A stretch of 64,000 nucleotides of DNA, taken from contig NW_012236526.1 of NCBI RefSeq assembly GCF_000787575.1, positions 992,001 to 1,056,000 of the forward strand, in the 5' to 3' direction. Both the position numbers and the translations under genes were made by a program. The notes below the pieces were generated by a model. The model was given only the letters and a program-made list of their open reading frames with translations, did no database searches and was not told where the DNA came from. Source of the DNA: Acytostelium subglobosum LB1. Its lineage: Eukaryota; Evosea; Eumycetozoa; Acytosteliales; Acytosteliaceae. Shown in pieces: positions 1 through 64,000 of the stretch. The first letter of the stretch is position 1. Each line of letters starts with the position of its first letter.

Positions 1-342
1 ACCCTCACACAACATAACCTGAAGAATTGCATAAATTGCAAAAAATGGATGGAGTTGGTGTTGTGCACAACTGAAGCATTGACAGTTCCCATTCATATAA
101 ACAATATCTTTCATTAATTAATCAATCAATCATTAATATATGTAGTGTATCTTCACAAAGGAGATAGAGAGAGATATATAGAGACAGGTCAACAACATCA
201 AAGACAACAAATACTTCATTCATTCAATCAATCAATCATCTAATCAATCAATCACTCAATCAACTCACTCACTCAATCAATCAAACAATATATAAAAATA
301 TACACTGCACTGTAAGATAGTGAACTGTTCTGCTGCAGTGAT

Positions 343-2711
343 ATGACAAGAGGCGATCAAATGATGATGCCATTAAAGAAACCAGCGGTTATAAATGTCA
401 AGACATTGTCGGATAAGCTTGGCGTGCCGATCTCACCTGAGGACCCAGCAACAATCTTCCAGAAACAGGAACGTCTGGGAAAGGGCTCGTTCGGACAGGT
501 GTTCAAAGCGATCAATATCAACGATGGCTCAGTAGTGGCGATAAAGATCATCTCACTCTACGATCAAGAGGCAATCAAAGACGTGCGCAAGGAGATCTCG
601 ATCCTTGCCGAGTGCAATGACACCAACATCGTGCGTTACTACGGCAGCTACTTCAAGGACCACCAACTGTGGATTGCCATGGAGTACTGCGGCGGTGGTT
701 CAATCAGTGATCTACTGCAGCTGGTCGAGTGCTTTAGCGAGGATGAGATCGCACTGGTATGTCGCGAGGCTCTCAAAGGACTACAATATCTACACGAGTG
801 CAAGAAGATACATCGTGATATCAAAGGTGGCAACATCTTGTTGAACGACAAGGGAGAGGTCAAGCTTGGTAAGTGTCGTGTGTGCAGCCCATGTCCAAGC
901 AGCAACACACTTAACTTACTCGCGTCATCACATCACATCACATCAATCAATCATATAGCCGACTTTGGAGTTAGTGCACAGCTGTTCTCGACGTTCTCAA
1001 AGAGGAATACATTCGTTGGTACACCTTATTGGATGGCACCAGAGGTCATACAAGAGAATAAGTATGATGGCAAGGCTGATGTTTGGTCGCTGGGCATCAC
1101 AGCGGTCGAGATGGCTGAGGCTATCCCACCCAATGCCAACGTTCATCCCATGCGTGTCATCTTTATGATCCCGCGCGAGGATCCGCCCACCCTCAAAGAC
1201 AAAGACAAATGGTCTCCCAAGTTCCACGACTTCATCGCCAAGTGTCTCACCAAGGATCCATCACAGAGACCATCCTCAAGTGAGCTGTTAAAGGTTAGTC
1301 TTGTTTGGGAGTAGAGTGAACTCAATCAAACATACTAACATCATTCAATCAATGTAGCATGAGTTTGTTCAGACTAATAAGCCGTTCACTATACTAGAAG
1401 ACTTGATAGAGAAGTGTAGGAATATACTCAACTCTGCGGAATACATTGATGATGAAGAGGAGGATGAAGCAAACTTTGATAGCAACAGCGAGGATGAAGA
1501 GAACTACTCAACAGTTGTGACAAAGGATGATGGTAACAACAACAATACTACGACCAACTACTCAACTGTTGTGACAAAGGATGAGCAATACTCTACAGTG
1601 GTCACAAAGGATGAACAATACTCCACAGTGGTCACCAAGGATGATCAGTACTCTACAGTGGTCACCAAAGATGATCAGTACTCAACAGTCGTTACAAAGG
1701 ATGATCAGTACTCAACAGTTGTAACAAAGGATGATGTGATAAAGAAGGATAACAACAATCAATCACCATCATCGTCAACGTCAAACTCACCGTCACAAGT
1801 AAGGAAGCTCATCAACAACTTCAAACAGAATGGATCATCTTCTGGCACTGGCATTAGCACTGGCACTGCAGCAACTGGATCAGACGCATCCACTACTGGT
1901 ACAAATGGACAGAGTAATCAGACATCAACAACCAGCAGACCTCCACTAAAGCCAGCACCAAGTATTGTAAATGGAAAGCCATCACCAATGAAGCCAATCG
2001 CAAACATCAACAACAACAATAACAACAACAGCAGCAGTAGTACCAACAACAACAATAACAACAATAATAATAATAATGTAATACAACCAAAGAATATCAA
2101 AGTAATCAAGACTGGCGCAGGAGTGATGGGAGCACCAACAACAACATCAACGCCAAGCAAGAATGTTCCCGTGTCACCAGCCGGCATCAAGAAGGCTCCA
2201 GCAACTGCACCCAACAAGTCAAAAGAAGCCAAAGAGACCCTGTCAGAGAGTGTAAGTATACTATGACTACCATGACTGATCAGTTGCCATGATCCTAACC
2301 AATCATCATCATCAACAAACAGCTACACGCAATATATAGAAGCGACTGTACAATTCAAATACCCTTTTTAAGTCTTAGCAACACAATATCGTCTGACTGT
2401 CTATTGAGTACGGAGCCAATGTACAACGACTATGCATCAGTACTGAGTGATCTGTGCTCTGATCCATCGGTATGTATCACACCTGAAGTGATCTGGTCGG
2501 CAACATCACTCACTGACTGACATCCATTCAATCATATTAGTTGGATTCATCAAGGATATCATTCAATCCATCAGTTGGAAACTTGATCAAGACACTGGCA
2601 TATCACAAGGACAGACAGGAGAATGTACTGTTCACTCCAAAGGACTCTATACAGAACGCCAAGATAGTAGGTGATCTCAGTTCAACTGTCAAGACCATCT
2701 ATAGGCTGTAG
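343..2711 (+). CDS. Ste20-family (MST/dst-type) protein kinase
   Basis: Serine/threonine kinase of the Ste20 germinal-centre group, closest by eye to the dictyostelid dst1/dst2 MST-like kinases, which act in cytoskeletal and growth signalling. Five exons fit: 343-868, 959-1293, 1358-2251, 2323-2469, 2541-2711, giving about 690 aa. The kinase domain fills residues ~40-290: glycine loop GKGSFGQV, catalytic loop HRDIKGGN, DFGVSAQLF (rebuilt across intron 1) and the Ste20 signature GTPYWMAPE. After the kinase come an acidic patch, seven copies of a YSTVVTKDD/E unit (residues ~335-414), Ser/Pro/Asn-rich linkers and a conserved-looking tail. No SARAH domain is obvious. Introns start GTAAGT, GTTAGT or GTATGT and end TAG/CAG. 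The start may instead be one of the ATGs at 361-369. Sure of family; unsure which paralogue. Confidence 0.9.
1501..1737 (+). repeat. In-frame tandem repeat encoding YSTVVTKDD/E
   Basis: Seven copies of a ~9-10 residue unit (YSTVVTKDD or YSTVVTKDE, mostly preceded by Q or N). Six are contiguous after an Asn/Thr spacer at 1533-1560; the first stands apart. The last copies are nearly identical at nucleotide level, which suggests recent unit duplication. Each unit offers Tyr, Ser and Thr sites next to acidic residues. Confidence 0.9.
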
Positions 2712-2834
2712 AAAGAAGAACCAAAGTGTAATGAAAGAGAGAGAGAGGTGGACATCAATCCATCATCCCATCCATCCCCATCCCCATCATCCATTCATCC
2801 ATATTCCATTCTATTCCATTTCATTTACTATTTA

Positions 2835-4517
2835 TTACTTGGCAGCTGGCTGATCGTCTGGTCGTGGATGTTTTCTTGGACGACCTGGTCCTCTCCTCTT
2901 CTCCAATGGATTGGCTGGTGATGGTGCTGCTGCACCCTTTGCCACTGCCTCTGCAGGTGTGGATGGTGTAGATGGCGTAGCTGGTGCCGTTGTTGTGTTG
3001 GGTGTTGTGGTAATAGGTGTTGTTGTAGTAGTAGTTGGCGTCATTGCTGCAACCTTTAACTCGGTTGGTGCAGCAGGTGTGGATGGGGCGGAAGTGACTG
3101 CCGATGTGGCGGTCGGTGTGGCGGGGGCACCAGGTGTAGCTGGTGCGGAGGTCGTGGATGCCTGTCTTCCGTGACCTCGCTGAGGCAATTGTGTTGGGGT
3201 CGCAGGTGCAGCCATTGTCTTGGCATCTTTCTCTGGCTCCGCAGTGGTCGAGGGCTCATCATGTTGGAGCATCGCACTCCTGCCCCTTGTCCTCATACCT
3301 CCTGGTACACTACCACTGGCTCCAGTCGTGTGTACCAACGTCGGTGTGATACTGCTGCTGCTTGGGTCGAATGTGTACTCTGACCTCCTTCTCCTGTTGG
3401 CCTCCTGAATCTGCTGCTCCTTCTCCTTCTCCTTCTCCTTCTCTTTCTTGTCGATCAACAGATGCTCGCTGTCTGAGCTCTGCATACTCTCCTCCTCGTC
3501 GTCATCATCGTCAACAGAGTGATCCTCATCACTCAATGCTCTTCGTCCACTGCGCTTCCTCTTCATGCTGTTTGTCGTCTTGGTCGTTGGTCTGATGTGG
3601 TCATCACTACTAAGCAACTCTGACGCGCTCTCATCTTCCTCCTCGGCATCTTCGTCCTCAGTCTCGTGCTCCTCGTCATCCTTTGTCATTTGTACATTGC
3701 TCTTTCGTTTGCCTTGCTGCTGTGATTGTTGCGGCTGGTGACCTTGACCACCTTGAGGTTGATGTGGGTGCTGTTGTTGATGGAGTATCTGTTGGTTCTG
3801 TTGTCGCTGATGATTCTGCTGTTGACGATGCTGCTCCATTTCGGCCAGCGCTGGGATAGAGTTCCTCAGGTCATCGTCCATTGGCACGAGCGCCTGCAGC
3901 TGCGCCAACAGGGACTGCTGCTCTTCGTAGCGACGCTGCTGCTCCTGGTCTGCCTTTTTGGGACGGCCAGGTCCCCTCCTCGGTGGAGGCAACTGCAGGG
4001 GCATCGAGAGCAATGGGTGTGCAGAGAGCAACTCGGGTGATGTGACAACAATGTTTCCAGATGACGCTGATAAGAGTGACGCGGAGAGTGTTGGCGATGT
4101 GTGGCTTGGTGATGGTGCAATGGAAGTGCGTCGTCCATTGTTGTTGTTGTTGTTGTTATTGGCTACAGCATTGCTGCTGTTGGCTGCAGGTGTAGTTGGT
4201 GTGTTGGGTGGCTGAGTCGTTGTCAGAGCCAGCGCATCATGATTTTGAAGAAGTAGTAAGTTTGATGAAGATGTTGATGCTTTGTCTTGTTTCTTCAAAG
4301 TCTTTGGTGTTTGTTGTTGTTTGTTACTATTATTATTATTATTATTGTTATTATTATTATTGTTATTGTTTGTTGATGTTGATGTTGTTGATGTTGATGT
4401 TGAATAAAAGTCTGCAGGTAACTCATGGACAGTGTTGTCGCCACGCTGTCTATCGTACTCCTTGATAAAGTGGACAAAGTCAAGACTGTAATTATAATTA
4501 TGTACCTTGACCTTCAT
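2835..4517 (-). CDS. AT-hook nuclear protein, low-complexity rich
   Basis: Single open frame of 560 aa on the minus strand. Two AT-hook motifs are visible, RRGPGRPKK near residue 180 and RRGPGRPRK near the C-terminus, so binding to AT-rich minor grooves is a fair inference. Between them lie Asn, Gln, Ser/Thr and Pro/Ala/Thr-rich tracts, strongly acidic segments (residues ~285-350) and a Lys/Glu run. The first ~35 residues (containing DFVHFIKEYDRQRGDN) look like a folded piece I cannot place. The start is uncertain: an acceptor-like TTACAG lies just inside the frame near 4490, so a short upstream exon is possible. Divergent from the gene starting at 4947, with a 430-bp AT-rich spacer. Possible chromatin or transcription role; no enzyme domain seen. 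Confidence 0.75.
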   Translation of the reverse strand: MKVKVHNYNYSLDFVHFIKEYDRQRGDNTVHELPADFYSTSTSTTSTSTNNNNNNNNNNNNNNSNKQQQTPKTLKKQDKASTSSSNLLLLQNHDALALTTTQPPNTPTTPAANSSNAVANNNNNNNNGRRTSIAPSPSHTSPTLSASLLSASSGNIVVTSPELLSAHPLLSMPLQLPPPRRGPGRPKKADQEQQRRYEEQQSLLAQLQALVPMDDDLRNSIPALAEMEQHRQQQNHQRQQNQQILHQQQHPHQPQGGQGHQPQQSQQQGKRKSNVQMTKDDEEHETEDEDAEEEDESASELLSSDDHIRPTTKTTNSMKRKRSGRRALSDEDHSVDDDDDEEESMQSSDSEHLLIDKKEKEKEKEKEQQIQEANRRRRSEYTFDPSSSSITPTLVHTTGASGSVPGGMRTRGRSAMLQHDEPSTTAEPEKDAKTMAAPATPTQLPQRGHGRQASTTSAPATPGAPATPTATSAVTSAPSTPAAPTELKVAAMTPTTTTTTPITTTPNTTTAPATPSTPSTPAEAVAKGAAAPSPANPLEKRRGPGRPRKHPRPDDQPAAK

Positions 4518-4946
4518 CTCTCTATCTATCTATCTATCTTTTATCATGTATATATCAATTAATTATTATTGTTTTGTTGATGTTGTTTGTGAAGTGATCG
4601 AAGTGGAAGTTTGTTCAAGACAACAACATTATTTTTTGGTTTGGAACTCCAAACAACAAATAATTATTATTATTGGTCTAAAGGAACACCCAATTTGTAA
4701 ATTATTATAATAATAATGAATTACCTTACACTTTAATTAAATATTTGTTTATTAATTCATTGATTGAGAGATTGATTGCGATTTCTCAAACATTGGACCA
4801 TCAAACAATTCAAATTCAAATTTCTGACCGTTAACTTTCCGTTTGAATTATTTGGTGATTGAATGATTGAATTAATGAATGATGTTTGAAGACCAAAGTT
4901 TGATTGATCAAGTCATAATAGATTTATACTATATACTATACAAATA
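4518..4946. promoter_or_regulatory. Divergent intergenic spacer
   Basis: AT-rich spacer between two divergent starts, so it probably holds both promoters. It carries a (TATC)n run at 4524-4540, ATT/TAA trinucleotide runs and homopolymer-like TTTTTT. No recognised factor site or RNA gene is visible. Confidence 0.4.
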
Positions 4947-5660
4947 ATGGACTATTTAACACAAGCAGATAGAGATTACTTTGTTGCAACAAATAGAGAA
5001 CATCTATTGATAACACATGATGTTGATATGATGAGGTTGAGATTGATGTCAGCATTCCATGCTCGATCATTCACCGAAGCAGACAAGGTCGCACTTCAAT
5101 CCTACTACAGTACACCAATGATCTATAAGGATCAACCATTCTGTAATACCGGTCTATTATCAACTGCTGAACAATTCAATGGTCTGTTCGAGAAGACTGC
5201 AACCAACAGTAACCAGGAGAATAAGAAGAAAAAGAGCAAGAAGAGCAAGAAGAGCAGCAACAACAAGAACAAGGTCAATGACAACAACAATAACAACAAC
5301 GATACCATCAACAACAATGACGCCACCATCAAAGAGAATGAGAAGGCAAATACCAACTCAAACATCGAGGATCATGTCAGCGACCAAGTCAATGACAAAG
5401 TCGACAAAGTCAACAAAGGCAACGACAATGCCCCCATCAATAAGGACACCAACTACAAGGAAAATGTCACTGTCAACTCAAACATCGGCGATCATGTCAG
5501 AGGCCAAGTCAAAGACAAAGTCGACAAAGTCAACAAAGTCAACAACAGAGTCAATGACCAAGACAATGACGAATGTTCCAAGAAGGATTCGGTCAACCCA
5601 AACACCAACTCCAACTCTGGCCTCAACGATCCAGACAAAACCGTGGCCAATGTACAATAG
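4947..5660 (+). CDS. Asn/Lys-rich protein of unknown function
   Basis: Intronless frame of 237 aa that I do not recognise. Residues 1-85 have mixed composition and look foldable (starting MDYLTQADRDYFVATNREHL); then a Lys/Ser basic run (KKKKSKKSKKSS), an Asn-rich stretch, and two copies of a 40-residue unit (SNIEDHVSDQVNDKVDKVNK and a variant) exactly 120 bp apart. The tail is rich in Asn and Asp. The unit has the heptad-like hydrophobic spacing of a weak coiled coil (inference). The coding status is supported by length and by the non-repetitive N-terminus; the repeated half may be a fast-evolving disordered tail. Confidence 0.65.
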   Translation: MDYLTQADRDYFVATNREHLLITHDVDMMRLRLMSAFHARSFTEADKVALQSYYSTPMIYKDQPFCNTGLLSTAEQFNGLFEKTATNSNQENKKKKSKKSKKSSNNKNKVNDNNNNNNDTINNNDATIKENEKANTNSNIEDHVSDQVNDKVDKVNKGNDNAPINKDTNYKENVTVNSNIGDHVRGQVKDKVDKVNKVNNRVNDQDNDECSKKDSVNPNTNSNSGLNDPDKTVANVQ

Positions 5661-6330
5661 CCAATCAACCAATCAATCAATCATCCATGTCCAATGACCA
5701 TCAAACATGACTTAATTGTCAATGTAACATGCCCTCACAGACATGCCCTCACAGACATACCCTCACAGACACACCCGCACACAGGGCTTTATCAAACAAT
5801 TTGAATTCGCGCGCGAGTCATGCACGAGACAATGTGTATCGAAGTTCATCATTCAGTTTATTTTTATTCTTTTTAATTAAATTCAGTAAAATATTTAAAC
5901 ACACCTTGCAAGTACCCCCACGCCCTCGCACTCACTTTCCCTTTCATTTCACTTTTTACCCACTTACCTACAACAAGTACTATCTGTTCATAGCTATATA
6001 GTTTTATAGTTATTACAATAACAACATCAATTGACCTTTGTTGTTGTTTAAATGATCCTTCTTTTGTTTGTTTGACTTTTATACATCTTCCTCTTCTTCT
6101 TCTTCTTCTTCTTTCTCACTCAATCAATCAATCACTCACTCATACATTCTAACACTTTTGTTATTAGTCTGTTGAAAGGGAAACTGAACCGTCACTCATT
6201 CACTCAATCAATCACCTTACACCAATCGATCAATCAATCAATCAATAATATCCTATTATCTATATTAAGTTCATATATAATAGACCCATCATTTAATATA
6301 TATACATAAATACATTCAAACAAAATAGAA
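5661..6330. other. Intergenic region before TBP gene
   Basis: No gene supported. Holds the CCCTCACAGACATG tandem repeat, a GCGCGCGAG island near 5809, a CTTCTT run near 6090-6110, and CAATC/CACTC repeats at 6118-6245 immediately upstream of the TBP start, probably in its 5' leader or promoter. Confidence 0.5.
5728..5775. repeat. Short tandem repeat, CCCTCACAGACATG unit
   Basis: Three adjacent copies of a ~14-bp unit (CCCTCACAGACATG with small changes), followed by a degraded CA-rich piece, in the 3' flank of the preceding gene. Confidence 0.85.
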
Positions 6331-7235
6331 ATGAGTGGAACTAATATCGCTAGTATCGCTTCGTCATCGTCGTCTACATCATCGATGCAAGTCGACCTTC
6401 TTAAACATCCTTCTGGTATAGTTCCCGTATTACAGTAAGCGGTCGTTCCGACGATATACATATGGAGTGTTGGCGACGATGTTATGATGATATAAGGATA
6501 TAAAGTGTGATGTCATGCTCATTTACTTATTTCTCCTCCCCTCACAACCAGAAACATTGTGTCGACAGTAAACATGGGCACAGAGTTGAACTTAAAGACC
6601 ATTGCACTTGGCGCAAGAAATGCAGAGTACAATCCAAAGCGTTTCGCTGCCGTCATCATGCGTATAAGAGAGCCAAAGACAACTGCGTTGATCTTTAAGA
6701 GTGGCAAGATGGTGTGCACTGGTGCCAAGTCAGAGGAGGCGTCAAAGTTGGCCGCAAGGAAGTACGCCAGAATCATCCAAAAGCTGGACTTCCCTGCACA
6801 GTTCACCGACTTTAAGATCCAAAACATCGTTGGTTCCTGCGATGTCAAATTCCCAATCAGACTCGAACCATTGAACAACACTCATAGTTCTTTCACAAAT
6901 GTAAGTTGATGAGTCAAGTTTGATTGATTGATCGAACATCACTCACTCACTCACTCACTCACTCACTCACTCACTCACTCTATCAATCACAGTATGAACC
7001 TGAAATCTTCCCAGGCCTCATTTATAAGATGATCAAACCAAAGGTCGTCTTGTTGATTTTCGTGTCTGGAAAGATTGTATTGACTGGAGCCAAGGTGAGA
7101 GAGGAGATCTATGAAGCCTTTGAGAATATATATCCTGTGCTTACGACCTACAGGAAGCAAATCACCGCGCCACCTCCTGCACTCCTTGAGACTGCCAAGG
7201 AGAAGGACAAAGAGAAGGACAAGAGAGGCAACTAG
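6331..7235 (+). CDS. tbpA: TATA-binding protein (TBP)
   Basis: General transcription factor that binds the TATA element for RNA polymerases I, II and III. Exons 6331-6434, 6552-6900 and 6993-7235 give 231 aa. A short Ser-rich N-terminus (~20 residues) is followed by the two direct repeats of the saddle: first repeat [20 protein letters not shown], with [36 protein letters not shown]; second repeat [29 protein letters not shown] and [16 protein letters not shown]. The tail is longer than usual, with Pro and Lys/Glu/Asp repeats (KEKDKEKDK). Intron 2 holds an eleven-fold ACTC run. The exon joins recreate conserved TBP residues, which supports them. Symbol follows D. discoideum usage. Confidence 0.97.
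6937..6980. repeat. (ACTC)n microsatellite in TBP intron 2
   Basis: About eleven uninterrupted ACTC units inside intron 2 of the TBP gene, between a GATTGATT stretch near the donor and the TATCAATCACAG acceptor. Confidence 0.9.
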
Positions 7236-7890
7236 ACGTCAAACATACACACTTGTTGTTGTTATATTTATCACAAGTCCATTCCATTCCAACCCCAACT
7301 CTATCCATCACAATATTATATATATACACATAACTACACTACACCACTACACTACACTACAACAGCCATATCGCCATCAATCCAACTCATACCGATTATG
7401 AGCCAAACCTATATCAAGAGCAAGGGATATACTACTACTCTGACCCTACATATTCCACTTCAATCAAGCGCCTTGCCATCCACTCCCTCTCAAATGCTGG
7501 ACGAACAATCAATCGAATCACCTGTCAATCAAACAATCAATCAATCATCGAATCATCGAATCAAACATGGGAGAGGAGCCCAGTCAGGCAGGCATAATCA
7601 TATTCCCATTCAAAGGCATCGCGCCAGCACCTGTTTCAACAGATCCAAAAGGTTCATAGCGACTCGTTGCATTGGCATTGCATCGTCCATCGCCTAGCAT
7701 CGCATCGCAAAGCATCGCACCTCTGTATCGTTTTAGTGTCACGATCGGATCTATTCCCATGCACACAATGAGTGTGTTGCATGAAGGGGACCAAACGTGT
7801 TCAATAAAGTTGGAACGTCTCGACTTGTATCAAACATACAGACTTAGTTTGTTGTATTATTTTTGCTCGCGCCCCAAGTAGTCAGTCCGA
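7236..7890. other. Convergent 3' intergenic region
   Basis: Lies between the tails of the TBP and Cmc1-like genes. A 99-codon open frame at 7398-7697 lacks any domain and is full of CAATC repeats, so I do not call it. Nothing else recognised. Confidence 0.4.
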
Positions 7891-8347
7891 CTACTTTGAT
7901 TGTTTATCGTCTGATGACATCGATGTTGTCAACACTTCATCCTTCATCTTCTTCTCGTACATCTTCTTCTTTGTATGATTTATCCATTCTCTCTTCAATT
8001 CCATCAATCTCTCTGGTGTAGTACTGTTGTTTTAGTGCATTATGATTGATTAGTTCTCAGTCTCGACCGGTCCATCGTCCAAACATTCATTGATGTATGA
8101 TACAATACTGTGCACTTAAACAATCCTTCATCTTTTGTTGTAGTTCTTTACATTCCCATATGACTGATAACAGTTTATCCTCTGTACATCTTGCAAACTC
8201 CTTGACGGGTACTTCACAATCTACCAATGTCTGTTCCTTCAACTTCTTTCTCAAGAAGCTGTCAATTGCCAGTGGGACGACAATCTCTGAGTCTGGTATC
8301 GACAAATATGGTTCATCACCAATATTACTATTATCTTTACTATTCAT
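7891..8347 (-). CDS. Twin-CX9C mitochondrial protein, Cmc1-like
   Basis: Small intermembrane-space protein of the Cmc1/COX-assembly family, which binds copper or assists cytochrome c oxidase assembly after Mia40-driven oxidation. Two exons on the minus strand, 8109-8347 and 7891-8023, give 123 aa. The paired cysteines are CEVPVKEFARC and CKELQQKMKDC, both with nine residues between cysteines and in the usual helix-hairpin-helix spacing. Splicing with an 85-bp intron (donor GTATTG, acceptor CAACAG) replaces a quick stop by the segment TTPERLMELKREWINHTKKK, which matches the family's C-terminal helix; this is why I extend the gene past the first stop. The first ~30 residues are acidic and not conserved. 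Confidence 0.88.
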
Positions 8348-8740
8348 TATTTATAATTATATATATGTATGTATGTAAGTATGTATGATGTAATAATGAT
8401 GATTGATTGTATCAATGGTGTCTATGATTGATTGAGCAACGTTACAAGAGTTCTCAAAGTTGATAAAGTTTGTTTTTTTAAATTTTAATTAATGTGTGTG
8501 GGTAGCTCGAGCGAGGAACGGATTCTGGCTGCTGGAGACCTCTCCTGGGTTATCGCCTGAGCGAGGGTGTCATAATGAAGCTGTGATTCTCTGTTCAATC
8601 CCTTTTCCCCCGGATCCCTCATAGTATGTATGTACTATTACATCGTTATGACATGTGATCTGATCACATCACAAGAGCAAGGATACTGATACATCCATCA
8701 TCATCATCAATCAATCAATCCAACAACATTATAGTCAACC
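8348..8740. other. Spacer with a GC-rich island
   Basis: Between two divergent genes. Bases ~8500-8630 are clearly more GC-rich than the surrounding spacer and contain short complementary blocks (GAGCGAGG twice, GGAGACCTCTCC). I cannot match it to a known RNA family. The 3' end (8700-8722) has the TCATCA/CAATC repeats seen before many starts. Confidence 0.4.
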
Positions 8741-9411
8741 ATGGCCGATAAATCAGCTGTTGTCGTTCGCACCAGGAAGGTTATGTCCAACCGCCTCCTC
8801 TCGAGAAAGCAATTCGTAGGTATCCCAGCGATAGGATCATCAATCATCACAACAGGACATCAATTAACCGCGATACCTCCACTCACTACTCACAAACACA
8901 CCAATCGATTGGATATTTGGATGTTTGGATATGGATACAACTATCGATTGAACGATTGAATTAATGATTGAATGGATGATTGATTTGGATGTTATATTAT
9001 AGGTTGTCGATGTTGTTCACCCAGGAAAGGCTAACGTCTCCAAGAATGACCTTATTGCCGCCGTCTCAAAGATCCACAAGGTCGCTGACTCCAAGACTGT
9101 CTACGTCTTCGGAATGAAGACTGACTTTGGTGGTGGTCACTCCACTGGTTTCGGTCTGATCTACGACAACCAGGAGCTCGCCAAGAAGTACGAGCCAAAG
9201 TACCGTCTGGCCAGAGTATGTAATCATGATATCATCGATCATAATCAATCAATCAATTGCGAACATTGGATGGTCACTTCCTTCGGACAATCATTCTAAC
9301 ATGTCTCTCCCAATCAAACAGGCTGGTCTTTACACCAGACCACAGACCTCCAGAAAGCAGAGAAAGGAGAAGAAGAACAGATTAAAGAAGGGCAAGTCCA
9401 CCAAGAAATAA
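8741..9411 (+). CDS. rps24: 40S ribosomal protein S24 (eS24)
   Basis: Component of the small ribosomal subunit. Exons 8741-8815, 9003-9215 and 9322-9411 give 125 aa, the usual eS24 length. Start [20 protein letters not shown]; central [31 protein letters not shown] is the family hallmark; the tail ends in a basic [18 protein letters not shown]. Intron 1 (187 bp) is long for this window; I looked for a snoRNA in it and saw no clear C/D or H/ACA boxes. Codon use is strongly biased to C-ending codons, as expected of a highly expressed gene. Confidence 0.97.
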
Positions 9412-9666
9412 ACATAGTTAGCCTCCTGTTCTTAGTTAGCATCGCTGCTGATCCCATAATCAACCAAACAAACAACATCGTCGTGTCATTGGTATTCAAA
9501 CATGGTCAACTCATTCTATCAACCTATCAATCATCCACTCATCGAGAGTGATGGTGATCGGATCAGCAAACTCGACTTGGAACATGATATTGATATTTAA
9601 TTGAGTTTACTTTATTTCAAGGTATGAATGATGGATGATGGATGGAGGGAAGGTATGAGACGACAC

Positions 9667-10419
9667 TTAGAATGCCTTCACACGATAGGTGCCAACAGCC
9701 TTCAAGTGCTTGACATCCTCTTCGATGATGTGGTTGATGATTGGTCTCAACTTGGCTAGGACTGGACGCTGGTTCATTCTGTCCAACCAGGCCAACACAT
9801 TGGTGAACTTCTCGTGGTTGGGAACGAATCCATAGGGGAGGTACATTGCCCAGGCGTACACGGCCATGTCGGCAATCGAGTACTGATTGGCAGCAATCCA
9901 CTGCTTGCCCTCAAGGTGCTTGTCCAGCACAGAGTATAAACGGTCAGTCTCGCGGTAGTAACGCTCCTCGGCAGCGGGCACAGCGTCTTGGGCGAACAGG
10001 GCGTAGTGCACGTACTGGCCGTGCATTGGGCCGAGGCCAGAGATCTGCCAGGCGAGCCACTGTAGGACATCACTATGCTCTCTTGGGTGAGTCTTGATGT
10101 CTGGGAGGAACTTGCCATGTTTGGATGCAATGTAGAGGAGGATGGCGCCAGACTCAAAGACCGGCTGGGGTGGGCTGAGTGTGAAGTCCATCAAAGCAGG
10201 TACCTTTCCATTTGGGAATATCTTTTTGAACTCGGCTCTCTTCTCACTTGCTGGATTAAAGATATCAATGTCTTCATACTTGTAACTTAACTCCATCTCG
10301 TCGAACAAAATACGCAACTTCCATGTATTTGTTGTAATAGTTCCATAAAGTATATAATCTTTGCCCTCATTATTGAGAATGTTTACAGTTGATGGTGATA
10401 AAGTTGTTGAAGTGGACAT
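9667..10419 (-). CDS. Glutathione S-transferase-like protein (Ure2p/YghU type)
   Basis: Intronless 250-aa protein with an N-terminal thioredoxin-fold domain (residues ~20-105: YILYGTITTNTWKLRILFDE, NGKVPALMDF with the cis-Pro, then ESGAILLYIASKHG, where ES binds the glutathione gamma-glutamyl group) and an all-helical C-terminal domain (SIADMAVYAWAMYLPYG). The arrangement resembles the nu-class/Ure2p-like disulfide-bond oxidoreductases; the catalytic Thr/Asn rather than Cys near TTNTWK fits that class. A ~17-residue Ser/Thr-rich leader precedes the fold. Likely cytosolic. Substrate unknown. Confidence 0.88.
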   Translation of the reverse strand: MSTSTTLSPSTVNILNNEGKDYILYGTITTNTWKLRILFDEMELSYKYEDIDIFNPASEKRAEFKKIFPNGKVPALMDFTLSPPQPVFESGAILLYIASKHGKFLPDIKTHPREHSDVLQWLAWQISGLGPMHGQYVHYALFAQDAVPAAEERYYRETDRLYSVLDKHLEGKQWIAANQYSIADMAVYAWAMYLPYGFVPNHEKFTNVLAWLDRMNQRPVLAKLRPIINHIIEEDVKHLKAVGTYRVKAF

Positions 10420-11007
10420 TATTAGTTTGTTTGATAGAATATAATAATAATAATATTTGATTGATTGACTTGGATTAATTAATTAATTGATTGATTTGGA
10501 TGCTTGATTGATTTGATGAATAATTAGGATTGAGGGTTGATCATTTATTTAATGCCGGGGACATGTGAAGAGAGTTGACATCGATCGGATAATTGACCAA
10601 TTCGAAAAGAGAAGTCATTTAGTCTATGATGTCAAAACCAAAGTAGAATCCCTTGGACCAAAAGATCTTGGGCTTCTCTTTGCAGCCGATGACATTCTAC
10701 AAATCCATTCATGACATTTTTGACAAGTATTCCTGTTTTTGTCGAGGAGCTTGGCCTGGTTCACAGTCCCCAAATGTCAACGAATGAATGAAGAGGCTTC
10801 TTCCATCTATCCATTATTATTAGATATTGATTAATGAATATTATTATCTTAACATGTTAACCATGTCCAGTTCCAGGAAATGTCGATGTATTACAACAAC
10901 TGTCAACATCACTCAACTCTGATTGGGATCACTGGATCTGATCAAGTAAGTAATTATACATTTGTATATTTATATATTAATGATTGTATGTTGGATTCCA
11001 CAACACA
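10420..11007. other. Intergenic region upstream of GST-like gene
   Basis: Contains the presumed promoter of the GST-like gene, with TTGATTGATT/AATTAATT repeats at 10450-10520, and the 3' flank of the nucleotidase gene. No gene or RNA recognised. Confidence 0.4.
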
Positions 11008-13099
11008 TTAGTTCAATTTGAACTCATGTGGAAGATAGTTCCTGCCAGGGTAGAATGAGTAGTCGAGTGGATATGAGATTAGATTCTCAATCTTTGACGT
11101 GTAGATATCGGCATGACGATGTAGTGAGTATGCAAACATCGTGGCATTGGTATGAGTCCTGAACAAACTGCCAAAGCTCTGATTGAAAGGCTCCTTCAAC
11201 GCCAGTCGCTTGGCATATCGCTCGGTCTTTAACGTCTCGAGGAATACATCCTTGCGCTCGCCCTTGAAGAACTGACACCGACGTATGGCGTCCTCAATCT
11301 GCAACAGCTCGGCCAGATTCTCACGATACTTTGGCGAGTTCTGGATCTCCACCTCGGTCTCGAGCTCCTTGATGATGACGCCCGTGCGCCAGCCCTCCTT
11401 GGTCGACGGCTCTACGAGGTCGCTGAACAGGTGGTCGCCAAAGTACATCACGCTGCGTCCCTTCCACTTGCTGATGCTGGTGAACTGCTGCAGGCTGCCG
11501 CCCACATACACCTTGCCCGGCTTGAACTCGCGGATCTCGCTCCAGTCGTAGCGCTCCGAGTTGATGTCGAAGCTTCTAAAGTTGCGGCCCTTGCCAAAGA
11601 ACGTGGGCTTATCGCACTGCGTTATGATCACGTCGAACAGGTCGGTCCAGTCATTATAGGATCCGCCAAGTTGATCATTGAGCAGGTATCGCATGCCATG
11701 ATTGGCAAAGTAGAATGAGTTATTCGTCAACAGGAAGAGCTAGGTATGACGAGCGAGTTAGTGAGATGGAATGGTTCCGACACCTGGATGTGTTCCACAT
11801 CATACCTTCTTGTTGGCAGCCTTAAGCTTCAAGAGGAACTCTCCTAACAATGGATGCTTGTTGAGATAGAGGGGAAAGTCGTTGATTATGCGGGAGTGCA
11901 GACTACCGCTAAGATGCACCTTGGACACAGCCTTGGTGATGTCGTCGTAAATGATTCTTGGCTCGAAAGTAAAGTTATTATCCACGAGGAATTGAGTGAT
12001 GTCGCTGATCAAACAAGCCTCTGGTATACAAAAGATATCAATCATTGGCTTCAAATATGTCTCGCAATATGCTCTCCTTAACTATTATGATTGATTGATT
12101 GAGTGAGTGAGTGAGGGTGAGTGGATGGTTCCAGTTGGGCCTGGGGCCTGGACCTGGGCGACAATCCAATCAATCACATACCTGCATTGATCCATAGATT
12201 GATACTGTCTCCTCTTTGCTTAGTGCTCTTCGTCCATAATAGATGGCACCAGCTTGGATGTTGTTTAGGAAGTCAAGCTTCATTAGTAGTCCTGTGGACA
12301 TATCATAGTGTAGACCTCTGATGGCAAACTTGGGGTCGTAGCACAGATCCTTTAGATTGGATGGATACTTTAGTTCATCGACCAGGTAGTTGACCGAGAG
12401 TTCATAGATCAAGTTCTGGACCTGATCACTATAGTTGGCCAGTGTATAATCATAATCGAATCCAAACACCTTGATCTCACTCAACTTCAATTCACTATTA
12501 ATGAACACATCCTGTGGATCAAGTGTAGGTACACGGCTAAGATCAACCGAGTGTCTATTCTAGAAAGTGTGATTGATTGATTGAGTGAGTGAGTGAGATG
12601 ATAGATTGAATGATTGAATGAGTGATTGAGTTCACTCAATCAAACATACCTTATGTGTATTGATCAGTTGATCGAGTGAAAGGTTAAGGACAGAGTGATG
12701 TGTTTGGAGGTATTCGGACTCGTCTGTGGAGCCTCGACCACCTTTGATTGATGTAGATGGTGGAACATCATCATTCAATAGATTATTCCATAGATATGTA
12801 TAGTTTGGTCCAATATGTATATGTTTCGTAACTTTAGTCGTTGTCTCTATTGTAATATCATCATCAATATCTCCACCTCCACCTCCTCTTTTGCCACTGC
12901 CACTTCCACTTCCACTGCCACTTCCACTGCCACTGCCACTTCCACCTCCACTGTTTGTTGAACAATAGTAATGTTGTTGAGATTGTTTGTTTGTTATTAT
13001 ATTCCTCTTGAATGAATGAATGTTATTGTTGACAACTCTTGAACAACGATTTAGTGCTGCTGTTGAGATCATCATCATCCTCTGATTGACTGCGATCAC
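11008..13099 (-). CDS. Mitochondrial HAD-family 5'-nucleotidase, NT5DC2/3-like
   Basis: HAD-superfamily protein of the cytosolic-purine-5'-nucleotidase/NT5DC family. Four minus-strand exons, 12650-13099, 12182-12559, 11806-12081 and 11008-11739, all joined in phase 0, give 611 aa. Residues 1-~45 are rich in Arg, Ser, Asn with no acidic residues, as in a mitochondrial presequence, followed by a (SG)n tract. HAD motif I is FGFDYDYTL with the two aspartates at ~185 and 187; LFLLTNNS is motif II; YFGDHLFSD is the motif IV region. Family members dephosphorylate nucleoside monophosphates, but NT5DC substrates are poorly known. Introns are rich in CAATC/CACTC on the sense strand. Confidence 0.9.
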
Positions 13100-14139
13100 T
13101 CAGCGCAATCAATCAACCAATATGTATAATATTATTTATAAGTTATATTATTTATATATATAGGTAGCAAGTTATTAAACAGAATGATTACAATTAGTGT
13201 ATCTCACCAGCACAAGAACTCATCTTTAATTCATTCATCCAATCATTCACCATTCAACACTAAAAAAGGAGTTGTTGTTGATGTTGTGCTCAACATTCAT
13301 TCACAACGGATGGTGTGTGAACATCGCGATTGTTTCAAGGCTGAAGACCATTGAAAAGACCATGATATATATTTATTTCATAGTATAAATAACATCTATC
13401 TTATAATTATTATTATTATTATTAATTCAAACATATAATAATATAATATCCCCAAAGTTGGTACACTCTCGAGTCGGTCGATAATTAAGGCTCCATTTCA
13501 GGAGGATAAATCATGTCCACTTTTAGTGTTTTTGGTACACTTGCTGACCTTTGACACGAACAACCTGATCTGACAGACTTTGACACAACAGTCGATCGAT
13601 TGATTATTTGTTTGAAAACCTTTTGGTATCAGCTGATGTGCCCAACACACCCCTTTGATGTCTTACTTTCATTCATTCATTCAACCTCGAACACACACAC
13701 ACACACCAAACACCCCCCTCCAAACAAGACTTGGACAAGTTGGTGTCTTGAAAGTGATTGGGGGCTGAGGCTTACAATAATAGGTATCATCACTCACTGA
13801 GTCCCTTTCCATCTTTGTGTTCCTTTAATTTATTTTGTGTATGCGCCAGCTATTTATCTTTACACACCTTGAAATGAACCAAATGAATGAATGATTACCT
13901 AATTTAATATAATCGTCTTTGACAGCTTGAGCCCATTTGTGTGGACCACACCGCCGGCTGCCCTGCCTGGTCCCTTAATTAATGATTGAAGTTGAATCAT
14001 CCCCAAGTCCCGTGTGTTGTTGTCATTAATTTATACCTGTCCCCAACACATCATCAATCTTCATTCAATTCAAGTTCCAACATTTTCACTTAATATCTCT
14101 ATCTCTATCTCTATCTTTCAAAGACATAATAACTAAAGA
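13100..14139. promoter_or_regulatory. Divergent intergenic region (nucleotidase / severin)
   Basis: 1.04-kb spacer between divergent starts. Features seen: ATT trinucleotide run at ~13405-13425, CA run at 13689-13703, and the inverted repeat GTGTGGACCACAC at 13939-13951 followed by a GC-rich block. No coding exon recognised. Probably carries both promoters. Confidence 0.4.
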
Positions 14140-15255
14140 ATGATCAAACAACCAAAGTTGAACATTGCCAACACCAACATTGCCATGCTTGGCTCTGACT
14201 TGGACAAGAAGTGCCGTATGGACAAGGCTCAGTTGGAGGCCCAGTGGAAGACCGCTGGAAAGAAGGAGGGTATCCAGGTGTGGCGCATTGAGAACTTCAA
14301 GGTGGTGCCATGGCCCCAGGACCAGTACGGAAAGTTCTTTGACGGTGACAGCTACATCGTGTTGCACTCGATGAAGAGCGGCCCATCGTTCACCTACGAC
14401 ATCTACTTCTGGCTCGGACTGGACACCACCACCGACGAGGCCGGCACTGCCGCCTACAAGACCGTCGAGTTGGACGACTTCTTTGGAGGCGCCCCCACCC
14501 AGTACCGCGAGGTCATGAACTACGAGTCCGACTCATTCCTCCGCCTCTTCCCCAACAACTCGTTCTTCATCCTGCACGGTGGTGTTGACAGTGGCTTCAA
14601 CCACGTCGGACCAAAGGTGTACAAGCCCCGTCTGCTCCACATCCAGACCACCGAGGTCGGCTTCAAGAAGTGCCCCAAGGTGATCCAGGTCGAGTTGGCC
14701 GCCAGCTCGCTCAACAACTCTGACAGCTTCATCTTGGACGCTGGTGAGAAGATCTACGTGTTCAACGGCAGCAAGGCCAACCCAAGCGAGGTTGTCAAGG
14801 CTGGCTCTCTTGCCACCCAGATCAAGGGCGAGCACAAGGGCATTCCCAGCATCGAGACCTACAGTGAGACCGACAAGGACATCCCCGCCGCCTTCTGGAC
14901 CCTCCTCGGAGGCAAGCCAGCCAAGATCCCCGATGCACAGCCACCATCAGCCGCTCTCAAGGCCATTGAGAAGACCCTTTTCCGTCTGTCCGATGCCACC
15001 GGCAAGCTCGAGTTCACCCAAGTTGCCAAGGGCAAGATCGCCCGCTCGCAGCTCAACACCAACGACGTGTTCATCCTCGATCTCGGCTTTGAGCTGTACA
15101 TCTGGGTTGGACAAAAGGCCAACGCCAACGAGAAGAAGAACTCATTCAAGTACGCCACCGACTACTTGGAGAAGAACGGTCACAACCAGTTCACCCCAGT
15201 CATCCGTATCGTTGAGGGAGGTCACTGTCCATCATTCGATGCTGCTTTCAACTAA
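14140..15255 (+). CDS. sevA: Severin (gelsolin-family actin-severing protein)
   Basis: Calcium-dependent F-actin fragmenting and capping protein of the cytosolic cortex. Intronless, 371 aa, matching the ~362-aa dictyostelid severin and its three gelsolin-like repeats. Diagnostic stretches: DLDKKCRMD near the start, [63 protein letters not shown], then [19 protein letters not shown] (second repeat) and [16 protein letters not shown] (third repeat). Strong C-ending codon bias suggests high expression. A few extra residues versus the D. discoideum protein lie in loops. Confidence 0.97.
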
Positions 15256-15644
15256 GTCAGTCGTCAAATGTTCAAGTCCATTCAATCCCAACATCTCCCA
15301 TCTTGACCATATATCAACTCTGGTCTGCTGTCTATTATTATTAATTAATCAAAGTAGTGTATATTAGTTCTCATAAGGTGCACAACCAACAAACAAACAA
15401 ATAAAACAAACTTGTTATGCATTATTATAACTCCAAACAATGAATGAATGGTTGGTATTCGAGATTGCAAGACATCTTTTGTTTGAGAAAGTGTGTGTGG
15501 ACTTGGCGCCAATTTTGTTAATTTAGAAGAAGTTTGACACACTTCTGAATCCAACTCATTCATTCATTCAATGTATTACCTCATTCAACATTTAAGTTAA
15601 GTTATATATGTACATAGATAGATAGATAGACACAATACAATACA
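15256..15644. other. Intergenic region between severin and SMC1
   Basis: Severin 3' flank and SMC1 5' flank. Contains TTCATTCATTCA at ~15560 and a GATA run at ~15616-15628 just before the SMC1 start. No gene seen. Confidence 0.4.
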
Positions 15645-18600
15645 ATGGTTATAGTTAGTTTGGAAATAAAGAACTTCAAATCATACAAGGGATTGCATTT
15701 GGTTGGTCCATTCAAACAGTTCTCTTGTATTATAGGTCCCAATGGCAGTGGCAAGTCCAATCTGATGGAGGCCATCATCTTTGTACTCGGTTACAAATCA
15801 TCACAGATAAGAGGCAACAATCTAAATGAACTCGTATTCAAACAGATCGTTACAAACAGTGTCGCTGAAGCATTGGCAGAAGCTAGTTTATCAGAGTGTG
15901 TCGCTGAAGCATTGGCACAAGATGGTTCACCAGATTGTAAGTCCAACTCATTCATTCATTCAATCAATCAATCAATCAAAGAACTAACTCAATCACACCA
16001 ATAGCATCTCCACAACAACATGTGGAGAAGATGGAGTCATTCGTAAAGATGCATTATCATCATAAACCAACAGGCAAAGACTATGTGTTTATGAGAAAGA
16101 TTGAGTCAAAGGAGAAGGACTCAACATCGCATTACTACGTGGACGATAAACATTTGAAATATGAAGAGTACGAGTCAAAGTTGGCCGAGCTGGACGTGCA
16201 CGTGGCCTGCAAGAACTTCTTTGTGTTCCAGGGCGATGTGATCAGTCTGGCATCGCAGAACCCCAAGCAGATCACGGCGCTGGTAGAGACCGTGTCAGGT
16301 TCGGGCGCGCTCAAGTCCGAGTACGACCGTCTGTTCCAAGAGAAGACGGCAGCTGAGGACGCCGTCATGCTGACCTACTCCAAGAAGAAGGCGATCAGTC
16401 AGGAGAAGCAACAGATCAACGCACAGCTGGCAGAGGCACGAGAGTTTAGAGAGTACATGTCAAAGCGCGAGGACCTGCGCGTCAAGTCTATCCTGCTGAC
16501 GCTGCGGTATCGCCTGGGCCAGATCACGCAGCTCTCTGACCAGCTGGGCTCCAAAGAGGTGGAGCTGACCACGCTGCGCAGGGAGGGCGAGCGCTTTGAA
16601 AACGAACAGAAGGCCTCCAGCAAGAAACAGGCCGAGACACACAAGGAGCTGCTGAAGCTCGAGGACGAGATGGACTTGCTGAAGAGGTCGCGCGACAAGG
16701 GCCGTCCCAGCGCTCTCAAGGCCAGTGAGGAAGTCAAGCAGCTCAACGACAAGATCAACAAGACGACACACTTTATCGAGCGCGCCGAGAAGAACTTTGC
16801 CGCGCAGCAAGCGACCATCGAGCAGCTGCGCAAAGACCTGGCGGATCTTGAGCGCCAACAGACAGACGTGGAGAGCGCCGAGGTGGAGAAGTCGATCGAG
16901 CTGGACAAGGACCAGATCGAGCAGTACAACAAGATCAAGCTACAGGCCGGCAAGGAGACAGCCGATATGCGACGCCAACTTGACCAGCTTACGCGCCAAC
17001 AGAACGTCGAGACCGAGTCGCTGATGACCCTGTCCTCCAAACTGGAGGACCTCAAGAAGATGCGCGTGCAGTTTGAGCAGACCAACGAGAAGCTCATCCA
17101 GAAGAGAGACATCGCCGAGCAGCACGTCAAGGAGGCTGACGAGCGTCTGGTCGTGTTGCGCGACGCACTCAATCAAATGACCACCTCAAACGCACAGATG
17201 TTGTCCAAGCAGAGTACACTCACCAGCGAGCTGGACCGCATCCAGTTCATTCTTTCCGAGCACAAGACCGAGCAGACCGAGAAGGAGAGGGACCGTCGTC
17301 TCAACTCTGTGATCAGCACGCTAAAGAACCTATATCCAGATGTGCGTGGCAAGGTGTCTGACATGTGTGAGCAGACCCAGCGCAAGTACTCGACGGCGTT
17401 GGCCGTCGCCATGGGCAAGCTGCAGGACGCCATCATTGTGGACACTCAAAAGACGGCCTACGCCTGCGTTGAGTACATGAAGGAGCAACTGTACGGCACG
17501 GCCACCTTCCTCCCACTCGACCGTCTGAACCCCAAGGCACTGAATCCCAAGCTGCGCACACTGGGCGGAACGTCCAAGTTGTTGATCGATTGCCTCAAGT
17601 TTGACAAGGTTATCGAGCCCGCGATCAGATACGTCGTTGGCAACACCTTGGTCTGCGACTCGTTGCCCGAGGCCAAGAAGCTGGCATTTGGCGACGCCAA
17701 CAATCGCCAAAAGGTCGTCACAATCCAGGGCATCAAAATCACCAAGACCGGTCTGATGAGTGGTGGACTGATGGGCGTCAAGTCCAAGACCAAGTTTGAC
17801 GCGAGCCGACTCGACGACCTCAAGAAGCAGCGCGACGCCATTATCCAGGAGCTGTCGGGAATGGAGGCCAAGCAGGTGAGCATGTCGGACATCCAACAAA
17901 TGAACAACCAGATCAATGAGCTGAGGCTCTCGGCCAGCACCAACAGCATCACACTGGTGCCCATCCGCGATCGTATCGCCAAGAACACCGCCGAGGTTGC
18001 GTTGATCGACAAGGAGCAGGCGCCCATCACGCCAGAGATCCAACGCATCACAGAGTCGATCGCCGAGCGTCGAGTCACAATCGATTCGCTGCAGAATGAC
18101 ATTAGCGCCGTGGAGGAGGACATGTTCCAGGAGTTTAGTCAATCACTGGGCATCAAGAGCATTAGAGAGTTTGAAGAGGATCGACTCAAGAAGATACAAC
18201 AGCAGTCAAGCGAGAGGATGGCACTGTCCCACAAGATTGACAGAGTCAGGAATCAGATGGAGTACGAGAGTAGCAGGAACCTGGAGAGTGAGATCAACAC
18301 ACTTCGATCAGAGTTGGAGGCCAATCAAGAGGCACTAGATAGAGAAGTTGGCTTGCAAAAGGGATGCGTTGAGCAAGACAATGAGATTGAACAAAAGTTG
18401 GAGGATGTTGGTGACAAGATAAAGAGTAAGTAAGAACTGTTGATTAAGTGCACGATGGAATACTAATCAATCATTCAATCATGATTAGAGCACAAAGAGA
18501 CATTGTTCACAATGAACACGGCGATTAAAGATGCCAAGAAGAAGGTGTCGGAGAATGGATTCAAGAGAGCACAAATGGAGAATCAGATATTGATTGGATT

Positions 18601-19960
18601 GAATGATTTGGCAAAGATCAAGAAGGACTTCCACAACACATTGTTGGAGGCAAAGACTGAGAACATGAGGATACCACTTAGAGGTGAGGACGAGGAGATG
18701 GCAGAGCCAGAGGAGTCGGAGAAGGGCGTGCCTGGTTCACAAAAGAAGACACCATCTTCTGGAAAGACTGGCAAGAGGACTGGTGGCAAGGATGAGAGGA
18801 AGAAGAAGTCGTCGTCATCGAGAAAAAGGAAGACCAGGGACGAAGGCGACAAGTCTGCTGGTGAAGGCGAGGGAGAGGAAGAGAGCGAGGCAGGCAAGAC
18901 AGACGACGACATCTTTCACGACTCGGACGAAGAGGAGCTTGACTCGGACGAAGAGAAGGACGAGGCTGAGGAGGAAAACCCATTCCTGGACTTGGTAGAG
19001 ATGGCCAGCGAAGAGATGACCGAAGCTGAGCTGGACGCGCTCTACGAAGCTCACATCAGCATTCCCTTTGACTTTAAGCTCATTGCAGCCGTGTCGGTCA
19101 CGTCGGAGGACAGACTGCAGCACCAGCTGAAGGAGTACTCACACGACCTGCACAAGATCAAGACCGCCATGGAGACGTACAACCCCAACCTCAAGGCCTA
19201 CGAGCACTTCCGAACAATCTCAACCAAGCTGCGAGAGACCATCAAGGAGCTGGACGAGCGACGAAACGCCGCCCGTGAGGTGGGCCAGAAGTTTGCCCAA
19301 GTGAGGAAGGAGAGGACGCACCTCTTCAACCGCGCCTTTGATAGCATATCAAAGAAGATCAACAAGATCTACGGTGACCTGACACGCGATCTCTATCCCC
19401 CCTACCTGCGAGGCTCGGCCGATCTGGCCGTCGAGGACACGTCCTACCCATTCAACGGAGGCATCAAGTACACGGCCATCCCTCCCAACAAGCGTTTCCA
19501 AGAGATGGAGATGTTGTCTGGAGGCGAGAAGTCGATCGCCGCGCTGGCACTCCTCTTTGCCGTTCATCAGTACAAGCCAACGCCATTCTTTGTGCTGGAC
19601 GAGGTGGACGCAGCGTTTGACAACATCAACGTGCTCAAACTGGTGCGCTACGTACGAAGCAAGGCCGCCAAGAAGAAGACGCAGTTTGTCGTCATCTCGC
19701 TCAAGGAGATCTTCTTCCAGAACAGTGACGCTCTGGTTGGTGTGTGTCGCGAGCTCGACTCAACGTCCAAGGTGCTCACCTGTAGTCTGGAGCATCTGCC
19801 CATCAAGGAAGTGGAGCTACTGTCACTGGACGAACAGAGGAAGGTGGACAAGCGTGTCCTCTCTGTCAGGAAGCAGAGGCGTGAGGGTATGATTCCAGAG
19901 TACAACCTGACCAGTGCCACTGAGACCAGTGCCAGCGAGAGCGAGGTGAACACCGACTAG
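15645..19960 (+). CDS. smc1: Cohesin subunit SMC1
   Basis: ATPase core subunit of cohesin; with SMC3 it forms the ring that holds sister chromatids. Exons 15645-15936, 16005-18425, 18489-19960 give 1394 aa. Walker [10 protein letters not shown] (residues ~31-39), first coiled coil, hinge (~535-680, with [13 protein letters not shown] and [13 protein letters not shown]), second coiled coil, ABC signature [15 protein letters not shown] (~1247) and Walker [13 protein letters not shown] (~1272). [20 protein letters not shown] is typical of SMC1. Two oddities: a 13-residue unit (VAEALA...) repeated in tandem after ELVF in the N-terminal head, where SMC1 has a loop, and a ~100-residue Lys/Glu/Asp/Ser-rich insertion (~970-1068) in the second coiled coil. 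Length exceeds the usual ~1230 aa mainly because of these. Confidence 0.96.
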
Positions 19961-20111
19961 TAGTAGTAGTACCCAAGGACAGTCCGCAATGCCAGTCCAA
20001 GTCAAAGACTTAAATCTCACACATAGGTACATCTGTATCATTATCATTATTATCTCTTGCCTACTTGGCAGTGTTTGTTCAGGGTAGGGTAAGGATAAGG
20101 GTACACGTTTA

Positions 20112-21409
20112 TTATACAAAGTTGACATAGTTGGCTGGATAGGCGAGCATGTAGTTGTTGTCGTTGCTGGCAGTCAATCTCATGTATCCATTCTCTCCCC
20201 AGCTTGCACCCCAGGAGTCTAAAGATTGATTGAGTGATCAGATGTTAGTATTAAGGTTATTGGATGAATGAATGAATGAATGATTAACATACTCTTAAGG
20301 ATCCAGTAGTCATAGGTTGGATTGTATCCAGTGAGGATCATGGCATGGTTGACACTGGTGTACGAGGTTGGGCTGCTGTAGATACCAGAGACATAGTTGA
20401 TGAAGTTTTGATCAGCATAGAGACCGATGGAGATTGGTCCATTCTTGAGTCCATCAATGAATGCTTGCTTGGTCTGAGTGAAGATCTGATTGTATCCCTT
20501 GAACTTCAATCTTGGAGTGGATGCACTGGATGAGGCACATGATCCTTGGACGGCAGTGTACGGGTTCTGAGCAGTGAAAGAGATACCATTGGTGGCATAC
20601 TGGTCATAGACCTGGGTTGGCCATCCTCCATTGCATCCATTGGACATACAGTTGAGAGCATCCTGTTCAGAGAGGTTGATGCTGTTTGGATTGCCTCCGT
20701 AGGTCACAAGGAACTTGGACTCAATGTTACCAATGGCAGCAAAGATGTAGCAATCTCCACAATTACCCTGGTTCTTTGGTGCAGTTGACCAGGGTCTCCA
20801 ATCAATAGATGAGTTGGTAGTTGGTACCTTGGCGGCTGGGAATGGATTTGATGGAGCAGGGGTGGTAGTTGGTGCGGGAGTAGTAGTAGGGGCTGGGGTA
20901 GTGGTTGGGGCAGGGGTAGGGGCTACATATGGAGTGTATGGATTTGTGTTGGCAAAGCCACCTCCAGTGTAGTAGCGGCAGTAGACATAGTAGTATGATC
21001 CACACTTGCGCATGCCACATCCAACAGAGGTAGTTGACTGCCACACTCCATATCTTGCCAAACATGGGCTGGTTGTGCAGGTCTTGGTGTTGAAGTTCCA
21101 GTTGCCATTGGTGCCCCAGATGTAGTTCATCAAGTTCTGGGGGTTGAATGAGGTCATAGAGAGCTTCCATCCTGCAGAGCCTGAGAAGGTGCCCCACGAT
21201 CCATCGCATAGATCAAGGGTACTCTGGACTTGGGCGGCCAAGGTATAATTCCAAACTAACGACTTGAGTGATGTGGATGGAGTGGGTACAGGCTTTGATC
21301 TCCATGAGTTATGATTATTAATAAAAGTAGCAATATCAGTTTGGTTCAATTGACCATTTGTAAATGTAATTATACAAGTACATAAAAATATTAATATTAA
21401 TGATTTCAT
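20112..21409 (-). CDS. Secreted CAP-domain/papain-like cysteine protease fusion
   Basis: Two exons, 20293-21409 and 20112-20218, give 407 aa. Order: signal peptide (1-~19, MKSLILIFLCTCIITFTNG), CAP/SCP (PR-1-like) domain (~25-155: INNHNSWR, LVWNYTLAAQVQ, GVWQSTTSVGCGMRKCG, VYCRYYTGGGF), a Pro/Thr linker with APTTTP repeats (~165-190), then a C1A papain-like domain. Catalytic residues look intact: oxyanion Gln and Cys in NQGNCGDCYIF, His in VNHAMILTGYN, Asn in KNSWGASWGENGY (restored by splicing). There is no I29 inhibitor propeptide; the CAP domain sits in its place. The usual CGSCW is CGDCY. Likely secreted or lysosomal proteolysis; the role of the CAP part is unknown. Confidence 0.9.
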
Positions 21410-22279
21410 TTTTTTTAAATTGATTGAATGGTGTTTTAAAAGTACAATAATAAATTAAATAATAATATAGGTGATTAAGGATATATATATATTATACAAA
21501 TAATTATACAATGATTATTAATTAAATAACGAATGAAGGGCAAAATTGGAGTCTATTTATCGCAAATTGATTGAAAGAACAGTAATACTTTAATATTTTT
21601 AAATTCGATCTTGAATCAAAACCCAACCTCAATCCAAAAGTTATGGGGTATTATTGTCATTAACAATAATAAAGGTAGTTAATGAAGGATACATGCTACT
21701 ACACATGTAATACAAGATCAAGTCGGTTGGAGTTTACCTCCAAAACCATTGCAAGACCAAAAAAGTGTGTTGTTGGGTAGTTTTGTAGGTTTTTTCATAG
21801 TTTTGTCATAAGATGTGGGGTCTAACGCGGGTCCAAGGACCTGTTTTGATTGGACAAAGTCCCATCATCTGCCTTTTGGTTACCAATTATACTCTGAACT
21901 GCCTCGGGTCTAAAGGTATCGAAGCATTGGTATGGTGTCGACGGATGTTGATTCAAATAACAATCAAACAATCAAACACAAGTTGCGCACTGTTCCTTCC
22001 ACACTCAATCAATCAATTAAACATGTTTGAGTGAATAAGTGACCCCTCAAGCACAGTTGTACAGTGCCAGTCAGCCAGGTGGTGGCTTGATGAATGGAAG
22101 TATGTCGCCAACTATGACAGAGACGGACAGTAATGTAGCAGTTTACACTTTAGAACTCTAATTGTTCTCTTAACAATCATTGTTTGGATGGGACTTTGGA
22201 ACTCATTTTATTGTTTCATTCGAATGAATGAATGAATAATATTGAGAGTGGACGATGGACGGACGGACGACGGATGGAC
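21410..22279. other. Intergenic region upstream of the fusion protease
   Basis: 870 bp without a supported gene. The part next to the protease start is very AT-rich (TATATATATATTATAC at ~21483) and is probably its promoter. A 73-codon frame at 21813-22034 has no recognisable features. Confidence 0.4.
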
Positions 22280-22948
22280 TTACAACTCGCGGTTCAAGTA
22301 GTAGTTCATGTGAGTGCGGACACCAGTGTACTCACGGTTGTGGATTGGGTGCTCACATGGTGGTGGCAGGTTGAAGACGTTGCTGTCGATGGTGGTCGAG
22401 AAGTCAAAGATGGAGGTGTGGGCCTCGCCGAGGGTGTAGTCGACGTTGGACAGTCTCTGGTTGATTGGAATGCAGGTCGATTGCTCAAAGGCACCAAAGT
22501 AGGAGTGGACTCCGTCAAAGAATGGCGAGGTGTATGAGTTGTACTTCTGCGAGCCGATGGTGACTTGGTTGGAGAACTTGGTGTTGGGTGGCACCATGGT
22601 GTTGGGGATTGGGAAGTAGGCCGAGAACAGGAAGCAGACGCCGTTGGTGATCAGGTAGTTGGTGTTGTTGTTGCCAAAGTGCACCTCCATTCCCTCCTCA
22701 AAGATGGGCATGTTGTCGGTGTTGTTGAACTGGATGCGGTAGAAGACGGCGGAGCGCTGGTTGACAAAGTCGTTGACGACACCTCCACTCTCGGCGAATG
22801 ACTCCAAGTGGTTGTGACGGCCAACAAAGTTGAAGGCAACGGTGTTGTAACCGTATCCGTAGGTGTTGTTGTAGGTGGCACAGATTGGGTTCTGGGCAGA
22901 AGCCAAAGCGGCGAACAAGAAGAGACAAGCAATAGTGTATCTGAACAT
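22280..22948 (-). CDS. Secreted ependymin-related protein
   Basis: Intronless, 222 aa. Signal peptide at 1-18 (MFRYTIACLFLFAALASA). The rest resembles the ependymin-related (EPDR/MERP) fold, a lolT-like lipid-binding beta sandwich: YNTVAFNFVGRHNH, YRIQFNN, a cysteine at NGVCFLF, VPPNTKFSNQVTIGSQ, YFGAFEQSTCIPI and SIFDFSTTIDSNVFNLPPPC, which line up by eye with the family's PQNSTFEDQYSIG, GIYTVKDCYPV and DPSVFTPPSTC regions, including two of the conserved cysteines. Several N-x-S/T sites support secretion. Function in dictyostelids unknown; may be a lysosomal or extracellular ligand-binding protein. C-ending codons suggest high expression. Family assignment is from memory of motifs, not a search. 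Confidence 0.72.
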   Translation of the reverse strand: MFRYTIACLFLFAALASAQNPICATYNNTYGYGYNTVAFNFVGRHNHLESFAESGGVVNDFVNQRSAVFYRIQFNNTDNMPIFEEGMEVHFGNNNTNYLITNGVCFLFSAYFPIPNTMVPPNTKFSNQVTIGSQKYNSYTSPFFDGVHSYFGAFEQSTCIPINQRLSNVDYTLGEAHTSIFDFSTTIDSNVFNLPPPCEHPIHNREYTGVRTHMNYYLNREL

Positions 22949-23567
22949 GTTTGATTATTTGTTTGAATGAGGTTGATTGATTGATTGAATGATTGATCAA
23001 TTACTTAATCATCATCATCCTTCCAATGGAAGGTCACGAGTCTCCATTGTACGGCGGTCAATCAGTCGGGATGTGGAGTGGCCCTCCGGTGTATGTTGTT
23101 GTAGGGATGTACAGGATCTACCCTACAACAACATGGTCTCCAGGAGTGAGTGTGGTGGGAAGAGGTCACCTTTGGTTCATTGACAACTGGACGAGGCAGG
23201 CAGGCAGTCAGACAACAGGCAAGGCATTAGCAGGCAAGCCAGGGTTCCCAGCTAGGGAAGTTTGAATGAATGAATGGACAGGGGGCATCACCATCATCAT
23301 CAATTCATTCATTAGTTGTACAAGGAATGAATGACCGACCACTAATTAAACTGGATATTTCTGGATATCGGGCGCCCAGGAATGTATGATTGAGTGGGTG
23401 TGTGAGTGATTGATGGATGTGGAAGGTTGGTTTTTGATGGGCGGGGTCATCATTGTTACCCATTATGATGATGATGTCTCTCTCCTGGCTTGTATCTTAA
23501 AGCTGGCGACTACAATATAAACGACGAAGGGGTGTGATTCGGGTCACGCCTAACTCGACTCAAACAA
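22949..23567. other. Intergenic region with a strong hairpin
   Basis: Holds the EPDR-like promoter side (CAATCAATC on the minus strand at 22970-23000), a 14-bp perfect inverted repeat at 23093-23134, and CAGGCA-type repeats at ~23196-23240. No protein-coding exon recognised. Confidence 0.4.
23093..23134. repeat. 14-bp perfect inverted repeat (hairpin)
   Basis: ATGTTGTTGTAGGG at 23093-23106 and its exact complement CCCTACAACAACAT at 23121-23134, separated by 14 bases. In RNA this would be a stable stem-loop. It lies upstream of the EPDR-like gene and downstream of the DUF4209 gene. Could be a terminator-like or small-RNA structure; nothing identifies it. Confidence 0.85.
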
Positions 23568-26201
23568 TCAGACCTGTACCATATGTCGCATCAAAGATGA
23601 CAGCTGGGATGCACCTATCGCTGTGATGTTCTCCGACATCAACTCCCATGCACTGTTCTTCATCTTAATGGACAGCTTCTCCATTTGGCTCATCAACTTG
23701 TCATTGTACGACCCAATCGTCTTGGGCTGCTTCTGATCAACATGTATATCCATGTTATCGGTGGTGCTGGGAGCAGGACGAACAATCTGTACCACTAGGA
23801 GCCATTGGACTATACGTGAGAATCTGGCAAAGCCATTGGCTAGGCCCCACCACTTGTAGAATGAGTTCTGCACTCGTTTGCTCTTGATTTGATTGACAAT
23901 GACTTCGTTGTACAACTGTTGTCCGCATTGCTGAAACTCTGCCACCAACTTGATGCATGTCGAAGCCGTCTTCCTGATCGACTCATAGTAGCTCACTTCC
24001 AATGCACTTGGATTACAAACTGTGATGGTCGCCTCTGTCATTGTTGTTGAACTCTTTAACTCTTTGTACATGTTGGTCATGAGTGAATCGAGAGAGAACT
24101 GACTGTTTGACATCACGTATTCATAGAGTCGCTCATTCTCTGTGGCTGGACAGTCAATGATGGCTGGCTCCACTGCTTTGGCCTTCAGCTCGCCAAGGTA
24201 TTGTCTAAGCGCACTGGTCGTACGATCCAATTGTACCAACTTCTCATGTGCCATTGCCTTTGGATGGAAAAGTACCTTGTACTCATTGTTGACCATTGGG
24301 ATGATGGTAGGATCTAGGTTCAAAGTGGCCAGTTGTTTAGCTGGAATTGACTTAACAAGCAAGGTCACGGCAGTTTGAAAGAGTTGATCGAGGATGAATG
24401 ATGGTATATGTTTGTTATCAATCTCTCCATGTGATATCCTATCTCGAATGCGTGGACCATCTGGATAAAGGAACAGGTCGAGAAGTCCAAGTATATTGCT
24501 CTGGCCAACACTATCGATCAGTTGATTTCGGAACTCAATCACAGACTCTTCCAACTCCTCGGACTCCTCGGACTCCTCTGTCTCCACATCTTGACTCTGT
24601 CCAAGTTTGGAATACTTTGGATCATGATATTTGTAGTACTTCTTGAGCGCTGGTGATGATGAGCCTTGTGTTGAGGCTACACTGGTGGTCGTGAGGCAGA
24701 TCTGAAGTTGTTGATGCTGTGACGATTGGCTGAGTGCCAGACGATCAGTGAGGAATAGGTCCAGCGTGGTGTAGTAGCTTAGATAATCGGCGTGGAGGAA
24801 GCGAGGCGACAGTCCATTGATCTTTACAAACTGACATCGTAAAGAATGCTCCAACTGTGGTAACAGGATAATGAATGTAAAGTAGTCGAGGTGAGTTTGA
24901 GTTTGTGATTGGTCTGTCTCCACGAGTGATTGATTGTAGAGTTGAAGAGCGTGATGCCAAAGATGTTGTCGACCCGACACAACAAAGGGCGAGCAGTCAA
25001 TCAGACGACCAATGTCATGTAGTTGTTTGGGTGTGAGCTTGACGCGTGTCTGTTGTGACTGGGCCATTGCCTGGTCACGATCTTGTTGCACACGAATCAG
25101 TTTAGGTAGTTGACTGAGATCCAACTGCTTCTTGGGAATGAGTGCTTGTGGCTGTGGATGCCATGTCTGTACTTGAATGATCATTGAGTGGAGGATGACG
25201 AGCATGAGGATGACCATTGAGAGGTCGAGTTCGCCAGGCGAGATGAATCCATGCCAGAGCACATTGCGTAAGTTCATTCCTATTGGTGGACCAATGATCA
25301 CTCGCAATGTCCACAGCAATTCTGGACCAATACTTCTCTGCAACACAGGGTCTTCAAGGATATCGCGTAACATTCTTCCCATTGGTATGACAGGAGGTGT
25401 TGTTGGCTTTGATGTAGTTGTTGTTGATGATGTATTGCTGTTGTTGCGGTACTCAAACAGTATCCTCCATGTGATTATGTCGCCCAACAGTCTCTCGATT
25501 GTCAATGTCAAGATTGAAGCGCAAAGTATGAGGTCAGTGTCATTGACCTGAGTACCAATCATCATTGTAGTCAATCTCTGAGAGACATCAGCCATCAAGT
25601 TAAGCTATATTATGTTGTTGATTGGAGTTAGTAGGTGGCCGGTCAACCGTGGCATTCATTCACTCAACCATCTTAAAGTACTTACATCATTCAAGAGGGT
25701 ACATTGACTTGCTCGCCACATTGCCGGACTGAATGGAAGTTTATCCCGCCACGAACATTGTGTCTCCACCTTTGACATTGATTGCTCTCTCACTAAAGAC
25801 TTGAGTAATGTGTTGGCCATTGTACGAATGGAGAGTGATGCGGCTGCATATTTCAATGCAATATCATTGTTCAATTCAACTGTTGTTGTTGTAGTCTGTT
25901 GTTGTGACTGACCCTGAGCTTGGGACTGTGTAGATGTTGGTAGTCCCATTGCAATCAGATCCTTTAGTATTGTTGCAAGAGTATGTTGGTTTAAACACAT
26001 TGATGATGGATCGATTATATGATCGACAGACGTGTCTACATCTGTCATTGTGATTGGTGACAATAACAATCCTTTAACATTCTTTGATAAGTATGATTCT
26101 ACTATGACGGCGGATTCTGTTGTGTCACTACTACCATCACCATGAGTTATGATATCATCTTTTGAGGGAAGAAGATGTATTGTACCATTAGCTTCTGTCA
26201 T
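23568..26201 (-). CDS. DUF4209 protein, ERMARD-like
   Basis: Large protein of ~850 aa from two minus-strand exons, 25686-26201 and 23568-25604. A DUF4209-type core is suggested by ERLLGDIITWRILFEY, GPELLWTLRVIIGPPIGMNLRNVLWHGFISPGE (read as two pieces) and the following hydrophobic segment MVILMLVILHSMI; the LRNxLWHGF box is the hallmark of that domain in ERMARD, an ER-membrane-associated protein linked to RNA degradation and neuronal migration in animals. The first ~120 residues are Thr/Ser/Gln-rich. The C-terminal half is helical without known motifs. The reading frame remains open to an upstream ATG at 26288, but that stretch looks like leader. Assignment moderate; biochemical role unknown. 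Confidence 0.7.
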
Positions 26202-26323
26202 AGTTGGTTTGGTTAAGTTAACTATGTAAATATATAGTGCTGGAGCAGGAATAGAATGAACCGTAGTCACCTCTGACCACGAATACATCCAAGTGACAGA
26301 CCAAGGAAAAAATAAGGAAGTTC

Positions 26324-26363
26324 AAGGGCAAGGGTAAGGGTAAGGGTAAGGGTAGGGTAAGGG
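26324..26363. repeat. Telomere-like TAAGGG tract
   Basis: Runs as AAGGGCAAGGGTAAGGGTAA then GGGTAAGGGTAGGGTAAGGG: about six TAAGGG-type units with single variants, placed between the DUF4209 start and the TLC-domain gene end. A shorter related tract (AGGGTAGGGTAAGGATAAGG) is at ~20083-20102. Confidence 0.85.
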
Positions 26364-26420
26364 ATATGTACAAATCACTGATCAACAGACTGACATGGTT
26401 TCGGAATGTCAGTCAATCAA

Positions 26421-27415
26421 TCAATCATGTTTTATTGAAATACCAGATGTTCTCGAGGATGAAGAGCTGGATGAAGATGATGAAGTCGAAGATGGTCGAC
26501 GACCAAAACGTTGAAGTACTTTGGTCATTATCAAACCTCCCCAATAGAGGTTCATCAATGATGTTGCCATGGTCTCACCTATCAACACCATGTTCTTGTC
26601 CATTGGGTATGAGTCCAGTGTTGGATAGATATAGATGAGCATGTTCAATGTAGTGTACACTCCCCATATACAACGAACCAAAATAAATGACACTGCAAAT
26701 GACAACAATGTCCATTCATAGAACTTGGACTTTGGATTGACAACCTGTAGGAATCCCTTAATATTCAGCGGTATCGTACTAAGTTCATACAGGAACAACT
26801 TGGCGGTGAAGCATGCATATAATGGTCCACCATGAAGTAACTAAAATGTATGACGATATGAGTTTGTGATCATGAGTGATCTAGAGTGATCGTGAGTGTC
26901 AACTTACATTGACATATTGTGTTGCCAATACTCCACAACAAGCATGGAATACCATTACTCTTCCAACAAGGTCTGGTGCACTCAATCCAACTTTGAGATC
27001 CCAAAGGAAGTATCCACCTGATATGATAAACTGGTAATATATCAAATCACTATAGTAATATACTGGGTCTTGCTGTTTAAGATGATATATATAGTCAGTA
27101 CTAAGTTTGATTGATTGAGGTTAGAAAACATACACCAACAGAGTCATAGTTTATCTTCATTGATATTGGTACTGCGATGAGGGCGTGAACTAGTGAGACA
27201 GTCAACTGATCCCAGTTTGAACGACCCTTGGCATCCAATGCAATATATTGTCTCTCAACTCCAAAGTACCTTGCAAAGTATTGTGATCTCCTCTCAATGT
27301 ACATAAATACCATTGAGAATACAATGCTAGATACAACATAGTTCATATTAACATTCTCCAAATATCCTCCTTCTACTGTTCCACCTCCATTATTATTATA
27401 TGAGTTATATGACAT
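26421..27415 (-). CDS. TLC-domain membrane protein (TLCD4/TMEM56-like)
   Basis: Three minus-strand exons, 27134-27415, 26908-27072 and 26421-26840, all phase 0, give 288 aa. Multi-pass protein with about six hydrophobic segments: NMNYVVSSIVFSMVFMYIE, a second after SNWDQLTVSLVHALIAVPIS, the SDLIYQFIISGGYFLWDL segment (typical TLC signature region), VFHACCGVLATQYV, LSFAVSFILVRCIWGVY and ATSLMNLYWGGLIMTKVL. The late Arg in the FILVRCIWG segment and the HGGPLYA motif fit TRAM-LAG1-CLN8 family members of the TMEM56 type rather than ceramide synthases, which carry a double His. Ends in a Ser-rich tail. Probably ER or Golgi; TLC proteins act in lipid sensing or transport. Confidence 0.8.
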
Positions 27416-28080
27416 TATTATATATCTTTATGTTTATTAGTATAAGTAAGAAAGAATGAATGAATGAATGGTTATATAATAATGGTAAACAAGTTTATAT
27501 TGTTGATGATAGAGTTGGATTAGACTTCGCCCGCCTCCCCCTCCATCTGCCTGTTGATCAGGTGACAACTTGCTGATTGATCAAACAACCCCTCTCACAC
27601 TCAACTGTTCATTTACAACAAGCTGTAGGTTAACTCTATTATCATTTCATTGCAATAGATATAGTATACTATTTGTATTAATATACTATACTTATTATTA
27701 ATATATATATTATTCTCTAACTTATCTTATGGATCTATTAATATGCATTATTTATTAATATGGAATATTTAATATGAAGAAGTAATAAATATATATATCT
27801 CAGATAACATTACCGTTATGGGTAGATATATTGGTAATCAGTAAACGAGACAGTGATACAAATACTACTAGTAATTTAGGTACCATCATATATATTAATG
27901 AATGAAGCCCATTAGTCAATCAAATGATTGACTTCACCAAAATTGGGATGAAGACCACATTGATTGCCATTTTTACAAACAAGATACTTTGTGTTGTTGA
28001 GCAGTTCAAGTTCATTCTTTCATCAACAATACATAAATATACTTATAAACATAAATACATATAAACATTATATATATATA
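27416..28080. other. Divergent intergenic region
   Basis: Very AT-rich (27650-27800) spacer between two divergent starts, with TATATATATA near both ends. Likely holds both promoters. No other feature. Confidence 0.4.
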
Positions 28081-30470
28081 ATGGAAACATTATCACATAT
28101 ATTATTAAGAAAGATAGTTTCATTCATTGAATCTAATGCTGATAGGATATGTCTGGCATTGGTGTCAAAGAGATTCTTTGAGGAAAAGGACAAGTACTTT
28201 AGTCTGAACCCATCGTCGATAAGGTTATCGACAACATTCTATCAAAGTACACGTATAAGACTCAACTCTTTCAGACCAATGATTGACGAAGCATTTGATG
28301 CACGTCCCGACCAGACCATGATCTATCACAGCAAAGACTGTGAACCAAACACAATCATCAGTTACTTTAAGTACTTTAACCATGTCCATCATATATGTAT
28401 GTACATCCACGAGTCTGTGGCAAGCCATCCCCATCGTCTTGCTAACTCATATGCATGTGTTTAGTATATAGACCTTATAAAATATCACCTAGTATCACTA
28501 CACTAAAATTCTCTACAGAGGTCAATCGTCGTATTAGGAAGGGTATGATCCCTCCGACAATCAAGACATTGATATTTGGCTATGAGTTCAACTCTCTGAT
28601 CGACCCAGGTGCCATCCCCGAGTCGGTCCTGACGATTGAGTTTCGACAAGAGTACAACAGATCACTGGAGAATGTACTGCCCAGCAGCCTGACCAGTCTG
28701 ACGTTCAGGGACGGCGAGTTCCACACACGTATCAAGCCTGGCCATCTACCAAACACGCTACGTTATCTGGACCTGGGCCTGAACTTTAATCGTCCACTGG
28801 TGCCCAACTCTCTGCCCAACAGTCTGACAGAGCTACTGATAAGCGATGGCTTTAACAGACCGATCGATCCCGGTGTCCTCCCCGAGAGCCTCACCAAGCT
28901 AACGTTTGGCGAGACATTCAATCAGGAGATGGAAATCGGCACTTTGCCCTCCAACCTCAAGGAGATATTCTTTGGCCTATTCTTCAACTCCCCACTGAAT
29001 CCAGGTGTTCTCCCGCCAGCCCTAACAACAATCACATTTGACATTAGTGGACATTTCAATCAACCACTGGAACCCGGATCAGTTCCCTCATCGCTGACCA
29101 GTCTAAGCTTTGGCGATGATTTCAATCAATCATTGATGGATATACTGCCGCCAACTATAGTCCATCTCTCCTTTGGTTCAGAGTACGAGCAGCCACATTC
29201 ATTCAATGAGCTCAAGATTGGAGAGAAGCTCGAGAGGATTGAGTTTGCTGGCGAGCAGTTCTTGCTCCCTTCCGGAGCAATTCCTCCATCGGTGACAGAC
29301 ATCAACTCTGGCGTCAACTTTAACACGAAAATCCCCTCTGGCAATGTCCCAAAGCAGATCAAGGTACTTGAGCTTGGTGCTTCATTCAATCATACGATTG
29401 CCAAGCGTGCTTTGCCCGATGGTTTGGAGACGCTGGTGTTTGGCGAGGACTTTAATCGACTACTCAAACATGGTGCGCTTCCCTCAACGCTCAAATCAAT
29501 CAGTTTTGGCGATTCATTCAACCAACAGGTTCCCAGAGGCATGTTCCCATCGTCGCTCACGAGCATCACGTTTGGATTCGGGTTCAGTCAGCCCTTCAAG
29601 AAAGGCTCCATCCCCGAGTCAGTCACTGAGCTAAAGCTGATGTCCGACTCCTATCCCTACCACATCCAGGAGGAGGATATACCTTCTGTGCGACGACTGA
29701 TCCTCGAGGGCGACGCAGTGCTCCAACCATCGTTTGCCGGTCATCACACGATCAAGGGCGACAGCATCAGACATCTTCAGTTCAATCATGCACCAAACAA
29801 GTTTGAGACACTCGAGCTGAGGCCACTGAGCGAGAGGTGGACACTACTGATGCTGGATGACATGCGTGGAGGAATAGTTGATTCAAAGCACATGATGAAG
29901 TTCCTACACATGTACATAAGGGACCTCAAAACATATTCATTTGGAGAGTTGGACGATGACACTGTTCCCGAGGACGATGTAGATGCATCATATCAAGAGT
30001 CTGATGATGATGATGATGATGATGATGATCACTACCATGGACACCATCACTATGACCATGATCAGGATTATCAAGACGAAGATGAGGAAGATGAAGAAGA
30101 TGATGATGATGATGATGAAGATGAAGATGATGAAGATGATGAAGATGATGAATTTGATTCCGACTTGGTCAACCATCTGAAAGCACATCTGGCAGTCCAT
30201 GCAAGTGATGAGGAGGACGAGGAAGACGAGGAAGACGAAGATGAGGAGGATGAGGATGAGGATGAGGATGATGAAGATGATGAGATAGATTATGATTTTG
30301 ACGGTGATGAAGACGAAGATTATGATGACTATGATGATTATGGTGGAGGTCATCATTGGCCAAACCATCAAAACAATGATGATGATGACGACGACGATGA
30401 CGATGACGACGATGACGAAATCACTGAAACTGATGAAGACCAGAGTAGCTCTGATGAAGATTATTTCTAA
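28081..30470 (+). CDS. F-box and FNIP-repeat protein with acidic tail
   Basis: Two exons, 28081-28396 and 28465-30470, give 773 aa. The 68-bp intron (donor GTATGT, acceptor GTTTAG) joins two open frames that would otherwise be read as separate genes; the join gives HHILYRPYKISPSITTLKF. N-terminus (residues ~5-40: ILLRKIVSFIESNADRICLA) is F-box-like. Residues ~115-480 are FNIP/ComI-type LRR-like repeats of ~22 residues with FN...PLxPGxLPxSLTxLxFGxxF. The last ~160 residues are Asp/Glu runs encoded largely by GAT/GAG triplets, with a His-rich interruption. F-box FNIP proteins are a large dictyostelid family, presumably substrate receptors of SCF ubiquitin ligases (family-based inference). An upstream in-frame ATG at 27964 looks like leader. 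Confidence 0.88.
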
Positions 30471-30839
30471 GTCTGATCAATCAATCTATCAATCGATAAG
30501 TCAATCTTGGTTTACCATTGTATATATTTGGACTATCACTCTCTCCTAATAAAGATATTGATCATTGTCCAGACCAATCTACACCTAGATTGGGATATTG
30601 GACGCGTATCCAATACTTGGCCCAACCACTGAATATCTGATTGATTGACAACACACACAGGGACCTGGCCCAAGATAAAAAAGGAGAATCCCAAAAAACC
30701 ACCTTCTGTTCAATTTGAGGATGAACATCGCACTCATTCCTTTGTCATCAAGTTCTGTTTTGAACATTCTATCCACCTCATTCATTGTGTCTATCTTATT
30801 CTACACATATAAATAATAACAACAACGACTACAACAAAC

Positions 30840-32613
30840 ATGTCAGCATTGGACATTAAGAAGGTTACTGAGTTCTCAAACAACGCATGGGAGAACACCA
30901 TCATCCCAACTCTGTCAAAGTACATTGAGATCCCAAACCAATCTCCACTCTACGACAGGTAATGTATCCCATCGCATCCATCTCAATCACTCAATCAATC
31001 AATCTTACTAACTAACTGACTGATTAAATATACACAGTGAGTGGGCAACCAATGGTTACACCGAGCAGGCTATCAAGTTGTTGGCCGACTGGGTATTGGC
31101 TCAGAATGTGCCAGGTCTCTCTTGTGAGATCAAGCGTATTGAGGGAATCTCCCCAATCATCTTGGCTATCGTTGAGCCAACCAAGACCAACCCAAAGAAC
31201 GTCTTGTTGTACGGACACATGGACAAGCAGCCACCCTTAACCGACGACTGGGCAGAGGGACTCCACCCATACAAGGCTGTCATCAAGAACAAGCGTGTAA
31301 GTTTATATGACACAAGTCATGACTCATTCAACTTTGCTAACATAATCTGTCGGTCCAATGTAGCTTTATGGACGTGGTGGTGCCGATGATGGATACTCAA
31401 CCTTTGGTTCCATTGCTGCTATCCAAGCTCTCAAGGCTCAGAGTATGTATACCAATCAATCAATCAACTACACAAGACGACGACTAACTAACATATATAA
31501 TTAGACATTCCACATGACAGATACGTCATCTTGATTGAGGGTTCAGAGGAGAGTGGAAGCATTCACTTGCCACAGTACATTGACAAGTTTGAAAAAGAGA
31601 TTGGTGAGCCCAACCTCGTTGTCTGTCTCGACTCTGGCTGTGGAAACTACGACCAACTCTGGATGACTGCCAGTCTTCGTGGTGTCCTCACTGGAGATCT
31701 CACCATCAAGGTGTTGGAGCAAGCCAGTCACTCTGGTTCAGCATCGTATGTATATACATAACAACATATCATGTCGCACATGTATATTAACTTGATTGTT
31801 ATCCAGCGGTATCTGCCCATCATCATTCCGTGTACTTCGTCAGGTATTGGACCGTATTGAGGACAACAGCACTGGTGAGATTCTGTTGAAGGACTTGCAC
31901 GTTGAGATCCCAGGCTACCGTGTCGAGGAGACCAAGACCTGCGCAGAGATCCTCGGTGACACTGTCTACACTGAGTTCTTCTGGGAGGGCAAGACCCAGC
32001 CAGTCTCCAAGGACATTGTCAAGCTCCTCATCAACAAGACCTGGAAGCCAACAATGTGTGTCACTGGAGTCGATGGTATCCCAGCACTGACCAGCGCCGG
32101 TAACGTCATGAGAACCAAGACCTCTGTCAAGCTCTCTTTCCGTATGCCACCAAGCCTCGACGGACAGGCCGCTGGCAAGGCCATCAAGGAGGCCCTCGAG
32201 AAGGACCCACCCTACGGAGCCACCGTCACCTTTAAGATTGACAAGTCTGCCAACGGATGGGATGCCCCAGCCCTCGACCAATGGCTCTTGACCTCTCTTG
32301 GTGAGGCTTCCAACCATTTCTTTGGAAAGCCACACGTCTTCTTTGGAGAGGGTGGAACGTAAGTCTAAATATATCTTTTAAAGTCACGATCAATATCATA
32401 CTAACTATAATCAATCAATCAATTAATACTTTTAGGATCCCATTCATGGGTATGCTTGGTGCCAAGTTCCCAAAGGCTCAATTCATCATCACAGGTCTCC
32501 TTGGTCCACAGTCCAATGCTCACGGACCAAATGAGTTCTTGGACATTGAGTATGGCAAGAAGCTCTTGGGCTGTGTCGTCTATCTCTTGGAGGCTCATGC
32601 TAGAAATGCCTAA
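30840..32613 (+). CDS. M20-family metallodipeptidase (CNDP-like)
   Basis: Cytosolic zinc dipeptidase/carboxypeptidase family M20. Six exons, 30840-30958, 31038-31296, 31364-31442, 31505-31745, 31807-32358 and 32436-32613, give 475 aa, normal for the family. Metal and catalytic motifs: YGHMDKQPP (metal His and catalytic Asp), LYGRGGADDGYS (bridging Asp), LIEGSEESGS (Glu general base and metal Glu), LDSGCGNYD, and NAHGPNEFLD near the end (last metal His). The dimerisation insert carries HSGSASGICPSSFRVL. Every join restores conserved residues, e.g. KNKR/LYGRGGADDG. Substrate likely small peptides. Unusually intron-rich for this window. Confidence 0.93.
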
Positions 32614-32940
32614 AGGTAGTTTCTTCACGCGTGGTGTAGTAGCCTAATGTCATTGGCAAGTTTGTTATACTTTCTCAATTGATTGTCCATAATATCCATT
32701 CAATTTGTGACCTTGTCTTCAAACAACAAACTACCAGCAGGAAACTATCCATACATCTATTAATATAGTAACATCTATTGTGACTGTTTGTACAATGGAT
32801 AATATTGTTCTGGATCAAGACTGGCATTCAAGTACATGTCATCATGGGTGTGGGTGTATTGAAGGGGAGCACTTTTTTCATTTGACAACAGAGCAGCACA
32901 TAACATATAACTAATAACTACACACAAACAAGCAACAAGC
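32614..32940. other. Intergenic region
   Basis: Tail of the dipeptidase gene and promoter side of the F-box/LRR-like gene. A 90-codon frame on the opposite strand (32775-33047) overlaps the next gene's start and has no support. Nothing else seen. Confidence 0.4.
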
Positions 32941-34611
32941 ATGCACCAACAAGTTGTAGACAAGATTTTGTCATTTCTTTTGAGAGACCCAAGGTTGGGT
33001 GTGCGATTCAAGCTGGCACTTGCTTTGATATCCTGGCATTGCTTCAAAGTAGTAGCACATCACTACACATTCATCGACTTCTCATGGACACAAAGCAATG
33101 TTGCAAAGACCAAGCAATATTGTCAGAGTGTTATAGGTCATCTCAACTCCATGTACTGTGTGCTCAAGTATCCGAGTCACGCAAGAATCGAATACAGAGT
33201 GCTGTGGGAGCAGTCATCATGTTTTACTCAGCTACTTAAATCTATACAAACTCTCGAACTGACAATCTGCTTTAGAATTGCCTTTTCATCCCTATCCAAG
33301 ATCATTCACCATGCTTCGACTCTCAGACACTTGTCATTGGCTAGCGTGGCACCATCGTACACTTGCGACATCATGAAGATGATCGTAGATGTGCCTCATC
33401 CGTCGTCATCTCTGAAACTACAATCTCTGTGCATCACGACCAACTCTGAGCGAGATATCGGGGGGGTCACATCTCCAACGGTTTCCTTCTCTGGAAAGTT
33501 CGAGCATCTCACCTCACTCTCACTTGTTGGTCAAGGCCCATTTGGCGATATTCTAAATGAGCCAGCAATTATCAATCGATTGACCTCTTTGATACTTGGT
33601 AGTGATCAGGCGGACCACGGCGCGACATACAAGAATCGTTTTATTCTCCAAGATCCAGAGTCGTTCTTTAATGTACTCTCTCATAATCAAACGCTGCGCC
33701 GTCTGGACTTATTCCTGGCAAATCGGTCCGATTGGAAAGACTACAAGCCATCATTTTTTCGATACTTGGACGGGAATGACACACTTGAATCTCTCTCTCT
33801 TGGCCACATCAACGGATCCCAATTCATTGACATCATTTCATCCAAACAAAACCTCCGGCATCTACAGATCAGCATGAATGAGTCAAGAATCTTCCCGCAA
33901 CTACATTCTCTCCATCTTTCATCAAGGCGCGACTGTAACCTTTATCAACAACTCATTGCAATACATGAGCAAAGTGTTCAAAGGCCCGACAGCTTTAAGC
34001 TTTCCACCCTCACCATCCGCTTTCATCAAGCACTATTAAACAATGCCAAAGTCATTGTAAGTCATCTTCACTTGCTCATACAAAGCATTCCGATCAAGGT
34101 CCTTTGTTTCGAGTCAAGCTTTGATTGCTTTGATCCAGACTGTATTGGGAACCTTTTGCAAGTTAGCTTTCTACATGAACTCAACTTGGCTGTCAATGGA
34201 GTCTCTCTATATTCTCTTATTGTCAGGATGACTGCAGCTGGGTGGATTAATGGCGATAAATTCATCACCTTAGAGCTTCCAAAAAATCTCTGTGACGACT
34301 CTCCACACCTCCTTCCAGCAGAAAACTTCACTTTCCTTCAACAAACTCTCAAATTCAAGCACAACGAATCTCCGGTACATGTCATCAGGTACTCAACCAA
34401 TCCCAATATTTTGCTGGAGCGGAATGGTCCTCACAAAGCCGTTGCCGTAGTTGAGAATGAGAACAGCAACTTCTGGAATGGTCAATTCCAATTTGTCTTG
34501 TCATTGGATCCCAGTTGCGGAACTACTACATTTAACTATGAGTACCAAGACGACGATGACTATGACCACCAATATTCACATCCAGAAGCCGCTGGCTATG
34601 ATCAAAATTAA
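32941..34611 (+). CDS. F-box/LRR-like dictyostelid protein
   Basis: Intronless 556-aa frame. The start (MHQQVVDKILSFLLRD, then LALALISWHCFKVVAHH) has the Leu/Ile-helix pattern of a degenerate F-box. Residues ~75-440 contain irregular leucine-rich segments: TQLLKSIQTLELTICF, STLRHLSLASV, HLTSLSLVGQG, NRLTSLILGSD, QTLRRLDLFLANR, DTLESLSLGHI, QNLRHLQISMN, LHSLHLSS. The C-terminus has an Asp/Tyr-rich tail (YQDDDDYDHQ). It belongs to a type of F-box-like protein repeated many times in dictyostelid genomes; probable SCF adaptor, target unknown. Codon use is less biased than in neighbouring housekeeping genes, so it may be fast evolving. Confidence 0.75.
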   Translation: MHQQVVDKILSFLLRDPRLGVRFKLALALISWHCFKVVAHHYTFIDFSWTQSNVAKTKQYCQSVIGHLNSMYCVLKYPSHARIEYRVLWEQSSCFTQLLKSIQTLELTICFRIAFSSLSKIIHHASTLRHLSLASVAPSYTCDIMKMIVDVPHPSSSLKLQSLCITTNSERDIGGVTSPTVSFSGKFEHLTSLSLVGQGPFGDILNEPAIINRLTSLILGSDQADHGATYKNRFILQDPESFFNVLSHNQTLRRLDLFLANRSDWKDYKPSFFRYLDGNDTLESLSLGHINGSQFIDIISSKQNLRHLQISMNESRIFPQLHSLHLSSRRDCNLYQQLIAIHEQSVQRPDSFKLSTLTIRFHQALLNNAKVIVSHLHLLIQSIPIKVLCFESSFDCFDPDCIGNLLQVSFLHELNLAVNGVSLYSLIVRMTAAGWINGDKFITLELPKNLCDDSPHLLPAENFTFLQQTLKFKHNESPVHVIRYSTNPNILLERNGPHKAVAVVENENSNFWNGQFQFVLSLDPSCGTTTFNYEYQDDDDYDHQYSHPEAAGYDQN

Positions 34612-34692
34612 ACATTAATTTTATTAATTGGTTGGTTAATTGTTGTTTTATTTTGTATTTTATTTTGTAATTTTGATTATTTTATTTCTTTC

Positions 34693-34998
34693 TTATTTCC
34701 TCCCCTTCTTTGATTCTCGGGTTGCTGATGTAGTTGGAGCCTCTTTCCTTTTGCTTTTTCCAGTTTTTGCTGCCTTTGACGATTTTGTTTCAAATAGCCC
34801 AAGTAGTTTGTTTGTGCTAGAGACTTCCTCTATAAAATGTTGAGTGGCCTTTTCGTATGGTTTAATAAGATATTTCTTTGACTTATCGACATAAGAGCAG
34901 CAGAGATCATCCAGTGCATCTTCAGAGACTCCCTTTAAAACGGTTGCCAGACTCTTAATGCCATCATTTGCCGGCCTAGTAGCCCGCAACCCATCCAT
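34693..34998 (-). CDS. Small Lys-rich protein, unknown
   Basis: Intronless 101-aa frame that I do not recognise. Residues 1-68 are mixed and helical-looking (KSLATVLKGVSEDALDDLCC, YVDKSKKYLIKPYEKATQHF); residues 69-101 are basic with Lys/Ser/Ala/Thr (KTGKSKRKEAP, ESKKGRK), like a nuclear localisation tail. It lies between the F-box/LRR gene (tail to tail) and a retrotransposon remnant, so it could be a fragment or a gene with further exons. Length and composition favour real coding, but there is no independent support. Confidence 0.45.
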   Translation of the reverse strand: MDGLRATRPANDGIKSLATVLKGVSEDALDDLCCSYVDKSKKYLIKPYEKATQHFIEEVSSTNKLLGLFETKSSKAAKTGKSKRKEAPTTSATRESKKGRK

Positions 34999-35208
34999 TC
35001 ACACTTCAAACTATAGTCCATATGGTGAGTGCTGATCTGATGTTTGCCATTTTTATCAATCTTCATATAATAATAAAAGATCAAAGTAAACTTGGGAATG
35101 TACTTTGGCCATTGTTTACTTTGGCAATCAGTATGGAATATATCAATTATACTAATAGGACAATTACAATAGCAATATCTTGGTAGGTGTATAAAAGTAA
35201 ATTAATCG

Positions 35209-35746
35209 CTTTTTTTTTTAAACTTTATACAAGGATAGTTTATTAATTGAAGCATTAATAAATGGTACTAATTGAAGGTACGGGCTATTTCTGTTCTGGA
35301 TGATTGCAGCGATGATGTGGACGAAAGGTAGATTGTCACCCTTCTTGGAGATGTCGATGGTCGCGTGTGACCAGGACCTAATGTGGAGTCGGAGTCGTTG
35401 TTGACCCTCTGTCCACCTGATAGAGCCGTATTTGGACTTCCATAGCAGCGTGTATATAGCTCTGATGGACAGTATGGAACCGTCCTTATCCACCAGCGGG
35501 AGCTTATCGCAGTGTCTGTGGAAGTAGTTCTGTCTGAATTTCGGATCATGGGGTGTAGAACGTTTTGAAGTTGGGGCTGAACGTAGTGGAGAGCATCCTG
35601 GACGCAATGAGGTGCTGTGTTCTCCATGAGTCCAGATAGCCGACTGAGGATTGTAACGAGAGGTTAAGCGCTCTGTTATAAACCCAAATCTTGTAGGCCA
35701 GGGCTCTAAGTTCTATGTCCCAGAGGTTGAGACCACCTCTGCCGTT
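35209..35746 (-). mobile_element. Non-LTR retrotransposon (LINE) 3' remnant, minus strand
   Basis: Read on the minus strand, the part next to the tRNA gene encodes GRGGLNLWDIELRALAYKIW, the segment that follows the reverse transcriptase core in many LINE ORF2 proteins (GGLGLxDIExxNxALxxKW), followed by WRTQHLIASRML and then, in another frame, YTLLWKSKYGSIRWTEGQQR. The piece ends in an A-run (T-run at 35210-35219 on the plus strand), as expected of a 3' end. It lies directly downstream of tRNA-Met in the same orientation, the position used by TRE3-type elements in D. discoideum. 5'-truncated and frame-disrupted, so inactive. Confidence 0.75.
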
Positions 35747-35780
35747 TCAAAAAAAAATAAAAAAAAAATAAAAAAAAAAA
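35747..35780 (-). terminator. Pol III terminator T-tract of tRNA-Met
   Basis: On the minus strand, ten bases past the tRNA 3' end, three long T-runs (8-10 T each, broken by single A) begin. This is more than enough for RNA polymerase III termination. The tract also marks the junction with the LINE remnant. Confidence 0.8.
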
Positions 35781-35789
35781 GGAAGAGGA

Positions 35790-35862
35790 TATCAAGTGGG
35801 AGGATTGAACTCACGACCTTAGGATTATGAGACCTACGCTCTGCCAACTGAGCTAACCTGAT
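35790..35862 (-). tRNA. tRNA-Met (CAU), elongator type
   Basis: 73 nt, intronless. Acceptor stem ATCAGGT/ACTTGAT pairs fully (one G-U); D arm TAGCTCAGTTGGCAGAGC; anticodon loop CTCATAA with CAT; variable AGGTC; T arm GTGAG-TTCAATC-CTCCC with one T-C mismatch in the stem; discriminator A. The anticodon arm and variable region (TCTCATAATCCTAAGGTCGT) match eukaryotic elongator tRNA-Met. The first 11 bases are duplicated at 36375-36385 as part of a 28-bp direct repeat. Confidence 0.93.
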
Positions 35863-35879
35863 AACATGCTGGAAAAACT
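35852..35879. repeat. 28-bp direct repeat, left copy (likely target-site duplication)
   Basis: Begins GCTAACCTGATAACATG and continues CTGGAAAAACT; the right copy at 36375-36402 differs at one base (35869 C versus 36392 A). Left copy covers the 5' end of tRNA-Met and 17 bp upstream of it. The two copies bound the plus-strand LINE remnant. Confidence 0.85.
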
Positions 35880-36374
35880 CTCTTTTCAATGTTGATTTTA
35901 TCAAAAATTGGAGGGTGCCCCACGTGGGGAGCTAGAGAGCAGCTACCACATCTTCTTCACCTGCCCAAGGTCCACTGCACTCTCTCTTGAGTACGAACTG
36001 GCCATGGCAGAACTCGACCGGTCCCGACCCTGGCTGATCGACAACCTCAACATCCACGCGCAGCCCCACTCGGACAATATTTCCGCCACGATGACTGCCA
36101 TCATGATGAGATTCACCTGGACCCTGCGCAATAAGGTCAAACACGACGAGCCACCGCCGTTGTACAAGCGCTCCCACTTCTCATGCTACCTATCCACTGT
36201 GGTCCAGGCCCAGTGGGAGTCAGCACTGGAGAGGCTCATAGCGCTCAAAAAATGAGGAGCCATTCAAGCGGTGTTAGACGGCATCGTCAAACAATTCCAC
36301 CTTGACTGGCACCACCACTCAATGCCACCTGTCAGCATCCCGGACTGGCTCACCAAATAGCCCCTTATTTAACT
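35880..36374 (+). mobile_element. Non-LTR retrotransposon (LINE) 3' remnant, plus strand
   Basis: 495-bp insert just upstream of tRNA-Met. Encodes SSYHIFFTCPRS, the H-F-C part of the C-terminal zinc knuckle (CxxC...HxFxxCP) of LINE ORF2, followed by ~80 residues typical of the end of such proteins (FTWTLRNKVKHDEPPP, QWESALERLIALKK) and, after a stop, more in-frame sequence ending DWLTK. The first half of the knuckle is out of frame. 5'-truncated and decayed. Flanked by the 28-bp direct repeats. Insertion close upstream of a tRNA gene resembles TRE5-type targeting; family assignment beyond 'tRNA-linked LINE' is inference. Confidence 0.78.
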
Positions 36375-36402
36375 GCTAACCTGATAACATGATGGAAAAA
36401 CT
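36375..36402. repeat. 28-bp direct repeat, right copy
   Basis: Right flank of the LINE insertion; repeats the first 11 bases of tRNA-Met and its 17-bp upstream flank with one mismatch. One mismatch in 28 suggests a fairly recent event. Confidence 0.85.
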
Positions 36403-36487
36403 TCATCAAGGTTCACCACATTGATGAAAATATTTTATTCTTTTGAAAAAATGGTTGAAATTAATTAATTGATTAATTTGAAAATAG

Positions 36488-39400
36488 TTATTGCTTCAGT
36501 TTATTATTGGCAAGCATTATCCTATTTGAAACCTCAGTGGGGATCAGGGAGGACGACACGGCAAACAAAAGTAGCTGGAGGATGATGAATGCATTGGAGA
36601 TTGCATAATGACTGATGCTGATGCCAATCTCTAGCCAACTGCCAGTGTCCTTGACCAAAAAGAAGAAGTTGATATTCATCAAATCGGTCAGCGCCATCAC
36701 CAGCAAAAAGCTGGCCGGACGTGGAATGTTCAAACTGTTGTTGAGCAACGAGAACGAGATGGCCACCAACAACAATGGAATGAATATCTTGATCAACAAC
36801 AATGCACTCATCAAGAATGGATCGAATATCGTTGTGAATCTATAAGTGGATGAGATCTCAAAGCTACTAATACTAGCAATGTTTCCAACTCCAAAGAATC
36901 CAATATAACAAAAGAATATCTAAATTATAATATATGTTAGTATGATTGGTGTGTTCACAATCAAACAACATTACATACATATATGATCGCTCTCTTGATA
37001 TCATTATGAGTGATTGTGTCTGTTGTTGCCAGGGCGGCTGCTGATGTTGGTCGTCCATCCTTACGCTCAAGTTTGAGCTCAGTGTACATCCACAGGGAAA
37101 GGTTGATGACAAAGAAGCAGTAGAACAGTGTCTCGTAAGAGATACTTAGTAATACGAATGGGATGCAGAGTGAGAGACATAGATAGATCCAGTGATCAAA
37201 GTAGTGTTTGCCCTTGAGTAGTGCTAATGTGACAAAGCTTGCCACCAACAATATCCAACTGGTGATTTGGTTAAAGTATGGTAGACCAGTCTTTTTAACC
37301 AGGGCACTGTCCGTTGTGTATACTAGCCATGCTGATAATGCAATCGCTGCCATCAATATATACTGTGTTATCTTTGGTTGTTGTGATGACTGGACCATTC
37401 CTCCATTTGTTGGTGAGCGTGTAGATGTTGTCGATGTGAATGGTCCAAATGTTTGTGCAACCAGTGCCATCACAACTGTTAATACTCCACCCAAACATCT
37501 ATGATTGATTGATTGACATGTTAGTGTTGGCTCAGGATGACGATGACCAAGACTACTTACACAAGATTGGTTGCATTACCATAGTCAATGGGCAATGATG
37601 GGAAGATGGACATTAACAAACATGATCCAATCCAAACCATTCTTTGCAATGGACTGACAGAGTTGTTGATTTTGATCGAGACCAATGCCAGCAGTACATA
37701 GAGGAAGGAGAGAACGCGACGATCAAAGTAGGCAACAACCAGCAGTTCCATAACAATGACGGCACCAATGGATAATAGGATAAAGTTGTTCACCACCTTG
37801 GACCTGGCTGAATTGTCACGTGTCGCAGTGGTGGCACTATTAAAGTATTCTTGCATAAAGAGGTAGGCTGGCAACACATTGGCAGGGATAGTCTTGCCCC
37901 AAAAGAATATAACAAATGTGCAATAGAGGTAATAAAGCACAGGTGATTCGTTCGCCAACAAGTATCCATACAACGCCAGTGATAGTAATGCAATCAATAG
38001 GTTTGATATCTTGTCCTGTGGTAGTTGGTCGGGGTGATGAGTAAGTAAGGTGTGGTTGTGTCATTCCCAAGCATATGGCGCAAACAACATACCAATGTAG
38101 GAAGGAGTTGCTTCACTTGTTCCCTGTCTGCCTTTGATCCAACCTCGGTGTAGTTGTTCATGACATATAGTGATAGTGTTATAATCCATCCAAAGTATCC
38201 CAATGTGATCATAGTCATAAGGAATGGTCGGTCATATCTGAATATGTTTGATTGAATGAGTGAGTGATTGATTGATTGAAATGGCCAACCTGGATATATC
38301 ATCGTCTTACGTTTGGAAATAGTTTAGACCTTGAAGACATAGATCAATCAGTTCGTGACAGGCCAATTGTGCATCCTCATATTGAGCTGTATCCAGGTAT
38401 ACCTTGATATTGCTCAGTCTTTGTTGAGCATCGTTCAACTTTGTAAATGGACTAAACATCATGCTACTCTCTCTCTTTGTGTCTAAATATAGGTAGGTGA
38501 TCAAGTTAGTGTCAATGATCAATCAATCCAAATAAGATTGAATGAACCTTACCAGACTTCAGTCTATACATCTCCCATATTTGTAACATATTGCTGTAGA
38601 GTGCATATGATGTGTACTTGGCGTCGGTACCAAGATAGTCGGTGGGTAGTACTCCAACAGAGTTGAGTGGACATGGCACACCGATGAGTGTGGACATTAG
38701 TGGCGCAATGTCTGCCTGACTGACATCGGAACGCATGAGGTTGCCAAGCTGCCAGTTGGATGGTGTGTCTGAATCGACGGCGAGGTACTCGCGACCCTTG
38801 CCACGCAGACGTGTGATGTTCTCCATTTGGAACTTGTAGGAGAGGGGGCCGCGCACGCCGCTGCCCCAGGCCACGATGGGCGTTTCAGTGTTGGCGCGCT
38901 CGCCATCACCATGACTGCCTTTGTTGCTCATGCCATGATCGCTGGTAAAGACGTAGGCCGTCCTATGATCGTTGTAAAAGTCCTCGATCAGCTTGACCGT
39001 CTTTTGGATGCCCTTGTCCACCAGGCGAATGTTGTCATAGTACTCTTGCGAGGTGGGGCGGTAGGCGTGGCCGTTGGTGTCCAAGCCCAGAAGATGCAAA
39101 AAGATCACAACCTTGTCCGACTTGATCTGGCGCATCAACTGCTCGTCCTTGGTGGCATTGTCAAACAGCTGCTCGATCTTGTCAAAGACCCACGTGTCTA
39201 GCTCGGATGCCTCGCTGGCAAAGTTCTCGGCCTCGGGTGGGTATGACTCAGACGCCATGTGATCCACCTGATCCGAGAACATTGGTAGGATGTCGGGCGA
39301 GCCGTAGCCCCAAGAGTGTCGCGACTCATTGAACAGATGATCAAACTCGACAGGGTTGGACTTCCAGCCCTTGGTCACTGCGCTAACATCTTCGTAGAAG

Positions 39401-39939
39401 CCAGCAATAAGTGCCACGTGTCCAGGACGAGTCTCTGTCGGCACTCTCGTATGACTGACTCCCCATGCTCCCTGTTGCTCCACAATCGATCTCATAAAAG
39501 GTGCGCGACTAACTCCATCCTCCATTTCAAAGAATTTATCAGCTCTCAATCCATCAGCTGTCATGTGATTGATTGGAATGATTCCATTGAGTGAGTTAGA
39601 ACATGTCGTCCATCACTAGTGACGTTACTACTATTACGACAACTACTCACCTACGAATAGTACAAGACGTTGAGCTGGTGGCTGAACATTGGTGTAATGA
39701 TTGATGTGATGTGGAGTCATTCCATGGACTAGCGGAGATCGGAAGTAGATATCGAATATGGATAAAGTGAACACTGCATGGAATATTATTCCAAACACTA
39801 TAATGAACCATATCTTGCCATTGAATCTCCTCTTTATCTCACTTAACTCTGTTGCTGTTGCTGTTGCTCGATTGCCTCCAGCAGCTGTTGCTCCACCACC
39901 TATATGTTGTGAAATATTTGATGAGAATATATGATACAT
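36488..39939 (-). CDS. pigN: GPI ethanolamine phosphate transferase 1 (PIG-N/Mcd4)
   Basis: ER membrane enzyme that adds phosphoethanolamine to the first mannose of the GPI anchor. Seven minus-strand exons, 39651-39939, 38553-39557, 38311-38482, 38093-38237, 37561-38015, 36979-37498 and 36488-36919, give 1005 aa. After a short cytosolic start and TM1 ([20 protein letters not shown]) comes the alkaline-phosphatase-like luminal domain: [10 protein letters not shown] (metal Asp), [19 protein letters not shown] (catalytic Thr), [30 protein letters not shown] (metal Asp/His). The C-terminal half has about 12-14 hydrophobic segments as in the PigN domain. Every splice is supported by phase and by continuity of the family sequence. 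Confidence 0.95.
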
Positions 39940-40564
39940 ATCCTCTTAACTATCTCACATATATGTTTGGATATACGTATGTATATATATATATATAATA
40001 TTATATCTCTCTAAATATGTAATATGAACGAATGAATAGAATGAATGAATGAGCGTCAGACGTGACCTTTAACCAAAGAGGGGTTGGAAGTCAAGACCTC
40101 CTGTATCTTCAAAAAAAAACATTGGGTGTAGTTGCACTTCAACGAGATTCATTCATTGTTGACCAAGAGTAGTGTGATGAGGCGAGAGATAATTAACGAC
40201 CAACTATTATAATATATAACAAATAATTGATTCTATTTTATAACTTGTTTGATCGATAAATTGATAGATTAATTGACTTGAAAACTATCTAGATTCTCGT
40301 TGGAATTTACAATCTTATTACTTTTGTGTTGGTAACACAAGTCATGTGACGAGGCAGGAGATGTGGTTGCAGAGAAGGGTTTTGGTGGGAAACTGTTTGG
40401 AATATATGACTCAACAATTACATGTGGCTCAATAATTGAATGAATCATTCATTCTACACATAAATATAAGAACTAACAGATATATATTGTTATTATTATT
40501 ATTAGTATTAGTATTGTGTATTATTATTAATATGTTGTTGTATTTTGTTTAGTCTAAACAATCA
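39940..40564. promoter_or_regulatory. Divergent intergenic region (pigN / eIF2-alpha kinase)
   Basis: AT-rich, with TATATATATATA near 39985 on the pigN side and ATT runs near 40490-40515 on the kinase side. Likely both promoters. No RNA gene or repeat family recognised. Confidence 0.4.
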
Positions 40565-43105
40565 ATGATACAGAATCAACAACAAGATATAACAACAACA
40601 CATATTAATATCAAACAAGATGAGGATGATTGTATAAATAATAATAATAATAATTATAAGGTTGTTGATGGCCTAGGCCATTCAGCCAATCATGTTGATG
40701 TTATGCTACATGAACAACAACAACAACAACAACCACTTAGACATAACTATATACAAGAACTATACTTTAGTGATAGTGATGGCAAGGAGCTTGATGATGA
40801 GCTCGATGATGATGATGATGATTGTGTAGAGGACGAGGATGACTTGGAACAAGACGATGATGATTTGGATGATAATGTAGATGATGCAGATGATGATGAT
40901 ACACCACATGTCGATGTGGACGATGACGATAACAACGATGTTAGTGCAGATAGCTTTGCATCAGTCGATGATGTTGCAAATACATTCCGTCCTGGTTTGA
41001 TATCATCCATTCATTCAGATGCATCAGATGTATCATCCTCCTCCTCTGAAGCACCAATCGTGTTGACCAAGACCTACAACAACATCACATCCACCCAAGA
41101 TAGCTTTGACAAAGTAGTCTCACTCATTGACTCTGCAAGTGTGTATCAACATCAATTGATCATATGACGAATCAATCACTCACTCAATCAATCAATTACG
41201 TGAACAGAGGATATAGCATCACAAAAGAGGATAATGTTAAAGATGATGTTGACTGAGAACTTTGTCAATCAGAATGGTACGGCGACAATTGATCAGAATA
41301 AGTTGGCTTCGTTCGTGAGGAATGTGGTGTCCGTGGAGTTGGAGAACCTCTCGCCAACACTCATTCAATCACAACGCTTCAAGGACTTCTTCCTGGAACA
41401 CTACCGAACAGTTTTCATGCAGGCCTTTGCAATGACCAACGGCCTGATACTGGACCCGCCCACGGGCACCGGTGCCGCGCTGCTGGGCGGCGTGGTCGGC
41501 AACCAGATGGTGATGACGCCGCTGGACAATCGATACCGCAAGGAGTTCACCGAGATCTCGCGACTGGGCAGCGGTGGCTTTGGAACGGTGCATCTATCGC
41601 GCAACAACCTGGACAATTGCAACTATGCCGTCAAGAAGATCAACTTTAGCGTCAGCCTCGGCTCGCAGATGGTCAACACCAAGATTGAAAAGGTGCTGCG
41701 CGAGGTCAAGGCTTTGGCGCGTCTCGACCACAAGAACATCCTGCGATACTATCATGCCTGGGTCGAGCTGAACACACAGCTACAGGCTGGCGGCGATCTG
41801 TCCAACCAGTACAGCTCAGTCGAGGGCAGTATGGAGACAGCAGAGAATCTCTCGGCTGACTTTGACGATGACGACGATGACGACGATGATCTGCTGAGCG
41901 ACTCCTCTGCCATCAACGCTTCAGAGAATCTGTTTGACGATGACAGCTCTCGAGCTGTCGAGGAGCTCACGACGAATAGCAAAGGTGGACCGGACAGCAG
42001 TCCCAACAGCAATAACAAATTGGTGCCATATGATTCGCGAATAGCAAAGACCAACAGCTACAACAATCTCAGTCAACTGCTCACCTTGAACAAGTTGCCT
42101 AAGATAAGGTACTCACTCTATGTCCAGACACAACATTGTGAAGGAAAGACACTTAGAGAGTGGCTAGACAATCGTTCTGGCATCAACAACATCGGAATCA
42201 GCATCAGCAGTAGTACCAACAACATGGACAACAACATGCGCGCTCAATCAAGACTGTCAATATTCAAACAGATACTGTCTGGTTTGAATTATATTCATTC
42301 AAAGGGCATGGTGCACAGGGACATCAAGCCAGCCAACATATTCATGACCAAGGAGTTGATTGTAAAGATTGGCGACTTTGGCCTGGTCAAGGACATCCCA
42401 CTGTCGACGATGAATGGCGTGGCGGGAGGCCTCCACGAGAACATGATGAAGGAACTCGGCAATGTAATGTTGGCCAACTCTATAAACGGTGCCAACAACA
42501 CACATGGTATTGGCACGCTGACCTACGCCAGTCCCGAGCAGATCAAAGGCAATGCCTACTCCAACAAAGTGGACATCTACAGTCTTGGCATCATCCTATT
42601 CGAACTACTCTATGACTTTAACACAATGTCAGAGAGGTCAGAGGTCATAAGAATGTTAAAGTATGTATTAACGATGTTGATGATGGATGAGTGAATGAAT
42701 GAGTATGGTACTGACTCTTCTTAATCAATCAATCAAAGGGAGGGTATCATACCGGAAGAGACACAGAGGAAGTATAAGAATGAGAGCAAGTTGATAGGAA
42801 TGATGTTGTCATCTGACCCAAGTGTCAGACCATCGACAGAGGATATCATCAAGAATTGGTTACCAATTATTATGAGATCAGAGGACACTACTACTACTCC
42901 AACACCTACTACTCCAACTGTCCATGCTGCCAAAAATGACATTAATGATAACACGAGTGTAGTTGCCGACTATCGATCAATGGACATTGAATCATTGATC
43001 AAGATCATACAAGACAGAGATAGAAGGATCAAGGAGTTGGAGAAGGAGGTAGTTGATCTTAAAGGAATCAATGGTAGTCGTCCGTCAACAGACAGTAAGA
43101 CATGA
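40565..43105 (+). CDS. eIF2-alpha kinase-like protein kinase (PEK/HRI type)
   Basis: Three exons, 40565-~41140, ~41210-42660 and 42739-43105, give 797 aa. Intron 1 can be placed as 41141-41209 or 41139-41207; both keep frame and differ by one residue. Residues 1-~190 are disordered (Asn, Gln, long Asp/Glu runs). The kinase domain starts at ~305 ([29 protein letters not shown]), close to the PERK/HRI N-lobe pattern, and carries a ~100-residue acidic insert after YYHAWVEL, as eIF2-alpha kinases do. [11 protein letters not shown] at ~561, [18 protein letters not shown]. The end (~760-790, [21 protein letters not shown]) is a coiled coil as in HRI. No transmembrane or signal segment, so not PERK-like in location. 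Likely stress-controlled translation kinase. Confidence 0.85.
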
Positions 43106-45865
<2,760 letters not shown>

Positions 45866-45955
45866 AGTAGACTACTCGACTTCTCTTCAAAGATCCACAC
45901 ACATATCTTGGTGTGGTTTAACGTTTATTGACAAGGTCCAAGCAAGGTGTCTAGT

Positions 45956-48900
45956 CTAGTCTTGGGCAAACATGGAAAAACCTGTACGGTAGAGGGGCGA
46001 GAAGTACTGGTGGATGGTGATGGACTTAGGACTGGGAAGTTGGAATCGTGAGCTGTACAGGAAGGAGAAGAATGATCTACCGGGCGACTCCATGGCATAG
46101 TCCTGTTCAATGTCCAGCGTCATTCTCAGACTCTGGGTGGGTCGGGACTTGTTGTTGTCTGGTGATCCAATATCCCTCATCTCCATTACCACGCCATTCA
46201 CTCCATCATGCTGTGATGGCGAGTTAATGTCATTGATTTGTTCATCATACTCATAGTCGCTGTCGTCACTGTCGCTGTTGTCCTCTGTCTGTTCGGCGCC
46301 GGCTTGACTATTGACCTCGCTATTGATGTCCTTGTCGGCTCCACCGCCGCTCTTGTCCTTCTTGCCCTTTCGTCTCAGTCGTCTGAGCAACCAGCCATCA
46401 GACTCCATGCAAGGCATGACAGCACCGTCACACACACCATAGCACAGACTCTTTGAGCATGATGGCACGTATCGACCGAGACCCACAATGAATAGGAAGC
46501 CATAAACAAAGATCAGATCGATCCTAGACAGCATCAGCACGTAGCCAACGTTAAAGATGGCGATGCACGTGATGATCATCCATATGCAGTGCTGTAAAGG
46601 CTCGACCAGCAAACGATCTGATGGCGGGTTCCTAATCTTTGACGAGATGCTCGTATACTTGTCAAAGAAGTACTTGGTGATGAGGTAGAGCAGCAGGGCC
46701 AAGTAGAGTATTGGGAAGAGTGGTGCGTAGATTGCAACCATCATTACCAACAACAATAGATTGCCATATTGTGTAGACAGGTCCAAGAATCGTTCGGCAA
46801 TGAGTGCATTCTGTTTGTATCGATGGAATCGTAACAAGTTGGCGGCGTTACTATATATCCTTGATTTGTCCAAGAATGGTGTAACGATCGCATAATATAT
46901 AATGAATTGAGAGTAAAAGAATCCTAATAATGTTTGATTGATTGGCTGTCGTCAGTACTTGTGTGTTGCCAGTGAGTGTGGAAGTATGTAAGTTACTTAC
47001 CGCCAGTCCTAAAGAAGTTGGCAGGTGAGAAGAAGATGTTGACGTCGTCGACGGGTGAACCCATCATGATGACAAAGTAAAAGGATGGCACAAAGACGAT
47101 GGATAGTGCCTGGGCGTAGAAGGTGGTCAGCAGGATCTTGGACTTGAGTGAGCTACGCACAAAGATACGGGACTTTACAAGAATCTGTTTGATAATACAA
47201 GGTATGACGCGGTTGAGAAACAACAGAATATTACAAGGTAGGAATGTGTAGACCAGGAAATGAATGGCCCTAGAATAGTCTGCCTTAAAGTACACTCTCC
47301 TATTCAGCTGGTTGGTTGTGTTGGAAGAAGTTAGTAAACCGTGGATTGAATGAGTGATTGGAATGATTCCCAGATGATGCATACCCTTTCGAATTGAGAG
47401 TCGTGAAGTAGAACTGCTGCGAATGAAATGGACATGAAAAGGATGATGGAAATGAAGACTTGGAGAATGGTTCGCCAGAGACGGTGTTGACCAGAGAGAC
47501 TATGTAGCTTGGTCCACATGATGTCAGAGACGCGTGGCACTTGATAGGCACGCCACTTTTTGATCTGGAGCTCGGCATCGGATGAAGATGGTGGTATTGG
47601 CGCAATGGACTTGATCCACGTCCACTTGTGTGGTGAGAACTGTGTCTGGAACAGATGAGCATCCGATACACAACTGAATGTTATGAATGCTCGTCCAGTC
47701 GATGAGATCACCTCCTTATTATTTATATCTGCGCTCAAATCCTTTGTGAAGCCATCCGTAAAGCCATCCAAATCACGTTCAATCTGTGCACTACTAAAGT
47801 GTTTATCAAGTATCAATGCCAATGAGAATATACCCTCTAAAGTAATTGATTGAATGAGTTAGCTATTATGATTGATTGATTGAGTGAATGAGTGGATGAG
47901 TGGATACAAACTTGAATAAGAGTTCTGGACATATTCCCTCAATAGGGTACAGTCTATCATTGACTTGGGCAGTCCGTCCAACAGCACTGTTCTTGAAGCC
48001 ACAAGATGATTCCTGTCATGTTGATTATATATACGCTCGGTGTTGAATCTTGAATATAATAATATGAATGAAACAAAGACAACTACTACCAGTGCTTGAT
48101 ATATATATAGTTTGGAAGAGTCGTATTGCCTAGTTTGGTTCATTCATGTTAGTCCATTGTCCATATCCATGTCCATGTCCAACAAGGTACTTACCAATTT
48201 GATTGAGTTAAGATATATATTTCGAATAGGCTATTGTTGCCAATGATTGATAGAGGGATGAGAAGAGCCAGACCGAGGACGGTCTGTACGATGGTGAAGA
48301 TGATGAATAGTCGGATTGATTTGAAGTAGATGTGCAATGAGTCACTGCCACGACGGTCAAGAAACTCATCGATGTTCTTGACCAAGATGGACATTTGGAA
48401 GGACTTTAGGTAGTTGAGTGATGTGGCGCTGCTGGCGCTGTCATTGCCAATGTTGTGTCGCGCGTGGTTCATAAACAGACGGATGGCCAGACCCAGGACA
48501 AACACACAGAGCGAGATCATCATTGACACGACGATGATGGTAATGAGCGAGGGCCATGCGACCACCACCTCTATTGGCTGGGAGACCAACACGATCTCGC
48601 ATGTGTCAGAGTCGACAAAGCCGATCGAGTACTCGCCCTCGTCTCCAACGATGGCCAGACCCTGGAATGTCGTTGTCTTGGCAGTTCTGTCAATGTCAAT
48701 CTTTGAAAAGGTGATATAGTGCGTGGATGATTCTGGCGCAGACACGATGAACGGCTCGATGCGTCCGCGACTCTCTGTGTTTGTAATGCCCCATGACACG
48801 ATTGGTTGGGTCTGAAGCGCATCGCCAGTGACCACCCTTGTAGATGGCTCGCGATCCAGCAGCAATGTCTTGGTATCGTTGCCCTGCACGGTGAGATTGA

Positions 48901-49377
48901 ACAGACCACTCTGTATGTTGTAGCCAGTGTTCAATGGATCGATCTGTTTGAAATGGTACATTCCCGAGTCGTACGATATGACACAGGAGAATGTAGTAGT
49001 GTTGCCAGAGCTGCGTATCCTATCGCGCTGGAACAGATCCTTTCCATTTCTCAATGGTCTCCAAGATGGATCTTGAATTATATTATGTAACACTGTCAAT
49101 GACACGTCCTTATCCTGACTAAACACCTTCATCCAACCTATAAATACAACTGATCTACGCTTTGAATATATTGGGAATTCTGGATTAGGTGCAGGGTCAC
49201 CTAAATGAGTTTGAATGAGTTTGAGTTAGTGAGTTTGATTGAATGAGTTTGAATGAATGAATGAGGGAGGTGATCTTGATCTTTACCTTCAACATGTGAT
49301 ATCAACAAGCAGAACATCAATGCTACTAGTAGTGTCAGTATGACAACATAACTAGTTTGACGTCCGTAGACAGACAT
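45956..49377 (-). CDS. OSCA/CSC1/TMEM63-type cation channel with extra N-terminal domain
   Basis: Six minus-strand exons, 49287-49377, 48195-49200, 47912-48129, 47385-47836, 47001-47307 and 45956-46923, give 1013 aa. Residues 1-~28 are a signal or anchor segment (VVILTLLVALMFCLLISHVE). Residues ~30-240 form an unidentified domain with several N-x-S/T sites, then the canonical channel begins (VVAWPSLITIIVVSMMISLC). The cytosolic region has ASRTVLLDGLPKSM (RNA-recognition-like fold start) and GRAFITFSCVSDAHLFQTQF; membrane core LWRTILQVFISIILFMSISF, AIHFLVYTFLPCNILLFLN, FFYSQFIIYYAIVTPFL, YGNLLLLVMMVAIYAPLFPI. Ends with an acidic cytosolic tail. Family members are osmotic or stretch-gated calcium-permeable channels or scramblases. 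Confidence 0.85.
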
Positions 49378-50836
49378 AACTAATATATATTGTTGTTATA
49401 TAAGTTGTGAATATACAATATATAAATATAAAGATGTAATAGTTATTAATGATTTAGCATGTGAGTATATATATATATATATATGTAAAAGTAAGTAATA
49501 AAGATAAATGTGTTTGAGGTTGTTGTTGATTATTATCTCGAGGCTTTGAGAATAGGATGATTACTACCGGATGATGTGTTTGTTGTTGTCAAAGACGGAG
49601 TATTGGTTTGTTTGTTTGTTTGGTAGTTTGTTTGCTTGTCGACTGGTGGTGGGGAATTGGGTATCAAGAAGGGATAAGAGGGTTGTTGAACAGACTTGTG
49701 TATCTATCTGTAGACGTTCCCACCACCTCCACCACCTCAAAAACGACTCTGGCTTTGGTTGTTGACTTGTTGGGCAATGGGGGTCACGGCGACGACTTCT
49801 ATTACACTTCACACCTGTGTAGTTTTTCAATTAAAACTAGTACGGCCTATTATGTGTTTGAGCCTGGTGTCGGGGGCAAGGGGGTGAAACATTCAAGCCT
49901 TCGTGGTCAGGTCTTTGCTTCGAGACTTGGTATGTATCTCGGGCAACATCAACAAAACAACACCAATGAATAGGGTAGAGAGGTGGGTATTCGTGGAGTA
50001 GAGGATAGTGAGCAGGTGGGTGTTTTGGTGTTGGCGGTCCAACGATGTTGTCCTCTTTGATTTGGTGGGGGCTAGGTTAGAGGCCTGCCAATTCACCTGA
50101 TCTGTATCAAAGTTATAAATAGTAATAACCTATCAATTTGATTGAACGTTGTGTTTAATGGGTGTGTGAGTATGAACTGAGCGATGTAGAGATGGGATGG
50201 GAATTCGAATGGGTAGGGTAGAAATGTGAGGCTTGAATGATGAATGTATGAATGAAATGAACGATCAAGTGAACTAACAAGCCTGCGAAAGTGAAGGTGA
50301 ACAAAAAACAAACATGATGCCATTATGTCATTATGATTATGTGTGAGTGTAGAGTGAAGAGGTCAATTCCGATGGGATGGTAGCCATTCAGAGGCCTTCG
50401 TTGGTGCCTATTATAACCTATTTCGGCAAATATCTTAAGATAAAATGTAAATTTTTGTGTCTTGTTGATAGAGTTGAAGTTGACTTGTGTATCTATATAT
50501 TTATCTATCTCTCTGGGACCAAACATTCGACTCGTTATTTGATTGGCTACCTTCGTGCAAGGGGACCGACTACTCCTACTGTCGTCTATGTTCAACCAAT
50601 CAATTCAATCAATCCCCAATCATATCAACCCATCATTAAATGCTTAATTTAGAAATGTGAACTTAATGTCCTTTCGTTAAAGACGAGACACGATGGACAC
50701 AGACAGCGGGATTCTTATGTTTGTTTGATTGTTGTTTGTTTGTATTTAAATAAGTAATTCGTTTTAGTTCACTACAATGAAGGGGATTCGGTTATCTTGT
50801 AGGAGACAGTGACGAAGTTGATGTTGTTGTTGTTGT
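49378..50836. other. 1.46-kb intergenic region
   Basis: Upstream of the channel gene and downstream of the lysozyme gene. Has (TA)n at 49466-49484, TTTGTTTGTTTG at ~49606-49630 and a GGGTAGGGTAG patch near 50212. Frames of up to 121 codons exist (49608-49973) but have no domain, and their codon use does not resemble the genes here. Nothing supported. Confidence 0.4.
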
Positions 50837-51487
50837 TCATGGGTAGTAGTTCTGATCAACTCCCAATCCACAGACAGTGACATCACCGTTGTATTGCTTG
50901 ATGGCTGGAGTGCTCCAACCTCCGAATGGCGAGAAGTCATCGAATGATGGGGATCCATCGTAGTGAGCATACCACAGAGGGAAGGATGCACCACCGGACC
51001 AGTCACCCATGATTGGCTCCCACTGAGAGGACGAAGTGTAGACACCGACGTTGACGCCAGCCTGCTGGGCACCGGAAACCATGTCGTTAAAGAAGGCCTG
51101 GTTGGCGCCCTGGTCGTCGGACCAGTACGTGCCTGGACCCTCAATGTCGAACCAGATCATGCCAAACTTGGCTTGGTAGGAGTTGATGTAGTTGACCATG
51201 GCGACGACCTGGCCGGCACCATCACCGCAGGAGAAACATGGGAAGATGTAGGCGTCGACGTGCTGCATGCCACCATCCCAAGCATTGTAGATGGAGTGTG
51301 GGCAGTTTGGATCGGTCTGGCCAATGGACTCGTAACATCTAACAACGGCGAACGAGTAACCATTTGATTGGAGGCAAGAGAAAGCAGAGATATCTGTTCC
51401 CGAAGAAAAGTCAACACCATAAACCTGGGCATTTGCAACCTTGCACAAGGCAATAAGGCATACAACGAACAAAGCAATATATTTCAT
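50837..51487 (-). CDS. GH25 lysozyme, Entamoeba type
   Basis: Muramidase that cleaves bacterial peptidoglycan, for digestion of food bacteria in phagosomes. Intronless, 216 aa. Signal peptide 1-20 (MKYIALFVVCLIALCKVANA). Glycoside hydrolase 25 barrel: VYGVDFSSG (Asp26 of the active site), SFAVVRCYES, DAYIFPCFSC, GMIWFDIEGPG (Asp114-x-Glu116, the catalytic pair), NVGVYTSSSQW, PLWYAHYDG, IKQYNGDVTVCGLGVDQNYY. Matches the lyEh-type lysozymes of D. discoideum in length and motifs. Biased codon use suggests strong expression. Confidence 0.93.
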   Translation of the reverse strand: MKYIALFVVCLIALCKVANAQVYGVDFSSGTDISAFSCLQSNGYSFAVVRCYESIGQTDPNCPHSIYNAWDGGMQHVDAYIFPCFSCGDGAGQVVAMVNYINSYQAKFGMIWFDIEGPGTYWSDDQGANQAFFNDMVSGAQQAGVNVGVYTSSSQWEPIMGDWSGGASFPLWYAHYDGSPSFDDFSPFGGWSTPAIKQYNGDVTVCGLGVDQNYYP

Positions 51488-52534
51488 TCTGTGAATTATT
51501 GATATGAGAATGAGTGAGTATGTGAATGAGTGAATGAGATTATGTATTCAATCAAAGATAGATAGATAGATACTTACGTTTGAGTATGTATATGTATATA
51601 TGTATATAAGTATGTAAGTAGGAGATATGATAATAGTAAACAATGTGTCAGAGTTGACTCTAGATTTTGGATTCTATTTGAACAAGATGGAGATTAGGAG
51701 TAAACAAGATATTTTGATTTGATTTAATTTCTGTTTGGTACAGTGAGCGGATCTTGACATGAATCCAGAGTGCGCCCCAAAACACACATTCACTTTGAAG
51801 GAAATATCTTTTTTGAGTCTTTGTGCCCATCCTGGATGCTAACATGGGTACCTGATGGTGCAAAGTATCAATCTTGACTAAAGAATACACCCTAAACCAG
51901 ATATTTTCAATTATACATCGTTCGTTTTATGATCAAAATTAAGTTGATGGAATTTTCCAAATAGTACCTGCTACTATTTCTAAACACTGGGCATCATCTT
52001 TGGTGTAAGATGTTCATTCATTTTACGAGCTTGATCTAGAGACAGATAATGTATTAATAAGTAGTGTTGGTAATGAAAGGGGTGTAAGTCCCATTCATAG
52101 GAGTTGTAAACTTGTTAATGTTGACCAGGGTCAAGTCAAATGGTTGGTCAATGTTGGTTTGGGAACTTTACACAAATGATGATGGGATGTCCCAGTGTTG
52201 GGGCATTTTACAATGCATCTATCAACAAATGAACAGAAACTAACAAACTTATGGTCGAGTAATGTATTCATTTAGTTCAATGGTTCTTTATTATTACTCA
52301 CCATTATCTCTGTGAACCTCAAGTTCATGAACTTGTTGAATCTTAAGAATGAATTGGTGACGGGGATGCATTTCAGCTACTTTCACAAAAAACAGTGAAA
52401 CAGTCAATTGGTGGTGAATCATAAGAGAGTGTGGTTGGAGAATGATTATGTTGAACTTCTTCATCCTCATTCTTCAACTTCATTCATAATATAACTTTCA
52501 TACATACATACACATATATATACATTGTACAAAG
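51488..52534. promoter_or_regulatory. Divergent intergenic region (lysozyme / SEC11)
   Basis: Contains the lysozyme promoter side with a GATA run and TATGTATATATGTATATAAG (51590-51610), and the SEC11 promoter side with TACATACATACACATATATA before 52520. The middle 51700-52450 has no coding or RNA feature I can name. Confidence 0.4.
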
Positions 52535-53308
52535 ATGAGCCAAACACAACAGCAGCTTCAGCCACAGCTGCCACCACAACCTTCATTCCTTTCAAAGATG
52601 AATCCCTTTGCAGGTATTCCAAAGTATCAGGTACATGATTGAATGATTGAATGAATGATTGATTGAATGAATGGATTGGAGTGATCATCATTATCTTACA
52701 CTACAACAAACAATATATAGATTGCACAACAAATAATCAACTTTGGTCTGATTGTGTCATCGGCACTGATGATCTGGAAGTTTCTGATGGTGTTCAGTGG
52801 TAGTGAGAGTCCGATCGTCGTTGTACTCTCTGGCAGTATGCGTCCAGCGTTTGATCGTGGTGACCTACTATACCTAAACATGGACGATGGTCCATTCAGA
52901 GTTGGTGAGATCGTTGTCTTCAAAATCGATGGCAAAGAGATCCCAATCGTACATAGAATACTACATGTTCACGAGAAGTAAGTTCCATCCTTTTTCAAGC
53001 TCAAGGCCAAGGCCAAGGCCAAGGCCAAGGCCAACAACATACTCATCATCATGAATGACAACACAATCAATGTTAGACCAAATGGAGACTTTGATATCTT
53101 GACAAAGGGCGATAACAACACAGAGCACGATAGAGGATTGTACGCGGATGGACAGATTTGGCTGAATCGTCAACACATTATTGGAAGAGCAAAGGGATTC
53201 CTGCCTTATGTTGGTATGGTCACGATTGTAATGCACGACTATCCTTATCTAAAGGTGTTACTAGTTGCTGTATTGGCACTCTTTGTACTCTCCACGAGGG
53301 AGGAGTAG
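52535..53308 (+). CDS. sec11: Signal peptidase complex catalytic subunit SEC11
   Basis: ER membrane serine protease that removes signal peptides. Exons 52535-52630, 52721-52977 and 53077-53308 give 194 aa. A Gln/Pro-rich 20-residue leader precedes the core; membrane segment [21 protein letters not shown]; catalytic Ser in [18 protein letters not shown]; catalytic His in [15 protein letters not shown] and [12 protein letters not shown] carry the family Asp region; [21 protein letters not shown] is invariant. I chose acceptor GTTAG at 53076 because it alone restores phase and gives [17 protein letters not shown]; the AG sites in the AAGGCC repeat are all in the wrong phase. Confidence 0.95.
53003..53032 (+). 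repeat. (CAAGGC)5 hexamer repeat in SEC11 intron 2
   Basis: Five perfect CAAGGC units inside the 99-bp intron 2. Each unit contains an AG, so it presents a ladder of decoy acceptors, all in one phase that would break the reading frame of the spliced product. Confidence 0.9.
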
Positions 53309-53432
53309 TGGCGACACACAGCGCGATAGATAGGGTCGGGGTATCCGAGGACATCATCCAATAAATGGATACTCAAGTTATACAGATATATTGGATTGTA
53401 TTGGATTGGATTGGACAGGACAAGGACTGGCC

Positions 53433-54851
53433 TTAATCCATCATTGGAAGTTGTTGCTGTGATGGGTCAGATGCCTCGATCACAAAGTCGATTGAATGCT
53501 TCCTGGTGTCCTTTTCCTTCTCCCTCCTCTCGCTCTCTTCCCGCTTCTCCTTCTCCTTCTCTTCCAATTCAGCTGCATTCTTCTTCTTCAAAGACTTGGC
53601 ATAGTGAAGTCCACAAGCATTACATAATCTAGATCGATCAAAGGGAGTTAGTTGATTGATCATCCAGTGCACTTGATGGATTGATACATACGTATGATCA
53701 CCGTTTGGTCCTCGACGCCACTCTGGTGTCTCGGTCACATGACAGTACTGGCACTTTAGATTACGCTTGGCCGTGTAGACGGTCCTTCTCCGTCTTCTTG
53801 GTTTGTCGGATGATAAGTCATCAAAGAATACTTCACCAGAGAAGTTCTTGTGATGCATGTGCATGGTCTTGGCGCGAGGACTAATGGACTTGCCCGCGAC
53901 TGTCCCCAAAGTGTTTGATGTCGTAGAGTTTGAGCAGGATGATATAGTTGGTGTGGAGCCTGGTGTTACCTGCTGTTGCTGATCGATCATCATCATTGAT
54001 GATGGCGATGGTGGAGTGGTCGAGTTCGCCATAGCCATTCCCAATCCTGACATTTGTGGAGGTGTGTTTGGTTGTGAGTTGGCCATCCTGTTGCTGTTGA
54101 TCTGATTGGCAAGTTGTTGATGTTGTAGATATAATGTTGGAATATTTGGATTACTAGTTGAAAGTGTTGTTGTAGCTGTAATGTTGTTGTTATTGTTATT
54201 GTTGTTTCCATGGTTAATATTTGGCGGTGAATGTACAGGTGTAGTTGTTGTTGCTGTTGGAGTATTGTTTGGCCGCTGTGAAAGATTGACCATCTGTCTT
54301 TCCAACTGATCGTAATATTGGTAGTTATTGTGATGATGATGATGTTGAGGTGATTGATTGTACCCTGATGTTAATGGTGGTGTTGATATCGATTGTTGTT
54401 GGATATTGGATATCTGAGATATCTTCATTGAATTAGTATTTTAGTATCAAAGATTGAGTCGGTGGAACTATTCCAGATATGATCAACTTACATCCTTATT
54501 GTGAAATGAGTCATAGTATACACTGTCCACTACTTCGACTAGCACTCTTGATATATTATAAAGGTCGGCCAACAATGCTTTGGTCATCGGATGATTGGGT
54601 GCATCCGTTGCGAACTCTAATATGAAGCTGCTGTACAATTTAATCTCTCCCCATTTCTGATAACTAATTGGCATACCTCTACTACTAACATTATTTGTTG
54701 TTGATGATGTTGTTGTCGATGATGATGATTGAGTGGACTTATTATTATTAATATTAATATTATGATTCTGAAGGACTGGTTGATTTGTATCGATTGGTAC
54801 TATTTGATAGGAATTCATTAACTTTGTTGGAGGAGATGTAGTTGTTGCCAT
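53433..54851 (-). CDS. GATA zinc-finger transcription factor
   Basis: Three minus-strand exons, 54492-54851, 53692-54422 and 53433-53628, give 428 aa. N-terminal ~55 residues are Asn/Ser/Thr-rich, then a conserved-looking block (YQKWGEIKLYSSFILEFATD, HPMTKALLADLYNISRVLVE), long Gln/Asn/His/Pro/Thr tracts, a basic RRRRRTVYTAKRN, and a single GATA finger split by intron 2: CQYCHVTETPEWRRGPNGDHT joined to LCNACGLHYAKSLKKK. The finger is of the fungal/plant type with 18 residues between cysteine pairs. C-terminus is a Glu/Lys/Arg coil. An in-frame ATG at 54929 is an alternative start. Dictyostelids have ~20 GATA factors; I cannot say which one this is. Confidence 0.9.
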
Positions 54852-56734
54852 ATTGAGTAAGTATCTATCTTTGTATATTCTTGGGTAGGTTGGATTGATG
54901 ATTGATTGGTTGGTTTGCCCTGCCAACAACTATTGGGTCAAGCTTAATGAATGAATGAATGACCTGAATTCTTGATGATCCACCAACAAAGTGATGAGGC
55001 GCTCCTCAAGTTGATCAAACACACACCCTGCGGCGGTGGTGATGGTGGGATGGTGTTCAATCAAACACAAAGGCGCGATAGAGTGCGCGCTCGTGTGGGG
55101 CGAGAACTTGTTGTTGGTCTGTTGTCTTTTCCTTCCAGTCACCTCTTGGTAACACTCAAGCCAAAAACACAAATAGTGTTATACGGCAAGAAGCCGCCAC
55201 TTGGTAGTAGTAAGAGTAGTAGTACTGTTGTAACGGCTAGCCAACTATTTCAGCTCTAGTGTGGATAAGTAGTGCGAGGCCGATGTAATGTAACTACACG
55301 TCCCTCAAACACAAAGCACTCGCACACTCACACACTAGCCAAACTCTTGAAGCTGATGAACTCACAGGTCAACAATGATTGAGAAAGGGTGTGTCCGTGT
55401 GGTGGGTGAGTGGTGATCGATTTAACTTGACGGTTGCACCTTTTGTCTGGTCTGAGCTGGGCTGAGCTGAACTGATCTGAGCAATGATGGTCAGGATCAG
55501 GTGATTGGATAGGTGGTCGATGGTTCTTTTTTATGATTGATTGATTGAGATTGTTGATGAAGATGATGTTTCAGTGATTGCAATGATATAGGGCAGGTCG
55601 ATTGTTGTTGGAAAGAGAGTTTAAAGATAATAATAATAACTCGAATGGATATTAATATTGAGTTAATTGTTTGTTTGAAAATGTTATTAAGATAGATATA
55701 GGAGAAATGTGATTTTGATTGAGTGATGTGGACTAGTCTTGATCCGAGGTCGACGGTACTACTTGTAGAAATGTAGTAAGTCATGTTTGGAGGCATGGAG
55801 GTCATAGTTGGGGCAGGTAGAGGCGTTTAATTAGGAATGGACTGAACCCCACTCGATCACATGATCATTCCACATTCACACACTTTTGCCAACACACACA
55901 ATCATTCACAACAAGTACAAGTGTTTGACAGTTGTTGTGATCACCTTAGATCTTGCCTTGCAACACCATGAATGCAAGTACATTCAACATGAGTAAGTGT
56001 CGCAATCATATGATTGACTCCTTGTGTATTAGGCCCTATGTGGGGATATAATTAGTTCCAAACCTTATTCCTACTAAAGTTGGGCTTATGTGTGATCAAA
56101 TCGAGATCACCTTTAAAAAGGATGTTACTGTTGGTGGATATGATTGGAATGTTGGTTGGGGTTGTTTGTAAACAAAGGGAAAACTTGGAATCAGTGTAAT
56201 GGTCTACACTGTCCAATCACAAGGCTTTTTAGATAGTGATGCACAACTTTCATCATTCCAATCGGACCAATAAATACTTTAATAACTTTCTGCAGTTTAT
56301 ACTATAAATTATCCAATACCTAGATAGAGTATGTGGATAACTACGCTAGAATCGCTAACATTCTAGAGCTTACTCTCCTATATTCAAGAATTTTCCAAAT
56401 TATTTATGTATATCTAAAAAAATATCAATAAAATAGGATGTAATTTATTTTAAAATCAATAGAGAATCCTTTTTCTTATTAAGGCAAAGATTTACTACGA
56501 ACTCTGACCGTTTCTGGGTTAGGAGTGTTGTTTGGTGTTGGTGTCCCGACTAATAATTTATATGATTAATCTGAAGATGTGTATCTTCGCGAGATAAAAT
56601 ATTGTAAGATGTGACCCTACTACTTCCTGAAGGGGAAGTAGTGAGTTGTGTGTTTTAATAATACCCTGTGAGCAGTCGTGTGAACAACTCTCACACTTTT
56701 ACAACTGTCTCACAATCTAATTAATAAAACAATC
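54852..56734. promoter_or_regulatory. 1.9-kb intergenic region upstream of GATA factor
   Basis: Large spacer, probably with extended regulatory sequence for the GATA gene, as developmental regulators often have. A GGGCTGAGCTGAACTGATCT-like patch lies at 55460-55480 and CACACAC-rich bits at 55310-55340 and 55880-55900. The frame at 54972-55259 has no domain. 55980-56730 is AT-rich with no recognised feature. Confidence 0.4.
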
Positions 56735-57244
56735 ATGTCTTCTTCTGTGTGTGATATTATCATTCATTCATCACCTTCATTCCAACATCCAATGGACTTA
56801 TCATTACCTATCAAGGACAAGATAAAGCTGTCCAAACAACAACAATTAGACTCTGAAATTTTATATATCAAAGTAAACAAAGAGTGCTGCTATGGATTAT
56901 TAAATGCTCTTTGTTTCAAGTATAGGTACAAACAATTATCAAGAGAGAAACTCGTTGAGTACCTTACAAGAATGTTTGATCAGGATATTGCAATATTCTA
57001 CTCTGATGTGATGGACAACCTTGGCGAAGGACGATTCCTCCCTCCAGATTCAGTAGTGTACTCTATGGAGTATTTAGAAAGGTCTGTTGAACTCTTACTT
57101 AAATTCAAAACGGAATACATTGAGATTCTTTCAACTAGAGGTCTCAGGTACAAGTTGTTATCTCTCACCCCATCTAAAACCAACAACAATCCTTTTGTAT
57201 ACAACTATTTAATGATCAACCCAATAATAAACTCTAAAGAATGA
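56735..57244 (+). CDS. Orphan 169-aa protein
   Basis: Intronless frame that I do not recognise. After a ~30-residue Ser/His/Pro-rich start, residues ~38-150 are non-repetitive with regular hydrophobic spacing (SEILYIKVNKECCYGLLNAL, REKLVEYLTRMFDQDIAIFY, SMEYLERSVELLLKFKTEYI) and look like a helical domain. No signal peptide or membrane segment. Upstream is very AT-rich with a plausible leader (AATTAATAAAACAATC). It ends 140 bp before tRNA-Glu. AT-rich codons differ from the GC-ending bias of neighbours, so it may be a young or weakly expressed gene. Confidence 0.6.
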   Translation: MSSSVCDIIIHSSPSFQHPMDLSLPIKDKIKLSKQQQLDSEILYIKVNKECCYGLLNALCFKYRYKQLSREKLVEYLTRMFDQDIAIFYSDVMDNLGEGRFLPPDSVVYSMEYLERSVELLLKFKTEYIEILSTRGLRYKLLSLTPSKTNNNPFVYNYLMINPIINSKE

Positions 57245-57383
57245 AATTTGTTGATTATTAAATATTTAACAACATCTACTCCTTTGAGGAATTGCTGAAG
57301 GGTCTGGTGACGAGTATTATAAAAAATAAAATAAAAATTTTTGACCGAATAAAGACAGATTTTGACTATTTCATTTTTGTAAA

Positions 57384-57455
57384 TCTCTATTGGTGTAGTC
57401 GGTAACACTATAGTCTTTCACACTGTGACCCCGAGTTCGATTCTCGGATAGAGAG
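57384..57455 (+). tRNA. tRNA-Glu (UUC)
   Basis: 72 nt, intronless. Acceptor stem TCTCTAT/ATAGAGA pairs fully; D arm TGGTGTAGTCGGTAACACT; anticodon stem ATAGT/ACTGT with loop CTTTCAC (anticodon TTC); T arm CCGAG-TTCGATT-CTCGG; discriminator G. Followed by CTCTTTTG and further T-runs that can serve as Pol III terminators. Confidence 0.93.
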
Positions 57456-57823
57456 CTCTTTTGTCTTCCCCAACAAAAAAAAGTTGTTTGGTGAGGTTCT
57501 TTTTTTTTTTAGAAAAAACCGAAACGAGGTTTAAATCATCTTTAAGCTTCATTAAATATGGACTACTCCTTTTGTGCAAGTTTGAGGTAATGAATTCTTA
57601 CATAATTGTAATAAAACAAGAAAAAACCATGGTGTACCATCATTGTAAATTGGATCGATCAGATCGAGGGTTCGCTTTATTTTTCTAAAATCGATCAGCT
57701 GTTTTCTTGTATCGTTTGGGGTGGTGCAATGTCCGTGGACCTCGGATTGATTGTTTGCAAACAATCATTGTTCATAGGTATACAATTATTACATTTACAT
57801 ACACATATAGTTAGTCTACAGAC
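57456..57823. other. Intergenic region after tRNA-Glu
   Basis: Contains T-runs (57500-57510), then unremarkable AT-rich sequence leading to the lectin-like gene. tRNA flanks in dictyostelids are favoured retrotransposon targets, but I see no element here. Confidence 0.4.
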
Positions 57824-60800
57824 ATGATATTACTACTACTTCGTATTCACTGTGTGATACTTGTACTATTACTACTACTTGTTGGATCATCATCATCACT
57901 TGCCGACACACTACCATTCAATGGACGCTTCTACCAACTGGCACCGACCAAACTCAACTTCCAACAAGCTATGAACTATGCTTCAAACACAATATACCAA
58001 AATATGAATGGGTAAATATTTCCTTAACATCGCTCCCTCGATCAATCACTCACTCGATCAATCACTCGATCAATCACTCGATCAATCAAAAAATTAGCAC
58101 CATACTATCATTGAATGACTTTAATGAGTACACTTTCATAAAGAATAACTTTGGAACATTGGTGACGGACTTTTGGTTGGGCGCAGAGAGACTCGATCAA
58201 CATGGTTCAAGTTGGGGCTGGATCAATGGCTCGTCAAGACGGCAGCCGTTCTACACAGCGGTACCAGACCGATGTCTAGAGTACTGCGCCAACTTTAAAG
58301 GTGATCTCAACATGACAAACACAAACCTGGCCACCAAGAACTCAATGCTGGATTGGTATGCTACGCCCGCCAGCACCGAACTATCATTCATCATCGAGTT
58401 TGGTGCGGCCGACTCGCTAATGGTGTCTCGTCAAGAGATTGGCGCCGATCGTTTGATCATCTCAAACTTCCCTCTAAGCATGTCCAAGTACTTGGACTCG
58501 AATCAAGTGTCGATCAACATTTCACATCCACAACTGCCCGCCATTTTCACTTGCAAAGAGCGCAATGCTGCGCCCGCACCAACTGTCGGCCTACTTTGTA
58601 ATATCCCACCCCCTTCAACCTATAAGGGCACGTTCACCTTGACCGTGTCTGGCGGTGGACAGACCGTTTCTACGACATTCCGCTTCAACCCACCCGCCAT
58701 TGACGCGCTGCGCTACCAACCTGCCGACCCCAACCCCTCCCAACAACCGGCAATGAGAGTGATCACAATCATTGGTCGTGGATTCCAATACTTGTCACCA
58801 GTCATAGACATACTCAACTTTATCGATGGCACCGCCTACACTTACACGGTCGATCCCTCTGGTACCCAGATGTTGGTGTCAATCAATGAGTTCAACATCC
58901 TGCCGCTACCCATAACACTGAGGTACAACGATACGACAATCGTGTACTGGCGTCCAGCCATCCTCGACCAAGCTTCACAACTACACTACGTCGGTGTGCC
59001 ATTCTCTGTGGACCTACCGACCGCCATCGCTCTAAGTGAGCAGTACAGCGCTATCAATGAGGATGGATATGTCGCGCTGGTCGACTCAAGTGCCACGGCA
59101 TCATTCATTGGCAACACTCTGTTCCTCGGCAGTTCATCGATCAAGTCGATCTGGCAGAATATCAAGTATCAACAATTGGGTCTCAATGGCGGCAACTTCA
59201 TCTACAATGATCATGTGATCAATTTGACACCAGTGCCACAACCAACGACAACTGGCAACTTTTACTACGACATGGTGCTTGGAAAGATTGTTGGAGTGGA
59301 CCCCGCCTCCATCTCTCAGACACGTCCCTTTGTCGTTGTGCTGGGTGTCCGCACACCAGTCGTCGACACTAGTGTCAACCAGGTATCAATCCCAATCGAT
59401 GGTGGCTCGTACCCTATCGCGATGCTCAAGAACTATGGCTGGGCATCGTCGTCAACTGGCGTCATCATGATCAGGGGCACCCTAAACCTTACTGGCTCAC
59501 TGGATGTGCCCAACAAGAAGTTGTTGATCAACGATGGCAACGGAGGCTATGCCAACCGCACGGTCCAAGTTGTGCTGCCCGACAAACGAGTGTTCCCCTA
59601 CTACATCTGGTACGACGCGCCCATCATCAAGACGTTGACCCGTGCATCGGCTGCCTCGACTCAGATCACAATGACTGGACTCAACTTTATTCCACTCGCA
59701 CTCGAGATCTATCCCAAGTGCACTATTGTTGGCTCAATGACAACGACAACAATGATCGTCTGCAACCTGGATGCCAACCTTGCACCCCAACGCTACAACC
59801 TAACAGTCAAGATTGTTGCAGAAGCAGGCACTGGCAACGATGTTACATCAAAGCCCTACGACCTGGATCTCCGTAAGATGGCTCTGACATCAGTGTCGCC
59901 ACGTGCCATCCCCTCTTCAGGTGGCACGATAACAGTGTTTGGATCGGCATTTGGAAATAACATCGATGTACTACAGGTCAAGTTTGTCAACACGACTCAG
60001 GCACCAGTCAACTGCGTTTCCTTTGCCACAATAGACTCTGCATGCGTGTTAAACATTGTCAATGCACCACCCGAGGGAACCTACAACATTGCCATCATGC
60101 GTGCAGGTGATGCAACTTCCACTTCCAACACAGTTCAATTCACAGTCAAAAGTATGTTGTTGTTGTTGTTGGAGATGTATGGGAATCATACCAATCAATC
60201 ACTTACTCATTCTCCTCCCGCCCCCTCTCCCAACCTTATAGACTTGGTCGTGAACAATGTAACACAGGATCAATCAAACCTTCAAACGATACAGGTGTTT
60301 GGAGACAGTCTAATGATGTACAGTCCATCGTTGAGTGTGGCAGTGGGAGGTGCACCATGCAAGCCATTGATCTTTATCAATGACACACTCTTGACATGTA
60401 CAATCCAATCATCAGCAGCCAATGGATCAGTCGTCATCAGTAACCAGGGCAATCTAAAGCCATTCAAATCAACATACAGTATGTATCTGGAACTATCCCC
60501 ATCACTCAATCACTCACCCATTTAATACAAACCAATCAATCAATAGTATTCAGACCAGTATTATTATCAATGGAACCACCAACATTTGATCTGATGAATG
60601 GTAATAGGTTCACTGGAATATACTTTGATATGCAATCATTCACATTCATACTTGATCAAATAGTATGGATGAATGCTGCACCAAGCCCAGATGGAAAGGT
60701 CTTTACTCCGCTCTATAAGGTGGGGGCAAACCATAAATTGTTTGCGCGAAATCAAGATGGTCTTCAGTCCAACACATTGTTGGTATCCTACCCTCTGCCC

Positions 60801-62567
60801 CTGGTCTTTAACACTACCGGTAGTAACAACACTGTTCTAATGGTCTTGGGCAACTACCTGTATCATTTCGACTCTGGTAATGCCATGCTCGAGGGACTCA
60901 CATCCGATCCAATCCCCTCAACAGTGTCCTCGGCCACATACACTACGCTTCAGTTCCAACTGCCACCCACCGTTAGGAGTGGAACATTCTCAATCGTGTC
61001 GGGCGGCCAGCGATCCAAGCCAAAGACATTCACAGCCGTACCAAGATTCGAGAACAGCACCAGTCCACCAACCAATGGAGGCTTGATCAACATCACCGGT
61101 TACTACATGGCACCATACTCCTACATCAATGATCAGGTGCTAAAGATTACTGTGGGAGGCTTAGAGTGCACTGAACTCAAGGTGTTGAGACAGGTCGATA
61201 GCTGGTACCAACTGTCATGTGTTGCTCCTCGTGGAACTGGAAAGAGCAACATGATAATTACCAACAATGTTGGTGATGGCTTCGGCTATGCACTCGACTA
61301 CCAATCTCCATCAGTGGTCGGTGTCCGTTCCACTCAGTTCAATCAGTCTGGCACAGTTACAATCAATGGCGCCAACTTTGCCAACACCAACTTGAACGTG
61401 ACCATCGGTGGCAAACAGTGTATCAATCCACGATCCAACAATGATGGCACAGAGATTCAATGTCAGTTCAGCTCAGATGTACCATATCCAGACAGCAATC
61501 AATCATTGCCAGTGACCGTCTCGGTCGACTCTCTGCACTTTACCTCTCAATCATTCATCTACCAAGTGCCAACTCAGTGTCCAGTGTGCCAGCATGGTGA
61601 TTGCAACAGTACTTTGAGCAAGTGCCAGTGCCAACAGGGATGGACTGGTATTACATGTTCAGTGGAGATTCAAGTTGGTCAGACTACAGACATACCAAAC
61701 ATCGATAGCAACACGACACAAGTGGTACTCGGATCAAGCGATCATAATCTTCACTTCAACATTAGTGTGACAGAGCTTAGAGAGGTCACATCGAGCAATG
61801 TTGTTGTCAAGCAGGTATACCTCAAGGATGCTTCATGGACCACACAGAATTTCGGCAGCGGACACTTTATATTGAATGGCACATTCAGCAGCGATCCACT
61901 ATTGAGTGTAGTTATCGACATGACAGTGTTTACCAATGCCAGCCAGTATGACTTTGCTGGCGATGCGTTCCAAGTGCTGGACAACTCAATCAAGTATGTG
62001 GTCCGAATCAACAGCTGGTCGTTTGGTGCCAAGACCAACGCACTGCAAGTTCTCTTCCTGTCACAGGCTGCCGCATCAGTTGGGAACTGTGGCAATGTAC
62101 AAAAGTCAAAGGTTAGCGCTGCCGTAAGCAATCAACAGTCTTCACTGCGTTCGATTGAAATTAGTCAGGGTGCTCTGGTGCTTGAGGGCTACTTCTCGGA
62201 CCGTATCATCGTGGACGACAGAGTGTCACACAGTCAGGTCGATGTGTTGCCAGACACTGATGAGGCCGTTCAACAAGCAGTACAGACATATGGAGGCGAC
62301 AAGCTCAACATCTTGACTTGCATCACCATACCTCACTTTGAACAATACGCAGTGGTCGATCCAAACTTTGGCTCTTTGTTGGTGGCCCCAGCAGACGGCA
62401 ATGGAGAATGTTCTGGCAATGGAAACAACTGGAAGATTCCAGTCATTGTTACTTGTTCAGTTGTTTGTGCATTGTTAGTCGTCGTTGCAACTATCTTTAT
62501 CGTAAAGAAAAATGCAGTGCTCAAACACAGAATGATGAGGACACTAAGTATGAAGCGATTCAAATAA
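57824..62567 (+). CDS. Surface protein: C-type lectin-like, IPT/TIG repeats, EGF-like, TM
   Basis: Four exons, 57824-58011, 58098-60151, 60242-60478 and 60547-62567, give 1499 aa. Order: signal peptide (1-~27, LLLL-rich); C-type lectin-like domain (~30-160: YQLAPTKLNFQQAMNYA, FWLGAERLDQHGSSWGWING, CANFKGD); several IPT/TIG Ig-like repeats (~240-1160, e.g. ALTSVSPRAIPSSGGTITVF, VVGVRSTQFNQSGTVTING); an EGF-like module (~1173-1200, CPVCQHGDCNSTLSKCQCQQ then GWTGITC); a ComC-type C-terminal beta domain (FNISVTELREVTSSNVVVKQ, DRIIVDDRVSHSQVDVLPDT); one TM helix (~1458-1480) and a basic tail. Resembles the dictyostelid ComC/Tgr adhesion and recognition receptors. Likely plasma membrane; ligand unknown. 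Confidence 0.9.
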
Positions 62568-62788
62568 AGTATGATGGTAGTTGTGTTTGTAGAAGATCAA
62601 TCGCTCCCTAGAGAGAGATGAAGTTGAGGACATTCAAAGAGACTTCATTCACATAAAGACAAGTTAAACACAACCAGAGGTAGATAGTTGATGAAAGTAG
62701 ACCAAAATCATTCCAGGTTTAATATAAACACTTTGCCTTGCCTGGAAATTCCTCATGCTACACAGGGTATCAATTAACAATAAGTATT

Positions 62789-62870
62789 CGACACCTGCAG
62801 GATTCGAACCTGCGCCCCCGAAGGGATTTGATTTCGAGTCAAACGCCGTAACCACTTGGCTAAGGTGTCC
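62789..62870 (-). tRNA. tRNA-Ser (CGA)
   Basis: 82 nt, intronless, with the long class II variable arm. Acceptor stem GGACACC/GGTGTC with discriminator G; D arm TAGCCAAGTGGTTACGGC; anticodon loop around ACTCGAAAT (anticodon CGA) on stem TTTGA/TCAAA; variable arm CCCTTCGGGGGC; T arm GCAGG-TTCGAAT-CCTGC. All features fit eukaryotic serine tRNA. Confidence 0.95.
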
Positions 62871-63159
62871 TTATTTGAGGCCAGTTAACTGGATCCAACG
62901 ACTTTAAACAAAAACCATGACTTAACATCGACACCTCCCGACCTCACCATGAACCTCGCAATCTTCACTGAATTCTTCTTCTTCCTGCTTGTTGTTTCCA
63001 GAGTCGAATTTTCTGTTGAGTTAATAGAAAAACAAATGATATTTGGATGAAATTTTGTCTAGTTTCCATCATTTTATTAAATTATCTAAAAAGAATGTGG
63101 TCATGATGATCACGACACATCATCAAAGACCATTCATTGATTAATTAATTATCTCCAAC

Positions 63160-63351
63160 ATGAACAACTACACTGCCTCCAGTGTTCCAACTGTGTCAGC
63201 TAAGAATACCATTGACCTCACCAACAGCGAAATCTCATGGAATGAGGACAACACTGTCGTTAGACCAGTCATCACTACTGAAGCTCCAGCTACCAATGAT
63301 CCAACTCCTGCTCCAATGGCTCCTGCCACCACTGCTAAAACTTCAGAATAG
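63160..63351 (+). CDS. Small Thr/Ala/Pro-rich ORF, probably expressed
   Basis: 63-aa frame, not recognised. Begins MNNYTASSVPTVSAKNTIDL and ends in a TEAPATNDPTPAPMAP-type low-complexity tail. No cysteine, no membrane segment. Codons are those of highly expressed genes in this window (GCT/GCC, ACC/ACT, ATC, CCA, AAG), and the context AACATGAAC fits a start, which is why I list it. It may be a short structural or developmentally regulated peptide gene, or a chance frame. Confidence 0.45.
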   Translation: MNNYTASSVPTVSAKNTIDLTNSEISWNEDNTVVRPVITTEAPATNDPTPAPMAPATTAKTSE

Positions 63352-63757
63352 CACGATGTCTTGTAATTGATCACTTGGGAATCATTTACATTAAACTATC
63401 CGGGGAGTTTGCTCATGCTTCTCTCTATCAATGCATCCTCCAGATCCCTCACTTTGATTATTAATAAATGTATCCAAGTAACTACAAATGTAAATAACAA
63501 CATGTAAGACACTCAAACATTGATATGCTTCACTATACATTGAATAACATCAATCTTTTTGTTTTGTAGTTAGCAGTAGTGTTACTACAGTGGCACACTT
63601 TATATAGCAACTCCCAACTTAACTGCAAATGCAAGTGAAACACAACAACCTATCGTTTCCTGTATGACGAATTCGTCATGATTGATTCAGTTGTCAAGAC
63701 AACCCAAACCTATATGGAGCCAATTCTTGAAAATAATCAGGCGGCCAGCTATTATGA
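63352..63757. other. Intergenic region with a 16-bp palindrome
   Basis: Tail-to-tail spacer. The only notable element is the perfect palindrome ATGACGAATTCGTCAT at 63664-63679. Confidence 0.45.
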
Positions 63758-63986
63758 TCAAATTGATCCATCGGCCATGCTAAAGATATTCAATATCATG
63801 GTACATGCTCCACTGACATATTGTGAGTCATAGAGATACAGAGTGTCATTGAATACTCCAATGCTGTACGGGTATTGATACCAATCACCTGGACTGCCCA
63901 TCCATTGAAAGATATCTTTAAAGCTAGAGTTACTCTTTAAAGTAAGTTGGTTGATATCTGCATCATAGAGATAGAAGGAGAACATT
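63758..63986 (-). CDS. 3' end of a gene running off the window, beta-propeller-like
   Basis: Minus-strand frame of 75 codons ending at 63758. The text (MFSFYLYDADINQLTLKSNS, IGVFNDTLYLYDSQY, MILNIFSMADGSI) has the repeated YxYDxx...NxLYLYD pattern of a Kelch or similar beta-propeller blade. It either starts at 63985 or, more likely, is the last exon, with acceptor GTAG at 63987-63990 and upstream exons beyond the window edge. No catalytic motif is visible in this piece. Confidence 0.5.
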
Positions 63987-64000
63987 CTACATACATGTCA

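Follow-up and report, generated by a model that had tools for sequence, protein, structure and literature searches.

Secreted CAP-papain proteases of Acytostelium subglobosum and their paired membrane-anchored I29 proteins: a probable split zymogen

Introduction

Papain-like enzymes generally depend on an I29 propeptide for folding and latency. The I29 domain sits on the propeptide-binding loop of the enzyme and the stretch that follows its GNFD motif, which together with ERFNIN is a motif of the I29 inhibitor family, runs backwards through the cleft. A gene of Acytostelium subglobosum LB1 raises the question of what becomes of this propeptide when another domain occupies its place. The gene lies in a stretch of 64,000 nucleotides (contig NW_012236526.1, positions 992,001 to 1,056,000; hereafter the window), and a sequence-only reading had described its product as a secreted protein in which a CAP domain and a linker precede a papain domain with intact catalytic residues, proposing that it would be a new zymogen design if the CAP part did the job of the propeptide in folding or inhibition, or directed the enzyme to sterols or cell walls. 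The genome searched for relatives of this protein comprised 30.7 Mb in 56 contigs of this one species; the contig of the window is named C50 below, and the other members of the families described are likewise named after their contigs.

Results

Structure and domain content of the window gene

The gene lies exactly at 20112..21409 on the reverse strand and, in the spliced model, its two exons encode a product of 407 amino acids (Table 1). Exon 1 carries the signal peptide, the CAP domain, the APTTTP linker and the papain domain as far as ...DYWILK, while exon 2, which follows an intron called from sequence alone, restores K-N-S-W-G and ends with the stop codon TAA. The Pfam models that the sequence-only reading had put forward for a domain search were CAP (PF00188), Peptidase_C1 (PF00112) and I29 (PF08246). 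The first two matched above their cut-offs of 21.1 and 20.7 bits, respectively, and the third gave no match in cis at a max_evalue of 10, which leaves the CAP domain at the usual I29 position, as had been claimed. The secreted CAP-linker-papain order was likewise confirmed, and the catalytic residues said to be intact are Gln214, Cys220, His355 and Asn373. In a phmmer search of the PDB the CAP part matched yeast Pry1 (E 1.1e-7) and the papain part matched ananain (E 1.1e-35) and papain (E 3.7e-32). Similarly, Foldseek with an AlphaFold2 model of exon 1 retrieved PR-1, Pry1 and SmVAL4 (best E 6.4e-7), the CAP part being only moderately modelled. This model was built from a seven-sequence input and lacks exon 2; its mean pLDDT is 46.5, with CAP blocks at 48-78 and a poor papain part. 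The possibility that two genes had been wrongly joined was rejected, the CAP and papain parts lying in one open exon in the window gene, in its paralogues C33 and C56 and in the single-exon paralogue C45. The fusion is not a chance product, because eight paralogues share its domain order.

Table 1. Features of the CAP-papain locus (positions in the window; I29-TM, membrane-anchored stand-alone I29 protein, described in the text)
Feature	Position	Strand	Basis
CAP-papain fusion gene, 407 aa	exon 1 21409-20293, exon 2 20218-20112	(-)	Spliced model, Pfam, paralogue search
N-terminal hydrophobic signal peptide, ~residues 1-19	21353..21409	(-)	Kyte-Doolittle 19-mers at 1-19 and 3-21; signal end is an estimate
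CAP domain, residues 31-146	20972..21319	(-)	Pfam PF00188, 31.1 bits; PDB phmmer; Foldseek
Pro/Thr-rich linker (APTTTP repeats), residues 163-200	20810..20923	(-)	Translation read directly
Papain-like peptidase domain from residue 200, intron-split	20112..20812	(-)	Pfam PF00112, 162.1 bits, residues 200-398; phmmer to ananain/papain
Catalytic Gln214 codon	20770-20768	(-)	Alignment and spliced model
Catalytic Cys220 codon	20750..20752	(-)	Alignment and spliced model
Catalytic His355 codon	20347-20345	(-)	Alignment and spliced model
Catalytic Asn373 codon, split by intron	20293 plus 20218-20217	(-)	Alignment and spliced model
74-base GT-AG intron, directly before NSW	20219..20292	(-)	Sequence; position same in paralogues C33 and C56
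Upstream region without I29-TM gene	21410..22279		Divergent I29-TM gene here in eight paralogues; tblastn, best E 0.28 elsewhere
Amoebozoan ependymin gene, next upstream of the protease	22948-22280	(-)	Pfam PF25544

Metal tetrad of the CAP domain

In the phmmer alignment, read by eye, the Pry1 tetrad residues His208, Glu215, Glu233 and His250 (numbering of PMC4921858) face Thr, Trp, Thr and Leu, respectively, and 0/4 tetrad residues are therefore kept in the window protein. The sole His of its CAP part, His33, belongs to an HNSWR motif and is not a tetrad residue. The lack of a metal-site His, already noticed in the sequence-only reading, thus proves right and goes further, all four tetrad residues being gone relative to Pry1. 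A tetrad His is absent at either position from all nine CAP-papain paralogues, and the GE-type Glu is kept in seven of them but not in the window protein. SmVAL4, as described in PMC4921858, is also without the tetrad, yet binds sterol and counts as a CAP protein; the suggested targeting to sterols or cell walls may accordingly hold even with the tetrad gone.

A family of nine CAP-papain genes

Genome searches gave 37 exon matches for Peptidase_C1, 18 for CAP and 39 for the window protein itself. Eight paralogues with the same domain order emerged, on C33, C56, C43 (C43a at ~702 kb and C43b at ~717 kb), C26, C54, C45 and C52, and the papain domains of the family are 30-55% identical to that of the window protein. 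All nine spliced models exceed both Pfam cut-offs, and an I29 match is listed for 0/9 proteins (max_evalue 10 for four, 1 for five). The splice models were drawn by eye, and that of the C43b protease is uncertain at its first intron; nine is a lower bound for the CAP-papain genes as well as for the I29-TM genes described below. The catalytic Gln and Cys are kept in seven of the nine enzymes; in the C45 and C52 proteases the Cys is replaced by Ser and the Gln is lost, while the His and Asn are kept. The linker between the CAP and papain domains measures 32-101 residues and is a low-complexity Pro/Thr/Ser sequence in 7/9.

Membrane-anchored stand-alone I29 proteins

The I29 profile matched the genome at 17 places, of which 12 lie beside papain matches and represent ordinary I29-papain genes (the cis genes) and five are stand-alone. 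Four of these five stand directly upstream of CAP-papain genes in divergent orientation. A tblastn search added the genes next to C26 and C54, and inspection of the flanks those next to C45 and C52, bringing the number to nine. The encoded proteins, here termed I29-TM, consist of an N-terminal hydrophobic signal, an I29-type domain, a transmembrane (TM) helix and a cytosolic tail; the hydropathy analysis gave a TM segment in 9/9, and in one protein, that of C43a, the N-terminal segment does not reach the threshold applied. When the genome was searched with the I29-TM proteins of C55 and C52, no additional I29-TM gene came to light; the first of these searches missed C43a, so that nine is a minimum. 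Two weak matches on C47 were rejected as I29-TM genes, being unrelated surface proteins with only the TM helix in common. The genes at C47:242487-243299 and C47:244525-245400 (-) are related neighbours, surface-like, with a C-terminal TM helix that resembles that of I29-TM proteins, to which they are otherwise unrelated.

Once spliced, seven of the nine I29-TM proteins exceed the Pfam I29 cut-off (29.8-46.0 bits against 24.4), although three of the seven models were still C-terminally incomplete when scored and were completed later. The match covers profile positions 1-59 in six proteins and only 1-39 in C55. The same seven, referred to as classic, match a profile of 11 cis I29 domains in hhalign (E 1.2e-16). 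The partners of C45 and C52 have no Pfam I29 match and no match to the profile of 11 cis I29 domains (probability 0.3%), but profile comparison aligns them with the other seven from NxFSD through the TM helix (probability 94.7%, E 5.6e-8). The C52 partner was modelled with AlphaFold2 at a mean pLDDT of 48.1, too poor for use. The nine TM I29 domains are split from 11 cis I29 domains by one branch (97/95). Similarly, the nine CAP-papain domains are split from 11 cis papain domains by one branch (98/98) in a papain tree of 22 rows, whose cis set holds 11 of the 12 I29-bearing genes, the twelfth (C14) being left out.

Identity to the C55 protein ranges from 19 to 46% among the I29-TM proteins, which share the order N/G-x-F/Y-S-D, then F, then Gly some residues later. 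NxFSD is found in 6/7 classic members, GEFSD in C55 and NxYSD in C45 and C52. On direct reading, all seven classic members have Trp or Tyr for the Phe of ERFNIN, and at least three of them lack its Arg. An insert of ~35 residues lies between the I29 helix and NxFSD in the I29-TM proteins of C33, C55, C56, C26, C54 and C43b; it displays a loose common R.L ... YP/FP pattern and was not seen in 11/12 cis I29 domains read. Near the C-terminus, the cytosolic tail of six of the nine proteins contains the motif [GL]I[DN][VI][FY].[FM] followed by SITAR, and this common motif suggests a role in sorting or signalling. A search with the C33 tail matched only C33, C56 and C55, and gave no wider tail family.

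Head-to-head pairing of the two families

Eight of the nine CAP-papain genes have an I29-TM gene head-to-head, with gaps between the start codons of 291, 479, 624, 805, 811, 942, 1122 and 1186 bp, and for each of the eight pairs open models of both genes can be built. Under random placement, with the largest gap of these same data, 1186 bp, set as the limit, the chance of at least 8/9 pairs is ~7e-30; calculated by gene order it is 2e-24, assuming 11,000 genes, which is our own figure. Two of the pairs, at C43:699870-703145 and C43:716185-718764, are mirrored and lie 13 kb apart.

Distances between the papain domains and distances between the I29-TM proteins correlate over the eight pairs (r 0.92, permutation p 5e-5, the minimum for 20,000 permutations), and do so without C45 and C52 (r 0.80, p 0.0014). 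The correlation shows joint descent and not binding, because linked genes duplicate together. The pairs of C45 and C52 each combine a Cys-to-Ser protease with a partner that has diverged past Pfam's I29 model.

The distance from the I29 domain to the papain match is 26-32 aa in 8/12 cis genes, those with both parts in one exon, and that from the I29 domain to the TM helix is 23-35 aa in all nine I29-TM proteins. The TM helix thus occupies the place where the protease would start, and on the other protein the CAP domain and linker occupy the place of I29. Such matched spacing would be expected if the protein had been divided cleanly between propeptide and enzyme.

A candidate partner of the window gene on C55

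The window gene is the one family member without a linked partner. No credible I29-TM gene or remnant was found by tblastn in the whole 64-kb window, either with all nine I29-TM proteins (best E 0.28) or in an earlier search with five (0.72). Its downstream neighbour is a convergent SMC gene, the 841 bases upstream of it are single-copy but for one 62-base match elsewhere, and no tRNA lies within 17000-27000 of the window. With neither an I29-TM remnant nor a tRNA nor a repeat at the site, nothing found accounts for the lost link with C55.

The sole unpaired I29-TM gene found is located at C55:1557386-1558130. The members of C33 and C56 are the nearest by identity both to the window protease, in its papain part as in its CAP part, and to the C55 I29-TM protein, and the identity profiles of these two over the eight pairs agree closely (Spearman 0.95). 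In the papain tree of 22 rows, C50 falls together with C33 and C56 (95/93). Trees of nine rows are less decisive: that of the papain domains leaves the fork of C50 without resolution, that of the I29 domains sets C55, C33 and C56, without resolved order, next to four others that form a group (80/94), and in that of the CAP domains C33 falls outside the group of C50 (90/92). The C55 I29-TM protein is likely to be the partner of the window protease, now unlinked by rearrangement, and C50-C55 is the single case free of the joint-duplication objection. Divergent from the orphan I29-TM gene is C55:1554701-1555933 (-), which encodes a secreted protein without a Pfam match and has relatives at three further places in the genome.

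Discussion

A proposed propeptide acting in trans

Nine genes of each architecture were found, eight of each in head-to-head pairs, with correlated distances and matched spacing. On comparison of these sequences we consider it reasonably probable that the two families form a split zymogen, in which a CAP-papain enzyme is served by a dedicated membrane-bound I29 acting in trans. An ancestral I29-papain protease would have been divided into two proteins. The first would be the secreted CAP-linker-papain enzyme without a propeptide, represented by the window gene and its eight paralogues; the second would span the membrane as a type I protein, its ectodomain being of the I29 type, its TM helix lying at about the point where the mature enzyme would begin, and its tail facing the cytosol. 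Within the ER, the I29 of this membrane protein would engage in trans the papain domain that matches it, in the manner of a cis propeptide, and would aid its folding and hold it inactive. The TM helix and tail would carry or retain the protease at the membrane until it is released, probably by cleavage or at acid pH. The CAP domain would be an added module, probably binding a target (lipid, wall or surface) and not acting as an inhibitor. Most likely, then, the propeptide has not been replaced but moved to a second, membrane-bound protein.

Of the proposal made in the sequence-only reading, the new zymogen design is thus likely to stand, whereas the assignment of the propeptide's job to the CAP domain is not supported. 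That the CAP domain is itself the propeptide, covering the active site or aiding folding, would agree with its holding the propeptide's place and with the failure to find I29 in cis, but seems quite improbable: the variation of the linker over 32-101 residues, mostly as low-complexity Pro/Thr/Ser sequence, gives no hint of a lid fixed over the active site, and a separate I29-type set is genetically paired with the CAP-papain genes.

The pairing itself could be read in two other ways. The I29-TM proteins may be general membrane inhibitors of ordinary cathepsins, with the pairing due to a shared promoter or shared expression and the CAP-papains needing no propeptide. Divergent genes are often co-expressed. 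A stand-alone I29 protein, CTLA-2alpha, inhibits cathepsin L (PMC4089206). We nevertheless regard this explanation as unlikely, since nine of each gene were found, the unlinked C50 and C55 genes have matching identity profiles, and the Cys-less C45 and C52 proteases have partners beyond Pfam recognition, which suggests coevolution. Alternatively, the fusion may be no more than a known domain shuffle, the CAP:C1A order in slime moulds being already published (PMC10084794), and the head-to-head arrangement an accident of family duplication with no joint function, in which case a block-duplicated pair would retain its order without selection. Against this rather improbable account, both genes are open in all eight pairs and their linkage has outlived a divergence to 30-55% identity in the papain domains and 19-46% in the I29-TM proteins.

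If the split zymogen is real, a gene-matched, separate and membrane-anchored propeptide would be a new mode of protease control. Such pairs would offer a system, testable in laboratory dictyostelids, for propeptide folding in trans, for pair specificity after duplication and for the change from inhibitor to receptor. A more speculative extension, which we think doubtful, is that the nine CAP-papains and nine I29-TM proteins are matched ligand-receptor pairs, the propeptide having turned into a dedicated receptor, with the tail motif conserved in six of nine, and binding having outlived catalysis; in two pairs the catalytic Cys of the protease is gone and the membrane partner is still present. 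Ligand-receptor pairs of this kind, if they exist, could direct proteases to phagosomes or serve in signalling from cell to cell.

Relation to known systems

Procathepsin L-type I29-papains and the 12 cis genes of this genome have the same two domains and, in the 8/12 measured, similar spacing after I29. In contrast, the domains described here are carried by two polypeptides, with the TM helix replacing the protease on one and the CAP domain replacing I29 on the other. The Pseudomonas protein Lif is a membrane-anchored steric chaperone encoded beside its secreted lipase. The I29-TM proteins are likewise membrane-anchored and, in eight of nine cases, encoded beside the gene of their putative enzyme, but Lif is bacterial and the proteins are unrelated. 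CTLA-2, crammer and BCPI are small soluble proteins without a membrane anchor. As here, the I29-like domain of CTLA-2alpha, crammer and BCPI is encoded apart from the protease (PMC4089206, PMC3551606); the I29-TM proteins differ from these in having a TM helix and a cytosolic tail and in being paired, gene by gene, with a family of proteases. Literature searches found nothing on membrane-anchored I29 in amoebae or on such paired genes among the matches listed, the subscription literature lying mostly outside their coverage, and gave no match for I29 with Dictyostelium cysteine proteases or for Acytostelium cathepsins.

The CAP:C1A fusion is of a known kind, and the new part is the split, paired zymogen. 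One sentence in PMC10084794 records the CAP:C1A order in slime moulds, naming proteins of Dictyostelium purpureum, Polysphondylium pallidum and Planoprotostelium fungivorum, with the same order as here and a predicted extracellular location. The account of CAP:C1A in that source, in the parts available, has nothing on I29, a propeptide, a zymogen or adjoining inhibitor genes, and mentions a prodomain only for another protease family. The C1A:CAP proteases of Aphanomyces euteiches described there also unite papain and CAP in one secreted protein, but their order is reversed, with CAP at the C-terminus.

Other genes seen

The ordinary I29-papain gene at C52:665370-665990 has Ser in place of the active-site Cys (CAASYAYA) and is pseudoprotease-like. 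Three CAP genes, at C42:683889, C51:318445 and C41:468232, are without a papain domain in the stretch read; the proteins they encode are Ser/Thr-rich with a hydrophobic C-terminus and are perhaps GPI-anchored.
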